From Pseudoxanthomonas sp. Root65 (GTDB taxonomy: Bacteria > Pseudomonadota > Gammaproteobacteria > Xanthomonadales > Xanthomonadaceae): a stretch of DNA of 64,000 nt. The notes beneath the pieces are model-generated. The model was not told the DNA's origin. It made no database searches and was given only the letters and a program-made list of their open reading frames with translations. The stretch lies in the NCBI RefSeq assembly GCF_001427635.1, contig NZ_LMHA01000001.1, positions 1,384,318-1,448,317 on the forward strand, in the 5' to 3' direction. Shown piece by piece: positions 1-64,000 of the stretch; position 1 is the first letter of the stretch; each line of letters opens with the position of its first letter. Position numbers and translations under genes: made by a program.

Positions 1-141
1 ACCGCCGACCTGCGCAACTTCTGGAACGCCACCTACGCCGAGGTGAAGAAGGAGATGAAGGGGCGGTACCCGAAGCATCCGTGGCCGGACGACCCGTGGA
101 GTGCACAGGCGACGCATCGGGCCAAGCCGCGCGGTACGTAG
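1..141 (+). CDS. hrpB: ATP-dependent RNA helicase HrpB, C-terminal end (partial)
   Basis: Only the last 46 residues are in the window; the gene begins to the left. The segment contains [20 protein letters not shown], which matches the strongly conserved C-terminus of the DEAH-box helicase HrpB ([13 protein letters not shown] in relatives). HrpB is a DExH-box protein of poorly defined role in RNA metabolism, unrelated to the type III secretion gene of the same name. After the conserved end the protein carries a short non-conserved tail (about 14 residues). Its TAG stop is part of a GTAG-type palindromic repeat that begins at 137, so the tail may have been altered when the repeat arrived. Identification rests on the terminal motif alone. 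Confidence 0.8.
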
Positions 142-239
142 CGTGCGCTGTGCGCAAGACCGCATGACGCCGTCCCGCGCGTCCATCGGCAGGTCGCCCG
201 GATCCACATCGCGCGGTCGTGCGCATGGCGCACGCTACG
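137..239. repeat. GTAG-type REP inverted pair (family B)
   Basis: The left arm reads CGTAGCGTGCGC and is followed by a small GCGC/GCGC hairpin. The right arm, GCGCATGGCGCACGCTACG, is its inverted partner about 80 bases away. Two further members lie at 46454-46526 and 47325-47346. The pair arrangement resembles a REPIN (two REP palindromes in opposite orientation). The first GTAG contains the stop codon of hrpB. The stretch between the arms has no convincing gene. Confidence 0.8.
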
Positions 240-332
240 TCTCCGTTCAGGCGGCGGCGGCCGAACTAACGCCACGTAAACATCCACGGCCGGACACTGA
301 CTTCCTACCCATCTCCAACCAGGGAAGATTCC

Positions 333-713
333 ATGAGCAAGCTGACCACCATCACCGACCGCGCCCTCGAGCTGGCCAGCCAGGCGGGCACCAGCCTCAA
401 GCATGCCGTGCCGAGCGCGGACAAGTTGCTGCAGACGGGCGCGGCACTGGGCGTCGCCAAGACGGGCGGCAGGTTGGCAGTGAGCTTCGTGCGCCGCAAT
501 CCTGCGGTCGCCGTGGCCACGGGCATCGGCGTCGGCCTGCTCGCGCTGGTGGCCTACCGCAAGCGCAAGCAGGACCAGGCCACGGGTGCCATCGAAGGCA
601 AGTCGCGCCGTGTCGAAGCGCGCAAGGTCAACGGTTCGGCCAAAACCTCGACCGCACGCAAGACCGGTGCGCCGCGCAAGCCGCGCAGCACCACGCGCTC
701 CACCGAAAGCTGA
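333..713 (+). CDS. Small basic inner-membrane protein, function unknown
   Basis: A 126-residue protein that begins MSKLTTITDRALELASQAGT. The first 70 residues are amphipathic and rich in Ala, Leu and Lys. One hydrophobic stretch at about residues 73-91 (AVAVATGIGVGLLALVAY) can span the membrane. The remaining C-terminus is strongly basic and Ser/Thr-rich (repeated KxxR and RST runs), resembling the tails of nucleic-acid-binding or ribosome-associated membrane proteins. The general plan (helical N-part, one late membrane segment) recalls the ElaB/YqjD-like group, but I cannot see a firm signature. A GGGAAG sequence precedes the ATG by about nine bases. It is followed by convergent rluE. Confidence 0.7.
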   Translation: MSKLTTITDRALELASQAGTSLKHAVPSADKLLQTGAALGVAKTGGRLAVSFVRRNPAVAVATGIGVGLLALVAYRKRKQDQATGAIEGKSRRVEARKVNGSAKTSTARKTGAPRKPRSTTRSTES

Positions 714-734
714 TTTCCCGGGTCCCGCGTCGCC

Positions 735-1313
735 TCAGAGCGCCCGCCACGCGCCGGGCGCCAGATCGCCCAGCGGTGTGTCGCCCATGGCGGCACGCAC
801 CAGCCGCAGGGTCGGAAGTCCGACGGCGGCGGTCATGCGGCGGACCTGACGGTTGCGGCCTTCGGTGATCGTCACCGACAGCCAGGCGTCGGGCACCGTC
901 TTGCGGACGCGCACCGGCGGATCGCGCGGCCATAGCGTCGGCGCCGGATCGAGCCTTTCGACCCGCGCCGGCCGCGTCGGTCCATCGTTCAACACCACGC
1001 CGCGCCGCAGCGCCTCCAGCTGCTCTTCCGCCGGCGTGCCTTCCACCTGCACCCAGTAGGTCTTCGGCTGCTTGTGGCGCGGATCGGTCAGCCGGTTCGC
1101 CAGCGCGCCGTCATCCGTCAGCAGCAACAGCCCCTCGCTGTCGTAGTCCAGCCGGCCCGCGGCGTACACGGCGGGCGGCAGCCCGAATTCCGCCAGCGTC
1201 CGCCGCGGTGGATCGCTGCGGTCGGTGAACTGGCAGAGCACGTTGAAGGGCTTGTTGAACGCAATCAGCACAGGGAACGTCCGCAAGGTCGGCAGGCCGC
1301 ATTGCAACCGCAT
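735..1313 (-). CDS. rluE: 23S rRNA pseudouridine synthase, RluE-type (RsuA/RluB/RluE/RluF family)
   Basis: Converts a specific uridine of 23S rRNA to pseudouridine; E. coli RluE acts on U2457. The 192-residue protein has the family signature [17 protein letters not shown] with the catalytic Asp in RLDYDS, the KPFNVL motif near the N-terminus and the KTYWVQVEG strand. There is no N-terminal S4 domain, which fits RluE rather than RsuA, RluB or RluF. The ATG at 1313 is used; a GTG at 1271, just before [11 protein letters not shown], is an alternative that would remove about 14 poorly conserved residues. It converges with the small membrane protein gene. Family assignment is firm; the exact target site is inferred. 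Confidence 0.85.
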
Positions 1314-1343
1314 CGGCGTGCCGCGTCCAGCGCATGTTTCCCG

Positions 1344-1928
1344 TCAGGATTCCGGTGGCGTGCCGGGATCCGGCTCGGCCGTCGTCATCGTCGTGCCGGA
1401 CCGTCCTCGTGCCATCGCCTCGAACACGCCGTCGCGCCGCACCCAGGCATGATGCAGCGCCGCCGCCGCGTGCAGCAGGATCAGCGCGAACAGCGCATAG
1501 CCCACCCACCCGTGCGCCTGCCGCAACAGGCTGTACAGCGCGGGATCCTGCGGCAGGAGCGGCGGCAGCGAGAACGTCGAGGTCATGCGCACCGGATAAC
1601 CGCCCGCCGACAGCATCGCCCAGCCGAGCAGCGGCATCGCCAGCAGGGCGGCATACAGCGCCACGTGCGAGGCCTTGGCCGCGAACGCCTGCGCACGCGG
1701 CAGCGACGCGGGCAGCGGCGGAGGCGGGCTGCGCCAGCGGTGCAGCAGGCGGATCACCGCCAGCACCAGCAGCGCCATGCCAAGCGGGCGGTGCAGGTCG
1801 ATCAGCACCGGGCGCAGCGACAGCGACGCCACCATGCCCACGCCGACGAACAGCATCGCCAGGATCAGGATCGCCATGCTCCAGTGCAGTGCGCGGGCGA
1901 ACGCATCGAAATGGCCGTGCCGGTTCAT
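1344..1928 (-). CDS. Cytochrome b561 family membrane protein
   Basis: A 194-residue di-haem cytochrome b561-like protein of the inner membrane. It has four hydrophobic segments and conserved histidines in FARALHWSMAILIL, LIDLHRPLGMALL, KASHVALYAALL and QAHGWVGYALFALILLHAAA, the pattern of haem ligands in bacterial cytochrome b561. It likely passes electrons between quinol and a periplasmic partner. The start at 1928 is chosen because AGGAGG lies eight bases upstream and the ATG overlaps the TGA of the preceding peroxidase gene (ATGA), so the two are translationally coupled. Its partner is therefore probably the membrane-anchored catalase-like peroxidase. This gene pair is known next to ECF sigma factors in several proteobacteria. 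Confidence 0.88.
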   Translation of the reverse strand: MNRHGHFDAFARALHWSMAILILAMLFVGVGMVASLSLRPVLIDLHRPLGMALLVLAVIRLLHRWRSPPPPLPASLPRAQAFAAKASHVALYAALLAMPLLGWAMLSAGGYPVRMTSTFSLPPLLPQDPALYSLLRQAHGWVGYALFALILLHAAAALHHAWVRRDGVFEAMARGRSGTTMTTAEPDPGTPPES

Positions 1929-3028
1929 CGTTTTGCCTCCTGTCCCGACGGCGTGGCGGGAGACGCGATGTCGCCGCGCGCGGTCTCGCGCTCGCGCCGG
2001 TTGAACGAGACGCTGTAGGCCGCCGCGCGCGCCGCCAGGATGGGATCGTTGGACAGCGCGACGCCGTCCGGCACCACCGTGGGATCGTAGTTCACGTCCC
2101 GGCAGGCGCCGGTAGCCTGCGCCTCGCTGCGCTCGATCACCAACGTGCCGACGACATGCTGCGGGCGCTCCGCCGGCCACGGCTGCGACGGATCATCGAC
2201 CGGATCGCCCTCGACCGCCTCGGTGACCACCAGGTCCCAGCGCAGCGGGCCCTGCGCGAGCCGTTGCCGTACCTCCTCTTGCAGATAGTCCGCCTCGGCC
2301 TGCTGGCGCGTGGCCTCCGGCAGCGGCTGGAACGGCGCCTGAGGTCGCATCGACCAGCGCACGAACCGCGACCGGCCCTGCGCATCGATGAAGCGGAACG
2401 TGTTCACGCCGTTGTACTCGGTGTTGGCCCAGCTGTTCGACCACGGCGCGGATTTCGCCCAGGCCTGGAAGCGAGCCGCTTCCGGATACTGCGCCAGGAA
2501 CGCCGCCATCTTCGCCGGGTCGGGCTTGCCGGTGGCCGGGTCCGGGCGCGAGGCCAGCATCTGCGCGTGGAAACCCGCCGTCGTGGCGACGGCGAAGAAC
2601 GGGAAACTGTTCATCGCCATCCGCCACTCCTGCCCGTCGTCCGTGCGCAGCGACAGCGCCAGGCTGCGCACGCGCGCCTGCGCCTCGGCACCGAACGGGT
2701 CGGCGCCGCCGATCGACAACCGTCCCAGCACCGGCGTGCTGGCCTGCCGGAACACCTGTGCACGCGACAGCGCTGCGCCCTGCGCAGTGGGCGCGAAATG
2801 GCCGGCCACGCAGACACCTTTGCTATGCGCACGGCGGAACCCCGGATAGGGCTTGCCGTTCTCGATGTCATCGACCAGCCGCGGTGCGGTGAGTCGCCCC
2901 GCCGGACCGATCCATCCCGCCGTCCAGGCGAAGGCCAGGCCCGCGGCCAACACCAGGCAGGCGATGGTGGCCAAGGGGCGCCAGGGACGGGGCGCGGGCG
3001 GAGATGGATCGTCGGGGAGGGTCGGCAT
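1925..3028 (-). CDS. Catalase-family peroxidase (SrpA-like), membrane anchored
   Basis: A 367-residue minimal catalase fold. An N-terminal hydrophobic segment at about 19-38 acts as a membrane anchor or uncleaved signal, placing the haem domain in the periplasm. The expected distal His is in RRAHSKG (about His68). The proximal Tyr haem ligand is in RAAAYSVSF (about Tyr338). Small catalases of this group use peroxides with a reductant rather than as efficient dismutases. It is translationally coupled to cytochrome b561, which may supply electrons. It is divergent from the ECF sigma/anti-sigma operon, and both sides carry the same ECF-type promoter motif (see 3057-3146), so it is very likely part of that sigma factor's regulon. 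AGGAA precedes the ATG by seven bases. Confidence 0.88.
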   Translation of the reverse strand: MPTLPDDPSPPAPRPWRPLATIACLVLAAGLAFAWTAGWIGPAGRLTAPRLVDDIENGKPYPGFRRAHSKGVCVAGHFAPTAQGAALSRAQVFRQASTPVLGRLSIGGADPFGAEAQARVRSLALSLRTDDGQEWRMAMNSFPFFAVATTAGFHAQMLASRPDPATGKPDPAKMAAFLAQYPEAARFQAWAKSAPWSNSWANTEYNGVNTFRFIDAQGRSRFVRWSMRPQAPFQPLPEATRQQAEADYLQEEVRQRLAQGPLRWDLVVTEAVEGDPVDDPSQPWPAERPQHVVGTLVIERSEAQATGACRDVNYDPTVVPDGVALSNDPILAARAAAYSVSFNRRERETARGDIASPATPSGQEAKR

Positions 3029-3056
3029 GGCGGGTTCCTGCGTCGTGGATGCCGGT

Positions 3057-3083
3057 GGGACGCCCGGACGCCGGATTTATTCC
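3057..3083 (-). promoter_or_regulatory. ECF-type promoter of the peroxidase/cytochrome b561 operon
   Basis: On the minus strand, GGAATAA (3083-3077) is followed by exactly 15 bases and GTCCC (3061-3057). The same GGAATAA-N15-GTC arrangement occurs on the plus strand in front of the sigma factor gene. The -10-like element lies about 30 bases before the peroxidase ATG. GGAA-type -35 elements and GTC-type -10 elements are the usual form of ECF sigma promoters. The assignment to the neighbouring sigma factor is inferred. Confidence 0.65.
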
Positions 3084-3121
3084 CGCGTCGCGCGGATCCC
3101 TCCGGCGGAGGGCCGCGACGG

Positions 3122-3149
3122 GGAATAATCCCCGCGTTCGCGCGTCACA
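3122..3149 (+). promoter_or_regulatory. ECF-type autoregulatory promoter of the sigma/anti-sigma operon
   Basis: GGAATAA at 3122-3128, then 15 bases, then GTCACA at 3144-3149, with the sigma factor ATG about 30 bases further on. It matches the divergent promoter at 3057-3083 in both motifs and in spacing, which suggests that one ECF factor reads both. Confidence 0.65.
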
Positions 3150-3174
3150 CCCTTATCCCCGCCAAGACCGGCCC

Positions 3175-3699
3175 ATGCCCGCCCGCCCCCCTCCGCTGGA
3201 TGACGAGACCCTGCACGCGGTGATCCCGCGCCTGCGCCGGTTTGCGCGCTCGCTGGCGTCCGATGCGTCCGCCGCCGACGACCTGGTCCAGGCCACGCTG
3301 GAGCGCGCGCTGATGCGAGGCACCGAGGTGCGCGATCCCGCGGCGCTGCAGGCCTGGCTGTTCTCTGTGCTGTACCGCGCTTTCGTGGACGAACATCGGC
3401 GCGCGGCACGCTGGAAGCGCATCGCGCGGCTGTTCTTGGCCGAGGACGACGCGTCTCCGCCGACGCCCGACCAGGTGTTCGACGCGCGCACCTCGTTGGC
3501 CGGCTTCGCCTGCCTGACGTCCGAGCAGCGCGCGCTGCTGATGCTGGTGAGCGTGGAGGGGCTGGCCTATCGCGAGGCCGCCGACGCGCTGGGCATCCCG
3601 GTGGGCACGGTGATGTCGCGCCTGTCGCGCGCGCGCCAAGCGTTGCGCGCGAGGCAGGAGGACACGCCGCCCACGTCCACCCTGAAGGCCTTCCGATGA
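3175..3699 (+). CDS. ECF-family RNA polymerase sigma factor
   Basis: A 174-residue sigma-70 factor with only regions 2 and 4. Region 2 (about residues 12-80) includes DDLVQATLERAL and ALQAWLFSVLYRAFVDEHRR. Region 4 (about 112-162) has LTSEQRALLMLVSVEGLAYREAA and the helix-turn-helix GIPVGTVMSRLSRARQALR. The ATG at 3175 is used because homology to region 2 begins soon after it and the ECF-like promoter lies just upstream; an upstream in-frame extension would run through that promoter. It overlaps the anti-sigma gene by four bases. The adjoining regulon (catalase-like peroxidase and cytochrome b561) suggests a response to peroxide, singlet oxygen or another oxidant. Confidence 0.9.
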   Translation: MPARPPPLDDETLHAVIPRLRRFARSLASDASAADDLVQATLERALMRGTEVRDPAALQAWLFSVLYRAFVDEHRRAARWKRIARLFLAEDDASPPTPDQVFDARTSLAGFACLTSEQRALLMLVSVEGLAYREAADALGIPVGTVMSRLSRARQALRARQEDTPPTSTLKAFR

Positions 3700-4454
3700 A
3701 CATCAAGCTCCTGCGCGAAGCACCTGCGGACGACGAACTGCACGCCTATGTCGACGGCCGGCTCGATCCCGCGCGCCGCGCCGCGGTTGCCGCGTGGCTG
3801 GAGGCGCATCCCGAACAGGCGGCCCAGGTGGAAGGCTGGAAGCGCGATGCCGAACGCCTGCGTGCGCTGGCCGCGAATCCCGAGCGCTGGCCGGCGAACG
3901 CGACGCTGGCGCCAGCACAGGTCCGGCGCGGCCTGCAGGCGCGCCGGCGCCGGCGTCTGGGCATCGCCGCCTCCTGGGTGTTCGCCTTCGTGATCGGCGG
4001 CGGTGCCGGCTGGCAGCTGCGCGAGCTGCGCCCCGCGCCGTCGGCGCTGCCGATGGCGGATGCCGTGGCCGCCTACCGCCAGTTCGCCGAGGCCGATGCG
4101 CCGCCGATGGAATTCGATACGGCCCGCGCGGACGACCTGCAACGCTGGCTGCGGCGCCACTTCGGCGAGGCAGGACGGGTGCCCGATCTCAGCCAGGCAG
4201 GTTACCGGTTGATGGGCGGCCGCCTGCTGTCCACCGAACAGGGCGCCGCCGCCATGCTGGTCTACCAGGACGGGTCGGGTGCTCGGGTGGGGTTCTACCT
4301 GCGGCCGCGTGGCCGTCTGGCGCGCGACGGGCAACGCCGCGATGGCGATCTGCTGGCGCAGTACTGGTCGCATCGCGACACCAGCTTCGCCCTGGTCAGC
4401 GACGCCGCCGACGCTGCGGCGCGCGCGCTGCCGCGCCTGCTGGAAAACGGGTGA
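3696..4454 (+). CDS. Transmembrane anti-sigma factor
   Basis: A 252-residue partner of the ECF sigma factor, translationally coupled to it (ATGA overlap). The N-terminus DDELHAYVDGRLDPARRAAV is the typical start of anti-sigma domains that hold the sigma factor in the cytoplasm. The usual zinc-binding HxxxCxxC residues are absent, so this is a zinc-free version and a direct thiol switch is unlikely. A run of arginines (82-87) precedes one membrane span at about 88-106. The periplasmic domain (about 107-252) probably senses the signal; it contains DDLQRWLRRHF and a beta-rich region GYRLMGGRLLSTEQGAAAML, seen in other anti-sigma factors of this group. Confidence 0.85.
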   Translation: MNIKLLREAPADDELHAYVDGRLDPARRAAVAAWLEAHPEQAAQVEGWKRDAERLRALAANPERWPANATLAPAQVRRGLQARRRRRLGIAASWVFAFVIGGGAGWQLRELRPAPSALPMADAVAAYRQFAEADAPPMEFDTARADDLQRWLRRHFGEAGRVPDLSQAGYRLMGGRLLSTEQGAAAMLVYQDGSGARVGFYLRPRGRLARDGQRRDGDLLAQYWSHRDTSFALVSDAADAAARALPRLLENG

Positions 4455-4459
4455 TCGCA

Positions 4460-4484
4460 GGTGCGGCCCCGGTCGGGCCGCACC
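4460..4484. terminator. Hairpin between convergent genes, possible bidirectional terminator
   Basis: A ten-base stem (GGTGCGGCCC paired with GGGCCGCACC) around a five-base loop lies between the ends of the anti-sigma and methyltransferase genes. There is no long T-run on either strand, so its terminator role is only probable. Confidence 0.45.
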
Positions 4485-4493
4485 CGCCGGGAC

Positions 4494-5360
4494 TCAACGC
4501 GGCTTCACGAACCGCAGCGTCATGCGGTCGCTCTCACCGATGGCCTGGTACTTCGCGCGGTCGGCTTCCGGATGGTTGTTGGATGGCGGCAGCGTCCACA
4601 CGCCGTTCGGATGGTCCTTGGTGTCCTTCGGATTGGCGTTGACCTCGCTCTTGGCGTCGAGGCGGAAACCGGCGGCTTCCGCCAGCGCGATCACCTGCGC
4701 CTCGCTGATGTAGCCGCTCTTGTCGTCGGCCGGCACATCCTGGTTCGCGCGGTGTTCCACCACGCCCAGTACGCCGCCCGGCTTGAGGGCGGTGAAGAAG
4801 CCCTTGAACATGCCCTCGGCCTGGCCGGCGCTGCGCCAGTTGTGCACGTTGCGGAAGGTCAGCACGACGTCGGCGGAGTTGGCTGCACCGAACTCCGGCT
4901 TCGTCGGGTTGTACTTCACCACGGAGGCCTTGTCGAACTGTGCGGGAGCGTCGGCGAACTTCTTCTGCAGACCATCCAGTCCGCGCTGGTAGTAGCCGCG
5001 GCTCTTCTCCGACGCGGACGCCGGATCCACCACCGCGGCCACGTACTGGCCGCCGTTCTTCAGATAGGGCGCGAGCACTTCGGAATACCAGCCACCGCCG
5101 GGGGTGATCTCGACCACCGTCTGCGTGGGCGTCACACCGAAAAACGACAGGGTCTCCTTCGGATGGCGGTACATATCGCGCGCTGCGTTCTTCGGATCGC
5201 GCCAGTCGCCTTTCAGGGCGGCATCGAGTGCGGCGGCGTCCGCCGCGGTCAGTGCGTGAGCGGTGCCGGCCGGTTTGGCAGGCGAGGCGGCGAACGAAGG
5301 CGTGGCGGCAGCGAATGCAGCCATCAGCGCCAGGGACAGCGGAACAATGCGGATCGTCAT
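4494..5360 (-). CDS. Exported class I SAM-dependent methyltransferase-like protein (COG4798 type)
   Basis: A 288-residue protein with a clear Sec signal peptide (hydrophobic core LALMAAFAAATPSFA, cleavage after about residue 24). The mature part has a Rossmann methyltransferase fold: VVEITPGGGWYSEVLAPYL forms motif I, VVDPAS follows strand 2, NSADVVLTFRNVHNW is motif IV and ALKPGGVLGVVEHRA is motif V. Such predicted methyltransferases with signal peptides form a recognised family, but their periplasmic substrate is unknown, and SAM is not expected in the periplasm, so the function may have changed. It stands alone, converging on the anti-sigma gene and divergent from the CurA-like reductase gene. 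Confidence 0.85.
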   Translation of the reverse strand: MTIRIVPLSLALMAAFAAATPSFAASPAKPAGTAHALTAADAAALDAALKGDWRDPKNAARDMYRHPKETLSFFGVTPTQTVVEITPGGGWYSEVLAPYLKNGGQYVAAVVDPASASEKSRGYYQRGLDGLQKKFADAPAQFDKASVVKYNPTKPEFGAANSADVVLTFRNVHNWRSAGQAEGMFKGFFTALKPGGVLGVVEHRANQDVPADDKSGYISEAQVIALAEAAGFRLDAKSEVNANPKDTKDHPNGVWTLPPSNNHPEADRAKYQAIGESDRMTLRFVKPR

Positions 5361-5503
5361 GCGTCAGCCCTCCAGAAAGGTGGGCGGAGCCTAGCACGCA
5401 GCATGTTCAGGGGGCATGGCGGTCACCGCACGCCGCGCACGCTTCATCGCATCCGCACGCGCGGTCGCTAGACTGCAGGCATCGTCGATACCGGAGCCGC
5501 GAC

Positions 5504-6532
5504 ATGGCCGACCACGAGGCTGACCGCAACACCCGCATCGTGCTGGCCGCGCGCCCGCGGGGCGAGCCGATCGCGGACGACTTCCGCCTCGAACACGCGC
5601 CCCTGCCCGAGCCTGCAGAAGGTCAGGTGCTGCTGCGCAACCACTACCTGTCGCTGGACCCCTACATGCGCGGGCGGATGAATGCCGGGCGCTCGTACGC
5701 CAAGCCGGTCGAGATCGGCGAGGTGATGGACGGCGGCACGGTATCGGAGGTCATCGCCTCGCGGCATCCCGATCTGCATGTCGGCGACATGGTGCTGGCG
5801 CACGGGGGTTGGCAAACGCACGCAGTGGCCGACGGCAAGCTGCTGAAGCGAAAGCTGGACGCTAAGGTCGCGCCACTGACCACCGCGCTGGGTGTCTACG
5901 GCATGCCGGGCTTCACCGCGTACGTCGGCCTGCACGAAATCGGCAAGCCGCAGCCCGGCGAGACCGTTGTGGTCGCCGCTGCCAGCGGCCCGGTCGGCGC
6001 CACCGTCGGCCAGATCGCGAAGCTGCAGGGCGCGCGTGCGGTGGGCATCGCCGGAGGCGAGGCCAAGCGCGTCTACCTGCGCGACGAACTCGGCTTCGAC
6101 GTCGCGCTCGACCATCGCGCGCCCGACTTCGCCGACCAGCTGCGCGCCGCGTGTCCGGACGGCATCGATGTGTACTTCGAGAACGTCGGCGGTGCGGTGT
6201 TCGACGCCGTCCTGCCACTGCTCAACGATTTCGCCCGCATCCCGGTCTGCGGACTGGTCGCGCATTACAACGACACCGCGCTGCCGGCCGGGCCCGACCG
6301 CATGCCGATGCTGATGAGCCACATCCTCACCCGCCACCTGACCGTGCGCGGCTTCATCCAGCACGACTTCATCGCGCTGTACCCGCAGTTCCTGCGCGAG
6401 ATGGGTGGCTGGCTCACCGAAGGAAAGATCCGCTACCGCGAGGACATCGTGGAGGGCCTGGAAAACGCACCGCGTGCGCTGATCGGCCTGCTGCGTGGCG
6501 AGAATTTCGGCAAGGTGGTGGTGAAGCTGTAG
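5504..6532 (+). CDS. NADP-dependent medium-chain oxidoreductase (CurA/leukotriene B4 dehydrogenase-like)
   Basis: A 342-residue enzyme of the zinc-free MDR family that reduces alpha,beta-unsaturated carbonyls with NADPH. Seen are the N-terminal LSLDPYMRGRMN motif typical of this group, VVVAAASGPVGATVGQIAKLQGARAVGIAGG for nucleotide binding, and the C-terminal RYREDIVEGLENAPRALIGLLRGENFGKVVVKL. These match CurA and YncB-type proteins over full length. The ATG at 5504 is used since conserved sequence begins about nine residues later. A TAGACT -10-like sequence lies at about 5469, matching other promoters here. Its physiological substrate (quinones, reactive aldehydes, curcumin-like compounds) is inferred only from the family. 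Confidence 0.88.
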   Translation: MADHEADRNTRIVLAARPRGEPIADDFRLEHAPLPEPAEGQVLLRNHYLSLDPYMRGRMNAGRSYAKPVEIGEVMDGGTVSEVIASRHPDLHVGDMVLAHGGWQTHAVADGKLLKRKLDAKVAPLTTALGVYGMPGFTAYVGLHEIGKPQPGETVVVAAASGPVGATVGQIAKLQGARAVGIAGGEAKRVYLRDELGFDVALDHRAPDFADQLRAACPDGIDVYFENVGGAVFDAVLPLLNDFARIPVCGLVAHYNDTALPAGPDRMPMLMSHILTRHLTVRGFIQHDFIALYPQFLREMGGWLTEGKIRYREDIVEGLENAPRALIGLLRGENFGKVVVKL

Positions 6533-6543
6533 CGCGCTGCGAC

Positions 6544-7461
6544 TCAGCGCTCGATGCCGTTATCGGCCTCGTAGGTCTGCATCGTCGCGATGGCATCCAG
6601 CATGTACGCGTACCAGGCTTCTTCGATTTCTTCGATCGGTCCGATCAGGCGCTCGAAGTCGGGTGTCGACGCGCCGCGAGCGAGCAGTTGCTTGTAGGCG
6701 GCTGCATACCTGCCGTTCTCGTAGTGGAAGAGGAAGTGCGTCAGGTCCCAGTAGTGGAGGTAGTACAGATTGACGTGCCGGTCGATGCCCGGGCCCCGAC
6801 CCTCCAGCAGGTCGCGCAACCGAATGAAGCGGGCGGCGGCCGCATCCTCCTGCAGGCTTCCCGTCAGTCCCATGCGCGACAGCCACCAGATCGGATAGGT
6901 CGCCGGATCGCTGCGACCCGGCGTCAGCACGCCGTCCTCCAGCCAGCTCGCGCCCAGGTAGCCGGCGACACCTTCGTTGGCCCACGCGGGCAGCCGCCAG
7001 CCGGCGACCTCGGTGTTCAACTGATGCACCGCCTCATGCAGCATCCAGTGATGCGGGTTCTCCCTGCCGCCACCGTAATAGGCGTAGCAGGCCGGCCGCA
7101 GATAGTAGGCCTCGGCCCAGGGCCGGCTGCGATTGTTGCGCTGGAACTCCTCGCGATCGGCGTACAGCACGAGCGTGAGTGGTCGAGTCGAGGCGCGGAC
7201 ATGGTCGCCGAACAGTGCCATGTATGCCGCATGCAAACTCTCGACCGCTTCCGCCACCTGCTGCGTCTGCGCTGGCGTAGCGGTGCTATGGACACGGTAA
7301 TGCGGCGTCTGCAGCAGCGTCGACGCTTCCGGAATACGCGCAGCCGGTACGGGGGCGGACAAGACGCGGGGCGCGGGACGCGTGCGCTGCCATACGCTGA
7401 TCCCGATAGCCAGCGCCAGCAGCGCCACCGATACCGCAACGAGCGTGGCACGGCGCGTCAT
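6544..7461 (-). CDS. Membrane-anchored HExxH metallopeptidase-like protein
   Basis: A 305-residue protein with an N-terminal membrane segment at about residues 6-24 and a periplasmic remainder. It contains HEAVH at 142-146, a zincin HExxH motif, followed by ANEGVAGYLG, where the Glu about 20 residues downstream is a plausible third zinc ligand (gluzincin arrangement). Similar proteins are grouped in DUF1570 or peptidase MA-like families; no substrate is known. The ATG at 7461 overlaps the stop of the upstream acyl-CoA synthetase/acetyltransferase gene (ATGA), so translation is coupled, although no functional link is obvious. The catalytic prediction rests on the motif. Confidence 0.75.
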   Translation of the reverse strand: MTRRATLVAVSVALLALAIGISVWQRTRPAPRVLSAPVPAARIPEASTLLQTPHYRVHSTATPAQTQQVAEAVESLHAAYMALFGDHVRASTRPLTLVLYADREEFQRNNRSRPWAEAYYLRPACYAYYGGGRENPHHWMLHEAVHQLNTEVAGWRLPAWANEGVAGYLGASWLEDGVLTPGRSDPATYPIWWLSRMGLTGSLQEDAAAARFIRLRDLLEGRGPGIDRHVNLYYLHYWDLTHFLFHYENGRYAAAYKQLLARGASTPDFERLIGPIEEIEEAWYAYMLDAIATMQTYEADNGIER

Positions 7462-10157
7462 GCCGGCACCGGCAGGCTGACAAGCATCAGCGTGGGATCC
7501 TCCGGGTCCAGCTTCACGCGAAAGCCCAGGCTTTCGCACATGGCCAGCATGGTGCGGTTCTCGCGCAGCACCTGGCCTTCGATGAGCTTCAGGCCCTGCC
7601 ACTGCGCGTACTCGATCATGATCTGCATCAGCTTCCAGCCGATGCCGTGGCCCTTGAGGTCCGAGCGCACGAGGATGCCGTACTCCCCCTTCTCGTAGTT
7701 GGCGTCGGCGTGCAGGCGCACCGCGCCGAGCATCTCGTGCGTGTCGGGATGGATCGCCACCAGCGCGATCGAGCGGGCGTAGTCCAGCTGGGTCAGGCGG
7801 GCGATGAATTCATGGCTGAAGTGGCGCACCGACTGGAAGAACCGCAGACGCAGGTCTTCATCGGTGACGTGGGTGAAGAAGGCGCGGAACATCGCATCGT
7901 CTTCCGGCCGCACCGGCCGTACCAGCGCAGCCCGGCCATCGGCGAGCGGGATCGTGCGTTCCCATTCGGTCGGATACGGGAAGATCGCGAAGCGCGGATG
8001 GCCGCGACCCTTGTGCAGCGCACGGCCGCGCGCCACCGCGATGCGTGCGTCCACGGCGACCACGCCGTCGCGGTCGGCCAGCAGCGGGTTGATGTCGAGC
8101 TGGTGGATCTCGGGGATGTCGGCGGCCAGCTGCGCCAGTTTCACCAGCACCAGGGCGACGGCGCGCTCGTCGGCGGCCGGCACGTCGCGGTAGGCCTTCA
8201 GCACGCGCGACACGCGGGTGCGTGCGATCAGTTCGTGCGCCAGGCGCAGGTCCAGCGGCGGCAAGGCGACCGCCTGGTCGTTGATCACTTCCACCGCTGT
8301 GCCGCCACGACCGAAGGCGATGACCGGCCCGAACACCGGATCGTCGGCGATGCCGGCGATCAGTTCGCGCGCTTTCGGCCGCAGCACCGTGGGCTGCACC
8401 ATTACGCCCTCGATCCGCGCGTCCGGTCGGCGTTCGCGCGCGCGCTGCAGGATGCCGGCCGCCGCTTCGCGCACGGCATTCGCATGGGGAAGATTGAGGC
8501 GCACGCCGTCGACGTCGGACTTGTGCGGAATGTCGGGCGACAGGATCTTCACCGCCACGGTGACCCCCTCCGCCAGCAATGGCGCCGCGATACGGGCCGC
8601 GTCCTCCGCATCGGTCGCGCGCCAGACGGGCGCCATCGGGATGCCGTAGGCGGCGAGCAGCTGCGTGGTCGCGAGCGGATCCAGCCAGGCCTGGCCGGCA
8701 TCCAGTGCGGTATCGACGAGCGCGCGAGCAGCGCCGACATCGGGGCTGAAATCCTCCGGCAGGCTGGGCGGCGTTTCCATCAATGCCGCCTGCACCTCGC
8801 GGTGGCGCACCAGGTGCATGAAGCCGGCCACGGCATCCGACTCGTTCGGATAGCGCGGGATCTGCGCGGCATCGAGCAGCGCTTCGGCCTGCGGGTCGTT
8901 GCCCAGCCAGACGGTGAACACCGGTTTGTGCGGGCCCTGTGCCGGACGCTGCGACAGCACGCGGGTGACCGCATGCGCGGCCTCAGACGATGACGACAGC
9001 ACGGTCGGCACGTTGACCGCGAGCAGCGCATCGTTTTCCGGGTCGGCGATCAGCGCCTCGATCGTGGCGGCGTAGCGGTCGGCATCGATGTCGGTCAGCA
9101 GGTCGACCGGATTGGTGCGCGACCAGCCGACGGGCAGGATGCGGTCGAGCGCATCGCGCGTGGCATCGGACAGCGTGGCCAGCGTGCCGCCCTGTTCGTA
9201 CAGATGATCGACCGACAGCGCGCCCACGCCGCCGCCGTTGGTCAGGATCGCCAGCCGGCGGCCGCGGAACGGACGCACCTGCCCCAGCGTGCGCGCGGCG
9301 GCGAACAGTTCGTGCAGCGAGCGCACGCGCAGCAGGCCGGCACGGCGGAACGCGGCGCCGTACACCGCATTCGGGCGTGCCAGGTTCTGCGTATGCGTGC
9401 TGCCGGCGGGCGTGACCTGGGCGCGGCCGCTGTGCCCGGACTTCACCACGACGACCGGTTTGGTACGCGCGGCGGCGCGCGCGGCCGACATGAACTTGCG
9501 CGCGTCGCGGATCGCTTCCACGTACAGCAGGATCGCGCGGGTACGGTGATCGGTGGCGAAGTAGTCCAGCAGGTCGGCGAAGTCCACGTCCAGCGCATCG
9601 CCCAGCGACACCACGGCGGAGAAGCCGACCGGCTGGCTCATGCTCCACTCGACCAGCCCACCGGAGATCGCACCCGATTGCGAAATCAGCGCGAGGTCGC
9701 CGGCCTTCGGGAAGCGGCTGGCCAGACTGGCGTTGAGGCGCGCGTGCGGCGCGATCACGCCCAGGCAGTTCGGGCCGAGCACGCGCAAGCCTTTCTCGCG
9801 CGTGAGCGCTTCGAGCTGCCCGGCGGGCGAGCCGGGTCCGCTGCCCATCGCCGCGGTCAGCACCACCACCGCACCGGCACCTTTCTCCGCCGCCTCGGCT
9901 GCCAGTTGCGGCACCGTTGCCGCCGGCGTGGCAATCACTACCAGGTCCGGCGTCCACGGCAGGTCGCGCAGATGTCGCACCGTCGCCACGCCCTCCATCG
10001 GCGTCGGATGCTTGTTCACCAGCCCGATCTGGCCCTCGAAGCCACCGGCGCGCAGGTTCTCGATCACCGCACGGCCCACCGAGCGCGGCCGCGACTGGCT
10101 GCCCACCACCGCCACGGCGCGCGGTCGGAAGATCGAATCGAGGCGGTAGGTGCTCAT
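7458..10157 (-). CDS. Bifunctional NDP-forming acyl-CoA synthetase-like / GNAT protein lysine acetyltransferase (Pat-type)
   Basis: An 899-residue multidomain protein. Order: CoA-binding Rossmann domain (about 1-130, IFRPRAVAVVGSQSRPRSVG), two succinyl-CoA ligase-like domains (about 140-440, with LALISQSGAISGGLVEWS), an ATP-grasp domain (about 475-705, with GVTVAVKILSPDIPHKSDVDG and FGRGGTAVEV), then a GNAT domain (about 730-895, with acetyl-CoA loop RSDLKGHGIGWKLM). This is the architecture of E. coli PatZ/YfiQ and Salmonella Pat, which acetylate lysines of acetyl-CoA synthetase and other metabolic enzymes; in those proteins the ligase-like part is regulatory. The ATG at 10157 is preferred to an upstream TTG. 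It may help tune the acetate/isocitrate branch together with nearby aceK. Confidence 0.9.
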   Translation of the reverse strand: MSTYRLDSIFRPRAVAVVGSQSRPRSVGRAVIENLRAGGFEGQIGLVNKHPTPMEGVATVRHLRDLPWTPDLVVIATPAATVPQLAAEAAEKGAGAVVVLTAAMGSGPGSPAGQLEALTREKGLRVLGPNCLGVIAPHARLNASLASRFPKAGDLALISQSGAISGGLVEWSMSQPVGFSAVVSLGDALDVDFADLLDYFATDHRTRAILLYVEAIRDARKFMSAARAAARTKPVVVVKSGHSGRAQVTPAGSTHTQNLARPNAVYGAAFRRAGLLRVRSLHELFAAARTLGQVRPFRGRRLAILTNGGGVGALSVDHLYEQGGTLATLSDATRDALDRILPVGWSRTNPVDLLTDIDADRYAATIEALIADPENDALLAVNVPTVLSSSSEAAHAVTRVLSQRPAQGPHKPVFTVWLGNDPQAEALLDAAQIPRYPNESDAVAGFMHLVRHREVQAALMETPPSLPEDFSPDVGAARALVDTALDAGQAWLDPLATTQLLAAYGIPMAPVWRATDAEDAARIAAPLLAEGVTVAVKILSPDIPHKSDVDGVRLNLPHANAVREAAAGILQRARERRPDARIEGVMVQPTVLRPKARELIAGIADDPVFGPVIAFGRGGTAVEVINDQAVALPPLDLRLAHELIARTRVSRVLKAYRDVPAADERAVALVLVKLAQLAADIPEIHQLDINPLLADRDGVVAVDARIAVARGRALHKGRGHPRFAIFPYPTEWERTIPLADGRAALVRPVRPEDDAMFRAFFTHVTDEDLRLRFFQSVRHFSHEFIARLTQLDYARSIALVAIHPDTHEMLGAVRLHADANYEKGEYGILVRSDLKGHGIGWKLMQIMIEYAQWQGLKLIEGQVLRENRTMLAMCESLGFRVKLDPEDPTLMLVSLPVPA

Positions 10158-10224
10158 GGCGGGACGGCGTTCTCCGGGTGCCGTCAAGGGTAGCGCGGAG
10201 CGTGTTGCGCGCGCGTGCGGGGGG

Positions 10225-11934
10225 TCACGCCAGCTTCAAGGCGTCCGGGTACGGCGCAGTATCCGGATAATCGCCGGCGGCGAGATGCGACTGGAGGTCG
10301 CGCCACCACGCCGGACGGAACAGTTCGCCATGCGCGGCCTTCAACGCCTTCGCCTGCGCCTCCGGCAGGCCGAGGAATTGCGGAAAGCGCTCGGGAAAGA
10401 CATCGCCGGCATCGACGTGGAACCACGGGCCATCCGCCATCTGTTCCTCGTACGTCGTCGCCTGCGGCCAGTCGCGGAAGCGGCAGTCGGTCACCAGCCG
10501 CAGTTCGTCGTAGTCGTAGAACACCACGCGCCCATGCCGCGATACGCCGAAGTTCTTCAGCAGCATGTCGCCGGGAAAGATGTTGTTGCGCGCCATGTCC
10601 TTGATGGCCTGGCCGTAGTCGAGCGCGGCGGTGCGGGCGGCGTCGGCCTTCTGCTCGCGCAGGTACAGGTTCAGCGGCCGCAGCCGGCGCTGCACGTAGC
10701 ACAGGTGGATGACCAGGTCCTCGCCGTCCTCGCTGAGGCTCTGGCCGCAGCTTTCGCGCAGCTCATGCAGGAGTTCCGGCGCGAAGCGCGCGCGCGGGAA
10801 GCGCAGGAAGCGGAACGCCTGCGTGTCCAGCAGCCGGCCCACGCGGTCGAGGTGGAACACCAGGTCGTACTTGTCCTCCACGTCCTGCCGGCTCATCGCC
10901 TTGGGATAGGCGAAGCGGTCGCGGATCACCTTGAATACCAGCGGATAGCTGGGCAGCGTGAACACGGCCATCACCATGCCGGGCGTGCCTTCGGCATGCA
11001 CCAGGCGCTCGTCCGGGTGCGCGGCGAAGTGGTGGAAGAAGGTGCGGTAGCGCTCGGTCTTGCCCTGCTTGGCGCGGCCGAGCACGGTGTAGATCTCGTC
11101 GATCGGCTTGCCCGGCAGCAGCGAACGCAGGAACACCACCGCATCGCCGACCGTTGCCAGGTCGGCATGGAAGTAGCTGCGCGACGTGCCGAACAGGTGC
11201 GCCACGTCGCCGCGATGGGTCAGCACGGCCTCGGCCTTCAGCTGCCCGCCGTCGTTGACCAGCGCAATGACACAGGGCGAGAAGCGGTGTTCGCCGTAGA
11301 CGCGACCGACCAGGTAGGCGCGCCGTTCGCGGTAGAACACGGTGTCCAGCAGCTCGATGCCACGCACGGGATGGGCGCCCCAGTGCGCCAGGTCGTCCTG
11401 CAGGCGCACGGCAATCGCCGCAGCGCAGCGCGTGCGGTGGGCGTAGGGCACGTCGAACCCGTAGTCGCCGAGCACGCGCGCGAACGTATCGGTCGGCCGT
11501 TGTTCGGACACGGCATAACTGTGGCGCGCGACCGGATGGGTGATGGCGTCGGTCGGCTCCACGTCCAGCGCCACGAACTCCAGCGACGGATCGACGCCGC
11601 GCGTGCGGAAGAACCGCCGGCTCAGCGTGTTGTAGAAGGTCTTGTAGAGCTCGCGGTCGATCTGGCCGGCGACCATCCGCTCGAAAGCGGCGCGCGCCGC
11701 GATCCAGGGCGTGCGCTCGTGCGCGCGTCCCAGCAGCGTGGACTGCAGCCGCAACGCACACTCGGCAATGCACTGGTCGTACAGTTCGATGCGTTCGACC
11801 GCATCGGCGCGCGCGCCGGCCCAGTCCATCGTCTCGAACCGGATTTTCGCGCGCCGGGTGATCGCCGCGAACCGCGCGTGGTAGTCCGCGAACGCGTCGT
11901 GGATCAGGCGGGCGATGGCATCGTCGTGGACCAT
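10225..11934 (-). CDS. aceK: Isocitrate dehydrogenase kinase/phosphatase
   Basis: A 569-residue AceK, close to the usual length. AceK phosphorylates isocitrate dehydrogenase to divert carbon into the glyoxylate bypass and dephosphorylates it when acetate is gone. Diagnostic segments are the N-terminal [36 protein letters not shown], and the kinase catalytic region [20 protein letters not shown] followed by [13 protein letters not shown]. The gene stands alone: aceA/aceB are not adjacent in this window. A monomeric NADP-isocitrate dehydrogenase is encoded about 2 kb away, although the classical AceK substrate is the homodimeric enzyme (see findings). Confidence 0.95.
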
Positions 11935-11964
11935 GCGTGCGATGTTAGCCGGCGCCCGCTGGAG

Positions 11965-12843
11965 TCATCGCTCCACCGCAATGCCCGCCTGCTCCAGCAG
12001 CCAGCCGCGCACCTTGCGGAAGCCCGGATGCGCCAGGCTGCGCTCCGGATAGACCAGGTAATGCGCGAAGTCCGCCTGCAGCCGCTTCTTCGTCAGCGTC
12101 ACCAGCCGGCCCGCCTTCACCAGCGGCTCGGCCAATGTCCAGCGCGCCAGCGCCACGCCGACCCCTTGCGCCGCGGCCTGGTGCAACGTCTCGGTGTCGT
12201 CGAACTGCGCCACGTAGCGCGTGGGCGGCTGCCCGCCGAAATGCTCGAACCAGTCCTTCCAGCGGTTGGCCGGATCGCCGAGCAGCGGCAGCTTCGCCAT
12301 CTGGTCAGGCGCCGGCTTGCCGTGCTTCCTGGCCAGCGCCGGGCTGGCCACCGGCGTGATCCATTCGTGGAACAGGAACTCGGCGTGCACGGTCGGCCAG
12401 CGGCCGTTGCCGAGGCGAAGCGCAAGGTCGACGGGTTCGCGCTCGAAATCGACCACGTGCGTGCTCGACTGCAGGTTGAGCCCGAGTTCCGGATGCGCGG
12501 CGAGGAAGGCGGGCAGGCGTGGCACCAGCCACGCGGTGGCCATCGACGGGATCAGGCTGAGCGTGACGGTGTGGTCGTTGCGCAGCGTCGCGCGACGCAG
12601 GGCATGGTCGATGGTGTCGAGCGGGCCGGAGATCGCATCGAACAGCCGTTGACCGTCCGGCGTCAGCTCCACGCCGCGTGGCCCACGTGCCAGCAGCTTG
12701 TGGCCCAGCCGCTGTTCCAGCAGCCGCATGCGATGGCTCAGCGCGCTGACGGTCAGGTGCATGGCTTCCGCCGCGCGGGTCAGGTTGCGCAGGCGGGCGG
12801 CGGTGACGAAGGCCTCCACCTGGTCCAGGGGCAGCCTGCTCAT
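11965..12843 (-). CDS. LysR-family transcriptional regulator (GcvA-like subgroup)
   Basis: A 292-residue LysR regulator. The N-terminal winged helix-turn-helix spans about 5-62 (LDQVEAFVTAARLRNLTRAAEAMHL followed by SHRMRLLEQRLG). The effector-binding domain at about 90-290 begins VTLSLIPSMATAWLVPRL, a wording typical of the GcvA/AmpR-like subgroup. The ATG at 12843 lies next to a short divergent intergenic region shared with a 74-residue gene on the plus strand, the usual place for a LysR target promoter. It ends 30 bases before aceK on the same strand, so it could also act on that gene. No ligand can be inferred. Confidence 0.9.
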   Translation of the reverse strand: MSRLPLDQVEAFVTAARLRNLTRAAEAMHLTVSALSHRMRLLEQRLGHKLLARGPRGVELTPDGQRLFDAISGPLDTIDHALRRATLRNDHTVTLSLIPSMATAWLVPRLPAFLAAHPELGLNLQSSTHVVDFEREPVDLALRLGNGRWPTVHAEFLFHEWITPVASPALARKHGKPAPDQMAKLPLLGDPANRWKDWFEHFGGQPPTRYVAQFDDTETLHQAAAQGVGVALARWTLAEPLVKAGRLVTLTKKRLQADFAHYLVYPERSLAHPGFRKVRGWLLEQAGIAVER

Positions 12844-12952
12844 CTTGAATCTCCCTCAAGGCTGGGTTGCGGAGCTTTCGCTTTTTCGGGACCGATCATG
12901 CGCCTAGCTTGGTAAGCCTTCAAGCCGGAGACCGGCGACTCGGAGCGATGTC

Positions 12953-13177
12953 ATGCAGTCGGATACGAAAAAGCAGTGGTGGCAGCAGCTGGGCGGCATG
13001 AGTCAGGGCATGCTGTTTTTGCAGGGGCATGTCGTCCCGACGGATTCGCCGCCGCCGGCCTCCGCGCCCCGGCACCACGTGCACGACGCGGCAGGTCAGG
13101 CAAGGCATCGCGAAGCTCTCCAGCGGCTGACCGCGCGGCGCCTGCGCGCGATGACCTCGCTGTCGCTGTTCCGCTGA
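12953..13177 (+). CDS. Hypothetical protein divergent from the LysR gene
   Basis: A 74-residue predicted protein beginning MQSDTKKQWWQQLGGMSQGM. It is preceded by a GGAG ribosome-binding sequence eight bases before the ATG and stands head to head with the LysR regulator. The composition (Trp/Gln-rich start, Pro-rich middle with several His, basic amphipathic C-terminus) resembles small Xanthomonadaceae proteins of unknown function. No signal peptide or membrane segment is seen. I consider it probably real because of its position and ribosome-binding site, but it has no recognisable domain. Confidence 0.55.
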   Translation: MQSDTKKQWWQQLGGMSQGMLFLQGHVVPTDSPPPASAPRHHVHDAAGQARHREALQRLTARRLRAMTSLSLFR

Positions 13178-13188
13178 GCGTATTCTCT

Positions 13189-13254
13189 TGTGGGAGCGAC
13201 GTCAGTCGCGATGGGCTACCGCGACGTTCCATCGCGACTGACGTCGCTCCCACA
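13189..13254. repeat. REP inverted pair, family A (perfect 26-bp arms)
   Basis: The left arm begins TGTGGGAGCGACGTCAGTCG and the right arm is its exact reverse complement over 26 bases, separated by 14 bases. Each arm itself contains the small hairpin GCGAC-GTCA-GTCGC. It is the most compact member of the family that also occurs at 21464-21592, 24730-24847, 47126-47300 and 55762-55828. It lies between convergent genes. Confidence 0.9.
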
Positions 13255-13272
13255 CCGATTGCCATGTAGCAC

Positions 13273-13620
13273 TCACGCCTTCACGTAGGCCCAGGCATCA
13301 CGGCCGGACTTCAGGCGCACCTGCACGCGCCGGTAATCCGCGACCTCGTAACGATCGGCGGCGGCGAGTTCATCGGCGCTGATGCGGAAGACCGTGCCGG
13401 CGACGTCATCGGCCGGATTCCCGCTGGGGCTGACGATGGGATGGAAGCGCTCGCCGCTTGCTGCCAGCACGGCCGGATCGGTGATCTCCACCATCGTCCG
13501 CGCATAGCCCGTCATCGCATCCGGCTCGCCGTCGAGGCGACGGCCGAACGAGGACAGCTGCACACTCTCCAGCTGCAAGGTGCCGTAGGAGAACAGCAGG
13601 ATGTCGCGGGTGTCGTCCAT
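13273..13620 (-). CDS. Gamma-glutamylcyclotransferase-like (AIG2 family) protein
   Basis: A 115-residue cytoplasmic protein of the GGCT/AIG2 fold. The N-terminal LLFSYGTLQ is the substrate-loop signature and DRYEVADYRRVQVRL contains the conserved glutamate that serves as general base in this family. Members cleave gamma-glutamyl amines or remain uncharacterised. The start ATG at 13620 is chosen because the signature begins nine residues later. The gene lies between the family A repeat and the isocitrate dehydrogenase gene, with no obvious partner. The exact substrate is unknown. Confidence 0.85.
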   Translation of the reverse strand: MDDTRDILLFSYGTLQLESVQLSSFGRRLDGEPDAMTGYARTMVEITDPAVLAASGERFHPIVSPSGNPADDVAGTVFRISADELAAADRYEVADYRRVQVRLKSGRDAWAYVKA

Positions 13621-13711
13621 CGTGTCGATACCGGTGCCTAACAAGGGGGGGGCGGAAACACGACGCCCGGCGAAGTGCCGGGCGTCGGATGCCGCCGCCG
13701 TGCGCCTGGCG

Positions 13712-15979
<2,268 letters not shown>

Positions 15980-16123
15980 TCAGCGCGCCATTGTCGCGCG
16001 CCATCGCACGCAGGGCAAAACGAAGGGGTATGGATGCCGGCGCTGGCGCCATGCGTGTCCCGGGACAGCCGCGGCGGGCCTGCGGCGCGCGTGGACGGAG
16101 TGGCCCGCCCGCGGATGACGCGC

Positions 16124-16155
16124 AAAAAAAGCGGGCGTGGATTTCTCCACGCCCG
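16124..16155 (-). terminator. Rho-independent terminator of the lipoprotein gene
   Basis: On the minus strand a perfect ten-base stem (CGGGCGTGGA / TCCACGCCCG) with a GAAA loop is followed by a run of seven Ts. It is about 45 bases downstream of the lipoprotein stop codon and is the clearest intrinsic terminator in the window. Confidence 0.9.
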
Positions 16156-16197
16156 AGCTTGCCCCACACACACGTGGGAGAGAGACGGATACCGCGA

Positions 16198-16680
16198 TTA
16201 CTTGACCTCGATTTCCTGGGTCATACCGACCGGCTGACCGTTCAAGGTCACGTCGACCTTGTACTTGCCGGCGGGCCAGGCATTGGTGTTGGAGAATTCG
16301 ATGTTGGTCGTGTCCACGCCACCTGCCACGACAGTGGCCGTCTGCTGGCCGGCCACCTGACCGTCCTGGAACGTCAACTTTGCGTCGATCGCAGCGTTGG
16401 CCGGCGTCGCCGCATCGGTCTTCACCGACACGATGATCTTGTCCTTCACGCCAAACATGCCAACGGCGGCGACCGACTTGTCCGCGGCAGCGGTGTTGCC
16501 GACGGTGACGCTGGTGGCGCTGACCGGCATCGGGGCGGGAGCGGGCTCGGCCGGTGCCGGAGCGGGCTCGACAGCGGCCGGCGGCGCGACGACGGGTTCT
16601 TCCTTCTTCTTGCAGCCGGCGACGGCGATGGTGCCGACCAGCGCGATGGCCAGGGCGTAGGAAATACGGGTCTGCTTCAT
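16198..16680 (-). CDS. Hypothetical lipoprotein with an Ig-like C-terminal domain
   Basis: A 160-residue protein with a lipoprotein signal peptide: MKQTRISYALAIALVGTIAV, then lipobox VAGC (Cys22) and KKK after it. Residues 32-55 are a Pro/Ala/Glu linker. The rest is beta-rich (IIVSVKTDA, AKLTFQDGQ, GKYKVDVTLNG, TQEIEVK) and resembles an immunoglobulin-like fold found in other xanthomonad lipoproteins. It is expected at the outer or inner membrane. The gene is upstream-neighboured by a LysM protein on the same strand (35-base gap) and followed by a strong terminator, so the two may form one transcript. Function unknown. Confidence 0.75.
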   Translation of the reverse strand: MKQTRISYALAIALVGTIAVAGCKKKEEPVVAPPAAVEPAPAPAEPAPAPMPVSATSVTVGNTAAADKSVAAVGMFGVKDKIIVSVKTDAATPANAAIDAKLTFQDGQVAGQQTATVVAGGVDTTNIEFSNTNAWPAGKYKVDVTLNGQPVGMTQEIEVK

Positions 16681-16714
16681 GGGTTCGATCCTTGTGGATG
16701 AAGGGGAGTGGCGA

Positions 16715-17020
16715 TCAGGCTTCGGCGGGCTTGGGCGGCAGCTTGATGACCTGTCCGGGGAAAATGCGGTCCGGATCCTCGATGGTGTCGCGGTTGGCTT
16801 CGAAGATCTGCTTCCACGCATTCGCGCTGCCGAGATGTTCCTTCGCGATCTTGGAGAGCGTGTCGCCTTTCTCGATGGTGTAGGTCTGCTCCCCCACGAT
16901 TTCGGCAGTGCTGTCCACGCGAGCCGTTACGCCGGAGAAATCAGCTTTCTCAACTTGTGGAGCCGTGCTGTCCACACCGGCGGTGACGCCAGAGAAGTCG
17001 GCCTTCTTTTCTGTGCTCAT
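16715..17020 (-). CDS. Small LysM-domain protein with an N-terminal internal duplication
   Basis: A 101-residue protein. Residues about 46-95 form one LysM domain (QTYTIEKGDTLSKIAKEHLG, NANAWKQI-like segment, PDRIFPGQVIKLP), a peptidoglycan- or ligand-binding module. It resembles the C-terminal half of E. coli Kbp (YgaU), a potassium-binding protein, but the BON domain is absent. Instead the N-terminus has two near-identical copies of KADFSGVTAxVDSTA (about 5-19 and 24-38). There is no signal peptide, as in cytoplasmic Kbp. AGGAAGGG precedes the ATG at 17020 by about nine bases. Confidence 0.82.
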   Translation of the reverse strand: MSTEKKADFSGVTAGVDSTAPQVEKADFSGVTARVDSTAEIVGEQTYTIEKGDTLSKIAKEHLGSANAWKQIFEANRDTIEDPDRIFPGQVIKLPPKPAEA

Positions 17021-17127
17021 TGCAACCACCCTTCCTGGCGGGCTGTAGGATGCGCAAGCCTTGCACGCGCTCTGTTAAGAATCCATAGCGCGAATGTGAA
17101 AACAGCTCTATTGTTACGTGAGTAACT

Positions 17128-17946
17128 TTACTGTCGTAGGTCGCGCTGCATCGGCGGCGCTTCCAGATCCGCCGTCGCGCGCCACGGATTGATGTCCAGA
17201 CCGCCGCGGCGTGTGTAACGCGCTTCGACCGACAGCGACGCGGGACGGCAGTGCGCCAGCACGTCGTGAAAAATCCGTTCGACGCACTGCTCGTGGAACT
17301 CGGCGTGGTCGCGGAAGCTCACCAGGTAACGCAGCAGTTCGACACGGTCGATGCGTGGGCCGCGATAACGGATCACCACCGTGGCCCAGTCGGGCTGGCC
17401 GGTGACCGGGCAGTTCGACTTCAGCAGTTCGGACGACAGCGTTTCCTCGACCTGCACCTCTGGATCCGCGGCCAGGAACTCGGCGCGCGGCGGACCGTAA
17501 TGATCGATCTCGACATCCAGTCCATCGATCGATTCGCCCTCCGGCGCATTGGCCATCGGGGGAAGTCCGGACACCACCTGCACGTCCGCCCCCGCGCGCG
17601 CGGACAGGTCGGTGGCGATGCGTTCCAGCACGGCGGCATCACTGTTGAAGCGGGTGCTGTTGAGCGAGTTGAGGTAAAGCTTGAGCGACTTCGATTCGAT
17701 CAGGCACGGCGATGTGCACGGCACGGTCAAGGTGGCCGTGGCGACGCGCGGCTTGCCGCGGGCATCGAGCCAGCTGAGTTCGTAGCCATGCCAGCGGTCG
17801 TGGCCGACGAAGGGCAAGGCGTCGGCGGTGATGCCGATCTCGTCCCGCGCGGCCTGGCGCGGGATCGAGAACAGCAGGGTGGGGTCGTAGTGCGCGGGAT
17901 ACGCGACTTCGCGACCCAGCGAGGAATCCTGGGGGGTGTTGTTCAT
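17128..17946 (-). CDS. queF: NADPH-dependent 7-cyano-7-deazaguanine reductase
   Basis: A 272-residue enzyme that reduces preQ0 to preQ1 in queuosine biosynthesis. The length and two-domain tunnel fold match the long, E. coli-type QueF. Seen are the family motif [13 protein letters not shown] with the preQ0-binding Glu, the catalytic Cys in [16 protein letters not shown] with the general-acid Asp seven residues later, and HEQCVERIF near the C-terminus. The gene begins 70 bases from a divergent lipoprotein gene. Other queuosine genes are not in the window. A small perfect palindrome (GTTAC-GTGA-GTAAC) sits just after its stop codon at 17113-17126. Confidence 0.96.
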
Positions 17947-18015
17947 GCGGTCATTTTACGGACGGGCCCTAAAGCCGAGGTGTATAACGGCGGCGTTTCC
18001 CGAAAGGACACGACC

Positions 18016-18438
18016 ATGCGATCACTGCTGCTGACCGGCCTGTGCGTGCTGCTGTGCGCCTGCGCCAGTGGGCCCGCCATCGGCAGCGGTCCGCCGCCGG
18101 GTGCGCTGCCGGATGACGGGCTGGTCCGTCCACAAGGAGACGCCCCGGTGTCGATGCGGGTGGGCCAGGTGTTCGAGATTGCCCTGATGGCCAATGCCAG
18201 CACCGGCTACCAGTGGGAATTCACGTCGGACGGGGCACCCGTGCTGGCCCGGACCACCGGCCCGGCCACGCCGCCGCCGATGGACACGCAACCGCCGATG
18301 CCCGGAGCGCCCGCGCTCGCGCGCTGGTGGCTGCGCGCGGAGAAGCCGGGCGAGGCCACCGTGCGGATGGTCTACCGGCGGCCGTGGGAGACGGTGCCGC
18401 CGGTGGAGGTGGTGGAATACGTTGTCGTGGTCGAATGA
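18016..18438 (+). CDS. Chagasin-like (I42 family) cysteine peptidase inhibitor, lipoprotein
   Basis: A 140-residue predicted lipoprotein. The signal LLLTGLCVLLCACASG has an LCAC lipobox (Cys about 15). Two of the three inhibitory loops of the chagasin family are clear: NASTGYQWEF (the NPTTGY loop) and RRPWE (the RPW loop); the middle GxGG loop is not obvious in PMPGAPALARWWLR. The family blocks papain-like cysteine peptidases by inserting these loops in the active-site cleft. A periplasm- or surface-facing inhibitor could protect the cell from its own secreted peptidases or from predators and hosts. GAAAGGA precedes the ATG by about seven bases. Confidence 0.82.
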   Translation: MRSLLLTGLCVLLCACASGPAIGSGPPPGALPDDGLVRPQGDAPVSMRVGQVFEIALMANASTGYQWEFTSDGAPVLARTTGPATPPPMDTQPPMPGAPALARWWLRAEKPGEATVRMVYRRPWETVPPVEVVEYVVVVE

Positions 18439-18490
18439 ACCTGCGGGCCGTTGCCATGGCCAGCCTGTTGCGGAACGGCAAGGTGGTCGG

Positions 18491-19183
18491 ATGAGTCGCT
18501 CGATGATTTCTCACTCGTCAGTGTGGTGCCCCCAGGACGGAAGAATCCTCGAACACTATGCTGGCGAGTACGAGGCGGTGTACGTCGCGCTTTCGCCCTT
18601 CATCAGGCCGGTGTCCATCTCCCTTGAGCTGTTCTGTCCGGAGACTTATCCGGACCACCCGACGATTGTGGCAGCGTGCGCACCGGTCACGTGGGCCGAG
18701 GTCCAGAAGCTTGGAGGCTTTGCGTCGATCGAGGAGATCGACATTGCGCTGAGGACATCCATTCTTGGCCTTCGCGATCACCTTCTGAGGAAGGACCTGG
18801 CGCAAAAACTGGCATCCTGCGTTGAGGATGCCGGCATCGTCCCTCCTGCCGAGGGACATCACCCCGAGCTCATGTTCGCGACGGTAATGCGGATGTTCGA
18901 AGACAAGGCGGGGTCCCCGGTTGTCGTAGTGACGGATGAGTTCGGGGAGGAGTCCAAGACTTGCACGATCAGTGAACTGCTTGCCGGCAAGGCGAGGCTG
19001 CCCTCCCACTGCAACATCCACACGCCCGACCGGAGCCTGCTGTGGACGGTCCACTGGGATAGCCATTTCACGCTCCTCTGTTCGTCGACGGAAACCTTGC
19101 ACGATCTGAAGGTGCATGAAGTGCTGGAGGGCTTCTATTGCTCCCCGGAAACGGAGATCTACTGGAGTCTCCCTCCTCGCTGA
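18491..19183 (+). CDS. Hypothetical protein of atypical composition
   Basis: A 230-residue protein I do not recognise. It has no signal peptide or membrane span and starts MSRSMISHSSVWCPQDGRIL. Features are an acidic, Cys-containing composition (Cys near 13, 50, 64 and further on) and a C-terminal segment rich in aromatic residues (LLWTVHWDSHFTLLCSS), a pattern common in SMI1/KNR4-like and other immunity-type proteins, though no signature can be claimed. Its bases are less GC-rich and its third codon positions less biased than those of its neighbours, suggesting recent transfer or weak expression. It lies 52 bases after the chagasin-like gene on the same strand and may be co-transcribed. Confidence 0.7.
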   Translation: MSRSMISHSSVWCPQDGRILEHYAGEYEAVYVALSPFIRPVSISLELFCPETYPDHPTIVAACAPVTWAEVQKLGGFASIEEIDIALRTSILGLRDHLLRKDLAQKLASCVEDAGIVPPAEGHHPELMFATVMRMFEDKAGSPVVVVTDEFGEESKTCTISELLAGKARLPSHCNIHTPDRSLLWTVHWDSHFTLLCSSTETLHDLKVHEVLEGFYCSPETEIYWSLPPR

Positions 19184-19311
19184 TCATGGGCGGACGCTCC
19201 GTCTTTACGCGAGGGTGCTCCGCGTGGCGCGGATTCGGCGCGTTGATTCTGGCTTGGCTTCCTCGTCGGCTCGGGGCAAAGTGGTGCTTCCCCACAGTCA
19301 AGGAGCCCGCG

Positions 19312-20592
19312 ATGAGGCTCAGTCCGTTGTCCCTGTTGTTCTCCATGGCGATGGCCTTGCCGGCTGTCGCGCAGACGACGGAACCCCCTGTGTCCGTTCC
19401 AGTCGCCGAGGCGACGGCGCCTAGGGCCAACCCCGTCTTCACCACCTGCATGAGCAGCCTGCGCAGCGCTGCCGAGAAGCAGGGCATCACGACGGCCAGC
19501 TTCGATACCTACACGAACGACCTGGCCGCCGACATGAGCGTGCTCGACCTGCTGGATGCGCAGCCGGAGTTCACCACGCCGTTGTGGGACTACCTGGCCG
19601 CGTTGGTCGACGACCAGCGCGTGGCGGACGGGCAGGCGATGCTGGCGACGCATGCGGAACTGCTGGGCCGCGTGTCGCAGGCCTATGGCGTGGACCCCGC
19701 CACTGTCGTCGCCGTGTGGGGCGTGGAAAGTGACTACGGCCGCGTGTTCGGCAAGCGCCCGCTGCTGGTGTCGCTGTCCACGCTGTCGTGCTTCGGCCGG
19801 CGGCAGGCGTTCTTCCGTGGCGAATTCCTGACCACGCTGAAACTGCTGCAGGCCGGCGACGTGCGGGTCGACGGATTGAACGGCTCCTGGGCCGGCGCGT
19901 TCGGGCATACGCAGTTCATGCCCAGCACCTACGAACGCATTGCGGTCGACTTCGATGGCGACGGCCGGCGCAACCTGATCGACAGCATCCCGGACGCGTT
20001 GGCGTCCACGGCAAACTACCTGGTGAAGTCCGGCTGGCGCACCGGCGAGCCGTGGGGCTACGAAGTGACGCTGCCGGCCAGCTTCGACCTTGCCCAGGCC
20101 GGCCGTACGAACCGCAAACCGCTGACGCAGTGGGTGGCGCAGGGCATTGCCCGCATCGATGGCCAGCCGTTGCCGGCCGACGACCGCAACGCCGCCGTGC
20201 TCGTGCCGACCGGCGCCGCGGGCCCGGCCTTCGTCGTGTTCAAGAACTACGACGCGATCTATTCGTACAACGCCGCGGAAAGCTACGCGCTGGCCATCGC
20301 GCTGCTGGCCGATCGCCTGCGCGGCGGCAGCGGACTGGTGGCCCGCTGGCCGACCGACGATCCGGGGATCGGCCGACCGCAACGGCGTGAGCTGCAGACG
20401 CTGCTGCTCGCGCGCGGCCATGCCATCGGCGCCGTGGATGGCATGATCGGCACGCAGACGCGGCGCGCCATCGTCATCGAACAGCAGCGCCTGGGCCTGC
20501 AGCCGGCGGACGGTCGGGCGGGCACGAAGATCCTGGCGGCGCTGAAGGCCGACGGCCCGCCGGTCGCGTTGCCGGAGACGTCGCCGCCATGA
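19312..20592 (+). CDS. Lytic murein transglycosylase, MltB family, with a C-terminal peptidoglycan-binding domain
   Basis: A 426-residue secreted enzyme that cleaves the MurNAc-GlcNAc bond of peptidoglycan, forming 1,6-anhydro-MurNAc. It has a signal peptide (cleavage near residue 21, ALPAVAQ) without a lipobox. The SLT-type catalytic domain at about 45-340 has the catalytic Glu139 in VWGVESDYGR, followed by FGHTQFMPSTYERIAVDFDGDGRR and NYDAIYSYNAAESYALAIALLADRL. A PG_binding_1 domain at about 350-412 carries LLLARGHAIGAVDGMIGTQT. AAGGAG sits seven bases before the ATG at 19312. It overlaps the next gene by four bases, coupling it to a sugar-phosphate mutarotase. Confidence 0.93.
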   Translation: MRLSPLSLLFSMAMALPAVAQTTEPPVSVPVAEATAPRANPVFTTCMSSLRSAAEKQGITTASFDTYTNDLAADMSVLDLLDAQPEFTTPLWDYLAALVDDQRVADGQAMLATHAELLGRVSQAYGVDPATVVAVWGVESDYGRVFGKRPLLVSLSTLSCFGRRQAFFRGEFLTTLKLLQAGDVRVDGLNGSWAGAFGHTQFMPSTYERIAVDFDGDGRRNLIDSIPDALASTANYLVKSGWRTGEPWGYEVTLPASFDLAQAGRTNRKPLTQWVAQGIARIDGQPLPADDRNAAVLVPTGAAGPAFVVFKNYDAIYSYNAAESYALAIALLADRLRGGSGLVARWPTDDPGIGRPQRRELQTLLLARGHAIGAVDGMIGTQTRRAIVIEQQRLGLQPADGRAGTKILAALKADGPPVALPETSPP

Positions 20593-21455
20593 ACGCCCTT
20601 CCCGAAGGCGTGACCCGCGAGACCTGGCGCGACCTCGACGTACTGCGCGTGGAGACGCCGTTCTCCGTGGCGCGCATCAGCCTGCACGGCGGACAGCTGC
20701 TGTCGTTCGTGCCGACCGGCTTCGACGATCTGTTGTGGGTGTCTCCCAACACCGCGTTGCCGCCGAAGGCGATCCGCGGCGGCGTGCCGGTGTGCTGGCC
20801 GTACTTCGGCAGGCAGGGACAGGTGGACGACGCGGTCCAGCATGGCCATGCACGCATCTCGCGCTGGCCGTTGACCGAGGTGAAGCGCGAGACGGACGGC
20901 GTTGTCGTGCTGAAGCTCGCGCTGCCGCTGCGCGATGGCGTGCCGCTGGAACTGCAGATGTCGGTCCATGTCGGACGCGAGCTGCGGCAGAGCATCGACA
21001 CCCTGCATCGCGGCGATGCGCCTTATCGGCTGACGCAGGCGCTGCATACGTACTTCCGCGTGGCCGATGCGGCGCAGGTGACGGTTACCGGACTCGATGG
21101 CCTGCGTTACGACGACAAGTACGATGGCGGCACGCACCTGCAGGCGGGGGACTGGTCGCTGCACGATCCGCGCGACCCCGGCCGCAGCGACCGCATCTAT
21201 GCCGGCACCGGCCACCGCTTCGACCTGCTCGATCCCGCCGGTGGCCGCCGCATCCGGCTGGATACCTTCGGCAGCCGCTCGCTGGTGGTCTGGAATCCGG
21301 GCGACGCCGGCGCACGCGCCATCGCCGACATGCCGGACGATGGCTGGCGCAGCTTCGTCTGCCTGGAAGCCGCGAATGCCAGCAGCGATGCGATCGAACT
21401 GGAGCCGGGCCAGCGCCATCGCCTGAGCCACGTGATCTCGGCGGCCGTCCTGTAG
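20589..21455 (+). CDS. D-hexose-6-phosphate mutarotase (YeaD-like, aldose 1-epimerase superfamily)
   Basis: A 288-residue cytoplasmic enzyme that interconverts alpha and beta anomers of glucose 6-phosphate and related sugars. Diagnostic segments are SLHGGQLLSFVPTG, AIRGGVPVCWPYFGR, HGHARISRWPL with an active-site His, and LTQALHTYFRVADAAQV with the second His; the Glu of FVCLEAANA is the likely base. It would feed the oxidative pentose phosphate and Entner-Doudoroff routes, whose first genes (zwf, pgl) lie elsewhere in this window. It is translationally coupled to the transglycosylase upstream; its stop TAG is again within a GTAG sequence nine bases before a repeat. Confidence 0.92.
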   Translation: MNALPEGVTRETWRDLDVLRVETPFSVARISLHGGQLLSFVPTGFDDLLWVSPNTALPPKAIRGGVPVCWPYFGRQGQVDDAVQHGHARISRWPLTEVKRETDGVVVLKLALPLRDGVPLELQMSVHVGRELRQSIDTLHRGDAPYRLTQALHTYFRVADAAQVTVTGLDGLRYDDKYDGGTHLQAGDWSLHDPRDPGRSDRIYAGTGHRFDLLDPAGGRRIRLDTFGSRSLVVWNPGDAGARAIADMPDDGWRSFVCLEAANASSDAIELEPGQRHRLSHVISAAVL

Positions 21456-21463
21456 AACCGACC

Positions 21464-21592
21464 TGTGGGAGCGACGTCAGTCGCGATTGAATGCTCACCG
21501 CTATGCACGTCGCCAACGATGAGATAGGGCTTCCAGAAATCGGCCGTCAGGGACGGCCATGGGTTGCGATCGCGACTGACGTCGCTCCCACA
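21464..21592. repeat. REP inverted pair, family A (long spacer)
   Basis: The TGTGGGAGCGACGTCAGTCG arm at 21464 has its inverted copy ending at 21592. The 80-odd bases between the arms are unlike those of other members. It lies between the mutarotase gene and the MFS gene, close to the promoter region of the latter. Confidence 0.85.
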
Positions 21593-21654
21593 AGAAGCCT
21601 CCACCACGGCCGGTGGCATGCCCTACACTTGCGCACCTCTCGCCGGTGCCGTCC

Positions 21655-22899
21655 GTGAACGCCGAAGCTCCTGCCCACGCCGGCCGTCGTGCCGCCCTGA
21701 TCTTCATCTTCATTACGGTGCTGATCGACATCCTGTCGTTCGGGGTGATCATTCCGGTGTTGCCGGACCTGGTGAAGCAGTTCACCGGCGGCGATGCGGC
21801 CCGCGCGGCGCTGTGGGTGGGCGTGTTCGGCACCGTCTTCTATGCCATCCAGTTCATCAGCTCGCCGATCCAGGGTGCGCTGTCGGATCGCTACGGGCGC
21901 AGGCCGGTGATCCTATTCTCCTGCCTGGGCCTGGGCGTGGACTTCGTGCTGATGGCGGTCGCCGGGACGCTGCCGTTGCTGCTGCTCGCGCGGGTGTTCT
22001 CGGGCATGTTCTCGGCCAGCTTCACCACGGCCAATGCCTACATCGCCGACGTCACGCCCCCGGAGAAGCGCGCGCAGGCGTTCGGCATGATCGGCGCCGC
22101 GTTCGGCGTGGGCTTCGTGATCGGGCCGCTGATCGGCGGCGCGCTGGGCGAAATCGATCTGCGTCTGCCCTTCTGGTTCTCGGCGGCACTGGCGCTGCTG
22201 AACTTCCTCTACGGCTGGTTCGTGTTGCCGGAATCCTTGGCACCGGAGAAGCGGACCGTCCGCATCGACTGGCGGCATGCCAACCCGTTCGGTTCACTGG
22301 TGCTGTTGAAACGCTACCCGCAGGTGCTTGGCCTGGTCGCGGTGGTGTTCATCGCCAATCTGGCGCACTTCGTCTATCCCAGCGTGTTCGTGCTGTTCGC
22401 CGGCTACCGCTTCCAGTGGGGACCGAAGGAAGTGGGCTGGGTGCTGGCGGCGGTGGGTGTGCTGAGCGTGATCGTCAATGCCCTGCTGGTCGGGCGCGTG
22501 GTCAGGAGGCTCGGCGAACGCCGCACCCTGCTGCTCGGGCTGGCGTGCGGCGCCCTTGGCTTCGTCGTCTATGGGTGGGCACCGGTGGGTGCGGCGTTCC
22601 TGATCGGATTGCCGATCAGCGCGCTGTGGGCGCTGGCAACGCCGGCCACGCAGGCGCTGATCACCCGTGAAGTGGACGAGCGCGAACAGGGACGCATGCA
22701 GGGCGCGCTGATGAGTCTGGCCAGCCTGGCGGGCGTGATCGGACCGCTGCTGTTCGCCGGCACCTTCGCAGTCTTCATCGGTGCGGACGCGCCGGCGCAT
22801 ATTCCGGGCGCGCCCTGGTATCTGGCCGCCGCGCTGCTGGCCTGCGCCATGCTGGTGGGCTGGCGCTTCGCCCGCCCGGCGCGGTCGGCGACACCCTGA
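21655..22899 (+). CDS. Major facilitator superfamily exporter, TetA/TCR-type
   Basis: A 414-residue, 12-span inner-membrane transporter. DHA1-type motifs are visible: DILSFGVIIPVLPDL in helix 1, GALSDRYGRRPVI (motif A, loop 2-3), RVFSGMFSASFTTANAYIAD (motif B, helix 4) and GAAFGVGFVIGPLIGGALGE (motif C, helix 5), as in tetracycline-type proton antiporters. The substrate is unknown; tetracycline export should not be assumed. The start is uncertain: GTG at 21655 is used because CTACACT at about 21622 resembles a -10 element, but a GTG at 21613 would add 14 residues. The gene is followed by a hairpin terminator shared with the convergent PepSY gene. Confidence 0.88.
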   Translation: MNAEAPAHAGRRAALIFIFITVLIDILSFGVIIPVLPDLVKQFTGGDAARAALWVGVFGTVFYAIQFISSPIQGALSDRYGRRPVILFSCLGLGVDFVLMAVAGTLPLLLLARVFSGMFSASFTTANAYIADVTPPEKRAQAFGMIGAAFGVGFVIGPLIGGALGEIDLRLPFWFSAALALLNFLYGWFVLPESLAPEKRTVRIDWRHANPFGSLVLLKRYPQVLGLVAVVFIANLAHFVYPSVFVLFAGYRFQWGPKEVGWVLAAVGVLSVIVNALLVGRVVRRLGERRTLLLGLACGALGFVVYGWAPVGAAFLIGLPISALWALATPATQALITREVDEREQGRMQGALMSLASLAGVIGPLLFAGTFAVFIGADAPAHIPGAPWYLAAALLACAMLVGWRFARPARSATP

Positions 22900-22904
22900 C
22901 AAGA

Positions 22905-22928
22905 GAAGGCCGCCCGAGGGCGGCCTTC
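22905..22928. terminator. Bidirectional hairpin terminator
   Basis: An 11-bp stem (GAAGGCCGCCC / GGGCGGCCTTC, with GA at the tip) lies between the convergent MFS and PepSY genes. Short T-rich sequence follows on the plus strand (TTCTTC), and CTTCTC follows on the minus strand. Confidence 0.75.
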
Positions 22929-22951
22929 TTCATGGCGATGGCGGGTGCCGG

Positions 22952-23410
22952 TCAATCGTTCTCGACGTGGATGATCTCGCCGGTGTTGGCGGCCAGGTGG
23001 ATTTCCACATCGTTGCCGTCGGCGCGTTCGGCCTCGGCCTTCCAGACGCCGTCGTCGAAGTCGACGTCGTGGATCTTGGAATAACCGGCGGCGGCCAGCT
23101 TGGCCTTGACGTCGTTCTCGCTGAGGTTGGACACCAGCTTCTCGGCGACCACGTCACCGGACGCTGGGTTGATGCGCACATCGACGCGGTCGCCGTTGGC
23201 GCTGGTGGCGTCGGTTTCCCACTGGCCGTCCTCGAAGTCGAGGTCATCGATGTTGGTGTAGCCCTTCTCGGTCAGCAGCGCGCGCACCTGCGGTTCCTTC
23301 ATCGCATCCTTGCCGGCGGTGGGTGCGGGCGCCTGGGCGAACGCGGCGCCCGACAGGGCGGCCAAGCTGGCGAGGGTCAACAGACGATGGCGAAGGTGGA
23401 TGGTCCGCAT
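22952..23410 (-). CDS. Periplasmic protein with two PepSY domains
   Basis: A 152-residue secreted protein. The signal peptide spans about 1-25 (LTLASLAALSGAAFA, cleavage before QAPAP). Two PepSY-like units follow: VRALLTEKGYTNIDDLDFEDGQ at about 44-90 and VKAKLAAAGYSKIHDVDFDDG at about 100-150, each ending in a hydrophilic strand of type DRVDVRINPASGDV. PepSY domains are thought to inhibit peptidases or act as periplasmic folding or sensor modules and are often controlled by two-component systems. AGGAG lies six bases before the ATG at 23410. An inverted repeat CAGGTGAA/TTCACCTG (23464-23471 and 23506-23513) upstream may be an operator. Confidence 0.85.
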   Translation of the reverse strand: MRTIHLRHRLLTLASLAALSGAAFAQAPAPTAGKDAMKEPQVRALLTEKGYTNIDDLDFEDGQWETDATSANGDRVDVRINPASGDVVAEKLVSNLSENDVKAKLAAAGYSKIHDVDFDDGVWKAEAERADGNDVEIHLAANTGEIIHVEND

Positions 23411-23536
23411 GGGAATCTCCTGAAAGGATGGAGCGGAGATCCTGCCCACGCCCGCATCAGCCGCAGGTGAATTCGACACCGCGGAACTGAACACTCCACG
23501 CCACGTTCACCTGCATGAGCCGAACGCGAACGCGGC

Positions 23537-24715
23537 TCAGCGACGGCGCAGTACCAGCAGCGTGACCACGCCCGCCACCAGACCCCAGAACGCGGCACCG
23601 ATGCCGCCCAGCGACAATCCCGAGGCCGTCACCAGGAACGTCACCAGGGCCGGCTCGCGATCGCCTTCTTCGCGCAGCGCAGCGGCAAGACTGTTGCCGA
23701 TCGTGCCGAGCAGGGCAATGCCGGCAATGGCCAGGATCAGTTCCTTCGGAAATGCCGCGAACAGCGCCGCCACCGTCGCACCGAACAGGCCGACCACCAC
23801 ATAGAACACGCCGGCGGCGATGGCGGCGACGTAGCGGCGCGACGCGTCCTCATGCGCCTCGCGGCCCATGCAGATCGCTGCGGTGATCGCGGCGAGGTTC
23901 AACGCGAATGCACCGAACGGTGCGAGCAGCAGGTTGGCGACGCCGGTCCAGCCCACCACCGGCGAGATCGGGATTGGATAGCCGGAGGCGCGGATCACCG
24001 CCACGCCGGGCACGTTCTGCGACGCCATGGTCACGATGAACAACGGCAGCGCGATACCGACCACGGCCGCGAACGAGAACGTCGGTGCGATGAAGATCGG
24101 CGTCGCCAGCTGCAGCGACAGCCCATCCACGTGCAGCAGGCCAAGGCCCGCGGCGAAGGCGATGCCGACCAGCAGCGTGAGGATCACCGCGTAGCGCGGC
24201 AGCAGGCGACGCGCGAGCAGGTAGACGGCGAACATCGTCAGCACCATGCCCAGCTGTGTCTTCATCGCCGCGAACGCATCGATGCCGAAACGCAGCAGCA
24301 CGCCCGCCAGCATGCCCGACGCCAGCGACACCGGGATGCGGCTGATCATCCGCTCGAAGAAACCGGAAAAGCCGCACACCGCGATCAGCAGCGCCGACAG
24401 CAGGAACGCACCGATCGCATCGGACAGCGGCAAGCCGGCGGCGCTGCTGATCAGCATGGCGGCGCCAGGCGTGGACCACGCCGTCACCACCGGCATGCGG
24501 TAGCGCAGCGACAGCCCGATGCAGGTCAGGCCCATGCCCAGGCCGAGCGCCCACATCCACGAACTGATTTCCGCCGGCGACGCACCCAGCGATTGCGCCG
24601 CCTGGAACACGATCACCGCCGAACTCGCGAAACCGACCAGCACGGTGACGAAGCCGGCGGCGATGGCGGAGAGGGAGAGGTCTTTCAGCAGGTGGCGGGG
24701 TGGGGTGGAGTCCAT
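23537..24715 (-). CDS. benE: Benzoate/H+ symporter BenE-family transporter
   Basis: A 392-residue inner-membrane protein with about 12 hydrophobic segments. It matches the BenE family: GFVTVLVGFASSAVIVFQAA, VTAWSTPGAAML, a middle GVLLRFGIDAFAAMKTQLGMV, FIVTMASQNVPGVAVIRASG (the strongest family signature) and the conserved tail GLVAGVVTLLVLRRR. BenE imports benzoate with protons in Acinetobacter; many homologues have unknown cargo. No benzoate catabolic genes are present here. The start at 24715 is preferred to an ATG at 24730 because GAGGA precedes it and the upstream ATG lies at the very edge of a family A repeat. Confidence 0.85.
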   Translation of the reverse strand: MDSTPPRHLLKDLSLSAIAAGFVTVLVGFASSAVIVFQAAQSLGASPAEISSWMWALGLGMGLTCIGLSLRYRMPVVTAWSTPGAAMLISSAAGLPLSDAIGAFLLSALLIAVCGFSGFFERMISRIPVSLASGMLAGVLLRFGIDAFAAMKTQLGMVLTMFAVYLLARRLLPRYAVILTLLVGIAFAAGLGLLHVDGLSLQLATPIFIAPTFSFAAVVGIALPLFIVTMASQNVPGVAVIRASGYPIPISPVVGWTGVANLLLAPFGAFALNLAAITAAICMGREAHEDASRRYVAAIAAGVFYVVVGLFGATVAALFAAFPKELILAIAGIALLGTIGNSLAAALREEGDREPALVTFLVTASGLSLGGIGAAFWGLVAGVVTLLVLRRR

Positions 24716-24729
24716 GGAGCCGTTCCTCA

Positions 24730-24847
24730 TGTGGGAGCGACGTAAGTCGCGAACGCTTTCTCAACCAACACCGATCGTCATTCCCACGATGCACTACATG
24801 TGGACACCGACTTGCCTCGTGCTTTCGCGACTTACGTCGCTCCCACA
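24730..24847. repeat. REP inverted pair, family A (GTAAGTC variant)
   Basis: The arms GTGGGAGCGACGTAAGTCGC and the inverted GCGACTTACGTCGCTCCCAC are separated by about 75 bases. The right arm overlaps the end of the methylglyoxal synthase-like gene and supplies its last codons and TAA stop. The left arm reaches the start region of the BenE gene. Confidence 0.9.
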
Positions 24848-25719
24848 ACAGCGAGTCGGCGCTTCGTCACCGCCTCGCACCACCGCTTGGCTACCGTCAG
24901 CGAGGTGGTGCACACCGCTTCATCGGTGACGGTGGTCACTGCGCGCTCCAGCAGCTGGATGTCGGCCTCGTGCTGGCGCGCGACGTGCGGGTCCTCGAAG
25001 AAGATCACCCGCTGGCAGCGGCGCTCCAGCACGCGGTCGGCGATCTGCGCGTCGCCGCCGAGCGGGCCGCTCTGGAAGCGCTCCACCCACGGCGTGTCCT
25101 GCGGCCAGCCGCGGCTCCATGCCAGTTCGTTGAGACGCTGGCCGGTGGTGCCGGTGGCCATGCGGTGGCCGAAGCGCGACAGCACATCGAAGTACGTATC
25201 GGCGAAGGCGAGCATCTGCGGTTTCATCGCATCGTGTGCGATCAGCGCCAGCGTCTGCGATGCCAGGTCATGGAAACGGTCCGCACCGCGGTCCGGTGCG
25301 AAACCGGCGTGGATGCGTTCCATCTCGATCCAGTCGCGCGCCGAGGCCACCGTGGACAGGAACGGCTTGCCGTGGATCACGCACTGCCGCTTCAGCGCGA
25401 TGGCTTCGGGAAAGATCGAGGACGGATCGACGGGATCGATGAAATAGATCGCGCCGTCGAGGTGACGTTCGGCGCCTTCCAGGCCGACGACTTCCGCCAC
25501 CAGCTTCATCAGTCCGCCATCGCGGCCGTAGGGATAGCGTTTCAGCGCCGCGTAGCCGCGCAGCATGCCGGCCGCGGCAATGGCGTCGTGCGTGCGGCCC
25601 ACCACGTGCAGTCCCAGGCCCAGCTCGCGTATACCGGGTTCGCTGGCACGCAGCCAGCGGAACAACGCAGCGTCCTCGGTGTGGTGGTGCAGGCGGTTGG
25701 CGGCAAGACCGAGGCGCAT
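24832..25719 (-). CDS. mgsA: Two-domain methylglyoxal synthase-like protein
   Basis: A 295-residue protein, about twice the usual length (150). The C-terminal half (155-285) is a complete methylglyoxal synthase: AHD (His162, Asp163), ATGTTGQRL (188-196), SGPLGGDAQI (217-226), and FEDP with Asp243, His250 and Asp253 at the same spacing as catalytic Asp91, His98 and Asp101 of the E. coli enzyme. It should convert dihydroxyacetone phosphate to methylglyoxal. The N-terminal half (about 1-140) looks like a second copy of the fold (LHVVGRTHDAI, YGRDGGLMKLVAEV, AIYFIDP, GKPFLSTVASA) but lacks the catalytic HD pair and the later His, so it may be regulatory. The last residues VVGAT and the stop are encoded by the REP repeat. 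Confidence 0.82.
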   Translation of the reverse strand: MRLGLAANRLHHHTEDAALFRWLRASEPGIRELGLGLHVVGRTHDAIAAAGMLRGYAALKRYPYGRDGGLMKLVAEVVGLEGAERHLDGAIYFIDPVDPSSIFPEAIALKRQCVIHGKPFLSTVASARDWIEMERIHAGFAPDRGADRFHDLASQTLALIAHDAMKPQMLAFADTYFDVLSRFGHRMATGTTGQRLNELAWSRGWPQDTPWVERFQSGPLGGDAQIADRVLERRCQRVIFFEDPHVARQHEADIQLLERAVTTVTDEAVCTTSLTVAKRWCEAVTKRRLAVVGAT

Positions 25720-25754
25720 GTTCGATCGGATGAGGGCGGAGCGACGAGTCTAGC

Positions 25755-27388
<1,634 letters not shown>

Positions 27389-27400
27389 GCCCTGGGCCCA

Positions 27401-30400
27401 TCACGCAGCCCTCCGCAGAGTCTCGGTCAGCGAATCGATGCTCGCGGCCTTCGGCTTCACCAGCCAGAACTTGCCCACGTAGTCGCGGAACTCGTCGAGG
27501 ATCTGCTGCGCCCAGATGCTGCCGGTCAGTTCGCGGTGGCGGCTGACCAGGGTGTGCAGATGCTGGCGGTGGCTCTCGAAGCCTTCGGGACTGATGCGGT
27601 GGATGTCGATCAGTTCGTGGTTGTAGCGGTCGACGAAGTCGCGGTCCAGGTCGAGCACGTAGGCCAGGCCGCCGGTGAAGCCGGCACCGAAGTTCAGGCC
27701 CACCTTGCCCAGCACCAGCACGATGCCGTCGGTCATGTACTCGCAGCAGTGGTCGCCGGCGCCTTCGATGACGGCCAGTGCGCCGGAGTTGCGCACGCCG
27801 AAGCGCTCGCCCGCGCGTCCCGCGGCGAACAGCTCGCCACCCGTCGCGCCGTACAGGCAGGTGTTGCCGATGATCGGCGTGTTGCGTGCCTCGAAGCGCG
27901 CACCGCGCGGCGGACGCACCACCAGCCGGCCGCCGGCCATGCCCTTGCCCACGTAGTCGTTGGCTTCGCCTTCCAGTTCCATCTGCAGGCCACCGGCGTT
28001 GAACGCACCGAAGCTCTGTCCGGCGGTACCGCGGAAGCGGAGCGTGATCGGCGCGTCGGCCATGCCGTGGTTGCCATGCACGCGGGCGATGGTGCCGGAC
28101 AAGCGCGTCCCGATGCTGCGGTCGGTGTTGTGGATCAGGAAGCGATGGTCGCCGCCGCGCTTCCTGCGGATCGGCTCGGCCAGCAGGCCGTCGAGCTGGG
28201 TCGCCAGGCTGTCCGGCGATTCATACAGGCGCTGCGCCGCGCAGCTGCCGTTGTCGACCTGCGCGCCCTTCAGCAGGCGCGACAGGTCGATGTTCACGCC
28301 CTCGCGCGGCGCCGCCTCGATCTGTTGCAGCAGGTCGGTGCGGCCGACGATCTCGTCCAGCGAACGCGCGCCCAGATACGACAGCCACTGCCGCACTTCT
28401 TCGCTGAGCAGGCGGAAGAAGTTCTCCACGCGCTCGGGCAGGCCGGTGAAGTACTGCGTGCGCAGGCGCTCGTCCTGCGTGGCTACACCGGTGGCGCAGT
28501 TGTTGAGGTGGCAGATGCGCAGGTACTTGCAGCCCAGTACGATCATCGGGCCGGTGCCGAAGCCGAAGCTGTCGGCACCGAGCAGCGCCGCCTTCACCAC
28601 GTCCAGGCCGGTCTTCAGGCCGCCGTCGGTCTGCAGCACGGTGCGGTCGCGCAGCTGGTTGACCACCAGTGCGTGATGCGCCTCGGCCACGCCGAGTTCC
28701 CACGGTACGCCGGCGTAGCGGATCGAACTGACCGGGCTGGCGCCGGTGCCGCCGTCGTGGCCGGAGATGGTGATCAGGTCCGCGCCGGCCTTCACCACGC
28801 CCGCGGCGATGGTGCCCACGCCGGCATGGCTGACCAGCTTCACCGACACCAGCGCGGTCGGGTTGACCTGCTTGAGGTCGTAGATCAGCTGCGCGAGGTC
28901 TTCGATGGAATAGATGTCGTGGTGCGGCGGCGGCGAGATCAGGCCGATGCCGGGCCGGGCGTAGCGCAGCCGCGCGATCAGTTCGTTGACCTTGTGGCCG
29001 GGCAGCTGGCCTCCTTCGCCGGGCTTGGCGCCCTGCGCGACCTTGATCTGCAGCACTTCGGCATTGACCAGGTATTCCGGGGTCACGCCGAAGCGGCCGG
29101 ACGCGACCTGCTTGATCTTGCTGCGCTTCTCGGTGCCGTAGCGGGCGGGATCTTCGCCGCCTTCGCCGGAGTTGCTGCGGCCGCCCAGGCGGTTCATCGC
29201 GATGGCCAACGCTTCGTGCGCTTCCGGCGACAGCGCACCGAGACTGATCGCTGCGGTGTCGAACCGGCGCAGCAGGTCGGACGCACCGGCGACCTCGTCC
29301 ATCGGCGTCGCCGTATCGGCCTTCTTCAGCTGCAGCAGGTCGCGCAGCGCGGAGGGCGGACGCGTGTTCACCGCATCCGCATACGCCTGCCAGTCGCGGG
29401 CGTCGCCGGTGCGCGTGGCACGTTGCAGCGTCATCACCACATCCGGGTTGTACATGTGGTATTCGCCACCGTGCACGTACTTCAACAGGCCGCCGACCTC
29501 GGGCGATTCGCGGTCGTTCCACGCGCGCGCGTCGAGCTGGCGCGCTTCCAGGTCGAGCCGCTCGAAGCCGACGCCGCCGATGCGCGAAGGCGTTTCGGCG
29601 AAGCACAGGTCCACCACGTCCGGATCCAGGCCGACGATCTCGAACAGCTGCGCGCCGCGATAGCTGCTGATCGTGCAGATGCCCATCTTCGAGATGATCT
29701 TGGACAGGCCCTTGTAGACGCCCTTGCGGTAGCTGCGGCCGATCTGCGCCTGCTCGCCGCCCTTCTTGATCTGCAGGATGCCGCGTCGGCCCAGGTCGAA
29801 CAGCGTCTGGTAGGCCAGGTACGGATAGACCGCGGTGGCACCCACGCCGATCAGGCAGGCCATGTGGTGCGGATCGCGCGCGGTGCCGGTTTCGACGATC
29901 AGGTTGGCATCGCAGCGCAGACCCACGCGACAGAGGTGGTGATGCACCGCGCCGGTGGCGAGCAGCGCATGCGCCATCGGCCTGCCAGGCTGCGGATAGC
30001 GGTCCGACAACAGCAGCATGATGTCGCCGTCGCGCGCGGCCTGCTCGGCTTCGCGGCAGATCCGTTCCAGTCCGGCCTTCAGGCCTTCCTCGGGTGAGTA
30101 CGACAGGTCGATCAGGCGGTTCTTCTCGACGTATTGCGGCATCTTCAGCAGCTGCCGCAGCTTGCGCTGGCTCAGCACCGGGGAATTGAGGATGACGTGG
30201 TTCACCGTCTCCGCGCCGGCGTGGAAGATGTTGGTCTCCCGGCCCAGCTGGGTGGTCAGCGACATCACGCAGTCTTCTCGCAGCGGATCGATCGGCGGAT
30301 TGGTGACCTGCGCGAACGCCTGGCGGAAGTAGTCGTACAGCGGCCGCGTCTGCCGGCTCAACACGGCCATCGGCGTGTCGTCGCCCATCGAGCCGGTGGC

Positions 30401-31873
30401 TTCCTGCTCGGTTTCGGCGAGCGGGCGCAGTACGCCTTCGACTTCCTCCGAGGTCAGCTGGAACAGCTTGTGGTAGCCGCGCAGCGTCTTCTCATCGAAC
30501 GGCTCCTCGACCAGCGACGGATCGATCAGCTCGGTCTGCAGGTAGGTGACGCCCTGCTGCAGCCACTGCTTGTACGGGGCGCGACCGCGATTGATGCGGT
30601 CCACCGCTTCGCTGTCGAGCAGGTCGCCGCGGCGCAGGTCGATGGCCATCATCTCGCCCGGGCCCAGCTTGCCCTTGCGGGTGACGCGCTCGGCCGGCAC
30701 TTCCCACACGCCGGCTTCGCTGGCGACGATGAAGTGGCGGTCGCTGGTCAGCATCCAGCGCGCCGGTCGCAGGCCGTTGCGGTCCAGCGTGCAGGCGGCG
30801 TAGCGCGCGTCCATCGAGACGATGCCGGCCGGCCCGTCCCACGGTTCGGTGTTCAGGCCGTAGAACTCGTAGAACGCGGCGAGGTCGGCGTCCTTGAACT
30901 CCAGCGACTGCGTGGCCGGCGGTACCAGGATGCGCAGCGCCTGGATCAGCTCCATGCCGCCGGCGACCAGCAGCTCCAGCATGTTGTCCAGGCTCTGCGA
31001 GTCGGAGCCGTGCATGGAGATGACGGGGTCGAACTCGCCGATGTCGAACCACGGCGTCTTCCACACCTTGCTGCGCGCCTGCGCCCAGCGGCGGTTGCCC
31101 TCGATGGTGTTGATCTCGCCGTTGTGCGCCAGCAGGCGGAACGGATGCGCCAGCGGCCAGCGCGGCAGCGTGTTGGTGGAGAAGCGCTGGTGGAACACCA
31201 CCGCGCTGCTGGCCAGTTCCGCGCGTCGCAGGTCCGGGTAGAACGCGGCCAGCTTGTCCGGCAGCACCATGCCCTTGTAGCCGATGGCATGCGGCGACAG
31301 CGTGACCACGTAGAAATCGGACACGGCCGTGCGCAGCTGCTGTTCGGCGCGGCGGCGCGCGAGGAACAGCGCCAGCGAGAACGCTTCGTCCTTCTGGCCG
31401 TCGTCGGCCTCGACGTAGAGCTGCTCGATGCGCGGCAGCGTGTCCTTCGCCAGCTGGCCGCAGACGCTGTCGTTGGTCGGCGGCACGCGCCAGCCCTTCA
31501 CCGCCACGCCGGCACGGAACAGTTCGGCTTCCAGCGTGGCGCGGCACTGTGCGGCCTGCGCGTCGTCGTGCGGCAGGAACACCAGGCCGGACGCGAAGCG
31601 CGCGCCCAGCGCGATGCCGGCTTCGCTCGCCAGCGCGCGCAGGAAAGCGTCCGGTTTGCGGATCAGCAGGCCGCAGCCGTCGCCGGTCAGCCCGTCGGCG
31701 GCGACGCCGCCACGATGGGTCATGCGCGACAGCGCGGCGATGGCGGTATCCACCAGCGCACGCGAGGGCTGATCGTCGAGTTGCGCGATCATGCCGAAGC
31801 CGCAGGCATCGCGCTCGTCGTTCGGGTCGTACAGACCGTGGTCGAAGCCGCCTTGGCGATTGCGAGGGGCCAT
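27401..31873 (-). CDS. gltB: Glutamate synthase (NADPH) large subunit
   Basis: A 1490-residue protein, the standard length. It begins with a short propeptide; the N-terminal nucleophile is Cys24 in ERDACGFGMIAQLD, exposed after maturation and used to release ammonia from glutamine. The amidotransferase domain runs to about 410, the central domain to about 800, the FMN synthase domain to about 1220 (GGRSNSGEGGEDPARYG, PPPHHDIYSIEDLAQLI, ISGHDGGTGASPVSSIRYAG, and the 3Fe-4S cysteines in CHLNNCATGVATQD), then the beta-helix domain with repeated G-xx-G units. The ATG at 31873 has GAGG seven bases upstream. Long open frames on the opposite strand are a composition artefact. Confidence 0.97.
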   Translation of the reverse strand: MAPRNRQGGFDHGLYDPNDERDACGFGMIAQLDDQPSRALVDTAIAALSRMTHRGGVAADGLTGDGCGLLIRKPDAFLRALASEAGIALGARFASGLVFLPHDDAQAAQCRATLEAELFRAGVAVKGWRVPPTNDSVCGQLAKDTLPRIEQLYVEADDGQKDEAFSLALFLARRRAEQQLRTAVSDFYVVTLSPHAIGYKGMVLPDKLAAFYPDLRRAELASSAVVFHQRFSTNTLPRWPLAHPFRLLAHNGEINTIEGNRRWAQARSKVWKTPWFDIGEFDPVISMHGSDSQSLDNMLELLVAGGMELIQALRILVPPATQSLEFKDADLAAFYEFYGLNTEPWDGPAGIVSMDARYAACTLDRNGLRPARWMLTSDRHFIVASEAGVWEVPAERVTRKGKLGPGEMMAIDLRRGDLLDSEAVDRINRGRAPYKQWLQQGVTYLQTELIDPSLVEEPFDEKTLRGYHKLFQLTSEEVEGVLRPLAETEQEATGSMGDDTPMAVLSRQTRPLYDYFRQAFAQVTNPPIDPLREDCVMSLTTQLGRETNIFHAGAETVNHVILNSPVLSQRKLRQLLKMPQYVEKNRLIDLSYSPEEGLKAGLERICREAEQAARDGDIMLLLSDRYPQPGRPMAHALLATGAVHHHLCRVGLRCDANLIVETGTARDPHHMACLIGVGATAVYPYLAYQTLFDLGRRGILQIKKGGEQAQIGRSYRKGVYKGLSKIISKMGICTISSYRGAQLFEIVGLDPDVVDLCFAETPSRIGGVGFERLDLEARQLDARAWNDRESPEVGGLLKYVHGGEYHMYNPDVVMTLQRATRTGDARDWQAYADAVNTRPPSALRDLLQLKKADTATPMDEVAGASDLLRRFDTAAISLGALSPEAHEALAIAMNRLGGRSNSGEGGEDPARYGTEKRSKIKQVASGRFGVTPEYLVNAEVLQIKVAQGAKPGEGGQLPGHKVNELIARLRYARPGIGLISPPPHHDIYSIEDLAQLIYDLKQVNPTALVSVKLVSHAGVGTIAAGVVKAGADLITISGHDGGTGASPVSSIRYAGVPWELGVAEAHHALVVNQLRDRTVLQTDGGLKTGLDVVKAALLGADSFGFGTGPMIVLGCKYLRICHLNNCATGVATQDERLRTQYFTGLPERVENFFRLLSEEVRQWLSYLGARSLDEIVGRTDLLQQIEAAPREGVNIDLSRLLKGAQVDNGSCAAQRLYESPDSLATQLDGLLAEPIRRKRGGDHRFLIHNTDRSIGTRLSGTIARVHGNHGMADAPITLRFRGTAGQSFGAFNAGGLQMELEGEANDYVGKGMAGGRLVVRPPRGARFEARNTPIIGNTCLYGATGGELFAAGRAGERFGVRNSGALAVIEGAGDHCCEYMTDGIVLVLGKVGLNFGAGFTGGLAYVLDLDRDFVDRYNHELIDIHRISPEGFESHRQHLHTLVSRHRELTGSIWAQQILDEFRDYVGKFWLVKPKAASIDSLTETLRRAA

Positions 31874-31962
31874 GTGTTGCCTCAAACCGGAGTGACGGCG
31901 ACACCGTGCCCTGCCCGCGCAGCGGCACTTCGAAATGTCACCGGAAACCCGACTAAATCACA

Positions 31963-31984
31963 GTTGTTGCGATGCCGCAACAAC
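31963..31984. promoter_or_regulatory. Palindrome in the gltB promoter region
   Basis: GTTGTTGCG-ATGC-CGCAACAAC is a perfect nine-base inverted repeat about 90 bases before the gltB ATG. On the minus strand TTGTTG could serve as a -35 element with TGATTT 17 bases later as -10, so the palindrome would cover the promoter. A related GTTGCCGTTGCAAC sequence lies 23 bases further upstream (32007-32020). Together they look like operator sites of an unidentified regulator of gltBD. Confidence 0.5.
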
Positions 31985-32054
31985 ACCTCTGACACACCAC
32001 TTGTTGGTTGCAACGGCAACTTTTTGCTGGACGTGCAAGCGTGTTCATCGCGCA

Positions 32055-32086
32055 TGAAAAAGCCGCCTGTGCGGACACAGGCGGCT
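32055..32086 (-). terminator. Rho-independent terminator of the I78 inhibitor gene
   Basis: On the minus strand an 11-base stem (AGCCGCCTGTG / CACAGGCGGCT) with a four-base loop is followed by TTTTT. It is located about 28 bases after the stop codon and separates this gene from the gltB promoter. Confidence 0.9.
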
Positions 32087-32113
32087 CGCCGGCCAAACGC
32101 GTCGCTGGGAATC

Positions 32114-32479
32114 TCAGCCGCAGTTGACCGAGGTCGCCGCGCCCTTGTCGTCGAGGATGATGTTCAGGCGGTTCGGGTTGAAGTCCATCGTCGCGGCATC
32201 GCCGGGCTTGAGCGCGCGCACGGCCTCCGACTTGCTGTCGGTCTTGGCCTGCTCGATCTCCTGGTCGGTCGGCGTCTTGCCGATGATCCACTGCGCCTGG
32301 GTGTCGTCGCAGGTGCCGGCGAGTTCCGTGGGTGCAGGTTGCGCGGGCGCCGGCTCCGCGGCTTCGCTGGCGGCGGCCTGGGACTGCTCGGCGGCGGCGG
32401 TCTGCTCGTCGGATTCGGGCGCGCTGCACGCGGCCAGCGAGAGGGTCAGCAGCAGGGCGGGGATCGCCGTTCGGATCAT
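32114..32479 (-). CDS. I78-family peptidase inhibitor, lipoprotein
   Basis: A 121-residue lipoprotein. The signal peptide LLLTLSLAACSAPE has lipobox LAAC (Cys18), followed by an Ala/Glu/Pro linker at 24-50. The C-terminal domain (about 55-121) matches inhibitor family I78: a conserved Cys in GTCDDTQAQWIIGK, then MDFNPNRLNIILDDKG and the terminal SVNCG with the second Cys, which forms the family's disulfide. I78 members such as the Aspergillus elastase inhibitor block serine peptidases. It is the second secreted peptidase inhibitor in this window besides the chagasin-like one. It is on the same strand as the MoxR/TldD cluster but has its own terminator. Confidence 0.85.
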   Translation of the reverse strand: MIRTAIPALLLTLSLAACSAPESDEQTAAAEQSQAAASEAAEPAPAQPAPTELAGTCDDTQAQWIIGKTPTDQEIEQAKTDSKSEAVRALKPGDAATMDFNPNRLNIILDDKGAATSVNCG

Positions 32480-32609
32480 GCGGAGCTCCGGAGAATGGGT
32501 CTGAAGGAGAGATTACGCATACGACATTCGCTAGTCGTTAAGCACGGTCCGAGCGGTTCCGTCGATCGGCCGTGGACACCTTACGAGCGGACCGGAACCT
32601 CGGACCTTT

Positions 32610-34433
32610 TCAGCCCGCCGCGGGACGCCGCCGCTCCAGCCACCAAAGCAGGCCGCTTGCGAACAGCCAGCCGAGGAACCAGGGCCATGCCGGCCCGCGA
32701 GCGCCTTCCGTTCTCGACGAGGCCGCGACGCTGGACGGCGCGCGCGATGCCAGTTGCCGTGTGTGTTCGCGTACCGCCATCGCATGCAGCTGGGGTGCAT
32801 CGTCCGCCGCGCGCACGTGGAACGGTGCGGTCGCATCGCCCAGGGTCAGCTGGTGCCAGCCGGCCATGCGTGGCCAGAAGCCGCCACAGCCCGCGGCGCC
32901 GGTGGCCGGGTCGCGCTGCAGGCGGGTGACAGTGCCATCCGGTGCGCTCACCTGCGCGCCGCCGGCGAGAGCGCACAGCGCCACGCGCTGCGGGACGCGG
33001 GCGTCGTCAGGTGCCGACAGCGCCATCTCTGTGCCCGTCCGGGACAGCGTTCCCAGCGCCTGAGACCACAGCACGGCATGCGTATCGGCATGGCCGGTCA
33101 GGGCCAGGGTGTAGGTGTCGGTCGGCGTCCACGCGCCGATGCGGCCGCGCCCTTCCGCACGCCACCACGCGACCGCCGTGCCGTCGGCCGCGCGCAGCAG
33201 CGGGATCGCGTCCGGCGATGTCGTGCGCAGCGCCTGTCGCGTCAGCGTCGACAGGCCGGCCGGTATCGCATCGGCATCGACCGGTGCGTCCGCCGTGCCG
33301 GCGCCGCGGCGAGCGCGCCAGGCGTCGTCGTCGGGCGCAGGACGCGGCAGCTGGAATTCCGCGTCATCGCGGCCGGTCAGCGCCAGGCCGAGCATGCGTT
33401 GCACGCCTGGTGCCAGTGCGCCATCGGCACGCACCAGCACGCCGAGGCCGTCACGGACCGCCGCCACGAGGGCTGCACGTTGTCCGTCACCGAGCGCGGC
33501 GGCGCTGCGCGCGTCCAGCAGCACCAGGTCGAAGCGGCGCAGCGTGTCGGCCGTCATCGGCAGCGGCGCATCGCCCAGCTGCAGGCCGCCGCCCAGGCTG
33601 ATCTGCAGATGCAGCGGAATGCCGGCGTCGGCGGCCCAGCGGCGCAGGTACTTCCATTCCGCGTTCGGTGCGCCGGCCAAGGCCCAGACGCGCGGCGCCG
33701 AGGCGGGCTGGGTCCATACCGGCACGGTGGCGGTGTCGATGACCGCACGCTTCGCATCCAACACCTCGATGCGGAACTGCGCTGGCCCCGACAAACGGCT
33801 CAGCCCGTCGAGGCGAAAGCCCCCCTGCGCATCGACCGTCGTCGCATCGACCCGCTGGCCGGCCGGATCGCGCAGGACCACCGTCGCCTGCGGAATGCCG
33901 TGCACGCGGCCGCTGGCGACGAAGCCGGCGCCCGTCGCGACCGGTGCGATGGGTGAGAGCTGCACGATGCCGCGCGGCAACGGCGCCGCGGAGAAGGCCA
34001 GTGCGCGTCCATCCACCGCATCGCGGTCGCGCGGCTCCAGGCCGGCGCCGACGATGTACAGCGCACGGACCTCCGGACGACGGCGCAGTGCGGTGCCGAG
34101 GTCGGGGACGCGTTCGGCGTCGAGACCGGCCGGTGCTTCCGGCAGCGCGACGCGCGGCTGGCCGTCCAGCGATGCGGGCAGAGCGACGCGATCCGCCTGT
34201 GCGGTCATCACCACCAGCGTGCCGGTGGTCGTGGTCTGTCGTGGCGGCAGCAGGGTGACGTAGAGCAGCAGCGCGACCACGGGTTGCAGCAGGCACAGCA
34301 ACGCGAAGCGCGTCGGCGAACCGCGACGGTCATGCGGTGCGCCGTGACGCCACAACGCGAGGCGCAGCCACGCCATCACGACGGCCAGCGTCAGCAGACC
34401 GGCCAGCAGCAGCGACAGGGACATGGCGTTCAT
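32610..34433 (-). CDS. Large membrane protein of the MoxR-DUF58 cluster
   Basis: A 607-residue protein of unknown function. Two membrane segments lie at the N-terminus (LLLAGLLTLAVVMAWLRLAL and FALLCLLQPVVALLLYVTLL) and one at the C-terminus (WPWFLGWLFASGLLWWLERRR), leaving a large periplasmic middle. The middle has beta-rich Ig/carboxypeptidase-regulatory-like sequence (IPQATVVLRDPAGQRVDATTVD, GGFRLDGLSRL) and a Rossmann-like part (LRRFDLVLLDARSAAALGDG) resembling the glutamine-amidotransferase-like fold of BatA/DUF4159-type proteins. It overlaps the DUF4175 gene by four bases, so it belongs to the same operon. Likely an assembly or scaffold partner of the MoxR system. Confidence 0.75.
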   Translation of the reverse strand: MNAMSLSLLLAGLLTLAVVMAWLRLALWRHGAPHDRRGSPTRFALLCLLQPVVALLLYVTLLPPRQTTTTGTLVVMTAQADRVALPASLDGQPRVALPEAPAGLDAERVPDLGTALRRRPEVRALYIVGAGLEPRDRDAVDGRALAFSAAPLPRGIVQLSPIAPVATGAGFVASGRVHGIPQATVVLRDPAGQRVDATTVDAQGGFRLDGLSRLSGPAQFRIEVLDAKRAVIDTATVPVWTQPASAPRVWALAGAPNAEWKYLRRWAADAGIPLHLQISLGGGLQLGDAPLPMTADTLRRFDLVLLDARSAAALGDGQRAALVAAVRDGLGVLVRADGALAPGVQRMLGLALTGRDDAEFQLPRPAPDDDAWRARRGAGTADAPVDADAIPAGLSTLTRQALRTTSPDAIPLLRAADGTAVAWWRAEGRGRIGAWTPTDTYTLALTGHADTHAVLWSQALGTLSRTGTEMALSAPDDARVPQRVALCALAGGAQVSAPDGTVTRLQRDPATGAAGCGGFWPRMAGWHQLTLGDATAPFHVRAADDAPQLHAMAVREHTRQLASRAPSSVAASSRTEGARGPAWPWFLGWLFASGLLWWLERRRPAAG

Positions 34434-36604
34434 CGCGCCGGCTCCTGCCGCAGGGCATCCAGGTAGCGACGCCCCACGTCGTCGGTCGCGCCGCGTCGCG
34501 GCACCTGCGCGGGCGGCTGTGCCGAGGCGGACCACAGCAGCGACCGCAGCCGCTGCCGGCAGGGCGCGCAATCCGGATCGCCACGCACTTCGTCGATGGC
34601 CGCGAACAGGTCCAGCGCATCCGGCACGCGCGCTTCGTTGTTGCGCAGCCAGGCCTGCAACGCGTCAAGGTCGGCGGCATCCGCGGGCACGCGGTCGTTC
34701 GCGAGCGCGGCCCAGGCACGCGCGGGTGCCGGTGCATCGTCGTCCTGCTGGCGCGCGAGCGGTCCCAGCGCGCGCGGCGCGATGCCGGTGCGGTCGCCAC
34801 CCATCCTGCGCGTCTCGTCGATCGGCGGCAGTTCCGGCCCCACCCGCGCCAGGTAGATGCGGGTCGCCTGCTGTACCTGCTTGATGTACTCCAGCGCCTT
34901 GTAGGCGAACGGCAGCGCCTGGTCCGGATGGCCCTGGCGCAGGTGAAGTTCCGATTGCCACATCTGGTCCAGCGCCTTCTTCAGGGTGGCGCGCGTCTCC
35001 GGATCGAGCAGGGTCGCGGCTTCGGCATGGTCGTGGGTGTGGCCGTACGCCTCCAGCACGTCGGCTTCGCGGCCGAAGCTGGCGCCGGTCGCGCTGGTGA
35101 CCTCGCCATGCCCGTGGCCGTCGTCGGCCTGTGCGGATTCGCCAGCGTGGTCGTGGCCGTCGCCGTCCGCATGCGCTTCCTCGGCATCATTCGTCGGCGG
35201 CGGTTGCGGCTCGCCTTCGGCTTCCTCGCCGAGGAACTGGCCGTAACGCAGGCGCAGGATGCGCTGGTCCACGCCGATCGCATCCGAGCGGGTGACGAAC
35301 GTATCGGCTGCCAGGCTGCGCTTCTGCTTCTGCAGCGCTTCGGCGTCGATGATGATCTGGCGCTGGCTGCGGAAGTAGGCCGGCATCACCTTCTTCACCA
35401 TCCCTTCCAGCCCTGTGCTCTCCTGGCCAAGGTCGGCCGGCCAGCGCAGGATCAGGCCGGGACTCTGCGCGCGCTGCGGCGCGGGCGAACGCGTGTCCTG
35501 CACGGTGAGCTGCGCGATCAGGTCGTCCCCCACCGCCATGCCCAGCGCCTTCAGGTCCAGCGAGGCGGTGAAGCGGCGTGCCGTCGCCGGACCGGTGCCA
35601 CGCAGCGTCATCACCTGTTCCTTGAAGGCGATGTTCTCGCCGCTGCCCTGCGCGAGCGTCAGCTTCAGCGTCGCGCTCGGCGCGATGCCGTAGTCGTCGC
35701 GCGCCTCGAAGGCCAGCGGCCACCGCGTCTGCCCGACCGTCACCAGACTGAGACCGCGGTCCGGCGCGAGGACCTTCACCTCCGGCACACGGTCGGGAAT
35801 CGCATCCAGCCGGCGCAGCTTCGTCGGCGGCTGGCCTTCGGTGCCGGCCGCGACCACGCGGTACAGCGTCGACTTCGCCAGCACGTGCGTCGCCTGCCAG
35901 GTGTCGCCCGTGCGGCGCAGTCCGATGCGCTGGCCGTCGTGGAAGACCAGCGCCGCCGTGGACGGTTGCGGCTCGAAGCGCAGCGTCCATGCCAGCCGCG
36001 AGCCGGCGGGCGCCTTGGTGTCGAGCGAGGCCTCGTCGCGCGCGGCGAGGCCGGTGTAGGCGGGCGGCACCACGTGCAGGCGTTGCGCGACGAGGTGCGG
36101 GATGCCGGGCGCGGTGGGGACCGGCTCGTCGGAAGGCTGGAGCGCGCCGGGTCCGGTCGCGCGACCGGGCCATAACAGCGCCGTCGCCATCACGACGGCG
36201 GCCGCGATCCACAGTGCGACGATGCGTGCCCACGGCCACGGCGTGCGAAGGTCCGGCGCGGGCTGCGCGCGCAGGCGTTCGCGCACGCGCGCCTGCTGCA
36301 ACTGCTGCAGGGGCGTCAACGACGCGGGTGGCGTCAGCAGCAGGTCGGTGCTGTCGTCGAGATCGGCGCGCCGCGCATCCAGTTGCCGCACCAGCCAGCG
36401 CGTGTCGAACGCACGCGTCCGTCGCCACGCGAGGATCGCGAGCAGCGAGAAACCGATGACGGCGATCATCATCGCGAGGCCCGGCGACGTTAGCCGCCAC
36501 AGCACACCGCCCACCGCCACCGGGATCGCCGCGCCCAGCAGCAGCTGGCCTAGCAGCGCATGCCGGCGCGCCTGCCCCAGACGGTCGCTTGCGGACGGCG
36601 TCAT
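34430..36604 (-). CDS. DUF4175-family membrane protein with a histidine-rich segment
   Basis: A 724-residue protein with three membrane spans near the N-terminus (about 17-37, 43-60, 126-145) and a long periplasmic remainder. Family-type features are VVPPAYTGLAARD, VKVLAPDRGLSLVTVGQTRWPLAFEARDDYGIA and the alpha-helical C-terminal half with AEALQKQKRSLAADTF and RLRYGQFLGEE. Residues 474-527 are Asp/Glu/His-rich with clusters GDGHDHAG, DDGHGHGE and GHTHDHAE, a likely metal-binding spacer. DUF4175 proteins co-occur with MoxR, DUF58 and BatA genes in many bacteria; function unknown. It overlaps the genes on both sides by four bases. Confidence 0.8.
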   Translation of the reverse strand: MTPSASDRLGQARRHALLGQLLLGAAIPVAVGGVLWRLTSPGLAMMIAVIGFSLLAILAWRRTRAFDTRWLVRQLDARRADLDDSTDLLLTPPASLTPLQQLQQARVRERLRAQPAPDLRTPWPWARIVALWIAAAVVMATALLWPGRATGPGALQPSDEPVPTAPGIPHLVAQRLHVVPPAYTGLAARDEASLDTKAPAGSRLAWTLRFEPQPSTAALVFHDGQRIGLRRTGDTWQATHVLAKSTLYRVVAAGTEGQPPTKLRRLDAIPDRVPEVKVLAPDRGLSLVTVGQTRWPLAFEARDDYGIAPSATLKLTLAQGSGENIAFKEQVMTLRGTGPATARRFTASLDLKALGMAVGDDLIAQLTVQDTRSPAPQRAQSPGLILRWPADLGQESTGLEGMVKKVMPAYFRSQRQIIIDAEALQKQKRSLAADTFVTRSDAIGVDQRILRLRYGQFLGEEAEGEPQPPPTNDAEEAHADGDGHDHAGESAQADDGHGHGEVTSATGASFGREADVLEAYGHTHDHAEAATLLDPETRATLKKALDQMWQSELHLRQGHPDQALPFAYKALEYIKQVQQATRIYLARVGPELPPIDETRRMGGDRTGIAPRALGPLARQQDDDAPAPARAWAALANDRVPADAADLDALQAWLRNNEARVPDALDLFAAIDEVRGDPDCAPCRQRLRSLLWSASAQPPAQVPRRGATDDVGRRYLDALRQEPAR

Positions 36605-37764
36605 GGCGCCACGCCTCGTATGCGGCGCGTCGCCATCCAGCGCTCCACCAGCACCAGCAGGACGATCAGCAGCGCCAGCCATGGCTGCAGGTCGCGCGGT
36701 GCGACCGGATACGTCGCGCCCCCGGTCGCCGGCGCGTAGTCGGTCGCCAGCACGCGAGTTGGGGCAGCGCCAGGCGCATGGAACAACGCGCGCAGGTGTT
36801 GCGGGAAGTCGGCCTCGACCAGTTCAGGCATCGCATCCGCCCGCAGCGGACGGGTGAAGCGCAGCACGCGGCCCTTGCCGCGTCTGGCCGCTTCGACCAG
36901 CGCGGCGCCATCGGCATCGCGCCACGGCGTCGTGTCGGCGGTGAAACCGTCGAGCGCGCTGTCGTTCGCCAGCAGCAACGTGCCGCCGGACACGATCCAC
37001 TGCACGACGGTTGCCGGCACCGGGCCGGGTACCAGCCAGACCAGCGGCATCGTGGTGGCAGGCAGGGGTTCGTCAGCCGTTCCGACCTGCAGCGACGACG
37101 ACGTCGAGGACGCGGGTTGCCAGGCCAGCGCAGCGGCGCGCAGATAGCGCAGCCCCGTGTCGTTGCCTGCCGTGTGGCGCACCGCGAGCGTGGGCGGCGG
37201 CGAGACGAACGCGGGGGGTGCCGCCATTGCGCCCTCGACCACGGTCCAGGTCACTGCGCGCGACAGCAGCGGGCGTTCCGCGTCCGCGCCTTGCAGCGTC
37301 GCCGGCACGATGACGGTCAGCGGCGCCCCCGGCGGCAGCTCTGCATCCAGTTGGCGCAACAGGCTGCCGATGGCGGGCGTGCCGGCGGGTGCGGCTTGCT
37401 CCAGCGAAGGAAAGCCGGGCGCCAACCAGTGCAGGCGGGCCTCGGCATCGGGTGCCTGCCTGCGCACGCCCGCAACGTCCACGCCAGGGATAGCTATGAT
37501 CCATGGACGCGTGTCGTCCGCGCCGGACAGCACGGGCTTGGCCAACCACAGCGCCAGCAGTGTCAGCAGCAGCAGGCGCACCAGCAGCAGCGGCCATTCG
37601 TCGAAGCGGATGCGGTGGCGGGGCTTGGGTTTCTGCCGCAGCCAGCGCAGCGCAGCGAAGTCGGTCGGCGTCTGTTCGTGGCGGCGCGCCAGGTGCAGGA
37701 GCAATGGCAGCAGCAACGCGGCGAGCGCGGCCAGTCCGGCGGGCAGCAGCAGTGACAGGCTCAT
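36601..37764 (-). CDS. BatA-like N-terminal-domain membrane protein
   Basis: A 387-residue membrane protein. The N-terminus (SLLLPAGLAALAALLLPLLL, then HLARRHEQTPTDFAALRWLR) is the BatA/aerotolerance regulator N-terminal signature, followed by a second span at about 59-78 (PLLLVRLLLLTLLALWLAKP). The middle carries a periplasmic alpha/beta domain, and the C-terminus ends with DLQPWLALLIVLLVLVERWM and a basic tail. No von Willebrand MIDAS motif (DxSxS) is visible, unlike full BatA proteins. Its place between DUF58 and DUF4175, with four-base overlaps on both sides, supports a joint complex in the inner membrane. Confidence 0.82.
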   Translation of the reverse strand: MSLSLLLPAGLAALAALLLPLLLHLARRHEQTPTDFAALRWLRQKPKPRHRIRFDEWPLLLVRLLLLTLLALWLAKPVLSGADDTRPWIIAIPGVDVAGVRRQAPDAEARLHWLAPGFPSLEQAAPAGTPAIGSLLRQLDAELPPGAPLTVIVPATLQGADAERPLLSRAVTWTVVEGAMAAPPAFVSPPPTLAVRHTAGNDTGLRYLRAAALAWQPASSTSSSLQVGTADEPLPATTMPLVWLVPGPVPATVVQWIVSGGTLLLANDSALDGFTADTTPWRDADGAALVEAARRGKGRVLRFTRPLRADAMPELVEADFPQHLRALFHAPGAAPTRVLATDYAPATGGATYPVAPRDLQPWLALLIVLLVLVERWMATRRIRGVAP

Positions 37765-38651
37765 GCGTACTCCGCCGCGTCGCGCGCGCCGAACAGCCGC
37801 CGCAGCGGCAGGTCCAGCGGCTGATCGGTGTAGTAGCGCGCATGGCGGATGCCGCTGGCATCCAGTCGCGCATCGAGCAGGCGCTGCGCCTCGGCGAAAC
37901 GCTGCAGATAGTCGGCGCGCAGCGCGGCGGCATCGCCCAGCAGTTCCTCGGCGGTCTCCGGATCGCGGAAGCGATGGCCGCCGGTGAACGGGAAGTCGCG
38001 CTCGTCCGCCGTCAGCAGCTGGATCGCCAGCACCTCGCGGCGGGCGGCGGCCAGGCGTTCGATCAGCGCGATCATCGCCTCGTCGAACCCATCGCTCAGC
38101 GCCATCACCAGATCGCCGGCACCGATCCGTTCCCACACCGGCGCGAGGTTGTCGGCCGCGGGAAACGTCCCGCCCGCGCTCAGCCCGTGCAGCGCCAGCA
38201 GCAGCTGGTCGCGCTGGCGCGCGCCATTGCCCGGGGACACCAGGCGCACGCCATCGCCGTGCAACACGAGCAGGCCGAAGCGGTCGCCCTGGCGCAGCGC
38301 CAGCTCGGCGATGCAGGCGGCCAGTCGCCGCGCGGCATCGAAGCGGGTGCCGCGTTCGCCATCGCGTTGCGTCATCGAGGCGGTCGCGTCCAGCACAATC
38401 CACACCGTCAGCGGACTCTCGCGTTCGGCCTCACGCACGAAGAAGCGGTCCGAGCGTGCGTACAGCTTCCAGTCGATCTGGCGCAGCTCGTCGCCCGGTT
38501 CGTAGGCGCGGTACTGCGCGAACTCCAGCCCGGCACCGCGGCTGCGGCTGTGGTGCACGCCGATCCCCTGCGCGCCGATCGCGCGGCGCGCGGTCAGCCG
38601 CAGCTCCTTCAACCGGCTGCGGACGTCGGCGGGGATCAGGTCGTGCGCCAT
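37761..38651 (-). CDS. DUF58 domain protein (von Willebrand A-like)
   Basis: A 296-residue cytoplasmic protein of the DUF58 family. Characteristic are GIGVHHSRSRGAGLEFAQYR, the signature YEPGDELRQIDWKLYARSD, and VWIVLDATASMTQRDG, a DxTxS variant of the metal-ion-dependent adhesion site of von Willebrand A domains. DUF58 proteins are the standard partners of MoxR AAA+ ATPases and are thought to present clients or act as adaptors. It starts ten bases after MoxR ends and overlaps the BatA-like gene by four bases, so the order moxR-DUF58-batA-DUF4175-large membrane protein is one operon. Confidence 0.92.
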   Translation of the reverse strand: MAHDLIPADVRSRLKELRLTARRAIGAQGIGVHHSRSRGAGLEFAQYRAYEPGDELRQIDWKLYARSDRFFVREAERESPLTVWIVLDATASMTQRDGERGTRFDAARRLAACIAELALRQGDRFGLLVLHGDGVRLVSPGNGARQRDQLLLALHGLSAGGTFPAADNLAPVWERIGAGDLVMALSDGFDEAMIALIERLAAARREVLAIQLLTADERDFPFTGGHRFRDPETAEELLGDAAALRADYLQRFAEAQRLLDARLDASGIRHARYYTDQPLDLPLRRLFGARDAAEYA

Positions 38652-38661
38652 GGAAGCCCGA

Positions 38662-39657
38662 TCAGGCGGCGAGCGGCACGCCGCGCAGCAGCGCGGCGAT
38701 CACATCGTCGGCACTGACCTGTTCGGCTTCGGCCGCGAACGACAGCAGCAGGCGGTGCCGCATCACCGGCTGCGCCAGGGCGATGATGTCCTCGCGCGTG
38801 GCGGCCAGGCGGCCGTGCAGCAGCGCGCGCGCCTTGGCGGCGAGCACCAGCGACTGGCCGGCGCGCGGACCTGCGCCCCAGCGCACGTACTTGCGGACCT
38901 CGTCGGGCACGCCGTCGCCGGGCCGGCTGGCGCGCACCAGCCGGGTGATCCAGCGCAACAGGTCGTCGCTGACGTGCACGTCGCGGACATGCTTCTGCAG
39001 CGCGAGCACGGCCTCGCCCTCCATCACCCGCGGCACGTCGCCGCCGGCACGGCCGGTGGTCTGCGCCAGGATGTCGTGTTCTTCCTGCTCGCTCGGGTAC
39101 TCCACGCGGATGTGCAGCAGGAAGCGGTCCAGCTGCGCTTCCGGCAACGGGTAGGTGCCGGCCTGTTCCAGCGGATTCTGCGTGGCCAGCACGAAGAACG
39201 GCGAGGGCAGTTCATGCGTGGTGCCGGCATAGCTGACGGTGCGCTCCTGCATCGCTTCCAGCAGCGCGGCCTGCGTCTTCGGCGGCGTGCGGTTCAGTTC
39301 GTCGGCGAGCAGCAGGTGGGTGAAGATCGGCCCGGGCTGGAAGCGGAAGTGGCGGTGGCCGGTGCCATGGTCCTCCTCCAGCAGTTCGGTGCCCAGGATG
39401 TCGCTGGGCATCAGGTCGGGCGTGAACTGCACGCGGCGGAACTGCAGGTGCAGCGCCTGGCCCAGCGAGCGCACCAGCAGCGTCTTGCCGAGCCCGGGCA
39501 CGCCTTCGAGCAGGCAGTGGCCGCCGGCGAGCAGGCCGATCAGCAGTTGCTCGACGACATCCTGCTGCCCGACGATGGCCTGGCCGATGGCGGCGCGGAG
39601 TTCGCCGAGTTTCGCGAGTTGCTGCTGGAGGTCGGATTCGGTGAGGGCGGCGGTCAT
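38662..39657 (-). CDS. MoxR-family AAA+ ATPase
   Basis: A 331-residue chaperone-like ATPase. It has Walker [12 protein letters not shown], Walker [11 protein letters not shown], sensor 1 in [25 protein letters not shown], and the C-terminal lid with sensor 2 Arg. MoxR ATPases hexamerise and help mature or insert metal cofactors into enzymes, working with von Willebrand A or DUF58 partners encoded beside them. This gene is followed within ten bases by DUF58. Upstream lie DUF4159, TldE- and TldD-like genes on the same strand, separated by a 103-base gap holding a palindromic repeat. The clients are unknown; the TldD metalloproteases are natural candidates. Confidence 0.93.
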
Positions 39658-39704
39658 GGGGTTTCCTTGCTGCTTTCAATGCAGCGGGTTGCAGTGAGGA
39701 GCAA

Positions 39705-39732
39705 CGTCATCCCAGCGTTCGCTGGGATGACG
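39705..39732. repeat. Single palindromic repeat, family C
   Basis: A 28-base perfect hairpin element: CGTCATCCCAGCG, then TT, then CGCTGGGATGACG. It is a lone copy of the unit found as pairs at 27296-27388 and 43766-43862. It lies in the gap between DUF4159 and MoxR genes and could be a transcriptional or mRNA-processing boundary. Confidence 0.9.
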
Positions 39733-39760
39733 CCGGAAACAGTGCGGTGGGCGAACAGGG

Positions 39761-40465
39761 TCATGTCGTCAACGCATAGATCACGAGGTTGACACCGAAC
39801 TTCGTGTTGTCCTCGGCCAGGAAGCGCTTGTTGCGCCAGTCGTAGTCCCACTCGCAGCCGTAGTCCTTGTTGCTGTAGAGCACACCGAGGCGGCCGTTGA
39901 TCTCGATGCCCTGCAGGTACTCGTGCACCAGGTCGTCGCCCCAGCCGTTGAGCTCGAAGCTGGTGGCGGGCGGACCGTCGAACGTGAAGAACGAGGAGTA
40001 GATCGCGTGCGTGTTGGGCAGCTTCTTCATTGTCTTTGCGCCGAAGATCGCGGCCATCTGCGCCTCGAACGACTTGGCGAACAGGCCGTCGATGTCGTGG
40101 TTGCAGTCGTCGACGAAGACGAAGCCGCCGTTGCGCACGTAGCGCTCGAAGTTGCGCTTCTCCGCCGGGTTGAAATCCACCAGCTTGTGCCCCGCCAGGT
40201 AGCAGAACGGCGCGGCTAGCATGCGCGGGTCGGCCAGCGCCAGCACGTGTTCCTTCGGGTCCACGCGCAGGCTGGTGTAGTCGATCAGCGAGGTGATGAG
40301 GTTGGACGGCATGCGCGCGTCCACGTCCCAGTCGCCGGAGTCGTACTTCAGGCGGGTGAAGCGGAAGTCGTAGTTGCCCGCCGCACGTGCGCTGCGCGAT
40401 GCGCCGGCCAGCAGCGCGCCGGCGAGGCCGCCGGCCATGAGCTTCAGGAACTCGGCGCGGGTCAT
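39761..40465 (-). CDS. DUF4159 domain secreted protein
   Basis: A 234-residue exported protein. The signal MTRAEFLKLMAGGLAGALLA resembles a Tat signal but has RA rather than RR, so Sec export or a Tat variant are both possible; cleavage is near ASRSARA. The mature part matches DUF4159: YDFRFTRLKYDSGDWD, MPSNLITSLIDYTSL, FVFVDDCNHDIDGLFAKSFEAQM, THAIYSSFFTFDG and LGVLYSNKDYGCEWDYDWRNKRFL. Related domains are often fused to BatA-type proteins, which links this gene to the MoxR operon downstream. The fold is a class I glutamine-amidotransferase-like one in relatives, with no known activity. It is on the same strand between TldE and MoxR. Confidence 0.85.
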   Translation of the reverse strand: MTRAEFLKLMAGGLAGALLAGASRSARAAGNYDFRFTRLKYDSGDWDVDARMPSNLITSLIDYTSLRVDPKEHVLALADPRMLAAPFCYLAGHKLVDFNPAEKRNFERYVRNGGFVFVDDCNHDIDGLFAKSFEAQMAAIFGAKTMKKLPNTHAIYSSFFTFDGPPATSFELNGWGDDLVHEYLQGIEINGRLGVLYSNKDYGCEWDYDWRNKRFLAEDNTKFGVNLVIYALTT

Positions 40466-40482
40466 GGGGGAGGAGTGAGGTA

Positions 40483-40555
40483 AGAGGAGTGAGGAGTGAG
40501 CGCTGCCCCCACCGCCCCACGATCCATCTCGCTTCTACTCACTCCTCACTCCTCT
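40483..40555. repeat. 18-bp inverted repeat built of GAGGAGTGAG units
   Basis: AGAGGAGTGAGGAGTGAG at 40483-40500 is exactly complementary to CTCACTCCTCACTCCTCT at 40538-40555, with a 37-base loop. The stem itself is a tandem of AGGAGTG units. It fills most of the gap between the TldE-like and DUF4159 genes and could act as a partial terminator or mRNA stabiliser. Its purine-rich AGGAG units resemble ribosome-binding sites but are 18 or more bases from the DUF4159 ATG. Confidence 0.85.
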
Positions 40556-40572
40556 CCACTCGCTTCTCGCCG

Positions 40573-41907
40573 TTACACCGCGTCCGACAGCGAGGTGAAG
40601 GTGAAATCGCGCAGTTTCATCGGCGGGATCATCATCACGAAGCTGGACTCGTCGCCGGCCACGCGCACCGGCCGGCCCAGTTCCTCGATGTTGTTGAGCA
40701 TGATCACCGGCGACTCGTTGAAGCGGAAGTTCTTCACCGGGTACTTGATCTGGCCGTTCTCGATGTAGAACGTGCCGTCGCGGGTCAGGCCGGTCAGCAG
40801 CACGGTCTGCGGATCGACCATGCGGATGTACCAGGTGCGGGTGACCAGGATGCCCTTCTGCGTGCCGGCGACCAGCTCGGCGGTGGACTTGGTGCCGCCG
40901 GCGACCAGCAGGTTGCCCGGCGAACCGACCGCGCGCTTGCCCTGCTTCTGCGCCCAGAAGCGCGAGTACTCCAGGTTGACCACCTTGCCGTTCTCGACGA
41001 TGGCCATCTTCTCGCGCGGCAGGCCTTCGTTGTCCCACGGCATCACTTCCGCGCCGGGGTGCCACGGGTCGGCGCTGATGTTGACGCGCGGATCGTAGAC
41101 CTGCTCGCCCAGCTTGTTGCCGCCGCCCTTCTTGGACAGGAAGCTGCGGCCTTCGTCGGCCTGGCGCGCGTCGAAGAAGTTCATCATGAACGAGATCAGG
41201 CCCGCGGCTGCGGCCGGTTCCAGGATGACCGTGTACTTGCCCGGCTCCAGCGCCTTGGCTTCGGCCGATTCGCTGGCCTTGCGCATCGCGGTGCGGATAT
41301 CGCTGTCGGCCTTGAACGCGTTGGCATCCTTCAGGTTGCGGCCGACCCAGCCGGAACCGCGGCCGTCTTCGGTGCGCACGGTGCAGGTGTAGTTGAACGC
41401 GGTGGCCTTCTGGTAGCCGAAGTTGCCCTTGCTGTTGGCGAAGGCGACGAAGCTCTGGCCGTCTTCCAGGAAGCCGGCGGCGATCAGCTTCTCGGCCTTG
41501 CAGGGCGCGATGGAATCGGCCGCGACCTGCGCACGGAATTCCGGCGTGATGGCGGCGGTCGATTCGCTGAAGGTGGGCGAGGGCTTGTAGGTCTGCTTCT
41601 CGACGGCCGGCATGAACTCGGGGTTTTCCGGCGCCAGGCGGGCGAGGTCTTCGGCGCGGCGGACCACGCGCTCCAGCGCGGCGTCGTCGAACTCGTTGAT
41701 GGTCGCCACGCCGGTGCGCTTGCCGAAGGCCACCTGCACGGCCAGGTCGGTGTTGCTGACGATGCCGCTGGTGGAGACGTTGTTCAGCGCGAAACGGATG
41801 TTGCCGTCGACGGAGCCGGTGAGGGACGCGGTGCACTCGTCGGCCTTGGACAGCGCCAGGACCTTGTCGAGGATGGCCTTGGCCTGCGCTTCGGTGAGGA
41901 TGCTCAT
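40573..41907 (-). CDS. TldE/PmbA-like metalloprotease subunit
   Basis: A 444-residue member of the TldD/TldE (PmbA) family. It lacks the HExxxH zinc motif, as expected for the TldE-type subunit. Family sequence includes the N-terminal helical part (AQAKAILDKVLALSKADEC), LGEQVYDPRVNISADPWHPG, NEGLPREKMAIVENGKV, LLVAGGTKSTAELVAGTQKGILVTRTWYIRMVDP and the C-terminal FYIENGQIKYPVKNFRFNES. In E. coli, TldD and TldE form a heterodimer that degrades unfolded peptides and matures microcin B17. No signal peptide is visible here, whereas the upstream TldD-like partner has a Tat signal. It starts 26 bases after that gene ends. Confidence 0.9.
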   Translation of the reverse strand: MSILTEAQAKAILDKVLALSKADECTASLTGSVDGNIRFALNNVSTSGIVSNTDLAVQVAFGKRTGVATINEFDDAALERVVRRAEDLARLAPENPEFMPAVEKQTYKPSPTFSESTAAITPEFRAQVAADSIAPCKAEKLIAAGFLEDGQSFVAFANSKGNFGYQKATAFNYTCTVRTEDGRGSGWVGRNLKDANAFKADSDIRTAMRKASESAEAKALEPGKYTVILEPAAAAGLISFMMNFFDARQADEGRSFLSKKGGGNKLGEQVYDPRVNISADPWHPGAEVMPWDNEGLPREKMAIVENGKVVNLEYSRFWAQKQGKRAVGSPGNLLVAGGTKSTAELVAGTQKGILVTRTWYIRMVDPQTVLLTGLTRDGTFYIENGQIKYPVKNFRFNESPVIMLNNIEELGRPVRVAGDESSFVMMIPPMKLRDFTFTSLSDAV

Positions 41908-41933
41908 GTTCTGGTGATCTCCTTAAGCGCCGG

Positions 41934-43568
41934 TCAGCCGAGCGAGCGGGCGGTGTTGATGACGTTCATGCCGTTGAAGCGCGCGGTGGACGACCCGTGC
42001 GAGACCGCGGACACCTGGCCGGGCTGGCCCTTGCCGTCGAAGAACGAGCCGCCCAGGCGGTAGTCGCTCTCGTCGCAGATCGCGGTGCAGGCGTTCCAGA
42101 ATTCCGGCGTGCGGATCTGGTAGGCCACGTCCTCGAGCTGCTGGGTGATCTTGCCGTTCTTGATCTCGTAGAACAGCTGGCCGCCGAACTGGGCGTTGTA
42201 GCGCTGCTGGTCGATCGAGAACGAACCGTCGCCGATGATGTAGATGCCGTTCTCGACGTCCTTGATCATGTCGGCCACCGACAGCTTGTCCTTGCCGGGC
42301 GCCAGCGACACGTTGGCCATGCGCTGGAATTGCACGCTGCTCCACGAATCGGCGTAGCAGCAGCCGTCGGAGGCGTCCTTGCCCAGGATGTGGGCCTGGT
42401 CGCGGATGGTCTGGTAGTCGACCAGCTTGCCTTCCTTCACCAGGTCCCAGCGCTTGGTCTTGACACCTTCGTCGTCGTAGCCCACCGCGCCCAGGCTGCC
42501 CGGCTGCACCTTGTCGGCAAACAGGTTGACGATGCCGCTGCCGTACTGGAATGCCTCGTTGCGCTTGTCCAGCGTGGCGAAGCTGGTGCCGGCGTAGTTG
42601 GCCTCGTAGCCGAGCACGCGGTCCAGCTCCAGCGGATGGCCGACGTTTTCGTGGATGGTCAGCCAGGTGTGCGACGGATCCAGGACCAGGTCGTACTTGC
42701 CCGGCTTGACCGACGGCGCGGTCAGCTTGGCGCGCGCCTGCTTGGCGGACGCGATGGCGTCCTCCTTCATGTCGTAGGACAGGCCGTAATTGATGACCCC
42801 ATTCGGCGTGGTGTACTTCTGCGAGGCATCGCCATCGAGATACTCGTAACCCATGCCGACCGGCGAGGACAGGCCGTCGCGGGTGCGGAACTTGCCCGTC
42901 GCCTTGTCGATCGCGGTGACCGTCATCGGCACCCAGAGGCGGTGCACGTCCTGGTCGATGTAGGAGCCGTCGGTGCTGGCAAAGTACTTCTGCTCGTTCA
43001 CCAGGAACATCATCGAGTTGACGAAGTCGGCCCCGGCGTTGATCGCGGCGGCGTTGACGCCCAGCAGCAGGTCGACCTTGTCCTTGATCGGCACCTCCAT
43101 CGCGTTCTTCTTGATCGGCGTCTTCCACGCCACCTCGCCGAAGCCCGGCGCCTTGGCCAGCTGCACCGGCGCGGTCTGGGTCTTGCTGTTGGCCTTGGCG
43201 ATGGCGGCGGCCTGGCGCGCGGCACTGGCCACGCCTTCGGCGGTCAGCGTGTTGGTGGCGGCGAAGCCCCAGGCGCCGTTGGCGATCACGCGGATGCCGG
43301 CGCCGGCGGACTCGGTGTTCACCACGTTCTGCACCTTGTCCTCGCGGGTGATCACGAACTGGCGCAGGTAGCGGCCGATGCGCACGTCGCAGTAGGTCGC
43401 CCCGGCCTGCTTGGCCGCGGCCAGCGCGGCGTCGGCCAGGCGCTTCTTCAGCGCGACATCGAGGGTGGACTGGAGTTGCTCGGCGGCGATCGCCTTGCCG
43501 AAGTAGGACGGCACCATCAGGCCGCCCACGGTCAGGCCGGTCAGGGCCAGGAAGTCACGACGTTGCAA
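41934..43568 (-). CDS. Tat-exported TldD-like zinc metalloprotease (copy 1)
   Basis: A 544-residue protein. The N-terminus MQRRDFLALTGLTVGGLMVP is a twin-arginine signal, so the folded enzyme should be exported to the periplasm. The zinc-binding HExxxH is HENVGH in LTIHENVGHPLELDRV. The C-terminus holds GGSFFDGKGQPGQVSAVSHG, where E. coli TldD has a Cys ligand; here the conserved His of VSHG may replace it. The start codon is TTG at 43568: it has GGAGA eight bases upstream and aligns with the ATG of the second copy at 45499. The two copies share most of their length. It is probably the partner of the TldE-like protein just downstream. Confidence 0.9.
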   Translation of the reverse strand: MQRRDFLALTGLTVGGLMVPSYFGKAIAAEQLQSTLDVALKKRLADAALAAAKQAGATYCDVRIGRYLRQFVITREDKVQNVVNTESAGAGIRVIANGAWGFAATNTLTAEGVASAARQAAAIAKANSKTQTAPVQLAKAPGFGEVAWKTPIKKNAMEVPIKDKVDLLLGVNAAAINAGADFVNSMMFLVNEQKYFASTDGSYIDQDVHRLWVPMTVTAIDKATGKFRTRDGLSSPVGMGYEYLDGDASQKYTTPNGVINYGLSYDMKEDAIASAKQARAKLTAPSVKPGKYDLVLDPSHTWLTIHENVGHPLELDRVLGYEANYAGTSFATLDKRNEAFQYGSGIVNLFADKVQPGSLGAVGYDDEGVKTKRWDLVKEGKLVDYQTIRDQAHILGKDASDGCCYADSWSSVQFQRMANVSLAPGKDKLSVADMIKDVENGIYIIGDGSFSIDQQRYNAQFGGQLFYEIKNGKITQQLEDVAYQIRTPEFWNACTAICDESDYRLGGSFFDGKGQPGQVSAVSHGSSTARFNGMNVINTARSLG

Positions 43569-43765
43569 GGCTGTTCTCCACCATGGGGCCTGCGCAGGCA
43601 GGCGGGGACTGCGACGGACGCGTTGAGCCCCGCGCCATGTCCACCGCGCGGGTCAGCCCCGATTCTTGCGCCGGGGTGGAGACAGCGTCAAATGACTTTA
43701 GGCATAGATGAAGCCCGTCAACGTGATCGAACGCACCCTCCTGGGTTCGCGCGCGCACCTCGAAC

Positions 43766-43862
43766 CGTCATCCCAGCGCACGCTGGGATCCATTTGGGTT
43801 TGATCTTCCAGTCTGATTCGGAGCAAAGAGCAAGATGGATCCCAGCCCACGCTGGGATGACG
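43766..43862. repeat. Palindromic repeat pair, family C
   Basis: CGTCATCCCAGCGCACGCTG at the left and CCCACGCTGGGATGACGG at the right, inverted, with about 45 bases between. It lies in the 302-base gap between the two TldD-like genes, just after the end of copy 2. The rest of the gap (43569-43765) holds no gene that I can see, but it probably contains the promoter for TldD copy 1 and TldE. Confidence 0.85.
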
Positions 43863-43870
43863 GCAACCCA

Positions 43871-45499
43871 TCACCCCAGCGATCGCGCCGTATTGATGAT
43901 GTTGATGCCGTTGAAGCGCGTGGTCGCCGACCCGTGCGAGACTGCCGAGACCTGGCTGGGCTGGCCCTTGCCGTCGAAGAACGAGCCGCCCAGGCGGAAG
44001 TCGCGCGCATCGCAGATGGCGGTGCAGGCGTTCCAGAACTCCGGCGTGCGGATCTGGTAGGCGGCGTCCTCGACCTGGCGGGTCACTGCGCCGTTCCTGA
44101 TCTCGAAGTACAGCTGGCCGCCGAACTGGGCGTTGTAGCGCTGCTGGTCGATGGAATACGAACCGCGACCGTGGATGTAGAGGCCGTTCTCCACGTCCTT
44201 CACCATTTCCGCCACGGTCAGCGGCGTCTTACCCGGCGCCAGCGACACGTTGGCCATGCGCTGGAACTGCACGCTGCTCCACGAATCGGCGTAGCTGCAG
44301 CCGTGCGAGGCGTCTTCTCCGAGGAGATGCACCTCGTCGCGCGTGGCCTGGTAGTTGACCAGCACGCCGTCCTTCACCAGGTCCCAGCGGCGGGTCTTCA
44401 CGCCTTCGTCGTCGTAGCCGACGGCACCGAGACTGCGCGGCTCGATCTTGTCGGCGGTGAAGGTGACGATCGGGCTGCCCCACTGGAAGCGCTGCTCGCG
44501 CTTGTCCAGCGTGGCGAAGCTGGTGCCGGCGTAGTTGGCCTCGTAGCCGAGCACGCGGTCCAGCTCCAGCGGATGGCCGACGTTCTCGTGGATGGTCAGG
44601 AACAGGTTGGACGGGTCCAGCACCAGGTCGCACTTGCCGGGTTTGACCGACGGCGCGGTCAGCTTGGCGCGCGCCTGCCTGGCCGCCGCCACGATGTCCT
44701 CGCGCAGGTCGTACGACGCGCCGTACGCGACCACGCCGCCGGGCAGCGCGATCTTGTCGGCGGGATTCGCGTCCAGGTACTCGTAGCCCATGCCCATCGG
44801 CGCGGACAGGCCATCGCGGGTCTTGAACTTGCCGGTCGCCTTGTCCACCACCGTCACCGTGAAGGGCACCCAGATGCGGTGCACGTCCTGGTCGATGTAG
44901 GAGCCGTCGGTGCTGGCGAAATACTTCTGCTCGTTGATGACGAACATGCGCGAGGCGGCGAAGCTGGCGCCGGCCGACAACGCGGTGGCGTTGGCGCCCA
45001 GCAGCAAGTCCACCTTCTCCTCCACCGGCACCGCCATCGCGTTCTTCACGATCGGGGTGCGCCACGCTACCTCGCCCACGCCCTTCAAGGGCGCCAGCTG
45101 TACCGGCTTGCCCTGGATGCGCGCATTGGCGCGGGCGATGGCCACGGCCTGGCGTGCCGCCGCGGCCACGCCGTCGGGCGTCTGCTCGTGGGTCGCCGCG
45201 AAGCCCCACGCGCCCTGTGCGATCACGCGCACGCCGACGCCGGAGGATTCGGTGTTCACCACGTTCTGCACCTTGTCCTCGCGCGTGATCAGCGACTGCC
45301 GCAGGTAGCGGCCGATGCGCACGTCGGCGTAGGTCGCGCCCGCGGCCGTTGCGGCGGCGAGCGCGGCGTCGGCCAGACGCTTCTTCTTTGCCGCGTCACC
45401 CGGTTCCAGCAGGGCCTCGGCGGCGATCACGCGCGTGCCGGGCAGGGCCAGCCCGGCGATAGTCAGGCCGCCGAAGGCAAGGAAGTCGCGTCGCTGCAT
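43871..45499 (-). CDS. Tat-exported TldD-like zinc metalloprotease (copy 2)
   Basis: A 542-residue paralogue of the gene at 41934-43568, with the same plan: Tat signal MQRRDFLAFGGLTIAGLALP, family segment VRIGRYLRQSLITREDKVQNVVNTESSG, zinc motif HENVGH in FLTIHENVGHPLELDRV, and C-terminal GGSFFDGKGQPSQVSAVSHG. Starting with a normal ATG, it is the first gene of the minus-strand series that runs down to DUF4159 and MoxR. Because only one TldE-like gene is present, either both copies share it, or one copy acts alone or pairs with the other. An envelope role (peptide processing or degradation) is inferred from the signal. Confidence 0.9.
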   Translation of the reverse strand: MQRRDFLAFGGLTIAGLALPGTRVIAAEALLEPGDAAKKKRLADAALAAATAAGATYADVRIGRYLRQSLITREDKVQNVVNTESSGVGVRVIAQGAWGFAATHEQTPDGVAAAARQAVAIARANARIQGKPVQLAPLKGVGEVAWRTPIVKNAMAVPVEEKVDLLLGANATALSAGASFAASRMFVINEQKYFASTDGSYIDQDVHRIWVPFTVTVVDKATGKFKTRDGLSAPMGMGYEYLDANPADKIALPGGVVAYGASYDLREDIVAAARQARAKLTAPSVKPGKCDLVLDPSNLFLTIHENVGHPLELDRVLGYEANYAGTSFATLDKREQRFQWGSPIVTFTADKIEPRSLGAVGYDDEGVKTRRWDLVKDGVLVNYQATRDEVHLLGEDASHGCSYADSWSSVQFQRMANVSLAPGKTPLTVAEMVKDVENGLYIHGRGSYSIDQQRYNAQFGGQLYFEIRNGAVTRQVEDAAYQIRTPEFWNACTAICDARDFRLGGSFFDGKGQPSQVSAVSHGSATTRFNGINIINTARSLG

Positions 45500-45624
45500 G
45501 GATCGGGTCCGGAAACGGAAGCCCCCGGACTGTCGTCGGCACGCGCCGCAAGGTCAAGTGACGCCGGTCATGCCATGGAGACGTGGTGCACAATGCGGCT
45601 CTTCCCGCACAGGAATCGCCCCGC

Positions 45625-46458
45625 ATGAAATCGCGCCCGCTCGGACGGCCTGAGAACGACGAAGAGCAGCCACGGCTGGCGGTGCTGATCGATGCCGACA
45701 ACGCCCAGCCGGCCGTCATCGAAGGCCTGCTGGCGGAGGTGGCCAAGTACGGCGTGGCCAGCGTCAAGCGTATCTACGGCGACTTCACCAGCACCCGCAT
45801 GACGCAGTGGAAGCAGGCGCTGCTGAAGCATTCGATCAACCCGGTGCAGCAGTTCGCCTACACCAGCGGCAAGAACGCCACCGACAGTTCGCTGATCATC
45901 GATGCGATGGACCTGATGTACACGCGCCGCTTCGATGGCGTCTGCCTGGTCTCCAGCGACAGCGATTTCACCCGCCTGGCCCAGCGCCTGCGCGAGGAGG
46001 GGCTGACCGTCTACGGCTTCGGCGAGCGCAAGACGCCGGATGCCTTCGTGCAGGCCTGCGACAAGTTCATCTATGTGGAAGTGCTGCGCAGCGAAGTGCC
46101 GGCATCGTCTGCGCCGCCCCCGCCGCAGAAACCGGCGAAGAAGACGGCCAGGCCCGCAGCGAAGAAGCCGGCCGCACAGGCCGAGCCGACCGCCGCGCCG
46201 GTGGTGGAGCAGGGCAAGCACGAATCGCTGCCGCTGCGGCTGATCCGTCAGGCCATCGAGGAGGCCAGCGATGACCAGGGCTGGGCCTTCCTGGGCAGCG
46301 TCGGCAGCTATCTCAGCAAGGTGCGTCCCGATTTCGACACCCGGCTGTACGGCCACAAGAAGCTCAGCGACCTGATGAAGGCGCATCCGCGCCACTTCAC
46401 CGTCGAGGAGCGGGCGGGCGAGGGCGGCGCGAAGCGCTTCTATGTACGGGCCGCGTAG
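45625..46458 (+). CDS. NYN-domain RNase-like protein with a C-terminal LOTUS/OST-HTH domain
   Basis: A 277-residue cytoplasmic protein. The NYN (PIN-like) nuclease domain at about 10-150 has LAVLIDADNAQP, GDFTSTRMTQWKQALLK, KNATDSSLIIDAMDLMY and LVSSDSDFTRLAQRLREEG, with the acidic residues that bind the catalytic metal. A Lys/Pro/Ala linker (about 163-200) leads to a C-terminal OST-HTH/LOTUS domain (about 205-270, LRLIRQAIEEASDDQGWAFLGSVGSYL), an RNA-binding fold. Such LabA-like proteins are expected to cut or bind structured RNA. The ATG at 45625 is chosen over an upstream GTG, with AGGA about ten bases away. Its stop TAG is inside a GTAG repeat. Confidence 0.88.
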   Translation: MKSRPLGRPENDEEQPRLAVLIDADNAQPAVIEGLLAEVAKYGVASVKRIYGDFTSTRMTQWKQALLKHSINPVQQFAYTSGKNATDSSLIIDAMDLMYTRRFDGVCLVSSDSDFTRLAQRLREEGLTVYGFGERKTPDAFVQACDKFIYVEVLRSEVPASSAPPPPQKPAKKTARPAAKKPAAQAEPTAAPVVEQGKHESLPLRLIRQAIEEASDDQGWAFLGSVGSYLSKVRPDFDTRLYGHKKLSDLMKAHPRHFTVEERAGEGGAKRFYVRAA

Positions 46459-46526
46459 CGTGCGCCACGCGCACGACACCGGGGTGCCGGAAGAATCGAG
46501 AGGTCGTGCGCGCGGCGCACGCTACG
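46454..46526. repeat. GTAG-type REP inverted pair, family B
   Basis: CGTAGCGTGCGCCACGCGCA at the left and GTGCGCGCGGCGCACGCTACG at the right form an inverted pair, as at 137-239. The left GTAG holds the stop of the NYN gene and the right arm ends four bases before the ATG of the next gene, so the element occupies practically the whole intergenic space. Confidence 0.88.
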
Positions 46527-46530
46527 TCGC

Positions 46531-47130
46531 ATGAGCAAGCCGTTCGCGCCGTCCTGCGAGCGCAACCAGGGACCGATCCTGGAGGTGTTGCAACGCCACG
46601 TCGGCGACAGCCGGCGCGTGCTCGAAGTCGGCAGCGGCACCGGCCAGCATGCGGTGCACTTCGCCGTGGCGATGCCGTGGCTGATCTGGCAGTGCAGCGA
46701 CCGGGCGGACAACCTGCCCGGCATCGCGCTGTGGCTCGACGAAGCCGCGTTGGGGAATACGCCGGCCGCCCTGGAACTGGATGTCGACGGCCGCTGGCCC
46801 GCCGCGACCTTCGATACCGTCTTCACCGCCAACAGCCTGCACATCATGGGCTGGCCGCAGGTCGAGGCGTTCTTCGCCGGCGTCGGCAAGGTGCTCCAGG
46901 AAGACGGCCCGCTGATCGTCTACGGCCCCTTCAACTACGGCGGCGACTTCACCAGCGACAGCAACCGCGCCTTCGAGCAGTGGCTGAAAGACCGCGATCC
47001 TGCGTCGGGCATCCGCGACGTCGAGGCCGTCGATGCGCTGGCGCGCGAGATCGGCCTGGTGCTCGTCGAGGACAACGCCATGCCGGCCAACAACCGCTGT
47101 CTGGTCTGGCGCCGGCGGAAATTCCTGTAG
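46531..47130 (+). CDS. DUF938 family SAM-dependent methyltransferase-like protein
   Basis: A 199-residue protein of the DUF938 family (homologous to eukaryotic METTL26). The N-terminal SCERNQGPILEVLQRHV and the SAM-binding motif RVLEVGSGTGQHAVHFAVAMP are typical, as are FTANSLHIMGWPQVEAFFAGVGKVL and YGPFNYGGDFTSDSNRAFEQWL. The substrate is not known. It is squeezed between two repeats: the ATG follows the family B pair by four bases, and the TAG stop is part of the GTAG that opens the family A element. No ribosome-binding site is visible because the repeat occupies that place, so initiation may be weak or use the structured leader. Confidence 0.88.
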   Translation: MSKPFAPSCERNQGPILEVLQRHVGDSRRVLEVGSGTGQHAVHFAVAMPWLIWQCSDRADNLPGIALWLDEAALGNTPAALELDVDGRWPAATFDTVFTANSLHIMGWPQVEAFFAGVGKVLQEDGPLIVYGPFNYGGDFTSDSNRAFEQWLKDRDPASGIRDVEAVDALAREIGLVLVEDNAMPANNRCLVWRRRKFL

Positions 47131-47300
47131 GAGCGAGGTGAGTCGCGACCGCGGATCGGACGCCTTCATTCGACACGAATAAAGGCGAAAGAAGCGGATC
47201 GAAAACGAACGCACTCAACGTGCTTGATCGGCATTTGTCCGCTCTGATCCGTGTCGAAAGGTTTCTGCAGGGTAGCGTTCGCGACTGACGTCGCTCCCAC
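47126..47300. repeat. REP inverted pair, family A (degenerate, long spacer)
   Basis: TGTAGGAGCGAGGTGAGTCG at 47126 and GCGACTGACGTCGCTCCCAC ending at 47300 are inverted relatives. The spacer of about 130 bases includes another weak inverted repeat (CGACACG / CGTGTCG) and no credible gene. The left arm begins in GTAG and provides the methyltransferase stop codon. Confidence 0.8.
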
Positions 47301-47324
47301 GGACTCCAGAAAGTGTCTGGGCAT

Positions 47325-47346
47325 TGTGCGCATGGCGCACGCTACG
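47325..47346. repeat. Single GTAG-type REP, family B
   Basis: GTGCGCATGGCGCACGCTAC is the inverted arm alone, without its partner, directly after the family A element and before the terminator. The hairpin GTGCGC-ATG-GCGCAC is perfect. Confidence 0.85.
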
Positions 47347-47351
47347 CAAAC

Positions 47352-47377
47352 AAAAACCCCGCCGGAGCGGGGTTTTG
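47352..47377. terminator. Bidirectional rho-independent terminator
   Basis: AAAAACCCCGC-CGGA-GCGGGGTTTT: an 11-base stem with A-rich and T-rich flanks on both sides, located right between convergent genes (DUF938 and the ferredoxin oxidoreductase). It should stop transcription from either direction. Confidence 0.92.
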
Positions 47378-47380
47378 TTG

Positions 47381-50300
47381 TTATGCCGCCTGCACGATGT
47401 GCAGCGACTTCGGGTTGCGCCACAGACCGAGCAGTTCCGCCTCGCGCGCCTTGGCGGCGTGCAGGTGCTTCTCCTTGACGTGGCCGTAGCCGCGGATATG
47501 CTCGGGGATGCTGGCGATCTCCACCGCCAGACCCAGCTTGTCCGCATCCAGCGCGGCCAGCAGCTCATCGATGGTGTTGGCGTAGTCGGCGATCAGCTGG
47601 CGCTCGCCCTTACGCTCGTCGGTGTAGCCGAACACGTCGAAGGTGCCGCCGCGCAGGAAGCGCAGCTTCGCCAGCAGGCCGAAGGCCTTGAACATCCACG
47701 GGCCGTATTCCTTCTTCATCAGGCGGCCGTGCGCGTCCTTCTTGGCGAACAGCGGCGGTGCCAAGTGGAAGTGCACCTGGTAGTCGCCGTCGAACTGCTG
47801 CTGCAGGCGGCGCTGGAAGTCGCCGCTGGTGTACAGGCGCGCCACTTCGTACTCGTCCTTGTACGCCATCAGCTTGAAGAAGTAGCGGGCCACCGCCTCG
47901 GTCAGGGCGGTCGAGCCGGGTGCCTTGATGTTCTCGGCCGAGCGCACCTTCGCCACCAGGTCGGTGTAGCGGCGCGCGTAGGCGGCGTCCTGGTACTCGG
48001 TGAGGAAGGCCGAGCGGCGCGCGACCAGTTCGTCCAGCGAGCGCGACAGCCGCAGGTCGTCCAGTGGCAGGAAGGCGACGTTGTCGCCGCTGCCCGCACC
48101 GTTGTCCGGCAGGCCGCGCAGCTCGCTCTCGTTGCCCGGGTTGCGCGGCGCGGCATTGGCGCCCCACTCGGTGCTTTCCCACTCGCCCGGCGGCAGGATC
48201 TGCAGGGTGCCCGGGGTGCGCTCGCTCTCGGTCTGCGTGTTGTGGATCAGGCCGGCGGCCTCCTGCACGGCGAGCGGATTCACCACCGCCAGACGACCCC
48301 AGGCGAAGGCGGTCTTGTTCATCTCGATGGCGGCGCCGTTGAGCTCGACCGCGCGCATGATGGCGTCGTAGGAGATCGGTACCAGGCCCTGCTGCCAGGC
48401 GTAGCCGAGCATGAAGAGGTTGCTGGCGATCGCGTCGCCCATCAGCGCGGTCGCCACCTGGGTGGCGTCGACCAGCATCGGTTCGCGGCCGCCGAGGGCG
48501 ACCTTCACGCCGGCGACGATGTCGTTGGCCGGGAACTGCATGTCCGGATGGGTGGTGAACGTGCCCGGCATGGCCTCGTAGGTGTTCAGCACCACCTGCG
48601 AGCGCTCGCCGCGCACCTTCGACAGCACCCAGTAGTCGTTGACCACCACCATGTCGCAGCCCAGCACCAGGTCGGCCTCGCCGGCGGCGATGCGCACGGC
48701 GTGGATGTCTTCCGGCGTGCGCGCGATGCGGATGTGCGTGGTCACCGCGCCGCCCTTCTGCGCCAGGCCGGTCTGGTCGAGCACGCTGGCGCCCTTGCCC
48801 TCCAGGTGGCCAGCCATGCCGAGCAGCGCGCCGATGGTCACCACGCCGGTACCGCCGACGCCGGTGATCAGGATGTTCCAGGGCTGGTCGAGGTTGGACT
48901 TGAACGTCGGCGCCGGCAGCGCGGCCAGCAGGTCGGCGGCGTTCGCCTTCTTGCCCTTGCGCGGCGTGCCGCCGTGCACGGTGACGAAGCTGGGGCAGAA
49001 GCCGTCGACGCAGCGGAAGTCCTTGTTGCAGTTCGACTGGTCGATCTCGCGCTTGCGGCCGAACTCGGTTTCCTTCGGCAGCACCGACACGCAGAAGCTC
49101 TTCACGCCGCAGTCGCCGCAGCCTTCGCAGACCAGCGTGTTGACCATCGTGCGCTTGGCCGGATCCGGCAGCTTGCCGCGCTTGCGGCGGCGGCGCTTCT
49201 CGGTGGCGCAGACCTGGTCGTAGATCAGGATGGAGACGCCCCTCACCTCGCGCAGGCGGCGCTGCACGTCGTCCAGCTCTGCGCGGTCGAAGAATTCCAC
49301 GCCGCTGGGGAACAGCTCGCGCTTGCTCCACTTGCGCACGTCGTCGCTGACCACGACGATCGTGTCCACGCCTTCCGACCGCATCATGTGCGCGATCTGC
49401 GGCACCGACAGCGTACCGTCCACCGGCTGGCCGCCGGTCATCGCCACCGCGTCGTTGTAGAGGATCTTGTAGGTGATGTTCACCCCGGTGGCCACCGACT
49501 GGCGCACCGCCAGCGAGCCCGAGTGGAAGAACGTGCCGTCGCCCAGGTTCTGGAAGACGTGTTCGGTCTCGGTGAACGGTGCCTGCCCCGACCACGTCAC
49601 GCCTTCGCCGCCCATGTGGGTGAAGGTGTCGGTGTTGCGGTCCATCCACGTGACCATGTAGTGGCAACCGATGCCGCCGAGCGCGCGCGAACCTTCCGGC
49701 ACCACCGTTGAGGTGTTGTGCGGGCAGCCGCTGCAGTAGTGCGGCACGCGCGGGAAGTTGGCGCGCGGCAGCGCCATTTCGGCTTCCTTCTCCTCCATCC
49801 AGCGCAGGCGCTGTTCGATGGATTCCGTCGTGAAGAAGCGCTGGATGCGGCGCCCGATCACGCCGGCGATCGTCGCCGGGGTCAGCTCGCCGGTGGACGG
49901 CAGGATCCACTCGCCGGCCTCGTCGTACTTGCCGACGATGGACGGGCGCGTGCCCGCATTCGCCGGCCAGTTGTAGAAGTACTCCTTCATCTGCCGCTCG
50001 ATGAAGGCCCGCTTCTCCTCCACCACGACGATGTCTTCCAGGCCCTTGGCGAACTCGGTGATGCCCACCGGTTCCAGCGGCCAGGTCATGCCCACCTTGT
50101 AGACGCGGATGCCGATGTCGGCGCAGGCCTGTTCGTCCAGGCCCAGGTATTCCAGCGCCTGCAGCACGTCCAGATAGCTCTTGCCGGTGGTGACGATACC
50201 CAGCCGTGCACGCGGCGAATCCAGCACGATCCGGTCAACGCCGTTGGCGCGCGCAAACGCCTGCGCCGCCGCCACCGCGTATTTGTGCAGGCGCATTTCC

Positions 50301-51091
50301 TGGTCGAGCGGCGGATTCGGCCAGCGGATGTTGAGGCCGCCGGCCGGCATGGCGAAATCTTCCGGCATCACGATCTGCCGCGCGAACGGATCCACCTGCA
50401 CGGACGCCGACGACTCCACCGTCTCGGCGATCGTCTTGAAGCCGATCCATCGGCCGGTGTAGCGGCTCATCGCCCAGCCCACCAGGCCCAGGTCGAGGAT
50501 GTCCTGCACGCCGGCCGGGTTCAGCACCGGCATCATCGCGCTGACGAATTCGTCTTCCGAGCCATGCGGCAGCGTCGAGCTGCGGCAGTTGTGGTCGTCC
50601 GCCGCCAGCGCCAGCACGCCGCCGAACTTCGAGGTGCCGGCCGCGTTGCCGTGCTTGAACACGTCGCCGCAGCGGTCCACGCCGGGACCCTTGCCGTACC
50701 ACATGGAATACACGCCATCGACCTTGGCGCCGGGAAAGAGGTTGGTCTGCTGCGTGCCCCACACCATGGTCGCGCCCAGGTCCTCGTTGAGGCCCGGGGT
50801 GAACTTCACGCCCGCCGACTCGAGATGCTTGCGTGCGCGCCACAGCTCCAGGTCGAAGCCGCCCAGCGGCGAGCCGCGGTAGCCGCTGATGAAGCCGGCG
50901 GTGTTGAGGCCTGCGGCCTGGTCGCGCAGGCGCTGCATCAGCGGCAACCGCACCAGCGCCTGCACGCCGCTGAGGTAGATGCGGCCGTCGGTGCGGGTGT
51001 ATTTGTGTTCCAGCGTGTAGTCGCTGTCGATCACCCCGATCTGCGGCATGTTGGCGGAAGAGGGCGAGGTGAGTTCGGCGGTGCTGGTCAT
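47381..51091 (-). CDS. Indolepyruvate ferredoxin oxidoreductase-family fusion protein
   Basis: A 1236-residue fusion of the alpha, beta and gamma parts of 2-oxoacid:ferredoxin oxidoreductase. The N-terminus (about 20-460) carries the pyrimidine/transketolase-like part (NTAGFISGYRGSPLGGFDLEL); the TPP-binding part is at about 460-640 (PHYCSGCPHNTST, GIGCHYM, GGEGVTWSGQAPF); then a cysteine cluster VCEGCGDCGVKSFC; the gamma domain at about 760-950 (ITGVGGTGVVTIGALLG, GLAQKGGAVTTHIRI); and a DUF6537-type C-terminus. It probably decarboxylates aryl- or branched-chain 2-oxoacids oxidatively to acyl-CoA. The ATG at 51091 is preferred, but in-frame upstream starts exist to about 51181. Confidence 0.92.
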   Translation of the reverse strand: MTSTAELTSPSSANMPQIGVIDSDYTLEHKYTRTDGRIYLSGVQALVRLPLMQRLRDQAAGLNTAGFISGYRGSPLGGFDLELWRARKHLESAGVKFTPGLNEDLGATMVWGTQQTNLFPGAKVDGVYSMWYGKGPGVDRCGDVFKHGNAAGTSKFGGVLALAADDHNCRSSTLPHGSEDEFVSAMMPVLNPAGVQDILDLGLVGWAMSRYTGRWIGFKTIAETVESSASVQVDPFARQIVMPEDFAMPAGGLNIRWPNPPLDQEMRLHKYAVAAAQAFARANGVDRIVLDSPRARLGIVTTGKSYLDVLQALEYLGLDEQACADIGIRVYKVGMTWPLEPVGITEFAKGLEDIVVVEEKRAFIERQMKEYFYNWPANAGTRPSIVGKYDEAGEWILPSTGELTPATIAGVIGRRIQRFFTTESIEQRLRWMEEKEAEMALPRANFPRVPHYCSGCPHNTSTVVPEGSRALGGIGCHYMVTWMDRNTDTFTHMGGEGVTWSGQAPFTETEHVFQNLGDGTFFHSGSLAVRQSVATGVNITYKILYNDAVAMTGGQPVDGTLSVPQIAHMMRSEGVDTIVVVSDDVRKWSKRELFPSGVEFFDRAELDDVQRRLREVRGVSILIYDQVCATEKRRRRKRGKLPDPAKRTMVNTLVCEGCGDCGVKSFCVSVLPKETEFGRKREIDQSNCNKDFRCVDGFCPSFVTVHGGTPRKGKKANAADLLAALPAPTFKSNLDQPWNILITGVGGTGVVTIGALLGMAGHLEGKGASVLDQTGLAQKGGAVTTHIRIARTPEDIHAVRIAAGEADLVLGCDMVVVNDYWVLSKVRGERSQVVLNTYEAMPGTFTTHPDMQFPANDIVAGVKVALGGREPMLVDATQVATALMGDAIASNLFMLGYAWQQGLVPISYDAIMRAVELNGAAIEMNKTAFAWGRLAVVNPLAVQEAAGLIHNTQTESERTPGTLQILPPGEWESTEWGANAAPRNPGNESELRGLPDNGAGSGDNVAFLPLDDLRLSRSLDELVARRSAFLTEYQDAAYARRYTDLVAKVRSAENIKAPGSTALTEAVARYFFKLMAYKDEYEVARLYTSGDFQRRLQQQFDGDYQVHFHLAPPLFAKKDAHGRLMKKEYGPWMFKAFGLLAKLRFLRGGTFDVFGYTDERKGERQLIADYANTIDELLAALDADKLGLAVEIASIPEHIRGYGHVKEKHLHAAKAREAELLGLWRNPKSLHIVQAA

Positions 51092-51247
51092 GGCGGGCCC
51101 AAAGCGGCTGGCGTGGCCCGAAAACCCCTCGGGCGTGAAGGCGCGCATTGTAACAGCGGCTTTTTCTGTGACCGTCATCACTCCGCCGTTGTGCGTTGCA
51201 GCGGTTAGGATGGGCGCCGGGGGTTATCGGTAGTCTGGGGGACGTAC

Positions 51248-51880
51248 GTGAAATCCGGTAAGTGCATGCTGCTGGCCGCTGTGCTGGCATCCGTGGTGTT
51301 TTCCGCGCAGGCGCAGACTGTGCCGAAGCCCAAGGAGTTCTATTTCGACGAGGACCGCGCGGCCGTGCCCGTGGTCGCCGTGAGCGGGGTCGAGGGCGAT
51401 GCCCTGGTCGACCAGTTGGTGAAGGCGCGCGAACGGGGTCGCAAGACCATCGAAGCGACCGCGCAGCTGGCGCACATCGCGCTGACCGATGGTCGCGTCG
51501 ATCTTGGCCGCCAGCTCTACCAGCAGGCGCTGGGCAGCGCCCAGACCGGCGGCACCCAGTGGCGTTCGGTCAGTTGGAACTATGGGTGGGACCTGTATCG
51601 CCTGGGCGAATACCCGGCCGCGCTGCAGCAGTGGACGCCGTTGATCGCGGTGGTGGGCGGGGCCTCGTGGGTGCCGCCGACGCTGGCACTGGTGTTGTGG
51701 AAGATGGGGCGCAAGGACGAGGCCGTACAGTGGTACGGCGCGGCCGTGCGTACCGAGCCCCTGCTGTGGACCGACGCACGCAACTACGCCACGTTGCTGC
51801 CCGGGTGGCGTCAGGAAGACCGCGACACGCTGGCCGAAGTGCTCGGCGCCTGGCAGACGAATCCGCCGGTCTGGCCGTAA
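51248..51880 (+). CDS. Secreted TPR-like protein, function unknown
   Basis: A 210-residue exported protein with a signal peptide (CMLLAAVLASVVFSAQAQ, cleavage near residue 22). The mature part is helical and repeat-like: DVDQLV-type segments such as GRKTIEATAQLAHIALTDGRV, LGRQLYQQALGSAQ, WRSVSWNYGWDLYRLGEYPAALQQW and ALVLWKMGRKDEAVQWYGAAVRT look like degenerate tetratricopeptide units. The start codon is GTG at 51248, with GGGGGA six bases before it; an ATG six codons later is possible but would shorten the signal peptide's basic N-region. No neighbour explains its role; it precedes the gamma-glutamyltransferase gene by 52 bases on the same strand. Confidence 0.75.
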   Translation: MKSGKCMLLAAVLASVVFSAQAQTVPKPKEFYFDEDRAAVPVVAVSGVEGDALVDQLVKARERGRKTIEATAQLAHIALTDGRVDLGRQLYQQALGSAQTGGTQWRSVSWNYGWDLYRLGEYPAALQQWTPLIAVVGGASWVPPTLALVLWKMGRKDEAVQWYGAAVRTEPLLWTDARNYATLLPGWRQEDRDTLAEVLGAWQTNPPVWP

Positions 51881-51932
51881 CGCGTAATATCGGCGGGTGA
51901 AGGCGCGCACCGCGCGCCATTCCCTGTCCACG

Positions 51933-53663
51933 ATGCGCACCCTTGCTTCGCTGTGCCTGGCGACGGCGTTGACCGCCGCCGCCGGTATTCCCGCTTCCGC
52001 CGCCGACCGCATCACCGGTCGCGCCTTCGCCACCCGCTCGGATGTCATCGCCCCGCACGCGATGGCGGCCACCTCGCACCCGCTGGCCACGCAGATCGCG
52101 CTGGACGTGATGAAGCAGGGCGGCACCGCGATGGATGCGGCCATCGCCGCCAACGCCGCGCTCGGCTTGATGGAACCTACCGGCAACGGCATCGGCGGCG
52201 ACCTGTTCGCGATCGTCTGGGACCCGAAGACGAAACAGCTGCATGGCTACAACGGCTCCGGCCGTTCGCCGAAGTCGCTGACCCTGGAGCATTTCAAGCA
52301 GCAGGGCATTACCGACATTCCCGCGCACGGTCCGCTGCCGGTCAGCGTGCCGGGCACGGTCGATGGCTGGTTCGCGCTGCACGGTCGCTTCGGCAAGCTG
52401 CCGATGCGCGATGTGCTGGCGCCCACCATCCGCTACGCGCGCGAAGGCCACCCGGTCCACCAGACCATCGCCTACTACTGGGAGCGATCGGTGCCGCGGC
52501 TGTCGAAGTTCCCCGGCTTCAAGGAGCAGTTCACCAGCGATGGCCGCGCGCCGCGCACCGGCGAGATGTGGAAGAATCCGTACCTCGCCGACACATTGCA
52601 GAAAATCGCCGACGGCGGCCGCGACGCGTTCTACAAGGGTGATATCGCGCGCACGATCGACGCGTACTTCAAGGCCAACGGCGGCTTCCTGGCGTACGAG
52701 GACATGGCCGCGCACCAGGGCGAGTGGGTCACGCCCGTCAGCACGAACTATCGCGGCGTCGACGTGTGGGAACTGCCGCCGAACGGGCAGGGCATCGCCG
52801 CGCTGCAGATGCTCAACGTGCTGGAAGGCTACGACTTCAGCAGGATTCCCTTCGGCAGCCCCGAGCATGTGCACCTGCTGGTGGAAGCCAAGAAGCTCGC
52901 CTTCGCCGACCGCGCGCGCTGGTATGCCGATCCCGCCTTCCAGCCTGCACCGGTCGCGCGGCTGATCTCCAAGCCGTACGCACGCGACCGAGCGAAACTG
53001 ATCTCGCCCGACAAGGTGCTGCGCGAAGTGCAGCCCGGCACGCCGAAGGAGCTGGACGAGGGCGACACCATCTACATGACCGTCGCCGACAAGGACGGCA
53101 TGATGGTGTCGCTGATCCAGTCCAACTACCGCGGCATGGGCAGCGGCATGGCGCCGACCGGCCTGGGCTTCATCCTGCAGGACCGTGGCGAGATGTTCGT
53201 GCTCAACGGTTGCGACGGTGCCACGCCGCATCCCAACTGCTACGCGCCGGGCAAGCGCCCGTTCCAGACCATCATCCCGGCCTTCATCACCAAGGACGGC
53301 AAGCCGTGGGTCAGCTTCGGTGTGATGGGCGGCGCCATGCAGCCGCAGGGCCACGTGCAGATCGTGATGAACCTGGTCGACTTCGGCATGACACTGCAGG
53401 AAGCCGGCGACGCCCCGCGCGTGCAGCACGACGGCTCCACCGAACCGGTCGGCAGCGCGAAGGCGATGACCGACGGCGGCGTGGTGCAGCTGGAGTCCGG
53501 CTTCCCGTACGAGACCGTGCGCGCGCTGATGGACAAGGGCCACCACGTGGAATGGGCACTCGGCCCGTACGGCGGCTACCAGGCGATCATGCGCGACCCG
53601 AAGACGGGGGTGTATTACGGCGCCAGCGAGAGCCGCAAGGATGGGCAGGCGGCGGGGTATTGA
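51933..53663 (+). CDS. ggt: Periplasmic gamma-glutamyltransferase
   Basis: A 576-residue precursor that self-cleaves into two subunits and hydrolyses or transfers gamma-glutamyl groups, for example from glutathione. The signal peptide spans 1-24 (TLASLCLATALTAAAGIPAS). Seen are ATSHPLATQIALDVMKQGGTAMDAAIAANA, MEPTGNGIGGDLFAIVWD, GSGRSPKSL and GPLPVSVPGTVDGW of the large subunit. The processing site and nucleophile Thr are in EGDTIYMTVADKDG, where the usual TTH is TIY, followed by SNYRGMGSGMAPTGLGFILQDRG of the small subunit. The ATG at 51933 is used; TAATAT at 51885 could be a -10 box and would allow a leaderless GTG at 51897. Confidence 0.92.
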   Translation: MRTLASLCLATALTAAAGIPASAADRITGRAFATRSDVIAPHAMAATSHPLATQIALDVMKQGGTAMDAAIAANAALGLMEPTGNGIGGDLFAIVWDPKTKQLHGYNGSGRSPKSLTLEHFKQQGITDIPAHGPLPVSVPGTVDGWFALHGRFGKLPMRDVLAPTIRYAREGHPVHQTIAYYWERSVPRLSKFPGFKEQFTSDGRAPRTGEMWKNPYLADTLQKIADGGRDAFYKGDIARTIDAYFKANGGFLAYEDMAAHQGEWVTPVSTNYRGVDVWELPPNGQGIAALQMLNVLEGYDFSRIPFGSPEHVHLLVEAKKLAFADRARWYADPAFQPAPVARLISKPYARDRAKLISPDKVLREVQPGTPKELDEGDTIYMTVADKDGMMVSLIQSNYRGMGSGMAPTGLGFILQDRGEMFVLNGCDGATPHPNCYAPGKRPFQTIIPAFITKDGKPWVSFGVMGGAMQPQGHVQIVMNLVDFGMTLQEAGDAPRVQHDGSTEPVGSAKAMTDGGVVQLESGFPYETVRALMDKGHHVEWALGPYGGYQAIMRDPKTGVYYGASESRKDGQAAGY

Positions 53664-53847
53664 GCGGTTGCGCGAGTGTTTTTATAGGTTTAGGGGAACG
53701 GAGTGAACCCCAACGCCCGTGATGCTGAGGGGTCCACAGATTGGGGTGCGTGACCTCACCCCAACCTATCGCGAAGAACGCAGTGGAGCCCCGGGAGTCG
53801 CCGCAGTGCGATGCGATGGACGAGGTTGCCACACGCAGGAGAACGGA
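53664..53847. other. Repeat-bearing intergenic region
   Basis: No gene is seen. It contains the hairpin TTGGGGTG-N8-CACCCCAA at 53741-53764 and GGGGAACGGAGTGAACCCC just before it (53695-53713). They look like decayed palindromic repeats of a further family. AGGAG at 53837 is the ribosome-binding site of the next gene. Confidence 0.6.
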
Positions 53848-54231
53848 ATGCGTGTCCGGATCGTGGGAAGGCTGATCGTCTCGTTGGCCGGGATACTTGG
53901 CGCGATGCCCACCGCGTCGGCGTCCGAGCCGGCGATGCCGTTGCCGCCGGGCATTTATGCCTTCCAGCATCGGTTCGCGGAACATCCTGACCTGCCCAGC
54001 ATCCGGCTCGAGGCCCGCATCGAGGGTGAGCGCATCACACTGACTAACCATGATCGCGATGATGTATTCCCCCGGGGCGTGATCGCGGAAGGCAGGGTCG
54101 CGTGGCACGCGGCGAGCAGGCAATGGATCATCGCGGCGCAACCGGCGGACGCAACCGCCATCGAGGTGGGCGGCTGCAGTGATGGCCCGGAAGTCGTCGA
54201 TCTGCAGCGGAAGATCTACTGGACGTGTTGA
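53848..54231 (+). CDS. Small secreted hypothetical protein
   Basis: A 127-residue protein with a signal peptide (VGRLIVSLAGILGAMPTASA, cleavage before SEPAM, around residue 26). The mature part is about 100 residues with LPPGIYAFQHRFAEHPDLPS, RLEARIEGERITLTNHD, VIAEGRVAWHAASRQWII and two cysteines (GGCSDG and the C-terminal WTC), which may form a disulfide. The beta-rich pattern resembles small periplasmic inhibitors or lipocalin-like domains, but I recognise no family. AGGAG is seven bases upstream of the ATG. It is the first of three small genes separated by repeats that look lineage-specific. Confidence 0.72.
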   Translation: MRVRIVGRLIVSLAGILGAMPTASASEPAMPLPPGIYAFQHRFAEHPDLPSIRLEARIEGERITLTNHDRDDVFPRGVIAEGRVAWHAASRQWIIAAQPADATAIEVGGCSDGPEVVDLQRKIYWTC

Positions 54232-54243
54232 GGCGCGTAGTCC

Positions 54244-54372
54244 GTAGGATGGGTTGAGCGAAGCGGTTTCCAACGGCGGACCCGGTCTACCCATCACGTG
54301 ATCTGCAAGCATGTGGCGATGGGCAGACCGGCTTCGCCGTTGAAAGCCGCCTGCGGCTCCTCCCATCCTACG
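54244..54372. repeat. GTAG-type repeat pair, family D
   Basis: GTAGGATGGGTTGAGCGAAG on the left and CCCATCCTAC on the right, inverted, about 110 bases apart. The inner part includes CGGCTTCGCCGTTG-like palindromic sequence. It fills the gap after the small secreted protein gene. Confidence 0.75.
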
Positions 54373-54400
54373 CATTTGTTCGTGGACAATGTCCGCATCG

Positions 54401-54421
54401 GTGGGCCAAGGCCCACCCTAC
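54401..54421. repeat. Single REP, family E
   Basis: GTGGGCCAAGGCCCACCCTAC is a perfect hairpin with the GTAG signature on the opposite strand. Its relative GTAGGGTGGGCCTCGGCCCAC is at 55730-55750. It lies 18 bases before the DUF1653 start codon and probably overlaps its promoter or leader. Confidence 0.88.
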
Positions 54422-54438
54422 GGATCGACGAGATCATC

Positions 54439-54666
54439 ATGGACACACTCCCGGCACTCCCCCCAGGCCTCTATCGCCACTACAAGGGCAACGACTACGA
54501 AGTCGTCGCGGTGGCACGACACAGCGAGACGCTGGAGCCGGTGGTGGTGTATCGCGCGCTGTATGGCGAAGGCGGGTTGTGGGTGCGGCCTTACGCGATG
54601 TTCTGCGAGGACGTGATGGTGGAGGGGCGCGCGGTGAGGCGGTTCGCGCCGGTAGAGTCGGCATGA
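54439..54666 (+). CDS. DUF1653 domain protein
   Basis: A 75-residue cytoplasmic protein. The DUF1653 domain covers nearly all of it: LPPGLYRHYKGNDYEVVAVA, RHSETLEPVVVYRALYGEGG and LWVRPYAMFCEDVMVEG. Members are small SH3-like barrels of unknown function found as stand-alone proteins across bacteria. The ATG at 54439 directly precedes the conserved part; ribosome-binding sequence is weak (GACGAG). It overlaps the following secreted-protein gene by four bases (ATGA), so the two are coupled. Confidence 0.88.
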   Translation: MDTLPALPPGLYRHYKGNDYEVVAVARHSETLEPVVVYRALYGEGGLWVRPYAMFCEDVMVEGRAVRRFAPVESA

Positions 54667-55130
54667 AACTTCTCGCCATCGCGGGTGCTTGCATGGCCTT
54701 GCTGCCGATGGCGGCCGGTGCAGTCTGCGTCATCGAGCCGCTGGAGCCCAAGTTGCTGGTGGCTGAGACGGTGTACGTTGGGACGGTGGTGAAGTCCGCG
54801 CTGATTCCCTCTCTGGATGAGCTCCGAAACACAGAGAATCCACACGAGCGTCGATGCCTGGCCGTAGTGCGCCACACGTTGCAGCCGGAGATCGTGTTCA
54901 AAGGCGATCCATTGACCGTGGGCGCCGTGCTTTCCACCTGGCAGTACAACGATCCTAAAGCTACGGGGCGCGTGGAGTTTTCCGAACTCACAACATTGAT
55001 GCCTGGCGATACGATCCTGGTGGTCGCCGAATCGAGTGGCCCGGCTCGTTACGGACTGTGCACGGCGAGCCGCATATGGGGTCCCGAGACCGAGAAAGTG
55101 GTCCGTGCACATTTTTCGTCGGACTCTTGA
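54663..55130 (+). CDS. Secreted hypothetical protein
   Basis: A 155-residue protein with a signal peptide (LLAIAGACMALLPMAAGA, cleavage before VCVIEP). The mature domain contains Cys in VCVIEP, RRCLAVV and YGLCTAS, and beta strands EIVFKGDPLTVGAVLSTW and MPGDTILVVAES. This arrangement (heterogeneous signal, Cys, VxGxVxx and LxPGDxxLVV) resembles the NTR/TIMP-like beta-barrel proteins found in some bacteria, but I cannot confirm this. Base composition is lower in GC than its neighbours, in line with recent acquisition. It is translationally coupled to DUF1653. Confidence 0.72.
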   Translation: MKLLAIAGACMALLPMAAGAVCVIEPLEPKLLVAETVYVGTVVKSALIPSLDELRNTENPHERRCLAVVRHTLQPEIVFKGDPLTVGAVLSTWQYNDPKATGRVEFSELTTLMPGDTILVVAESSGPARYGLCTASRIWGPETEKVVRAHFSSDS

Positions 55131-55179
55131 TGCTCCGATGTCTCACGCGCGATTACATGGATAGAGCCAAGGCATCGAC

Positions 55180-55722
55180 ATGACCACCTACATCGCCCTG
55201 CTCCGCGGCATCAACGTCGGCAAGGCCAAGCGCATTGCGATGGCGGATCTTCGCGCGCTGCTGGAAGGATTGGGTTACACCGACGTCGCTACGCTGCTCA
55301 ACAGCGGGAACGTCGTCTTCAAGGCAAGCAAGGGCACACCGAAGAAGCTGGCTACCGACATATCGGCCGCCATCGCGTCGCGGCTGGGTATCGAGGTTCC
55401 CGTCATCGTGGTGTCGGCCAAGGCGCTGGCGTTGATTGCCCGGGAAAATCCGTTCGCTTCGGCAGACGATCCCTCGCGCCTGCTGGTGGCCTTCGTGGCG
55501 GACGCCAGTGTCCTCGCGGCGATGTCGGCGATCACGCCGCACGTCATGGCACCGGAACAGTTCCACATCGGTTCGCAGGCCGCCTACCTGCATTGCGCCA
55601 GCGGCATCCTGGAAAGTAAGGCGGCGGAGGCGTTGCTGGGCAAGGTCGGGAAGGCGGCGACCACGCGCAACTGGGCCACCGTGCAGAAGCTGCAGGCGCT
55701 GGTGGAGGAGGGGCAGCGTTAG
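55180..55722 (+). CDS. DUF1697 family protein
   Basis: A 180-residue cytoplasmic protein of DUF1697, full length. Signature segments are MTTYIALLRGINVGKAKRIA, LRALLEGLGYTDVATLLNSGNVVFKAS, ENPF and the C-terminal LGKVGKAATTRNWATVQKL. The family fold is ferredoxin-like with no assigned function, often in accessory gene sets. GAGCCAAGG lies a dozen bases upstream of the ATG, a weak ribosome-binding site. It is followed by two REP repeats of families E and A. Confidence 0.88.
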   Translation: MTTYIALLRGINVGKAKRIAMADLRALLEGLGYTDVATLLNSGNVVFKASKGTPKKLATDISAAIASRLGIEVPVIVVSAKALALIARENPFASADDPSRLLVAFVADASVLAAMSAITPHVMAPEQFHIGSQAAYLHCASGILESKAAEALLGKVGKAATTRNWATVQKLQALVEEGQR

Positions 55723-55729
55723 TGCGTGC

Positions 55730-55750
55730 GTAGGGTGGGCCTCGGCCCAC
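55730..55750. repeat. Single REP, family E
   Basis: GTAGGGTGGGCCTCGGCCCAC: a GTAG-headed hairpin, eight bases after the DUF1697 stop. It is the mirror orientation of 54401-54421. Confidence 0.88.
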
Positions 55751-55761
55751 CTTTGCTGTCT

Positions 55762-55828
55762 TGTGGGAGCGACGTCAGTCGCGAAGACCCCTCCGCGGTG
55801 GTTCATCGCGACTGACGTCGCTCCTACA
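55762..55828. repeat. REP inverted pair, family A (compact)
   Basis: TGTGGGAGCGACGTCAGTCG at 55762 and the inverted CGACTGACGTCGCTCCTACA ending at 55828, with about 25 bases between the arms. This close copy of 13189-13254 lies between convergent DUF1697 and nuclease genes. Confidence 0.9.
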
Positions 55829-55854
55829 GGCAAGATTGCCGGCTGCTGTAATGC

Positions 55855-57579
55855 CTAGAGATCGAATCCCAGCAGCAGCGGATCGTGGTCGGAGCTGCGG
55901 TAGGGCGTGGACGCATCGCCGTCGGCGTAGCCCTGTGCGTCCTGTTCGTCGGCATTGATATGCCATTCGGCCGCGCCACGCAGCTGCTTGGCCAATGACG
56001 GACTGAGCAGGGCGTGGTCGAGGCGACCGCTCAGGCCGCTGTACACATAGCTGTAGGGCTGTTCGGCGCCCGCTTGCGTGAATGCATCCACCCAGCCGGC
56101 GTCATCCCGCAGCCAGCGCATCGGATCTTCCATCGCATAGGTGTTGAAGTCGCCCAGCATCACCACGCGGTCGCTGCGCGTGCGGGTGGGGTCGGTCTTC
56201 AGCCATGCGTCCAGGCGCCTGGCCGAATCCAGCCGCAGCGCATTCCAGCAACCGGCGCCGTCCTTCTGGTCGGCATCCAGGCCCGTGGCTTCCGAGCAGC
56301 CTTTCGACTTCAGGTGGTTCGCGACCACCACGAACGGCTTGCCATTGCCGCGCACGAACGCCTGCGCCAGCGGACTGCGGCTGCGTTCGCCGAACGGACC
56401 TTCCTGCAGCGTGGCGGGCTTGCCGGTGGGTTTGACCTTGTCGCTGCGGTAGATGAGGCCCACGCGGATGCTGTCCGGGCCCGGACCCCGCTTTGCATCG
56501 ACGAAACGCCAGGTGCCGCCGCCAGCATTGAGGGCGGCGACCAGCTGCGCCAGGCTGGAGTCGGCGCCGTAGCCGTCGTTCTCCAGCTCCATCAGCGCGG
56601 CGATGTCGGGATCGAGGCCGCGGATGGTGGCGGTGAGCTTGGCCAGCTGCGCTTTCAACTGCTCGGGTGTCTTCGCGCCGCGCTCGGTGGGGAAGCCGCC
56701 GCCCTTGCCGTCGCCGTTGAACAGGTTTTCCAGGTTGAACGCCGCCACGCGGACGTTGCCGGCGACCTGCGGTGCGGCCGGGCGTTGCGGCGCGGCGATC
56801 CTCGGCGCGGCGGTGAGCTGCAGCCGCCAGCCGCCGGGGCGTTGGTCGACGATGCCCTGCACGCCGATCAGTACGGTGCCGGTGCGCAGAGGCTGGCCGT
56901 TCTGCACGTACCAGACGGTGGCGGGATCGCGCTGCGTGCTGCCGTCGTCCAGCAGCAGGGTGCGGCGCGCGTTGTCGGCGGCGAGTCGCTTCGCTTTCTC
57001 ACTCCCGGGCGCGGCGAGTTCGCTCGGCTGCCAGAGGCGTCCATCGAAACTGGCGATCAGCTCCCCGAAGCGCTCCAGCGTGTGCGTGCCGCTGAGCGTC
57101 AGCGGGGCGTCGATGCGCACGTGCATGCCTTCCAGTGCTTTCCAATCGGTGGGCGGTGCGGTCAGCACGGTCGGTGCGACGTTGCCCTTGCCGCGTGCAT
57201 GGATGACGGGGGCATGCAGCGCGGTCAATGTGGCGTCGCCGCCTGCCTTGCGTTCGCCGACGATGCCGCGGACGCGGGCGCGATCGCCTGCGGTGAGGGT
57301 GGGCGGGGTTGCGCCTTCTTCCAGCGCGATGAAGAGCGCGTCGGAGGTCTTCGGATTGCCGTCGCCGCTGTCCTGCAGGAAGAACCCGCCGAGGCCTTCG
57401 ATGAAGGCGCCGGTGACCACGCCTTCGACGGTGACGGTTTGGCCATCGAGGGCGCTGCGCGCGCCTTCGCCCTGTACTCGGCCGATGGGGATAACGCGTT
57501 CCTTCGGCGTGGCCGCGCAGGCAGGTAGCGCGAGGGAGGCGAGCAGGGCGAGGGTGAGCAGCGAGCGGGAGGACGTCAT
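55855..57579 (-). CDS. Secreted endonuclease/exonuclease/phosphatase (ExeM-like)
   Basis: A 574-residue exported nuclease. Signal peptide: LLTLALLASLALPACAA. The N-terminal half (about 25-270) has OB-fold-like domains (QTVTVEGVVTGAFIEGLGGFFLQDS, GDRARVRGIVGERKAGGD) as in extracellular nucleases such as ExeM. The C-terminal EEP domain (about 290-574) has the catalytic motifs FNLENLF, ALMELENDGYG, VANHLKSKGC, VMLGDFNTYAMEDP, GRLDHALLS and SSDHDPLLLGF. It probably degrades extracellular DNA for nutrient use or biofilm dispersal. A Cys at the end of the signal (PAC) might form a lipobox. The ATG at 57579 is chosen because it begins the signal peptide. Confidence 0.9.
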   Translation of the reverse strand: MTSSRSLLTLALLASLALPACAATPKERVIPIGRVQGEGARSALDGQTVTVEGVVTGAFIEGLGGFFLQDSGDGNPKTSDALFIALEEGATPPTLTAGDRARVRGIVGERKAGGDATLTALHAPVIHARGKGNVAPTVLTAPPTDWKALEGMHVRIDAPLTLSGTHTLERFGELIASFDGRLWQPSELAAPGSEKAKRLAADNARRTLLLDDGSTQRDPATVWYVQNGQPLRTGTVLIGVQGIVDQRPGGWRLQLTAAPRIAAPQRPAAPQVAGNVRVAAFNLENLFNGDGKGGGFPTERGAKTPEQLKAQLAKLTATIRGLDPDIAALMELENDGYGADSSLAQLVAALNAGGGTWRFVDAKRGPGPDSIRVGLIYRSDKVKPTGKPATLQEGPFGERSRSPLAQAFVRGNGKPFVVVANHLKSKGCSEATGLDADQKDGAGCWNALRLDSARRLDAWLKTDPTRTRSDRVVMLGDFNTYAMEDPMRWLRDDAGWVDAFTQAGAEQPYSYVYSGLSGRLDHALLSPSLAKQLRGAAEWHINADEQDAQGYADGDASTPYRSSDHDPLLLGFDL

Positions 57580-57645
57580 CGTGGGGCGACCGTTGAAGCA
57601 AGGCAGCAAGGGTAAACCGGATGGATTACGGAGAGGCGTAAACAA

Positions 57646-57669
57646 AAACGCCGCCCGGAGGCGGCGTTT
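57646..57669 (-). terminator. Rho-independent terminator of the cytochrome c5 gene
   Basis: On the minus strand AAACGCCGCC-TCCG-GGCGGCGTTT is followed by further Ts (a run of five). It lies 19 bases after the cytochrome stop and insulates the nuclease gene. Confidence 0.9.
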
Positions 57670-57687
57670 CGTCGAAGGCCGGAAGCC

Positions 57688-58206
57688 TTACTTGCTGTTG
57701 GCCAGCATCCAGTCGACGGTGACCTGCACCTGTTCGTCGGTGAGCGCCGGGTTGCCGCCCTTCGGAGGCATGATGCCGCCGTCCGGACCGGTGAAGCCTT
57801 CGATGGCGTGCTTGTACAGCGTCTCGACACCCTTGCTGGCGCGTGCGCCCATGCCGGCGGCCGTCAGCATCGGCGCCTTGCCCACGCCGTTGGTGTGGCA
57901 GGCGCCGCAGAGGTTCTTGTAGATCTCGCCACCGTCCAGCGTGCCGCCGTAGGCGACCTGGGAGGCGGCAGCGGCAGCGGCGGCGGCCGCTGCGGCGGCC
58001 TGTGCGGCGGCACCGGTTTCACCGGCATAGACCGAACCGGCCGGGGCGATGCGCGCCTCGGTGATCTGCACGGTCTTGGGGTTCACTTCCGGCGGAATGC
58101 TGTCATGCAGGAAGTACGCACCGACGATCAGGCCGGCAGTGACCAGCATCAGGAAGCCGATCACCATCGAGAAATGCTTGAGGAATTCCAGGTCGTAGTT
58201 ACGCAC
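57688..58206 (-). CDS. Membrane-anchored cytochrome c5 family protein
   Basis: A 172-residue c-type cytochrome. The N-terminus has one membrane anchor (FSMVIGFLMLVTAGLIVGAYF, about 13-33). A linker with a run of Ala residues (about 66-83) is followed by the haem domain: CGACH in YKNLCGACHTNG binds haem, and Met in GIMPPKGGNPALTDEQV is the probable axial ligand, as in cytochrome c5 (CycB). It would carry electrons to terminal oxidases in the periplasm. Because 13 to 14 of the linker residues are consecutive alanines encoded mainly by GCX repeats, the length may vary between strains. Confidence 0.9.
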   Translation of the reverse strand: MRNYDLEFLKHFSMVIGFLMLVTAGLIVGAYFLHDSIPPEVNPKTVQITEARIAPAGSVYAGETGAAAQAAAAAAAAAAAASQVAYGGTLDGGEIYKNLCGACHTNGVGKAPMLTAAGMGARASKGVETLYKHAIEGFTGPDGGIMPPKGGNPALTDEQVQVTVDWMLANSK

Positions 58207-58372
58207 TTTCCACCTTTGGCAGCACGGCCGCGGGGCCGTGCATGGCTACGAAAACGGGGGCCGACGGACAACGCGCTGCGCGATCCGGGCGGGACCGGGC
58301 GCCGGGACGCCGCGGGCAAGGGCGCATTATAAGCAGTGAGGCCGTCTTTGCCTCAACACCGGGGCGTGGCGG

Positions 58373-59086
58373 TCACTGCGCCAGATAGACCTGCAGTGGC
58401 GCGCGCAGGGCCTGCAGCACGCCGCGGACGGGATAGCCGGCGCCCTTGCCCTGGCCCGACAGCGCCTGCTGCAGGACCTGCCGCTTCTCGCCGCCTTCGA
58501 TGTGCAGGTAGAGGTGGCCGGCATCGCGCAGCACCGGCAGGGTCAGGGTGATGCGCGGTTCGCCGGCACCGGGCGCGCGCATCGGCAGGACGGTGGCGGG
58601 GGTGGCCGGGTCCATCGCCTCGGCCAGCCGGTCGCCGCCGGGGAAGAACGACGCGGTATGGCCGTCGCCGCCCATGCCCAGCACGACCACATCCAGTGTC
58701 GGCGGCAGGTCCGCCGCCACGTCCGCGAGGGCCTCGTCCGGGGTGGCGGTGGCGCGATGGAGCGGGACGAAGCGGGCTTCGGAGGCCGCATGCTGCAGCA
58801 GGTGGTCCTTCACCAGGCGTGCGTTGGAACGGTCGTGGTCGTCCGGTACCCAGCGTTCGTCGACCAGGGTGACGGTGACGTTCGGCCAGTCCAGTGGCTG
58901 CTGCGAGAGCGCCTGCAGGAAGCGGCGCGGGGTGGTGCCGCCGGACAGCGCGACGCTGGCGTGGCCGCGTTCGGCGAGCGCGGCGCGCAGGTCGTCGGCC
59001 ACCGCCTGCGCCAGCGCGGAGGCAACGGTGTCGCCGTCCGGGAACGGGTGCAGCTGGATCTGCAGCGAGAGATCGGTGGGGGGCAT
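58373..59086 (-). CDS. pgl: 6-phosphogluconolactonase
   Basis: A 237-residue DevB-type lactonase that hydrolyses 6-phosphogluconolactone to 6-phosphogluconate, second step of the oxidative pentose phosphate and Entner-Doudoroff pathways. Motifs: ASVALSGGTTPRRFLQAL, VTLVDERWVP, DRSNARLVKDHLL and VVLGMGGDGHTASFFPGG. It follows zwf on the same strand with an 88-base gap that holds a small GC hairpin. Regulation probably comes from the divergent GntR-family gene. glk, edd and eda, often next in related genomes, are not here; a 166-base gap and cytochrome c5 follow instead. Confidence 0.95.
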   Translation of the reverse strand: MPPTDLSLQIQLHPFPDGDTVASALAQAVADDLRAALAERGHASVALSGGTTPRRFLQALSQQPLDWPNVTVTLVDERWVPDDHDRSNARLVKDHLLQHAASEARFVPLHRATATPDEALADVAADLPPTLDVVVLGMGGDGHTASFFPGGDRLAEAMDPATPATVLPMRAPGAGEPRITLTLPVLRDAGHLYLHIEGGEKRQVLQQALSGQGKGAGYPVRGVLQALRAPLQVYLAQ

Positions 59087-59148
59087 GGCAGGTCTCGGGA
59101 GTGGGGGCTTCCCGGGGGAAGGCAGGCCGGCGCGGGGTGCCGGATGAA

Positions 59149-59167
59149 GGCCCCGCAGGGCGGGGCC
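59149..59167 (-). terminator. GC hairpin between zwf and pgl
   Basis: GGCCCCGC-AGG-GCGGGGCC is an eight-base stem directly after the zwf stop codon. There is no T-run, so partial termination or mRNA-end protection is more likely than full termination. Confidence 0.4.
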
Positions 59168-59174
59168 GGCAACG

Positions 59175-60653
59175 TCAGACGGTGTCTTCGTGCCAGGTGC
59201 GGCCGTCGCGTTCGACCAGGGCCACGGCGGCGCTGGGCCCCCACGAGCCGGCGGTGTACGTCTTGGGGGCGTCGCGCTGGGTCTCCCACGCGGCCAGGAT
59301 CGGGTCGATCCACGCCCACGCGGCTTCCACTTCGTCGCGGCGCATGAAGAGGGTCTGGTTGCCGCGCACCACGTCCATCAGCAGGCGCTCGTAGGCTTCC
59401 GGCTGGTGCACGCCGAAGGCTTCGGCAAAGCTCATGTCCAGCGGTACGTGCTGCAGGCGCAGGCCGCCCGGGCCGGGATCCTTGATCATGATCCACAGCT
59501 TCACGCCCTCGTCCGGCTGCAGGCGCAGCACCAGCTTGTTGCCCATCACCGGGCCGGCGCTGTCTTCGAAGATGGAGTGCGGGATCTGCTTGAAGGCGAT
59601 GACGATCTCCGACACGCGCTCGGCCAGTCGTTTGCCGGTGCGCAGGTAGAACGGCACGCCGGCCCAGCGCCAGTTGTCGACTTCGGCTTTCAGCGCCACG
59701 AAGGTCTCGGTGCGCGAATCGGGCTTGCCCAGTTCGTCCAGATAGCCGGGCACGGCGGCGCCGCTGCTGGCGCCGGCGCGGTACTGGCCGCGCACGGACA
59801 GGTGGGCGACGTCCTCGCCGCGGATCGGCTTGAGCGAGCGCAGCACCTTGAGTTTCTCGTCGCGCACGGCATCGGCCTGCAGGGCGGCCGGCGGTTCCAT
59901 CGCCACCATGCACAGCAGCTGCAGCAGGTGGTTCTGCACCATGTCGCGCAACGCGCCGGAGGTGTCGTAATAGCCGGCGCGCTTCTCCAGGCCGACGGTC
60001 TCGGCCACCGTGATCTGCACGTGGTCGATGCGGCTGGCGTTCCACAGCGGCTCGAACAGGATGTTGGCGAAGCGCAGCGCCAGCAGGTTCTGCACCGTCT
60101 CCTTGCCCAGGTAATGGTCGATGCGGAAGATCTGGTTCTCCGCGAAGGCGCTACCGACGGCGTCGTTGATGACCGCGGCGCTGGCCGAGTCGTGGCCGAT
60201 CGGCTTCTCGATCACCACGCGCGCGTTGCCGGTATTCAGGCCATGCGCGCGCAGGCGGTCGCAGATCGCGACGAACAGGGTGGGACTGGTGGACAGGTAG
60301 AACACGCGGATGCGCTCGCCGGTGGTCTGCAGGCGGGCGGCGAAATCGTCCCAGCCTTCGTCCTTGGTGGCATCCAGCGCCAGGTAGCCGAGCTTCTGCA
60401 GGAAGGCGGGCAGCTTGGCCTTGAGGGTCTCGTCGCTGGCGGCGAGGCGGGCCAGGGCTTCGCCGACCTTGGCCTGGTATTCGGCATCGCCCTGCTTGTC
60501 GCGGGCCACGCCGAGGATGCGGCTGTCCTCGGGAATCTGGCCGTCGGCGTAGCGCCGCAACAGGCCCGGCAGCAGTTTGCGCAGCGCCAGGTCGCCGGTG
60601 CCACCGAAAATGACGAGATCGAAGGTGTCGACGGGCAGGGTCTTCGCGGTCAC
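59175..60653 (-). CDS. zwf: Glucose-6-phosphate 1-dehydrogenase
   Basis: A 492-residue enzyme, the usual length. It oxidises glucose 6-phosphate to the lactone with NADP. Motifs: nucleotide-binding FGGTGDLALRKLLPGL near the N-terminus, the substrate/catalytic RIDHYLGKETVQNLLALRFAN with the active-site His, and EKPIGHD before it, ending with WGPSAAVALVERDGR. The start is a GTG at 60653 (GTG-ACC-GCG-AAG), giving a protein like other Zwf; an upstream in-frame extension would cross the operator region. It is divergent from a GntR regulator, and an operator-like TGGTA-N6-TGGTAT lies 36 bases upstream of the start. Confidence 0.96.
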   Translation of the reverse strand: MTAKTLPVDTFDLVIFGGTGDLALRKLLPGLLRRYADGQIPEDSRILGVARDKQGDAEYQAKVGEALARLAASDETLKAKLPAFLQKLGYLALDATKDEGWDDFAARLQTTGERIRVFYLSTSPTLFVAICDRLRAHGLNTGNARVVIEKPIGHDSASAAVINDAVGSAFAENQIFRIDHYLGKETVQNLLALRFANILFEPLWNASRIDHVQITVAETVGLEKRAGYYDTSGALRDMVQNHLLQLLCMVAMEPPAALQADAVRDEKLKVLRSLKPIRGEDVAHLSVRGQYRAGASSGAAVPGYLDELGKPDSRTETFVALKAEVDNWRWAGVPFYLRTGKRLAERVSEIVIAFKQIPHSIFEDSAGPVMGNKLVLRLQPDEGVKLWIMIKDPGPGGLRLQHVPLDMSFAEAFGVHQPEAYERLLMDVVRGNQTLFMRRDEVEAAWAWIDPILAAWETQRDAPKTYTAGSWGPSAAVALVERDGRTWHEDTV

Positions 60654-60688
60654 GGGCGTCTCGGTGCAGCAGGAGTGAGGCGACAACA

Positions 60689-60705
60689 ATACCACCGCGT
60701 TACCA
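60689..60705 (-). promoter_or_regulatory. Operator-like direct repeat in front of zwf
   Basis: On the minus strand TGGTA-ACGCGG-TGGTAT. The same half-sites and spacing occur on the opposite strand in front of the regulator gene (60751-60767). Both sites point toward the gene they precede. Confidence 0.6.
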
Positions 60706-60750
60706 GGCGATGCCAACAGGTCCGGTGTTCTAAAGGAATTGTTGCGACAT

Positions 60751-60767
60751 TGGTACCTCACTGGTAT
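60751..60767 (+). promoter_or_regulatory. Operator-like direct repeat in front of the GntR regulator
   Basis: TGGTA-CCTCAC-TGGTAT, ten bases before the regulator's ATG. It is a mirror partner of the site at 60689-60705, consistent with autorepression and control of zwf-pgl by the same protein. Confidence 0.6.
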
Positions 60768-60777
60768 CTTGATTCGC

Positions 60778-61527
60778 ATGCAAACGAACCTGCTCGAGGA
60801 ATACCAGCGGCTGCAGACGGGCGAGTCCACTCGCGCCGTGGCCTACCTGCGCCTGCGTCGCGCGCTGCAAAACCTGATGGATGCGGGCGTGCTGCGGCCC
60901 GGACAGGCGCTGCCGAGCGAGCGCGACCTGGCCCAGCTGCTTGATCTGTCGCGGGTGACGATCCGCAAGGCGCTGGCCGGGCTGATCGAAAGTGGTCTGC
61001 TGGTGCAGCGCCAGGGCGCGGGCACGTTCGTCGCCGAGCGCATCCTGCGGCAGTTCTCGCGCCTGACCAGCTTCACCGACGACCTGCGCGAGCGCGGCCT
61101 GAACCCGCAGGTGAAGTTCCTGGAGCGCTCGGTCGGCGAAGTCACCCCCGAAGAATCGATGGCCCTGAACCTGTCGCCGGGCAGCGGGGTGGTGCGCATG
61201 TACCGCCTCCGTCATGTGGACGGCGCCCCGATCGCCATCGAGCGCACGCTCGTGCCCTATGCCCTGCTGCCGGACCCCGAGAGCGTCACCACATCTTTAT
61301 ATGAAGCGCTGGATGCGCACGGGCACCGCCCGCGTCGCGCCCTGCAGCGCTTGCGTGCCGTGGCCCTGGATGAAGAGGCGGCCCGCCATCTGGACCTGCC
61401 GGTCGGGGCGCCCGGTCTGCTGGTCGAGCGCCGGGCCTTCCTCGAGGACGGCCGCGTCGTGGAATCCACCCGGTCGTATTACCGCGGCGACGCCTACGAC
61501 TTCGTCGCCGAACTGCAGAGCGACTGA
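60778..61527 (+). CDS. GntR-family (HutC/UTRA) transcriptional regulator
   Basis: A 249-residue regulator. The winged helix-turn-helix at about 18-82 reads VAYLRLRRALQNLMDAGVLR, LPSERDLAQLLDLSRVTIRKALAGLIESGLLVQRQGAGTFV. A UTRA effector domain follows at about 95-245 (FSRLTSFTDDLRERGLNPQ, RMYRLRHVDGAPIAIERTLVPYALLPD, ESTRSYYRGDAYDFVAEL). UTRA domains bind sugar phosphates or amino-acid derivatives; the neighbouring zwf-pgl genes suggest a hexose phosphate ligand. It resembles NagQ/YvoA-like regulators in domain order. The ATG at 60778 is chosen because an upstream in-frame start would include the operator. Confidence 0.9.
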   Translation: MQTNLLEEYQRLQTGESTRAVAYLRLRRALQNLMDAGVLRPGQALPSERDLAQLLDLSRVTIRKALAGLIESGLLVQRQGAGTFVAERILRQFSRLTSFTDDLRERGLNPQVKFLERSVGEVTPEESMALNLSPGSGVVRMYRLRHVDGAPIAIERTLVPYALLPDPESVTTSLYEALDAHGHRPRRALQRLRAVALDEEAARHLDLPVGAPGLLVERRAFLEDGRVVESTRSYYRGDAYDFVAELQSD

Positions 61528-61937
61528 TCCCTCGCCGGCCAGGCCGGCAATTTCCGCCCTTCCCGCCCCCTGCCTGTCCTGATCCGGACCGGCGGGGTGC
61601 CCTTTGTCATGCGCGATCAGGGGCGCCGCCGGTCCGTCGTCAGGGTCCTTTTGTCGGGACTGGCGGGATTCTGGCGTCAACGTCCGGATCTTCTGTGATG
61701 AAGTTCACGCGTTTACCTCTTGACGCCAACGAGTTGACGTTAAATTAAAGTGAATGTGTAATAGGCGTCTCATTTTTGTGTGAGAGATGTCCGCTTCAGG
61801 GAATGAAGCGCGATTTGTGACGTATGCCCGCGCAGACAGGTCCTAGATGCCTGCCCGCGAGCGATACGACTTTCAAGACAGCCTTGGGGGAGGCAGTCCC
61901 GGCTGGCCTCACTCCCGATCCAGCGTAAGGGACCACC
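61528..61937. other. 410-base intergenic region with a promoter and a long leader
   Basis: No gene is seen. GCCGGCC-A-GGCCGGC at about 61535-61550 may end the regulator transcript. The region becomes AT-rich from about 61700. From the promoter to the start codon runs a leader of roughly 165 bases with several small stems (for instance CTCATTTTTGTGTGAG at about 61769-61784), which may regulate translation. Confidence 0.6.
61734..61762 (+). promoter_or_regulatory. Sigma-70 promoter of the DUF11 surface protein gene
   Basis: TTGACG (61734-61739), 17-base AT-rich spacer, then TGTAAT (61757-61762). This is the best sigma-70-like match noticed in the window and stands in unusually AT-rich sequence, so it may also be a site for nucleoid proteins such as H-NS/MvaT. 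A second TTGACG lies about 15 bases upstream. Confidence 0.7.
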
Positions 61938-64000
61938 GTGTACGTCTCGACTCCATTTCGTCGTTTGGCCCAGAAGAGCCGCTCTGCCCTTGTTGTGGGG
62001 GCACTGACTCTCTGTGGCGCGTTCGCGGCACCGTCCCTCGCGCAAACCCAGGTCACCAACACCGCCACCGTGACGCTGCCCGCGACGGTGGTGGATACCA
62101 ACACGACCAACAACACCTCGACCGTCAATGTCGCCGTGGTGGCGCCGCGGCTTCAGATCGCCAAGACCGCCAGCAGCGCTAGCTTCACGGCGGGCGTGGC
62201 GGCCAGCTACACGCTTCAGGTGTCCAACACGGGCACCTCGGCCACGACGGCCGTGGCGACGATCACCGACACGATCCCTACAGGTCTGACAATTGGTACG
62301 TTACCGGCCGGATGCACGGCCTCGGGCCAGACGGTGACATGTACGGTGGCCAGCGGCTTGGCCGCCGGTGGCAGCACCAGCTTCGTGATCCCGGTGACGC
62401 CGCAGGCCAGCTTGAACGGCACGTCGCTGACCAACACGGCCACGGTATCCGGAGGCGGTGACAGCACCTGCCCGGCCGCGGCACGTTGCACGAGCAGTGT
62501 CGGCCCCACGCCCGTGGTGGCGCCGCAGCTGACGCTGACCAAGACGGCGAGTGTGGGTGCGGGTGCCTTCACGGTGGGCGCCGCGGCCAGCTACACGCTG
62601 GCGGTCCGAAACACGGGCACGGCCGCCACGACGGCGGTGGCCACGATTACCGATACGATCCCGACAGGCCTGACGATCGGCACGCTGCCGGCTGGCTGCA
62701 CGGCCTCGGGCCAGACGGTGACCTGTACTGTGGCCGCCGGCTTGGCGATCAACGCCACGACCAGCTTCGTGATTCCGGTGACGCCGACCACGGCAGCTGC
62801 CGCCAACGTTACCAACACGGCCACGATAAGTGGCGGCGGCGACAGCACCTGTCCTGCCAATGCGCGCTGCACGAGCACGGTCACCAATGCGGTGAACCGC
62901 CCGCAGCTGACGCTGGCCAAGACGGCGAGCAGCGCCAGCTTCACGGTTGAGGTGGCAGCCAGCTACACGCTGCAGGTGTCCAACACGGGCACTGCGGCCA
63001 CGACAGCCGTTGCGACGATCACCGATGCGGTTCCCACTGGCCTGACCATTGGCACGCTGCCGGCCGGCTGTACAGCATCCGGCCAGACCGTGACCTGCAC
63101 CGTGGCGGCGGGCTTGGCCGCCAATGCCAGCAGGAGTTTCGTGATTCCGGTGACGCCGACGGCACCAGCGCCGGCCCCCGGTCTGACGAACACCGCAACC
63201 GTTACCGGAGGTGGCGATCCGACGTGCCCGGCCAGCACCCGCTGCACGAGTTCGGTCCAGACGCCTGTCCAGCCGGTCATCAATGCGATCGCCGACAGCT
63301 ACAACGTGGCCGCCACCGGCGGTACCACAACCAGTGTCATCGTCAACGACACCACCAACAATGTAGCCGCCGTCATCGGCACCAACGTCACCTTGACGCC
63401 GGGCACCGCGCCGACGCCGTCGGCCGGCAGCATCGCGATGAATGCCAATGGCACCATCAGCGTGGCGCCGAACACCACCGCAGGCACCTACGGCTATCCG
63501 TACCAGATCTGCACCAGCCCGGCCACGACGCCCCCGACATGCGATAGCGCCATCGCGACGGTCATCATCGCCTCGGCGCCTGGTCTGACGATCGAGAAGA
63601 CGGCCGGTACGCCGTCGGGCAGCACGGCGGGCAGCACGATCGCCTACAGCTTCGTGGTGACCAAGATCGCCTCGGCGCCTGGTCTGACGATCGAGAAGAC
63701 GGCCGGTACGCCGTCGGGCAGCACGGCGGGCAGCACGATCGCCTACAGCTTCGTGGTGACCAACACGGGCAACGTGACGATCACGGGCGTGGTGGTGGAC
63801 GACGCGCAGCTTGACGCGGCGGCCGTGTGCGCGGTGACGACGCTGGCCCCGGGTGAGAACACGAGCTGCACGGGCACGCACACGATCACGCAGGCGGAAG
63901 TGAATGCCGGTGTGGTGAACAACAGTGCGACGGCGACGGGCACGCCGCCGACGGGTCCGTCGGTGACCTCGCCGCCGGACACGACGAGCACGCCGATCGC
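61938..64000 (+). CDS. Large secreted DUF11-repeat surface protein (partial, continues past the window)
   Basis: At least 687 residues; no stop before the window ends. The start is GTG at 61938: AAGGGA lies six bases upstream and an in-frame TAA at 61926 excludes earlier starts. A signal peptide ([19 protein letters not shown], cleavage near 36) is followed by a short Asn/Thr-rich part and three DUF11 domains of about 128 residues (from about 71, 200 and 328). Each carries YTLxVxNTGT, [24 protein letters not shown] and SFVIPVTP, a C-terminal GGGDxTCPAxxRCTS and paired Cys. A DUF7507-like region follows ([38 protein letters not shown]). Such proteins are cell-surface or adhesin-like. A perfect 99-bp duplication is at 63567. 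Confidence 0.9.
63567..63764 (+). repeat. Perfect in-frame 99-bp tandem duplication in the DUF11 gene
   Basis: Two copies (63567-63665 and 63666-63764) start ATCGCCTCGGCGCCTGGTCT. They are identical apart from the last base of the unit: copy 1 ends in a Lys codon and copy 2 in an Asn codon. The 33-residue unit begins [20 protein letters not shown] and lies at about residues 544-576 and 577-609. It is either a recent slippage or recombination event or a misassembly of a repetitive gene. Confidence 0.95.

Follow-up and report, generated by a model that had tools for sequence, protein, structure and literature searches.

A conserved operon of Pseudoxanthomonas joins Tat-signalled TldD and a TldE-type partner to a probable MoxR/DUF58 membrane machine

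Nine adjoining genes of Pseudoxanthomonas sp. Root65 may constitute one envelope system, in which a MoxR/VWA machine would be dedicated to an exported TldD/TldE protease that it matures or activates. The probability of this reading is put at about one-half. That the TldD/TldE part and the MoxR part are coupled as one system is well supported by the genome comparisons. The sequences support the conserved gene set, the Tat-type leader of TldD, with none seen on TldE, and the replacement of a Cys metal ligand by Asp.

The analyzed DNA, here called the window, was a stretch of 64,000 nt (assembly GCF_001427635.1, contig NZ_LMHA01000001.1, positions 1,384,318 to 1,448,317, forward strand), and locus coordinates are counted from window position 1 (Table 1). 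Nine open reading frames (ORFs) were confirmed at 32610-45499, all on the minus strand. An earlier note on this DNA had described the run as uninterrupted, which holds for the strand but less well for the spacing, as gaps of 302 (TldD1-TldD2), 26 (TldD2-TldE), 107 (TldE-DUF4159), and 103 bases (DUF4159-MoxR) separate the first genes. Its description of the last five genes agrees with the coordinates: MoxR and DUF58 are 10 bases apart, and ATGA overlaps link DUF58/BatA, BatA/DUF4175-like, and DUF4175-like/membrane protein. GTCATCCCAGC/GCTGGGATGAC palindromes are located in the TldD1-TldD2 and DUF4159-MoxR gaps. The twin-arginine signals claimed for both TldD copies were read from the DNA as MQRRDFL and LQRRDFL. 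In Pfam searches, PmbA_TldD matched three proteins, and DUF4159, AAA_3 (MoxR), DUF58, and BatA matched one each.

Table 1. Features of the nine-gene locus, in window coordinates
Feature	Position	Strand	Remarks
TldD copy 1, 542 aa	43871..45499	-	Tat-type leader MQRRDFL; HENVGH; DGKGQP
TldD copy 2, 544 aa	41934..43568	-	TTG start; Tat-type leader; 75% identity to copy 1
Twin-arginine motif RRDFL, TldD1	45479..45493	-	
Twin-arginine motif RRDFL, TldD2	43548..43562	-	
HExxxH metal motif, TldD1, residues 304-309	44573..44590	-	
HExxxH metal motif, TldD2, residues 306-311	42636..42653	-	
DGKGQP, TldD1	43958..43975	-	Asp509 at place of E. coli Cys454
DGKGQP, TldD2	42021..42038	-	Asp511 at place of E. 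coli Cys454
TldE/PmbA-like partner, 444 aa	40573..41907	-	No HExxxH; no RR leader
DUF4159 protein, 234 aa	39761..40465	-	Tat-like imperfect leader MTRAEFLK
MoxR AAA+ ATPase, 331 aa	38662..39657	-	
DUF58 protein, 296 aa	37761..38651	-	VWA/MIDAS-like motif LDATASM
BatA N-terminal (two-anchor) membrane protein, 387 aa	36601..37764	-	Central domain predicted periplasmic
DUF4175-like membrane protein, 724 aa	34430..36604	-	Large domain predicted periplasmic
His/Asp/Glu-rich loop, DUF4175-like protein	35102..35182	-	Candidate metal-binding loop
HTHDHAE, DUF4175-like protein	35021..35041	-	His522 and His524 invariant in 40 aligned homologues
Last membrane protein, 607 aa	32610..34433	-	

Among 150 sampled Pseudomonadota, exported-type TldD, stand-alone DUF4159, and full-length DUF4175-like proteins were found in the same 6 genomes, the Root65 genome included. 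Among 148 sampled Bacteroidota, operon-type DUF4159 (judged by a match length of 591-600 and 168-195 bits) and the DUF4175-like protein shared the same 13 genomes; exported-type TldD was present in those 13 and, alone, in one further genome. Two further genomes, G195 (DUF4159 copies of 615-618 bases with 156-162 bits) and G258 (603 bases with 96 bits), were placed outside the operon type, and neither gave an exported-type TldD at E<=1e-30. TldD/E, DUF4159, and MoxR stood together in 66 of 79 related loci, the remainder being 9 loci with TldD/E only and 4 cut by contig ends. A further search of 10 genomes (those 9 and L057) located DUF4159 and MoxR together with TldD (9) or TldE (1) at another site or, for L095, just past the flank first examined. 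This set of eight to nine genes adjoins in Acidobacteriota, in Bacteroidota, and in Gamma- and Betaproteobacteria. At least three gene orders occur, L090, L122-L125, L150, and L151 being loci where these families are arranged differently; DUF4159 was not found within L151. This co-occurrence and adjacency across distant bacteria indicates that the two parts form one system. The earlier note had named chance adjacency in this lineage as one finding that would break the link, and the co-occurrence and contiguity counts rule it out.

Adjacency could also reflect unrelated modules held together by inheritance or co-regulation. Distance correlations between operon parts of 0.75-0.94 (53 operons, each with all six parts and a DUF4175-like protein longer than 600 aa, without a housekeeping control) are explicable by common descent alone, and some TldD/E pairs stand alone. 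This explanation is nevertheless very improbable, since one gene set recurs over three phyla in several gene orders with near-perfect shared presence and absence.

L132 has an exported-type TldD/E without MoxR beside it, in a genome with no match to operon-type DUF4159 or the DUF4175-like protein, and five Acidobacteriota loci (L139, L140, L142, L146, and L147) have exported-type TldD/E without an adjoining MoxR at the locus itself. Such pairs count against the preferred explanation.

The conserved gene set ends with TldD on one side and the membrane protein on the other. Among flanking ORFs of at least 90 aa, in families present in five or more loci, no further conserved partner or precursor gene was found. 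Judged by eye, most of the recurring families were neighbours in the Massilia group; the others were broad families and undetected homologues of the BatA-like and last genes. This lack of a precursor gene speaks against TldD/E processing one dedicated secreted peptide or envelope precursor that the MoxR machine also handles. Such a role has precedent, as TldD/E is reported to remove the leader of the microcin B17 precursor (PMC5810440) and TldD-type proteases to mature other peptides (PMC12257519), but for the present operon it is considered improbable.

All three PmbA_TldD domains scored above the cut-offs in each of the two TldD proteins and in TldE. Motifs were counted in 114 TldD (those of 600 bits or less being left out) and 106 TldE. 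HExxxH was present in every TldD and in no TldE. A Tat-type leader, assigned from the leader motif only, was seen as RRxF in 110 of the 114 TldD, as RRDFN in one more, and as RK in three from one genome. The third-ligand position was occupied by Asp in all 114 (107 recognized by pattern and 7 by eye) and, among the matches listed, in 120/120 database copies, whereas E. coli TldD and, among the matches listed, 120/120 signal-less Pseudomonas relatives have Cys; most signal-less TldD relatives likewise have Cys. Cys454, which E. coli TldD uses as its third metal ligand, thus aligns with Asp in all signal-bearing copies checked. Because Asp replaces Cys, the exported-type TldD is, judged by sequence, a variant of the TldD family and not a canonical member; it scores 62-66 bits against the NCBIfam TldD equivalog, whose cut-off is 513. 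A separate canonical TldD is also encoded in the Pseudoxanthomonas genome.

When the ligand region was first aligned with MAFFT and with hhalign, E. coli C454 fell beside the Asp and not on it. A clean Cys/Asp column was obtained only once the signal-less Pseudomonas family was added, and it is this alignment, together with the GK, Glu, and Asp that the proteins share, that makes the equivalence probable. One member of that family, a TldD/TldE-like pair ('peptidase C69', L133), is alignable through the ligand motif; it differs in having no Tat motif and in carrying Cys in CGKGEP, and no MoxR operon was found near it in the 15 kb examined. The E. coli TldD/TldE pair resembles the proteins described here in its PmbA_TldD domains, in HExxxH confined to TldD, and in the TldE partner (PMC5810440), and E. 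coli TldD also in the conserved Glu and Asp after HExxxH. The present copies differ in their Tat-type leader, the Asp for Cys454, and the adjoining MoxR operon.

The signal and the ligand change were associated: 11 TldD had signal and Asp, none signal and Cys, 3 no signal and Asp, and 10 no signal and Cys (Fisher p 1.5e-4, with descent not corrected for). This table excludes P0121/P0145, L155, which lacks HExxxH, and the second TldD of L143, which is of the canonical type; of 26 matches in one homologue search, 24 were retrieved and two partial ones omitted. The three signal-less TldD with Asp (L138, L141, and L143) count against the preferred explanation. As to whether the link arose independently, the tree is compatible with signal and Asp having been gained together twice, and equally with a single gain plus a single joint loss, the deciding fork having a support of only 81/81.

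An RR-type leader pattern was detected in 1 of 106 TldE, and the DUF4159 leader is missing in most Bacteroidota. That TldE carries no signal, and DUF4159 frequently none either, suggests export through Tat as 'hitchhikers' within one complex. Ternary Tat hitchhiking has been reported for E. coli PaoABC (PMC4273604), and the present complex, if it does hitchhike, would add another ternary substrate to the Tat pathway. Three of seven fused DUF4159 proteins had no fourth membrane segment above the threshold; their DUF4159 would stay inside, which counts against the preferred explanation. The missing leaders (no RR leader in 105/106 TldE, DUF4159 mostly leaderless in Bacteroidota) would also be expected if the TldD leaders were merely membrane anchors or unused and the protease were cytoplasmic. 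The RRxF motif of 110/114 TldD and its link with the Asp ligand argue against this, and a cytoplasmic protease is regarded as highly unlikely. As a predictor, TatC was useless, being present in 147 of 148 Bacteroidota.

The Walker A (with G or A) and Walker B motifs of MoxR were conserved in 66/66 copies, and the MIDAS-like D-x-S/T-x-S of DUF58 in 60/61; VWA_2 matches the present DUF58 protein weakly. By Pfam, the BatA-like protein has only the BatA N-terminal anchor without VWA, and no Bat protein was recognized among the remaining eight; the locus is thus distinct from a Bat operon, defined by BatA with VWA plus BatB-E. The last membrane protein (aligned from 29 of 34 locus copies and its own copy) is distantly related to a protein of about 700 aa encoded after the BatA-DUF4159 fusion of other MoxR operons. 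A role in anti-phage defence is unsupported, PADLOC giving one weak 21-bit match of MoxR to mad8.

The DUF4175 label in the earlier note is a distant one: 13 of 40 aligned family members match PF13779, and the protein encoded here had no Pfam match at E<=1. The alignment comprised 39 of 60 locus copies plus the present one; Bacteroidota frames of about 1,100 codons, which are presumably DUF4175 proteins, match the profile only over positions 145-455 or so. A His-rich, probably periplasmic loop was present in 40/40 aligned homologues, and the His fraction of the loop plus HxH motif (0.125) exceeded that elsewhere (0.011), being higher in all 40. The loop is not universal, as the divergent Acidobacteriota variants L150 and L151 contain neither it nor the RSQRQ motif.

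In the mechanism that we favour, the Tat-signalled TldD would fold in the cytoplasm with signal-less TldE, probably also with DUF4159, and the preformed complex would be exported. The MoxR ATPase and DUF58 would form the cytoplasmic side of a membrane-bound machine, with large parts of the BatA-like, DUF4175-like, and last membrane proteins on the periplasmic side. This machine would mature or activate the exported metalloprotease, most likely at its metal site, and the His-rich loop may be the metal donor or sensor. Export, its occurrence as a complex, the direction of action, metal delivery, and the substrate are what we infer; along the lines of the earlier note, the MoxR machine may mature TldD, or TldD may be its output. 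The Cys-to-Asp change and the His-rich loop make metal-related maturation more plausible, though unproven. The most specific version is tentative and rather unlikely as a whole: MoxR/DUF58 would drive trans-membrane transfer of metal from the His-rich loop to the exported TldD-TldE-DUF4159, with the Asp ligand suited to life outside the cytoplasm. Tat export would normally carry protein that is already metallated, a point against metal loading in the periplasm.

The activation of partner complexes, for example, methanol dehydrogenase, is ascribed to MoxR proteins (PMC3893208). The present operon resembles the MoxR/VWA systems (MoxR proper, with methanol dehydrogenase, NorQ, and CoxD; PMC3893208) in that MoxR is accompanied by an adjacent DUF58/VWA gene and by membrane partners, with the presumed client alongside. 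It differs in that the client would be an exported peptidase and in its extra DUF4159, DUF4175-like, and large membrane proteins.

The order of action could also be reversed, with an upstream MoxR machine extracting, remodelling, or unfolding envelope proteins or peptides that the exported TldD/E chamber then destroys. The MoxR-DUF58-BatA::DUF4159 operon occurs without exported TldD in 31 Pseudomonadota, presumably Alphaproteobacteria (8 neighbourhoods viewed), so that the core machine must be of use even where this protease is missing. A like arrangement, RL3499-RL3502 of Rhizobium leguminosarum, reportedly also includes DUF58, a BatA-DUF4159 fusion, and a membrane protein. It shares MoxR with the operon described here, and this MoxR, RL3499, is described as important both for cell morphology and for the integrity of the membrane (PMC3893208). 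In E. coli, TldD/E breaks down unfolded peptides, and its shell encloses a central cavity (PMC5810440), which would fit quality control. In the RL3499-RL3502-like operons of Pseudomonadota, DUF4159 is fused to BatA (Pfam-checked in one protein) and the last protein is distantly related to the last gene here, but those genomes have neither exported TldD nor, in the 31 genomes at E<=1e-10, a DUF4175-like match. The DUF4175-like membrane part tracks the protease, which fits a client-specific part better, and the MoxR proteins reviewed have been linked to partner maturation (PMC3893208). Envelope quality control is a possibility to be taken seriously, albeit a rather unlikely one.

MoxR/VWA systems are widespread, many of them without an assigned client. 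In the present case the operon itself encodes the presumed client, which comes from a family whose structure has been solved (E. coli TldD/E), and its unusual Cys-to-Asp change goes with the export signal, so that what MoxR machines do to their clients becomes directly testable. Maturation of an exported client would also show a TldD/E protease at work outside the cytoplasm. The system seems uncharacterized. The earlier note knew of no experimental description, which stands insofar as a Stenotrophomonas maltophilia report lists a 'not-yet-characterized operon' of nine locus tags, among them a MoxR-like ATPase and two TldD; judged by its gene list, this is probably the same operon. The same report does record expression data, in which some genes of that operon were lower in biofilm (PMC7688217).

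The earlier note had described an uninterrupted run of nine minus-strand genes, and these are real and confirmed at the coordinates tabulated below. As it had also described, the last five genes follow one another closely, with a gap of 10 bases and then ATGA overlaps, a translationally tight arrangement. The upstream part of the operon is more loosely spaced, its gaps being 302, 26, 107 and 103 bases (all from coordinates). The two TldD copies share 75% identity, and the closest named relatives of the TldD are from Pseudoxanthomonas and other Xanthomonadaceae. DUF4159 is single-copy in the genome, which also contains a separate canonical TldD and three other MoxR genes with 47-51% identity to the operon MoxR. 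Palindromes in two of the gaps are possible REP-like elements.

Coordinates of the operon and of the palindromes between its genes
Feature	Position in window	Strand
Operon, in transcription order: TldD1, TldD2, TldE, DUF4159, MoxR, DUF58, BatA-like, DUF4175-like, large membrane protein	32610-45499	-
GTCATCCCAGC/GCTGGGATGAC palindromes, DUF4159-MoxR gap	39706-39731	
GTCATCCCAGC/GCTGGGATGAC palindromes, TldD1-TldD2 gap	43767-43861	

Loci for comparison came from the best 80 of at least 572 confirmed relatives of the exported TldD in species genomes; the resulting 79 loci are best-scoring and therefore represent the nearest relatives, not a random sample. TldD/E, DUF4159 and MoxR occurred in one stretch in 66 of the 79. 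The adjacency of the TldD/E and MoxR parts, which the earlier note had allowed might be a chance feature of one lineage, was found in other lineages, which by record titles include Gammaproteobacteria, Massilia/Telluria, many Bacteroidota and one acidobacterial MAG. The order TldE-DUF4159-MoxR was present in 59 of the 66; TldD intervenes in five (L023-L027, mostly Microbulbifer), and the remaining two are L047 and L090, the latter with an inverted DUF4159. The contig stops at DUF4159 in three loci (L032, L054 and L070) and at TldE in L057, and TldD/E alone was visible in nine of the 79. A genome search for these nine and L057 recovered DUF4159 with MoxR elsewhere in 10 of 10, accompanied by TldD in nine and by TldE in L127 (contig end); in L095, this site adjoins the locus immediately past its flank. 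A second gene order has DUF4159 divergent and TldD at the far end (L090 and L122-L125). The third, in two Acidobacteriota, runs MoxR-DUF58-...-DUF4175-like-..., followed by TldE and TldD (L150) or TldD and TldE (L151); the BatA-like gene of both and the last membrane protein of L150 were assigned by position and by eye, and DUF4159 was not found within L151. Genes flanking the operon were not conserved among the loci compared. Pairwise distances of six of the parts correlated at 0.75-0.94 across 53 operons, as calculated without a housekeeping control. At L158 (Acidobacteriota G338), MoxR- and DUF58-like genes are followed, with no change of strand, by a TldD/TldE pair that is signal-less and of the Cys type; this may be a cytoplasmic counterpart of the partnership.

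Co-occurrence of DUF4159 with Tat-signal TldD, proposed earlier as a check, was examined in two phyla, shared presence and absence being the best test of the association. Stand-alone or operon-type DUF4159 was accompanied by exported-type TldD in 6 of 6 Pseudomonadota and 13 of 13 Bacteroidota. Among 150 Pseudomonadota genomes, that of the window included, DUF4159 was found in 37. In 31 of these it is contained in long open frames (918-1,222 codons), and we take these genomes for Alphaproteobacteria because a Caulobacter control also matches. A Pfam scan of one such protein indicated a BatA-DUF4159 fusion, and DUF4159 is C-terminal to predicted membrane segments in the seven examined. Stand-alone DUF4159 occurs in six genomes, which are identical to the six with strong exported-type TldD (>800 bits) and are exactly those with the DUF4175-like protein (E<=1e-10). 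A seventh TldD match, in G127 (157 bits), is of the signal-less type. The Bacteroidota sample comprised 148 genomes, including its centre G150, where the operon was known. Operon-type DUF4159 (matches of 591-600 bases and 168-195 bits, a distinction of our own) was found in 13, and the same 13 carry exported-type TldD and a full-length DUF4175-like protein (>570 bits; remaining matches <=103 bits). By coordinates, TldD and DUF4159 are on one contig, about 12 kb or less apart, in 10 of the 13, and on separate contigs in G244, G290 and G302. The hypergeometric values, which ignore shared descent, were 7e-11 and 9e-18 for the 150- and 148-genome samples. Exported-type TldD was also present in G169, as a TldD/TldE pair (L132); this genome had no operon-type DUF4159 or DUF4175-like match, and L132 is either a stand-alone exported protease or part of an incomplete genome.

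The metal ligands of E. coli TldD are reported to be His262, His267 and Cys454 (PMC5810440), and these positions were checked on the K-12 gene. Exported TldD proteins retain HExxxH and the Glu and Asp after it, but have Asp at the position aligned with Cys454. This column is ambiguous in the direct alignment with E. coli and was bridged, in a sequence subset, by signal-less Pseudomonas relatives (PNCGKGEP versus FFDGKGQP; VCGK of E. coli falls in this column too). By pattern, Asp was found in 120 of 120 exported-type database proteins (RRxF in 115) and Cys in 120 of 120 signal-less ones (RRxF in 0), each set being the best 120 of the matches listed and hence close relatives. All 114 TldD copies of the 79 loci have Asp, as judged by eye for seven. 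For L132 and the Acidobacteriota copies, with signals read by eye and some rows being near-copies or from one genome, 11 had signal and Asp, 0 signal and Cys, 10 Cys without signal, and 3 (L138, L141 and L143) Asp without a visible signal. In the tree, standard-operon TldD and close paralogues form one clade (20 rows, 100/100), and the exported-type TldD of L150 and L151 fall among Cys-type proteins (81/81), which implies two joint changes of signal and Asp, or a single one plus a joint loss. The signal-less TldD/TldE-like pair of Pseudomonas (L133 in G127; P0121-P0240), which has the Cys ligand, is related to the exported family. At L155 (Acidobacteriota G383), a TldD relative adjoining a TldE-like gene lacks HExxxH and is probably an inactive copy.

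RRxF was present near the N-terminus of 110 of the 114 TldD copies (>600 bits, 79 loci); the others carry RRDFN (one) or RK (three, all from one Mucilaginibacter genome). TldE had HExxxH in 0 of 106 and the RR pattern in 1 of 106, and it begins straight at the first domain in the 13 N-termini inspected. A hydrophobic DUF4159 leader was assigned, by our own class, to 17 of 19 gammaproteobacterial copies, the other two being leader-bearing by eye, and to 1 of 42 in Bacteroidota (doubtful), 0 of 7 in the Massilia group and 0 of 1 in Acidobacteriota. DUF4159 is possibly cytoplasmic in the lineages without a leader. In the fusions, a fourth membrane segment with periplasmic DUF4159 was predicted in 4 of 7 and was below threshold in 3. 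A simple account of the leader pattern would be that TldD ferries TldE across the membrane in one folded complex, with which leaderless DUF4159 would also cross. Such carriage of one folded complex has a reported precedent in PaoABC (PMC4273604).

Other DUF4159 copies were also observed. L134 (Bacteroidota) has a further copy with a Tat-like leader. Of the 109 DUF4159-bearing Bacteroidota genomes, at least 16 (by eye; e.g., G173, G215, G250 and G277) have a second, non-operon type no more than 5 kb from tatC, a possible DUF4159-Tat link outside the TldD operon. In at least 15 Bacteroidota genomes (by eye; e.g., G200, G252, G231 and G285), this type lies about 1-2 kb from a frame of about 1,100 codons, presumably DUF4175, and DUF4159-DUF4175 pairing may therefore extend beyond the TldD operon.

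Walker motifs were found in 66 of 66 MoxR proteins and a MIDAS-like motif in 60 of 61 DUF58 proteins. Hydropathy and positive charges predict that the large domains of the window's BatA-like, DUF4175-like and last proteins are periplasmic. Of the machine's parts, the DUF4175-like protein is the most informative. PF13779 matched 13 of 40 homologues, but specificity lies in the C-terminal part, where Ser-Gln-Arg-Gln (413-416), Tyr454, Gly459, Glu461, His522 and His524 are invariant. A His/Asp/Glu-rich loop precedes His522/His524; the His fraction of loop and motif (0.125) exceeded that of the rest (0.011) in all 40 homologues, and the loop lies near the protein's richest segment in 38. L047 has a weak loop, with one His ahead of the motif, and the L150 and L151 proteins lack it. 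The operon of other Pseudomonadota in which DUF4159 is fused to BatA also has MoxR and DUF58, in the eight neighbourhoods examined, and a protein of approximately 700 aa, a relative of the window operon's last gene (93% probability, E 3e-7), but its genomes gave no DUF4175-like match and no exported-type TldD. This indicates that the DUF4175-like protein and exported-type TldD go together.

A dedicated MoxR/VWA machine that would act on the exported TldD/E metalloprotease fits the precedent of MoxR proteins linked to maturation of partner complexes, for example those of CO dehydrogenase, methanol dehydrogenase and nitric oxide reductase (PMC3893208). The main rival is envelope quality control, in which TldD/E would serve as a shredder. 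In its boldest form, the reading of a machine acting on TldD/E would include metal delivery to the protease; this is the least certain part, because proteins exported by Tat normally receive their metal beforehand.

Within the library searched, no paper contained DUF4159. For TldD with twin-arginine it found only a hot-spring paper, and in a wider search on Tat, TldD and PmbA, TldD was mentioned in none of the matches listed. In PMC4287336, MoxR and TldD are unrelated proteomics entries, and a co-mention of TldD and DUF58 came, in the paper examined, from the string DUF5825. Genes named tldD are reported in a Stenotrophomonas table (PMC8745565) and in Xylella, where tldD was induced with mqsR overexpression under copper (PMC8488296). 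A Xanthomonas campestris HpaR1 transcriptome table has two adjacent tldD genes (PMC6430473). PMC7688217 was among the papers found for MoxR with TldD and was the only one for MoxR with PmbA. Its genes NIPOLPBK_01784-01792 form a "not-yet-characterized operon" that encodes, besides two TldD and a MoxR-like ATPase, a putative protease, a membrane protein and three hypothetical proteins; part of the operon was lower in the biofilm of all isolates.
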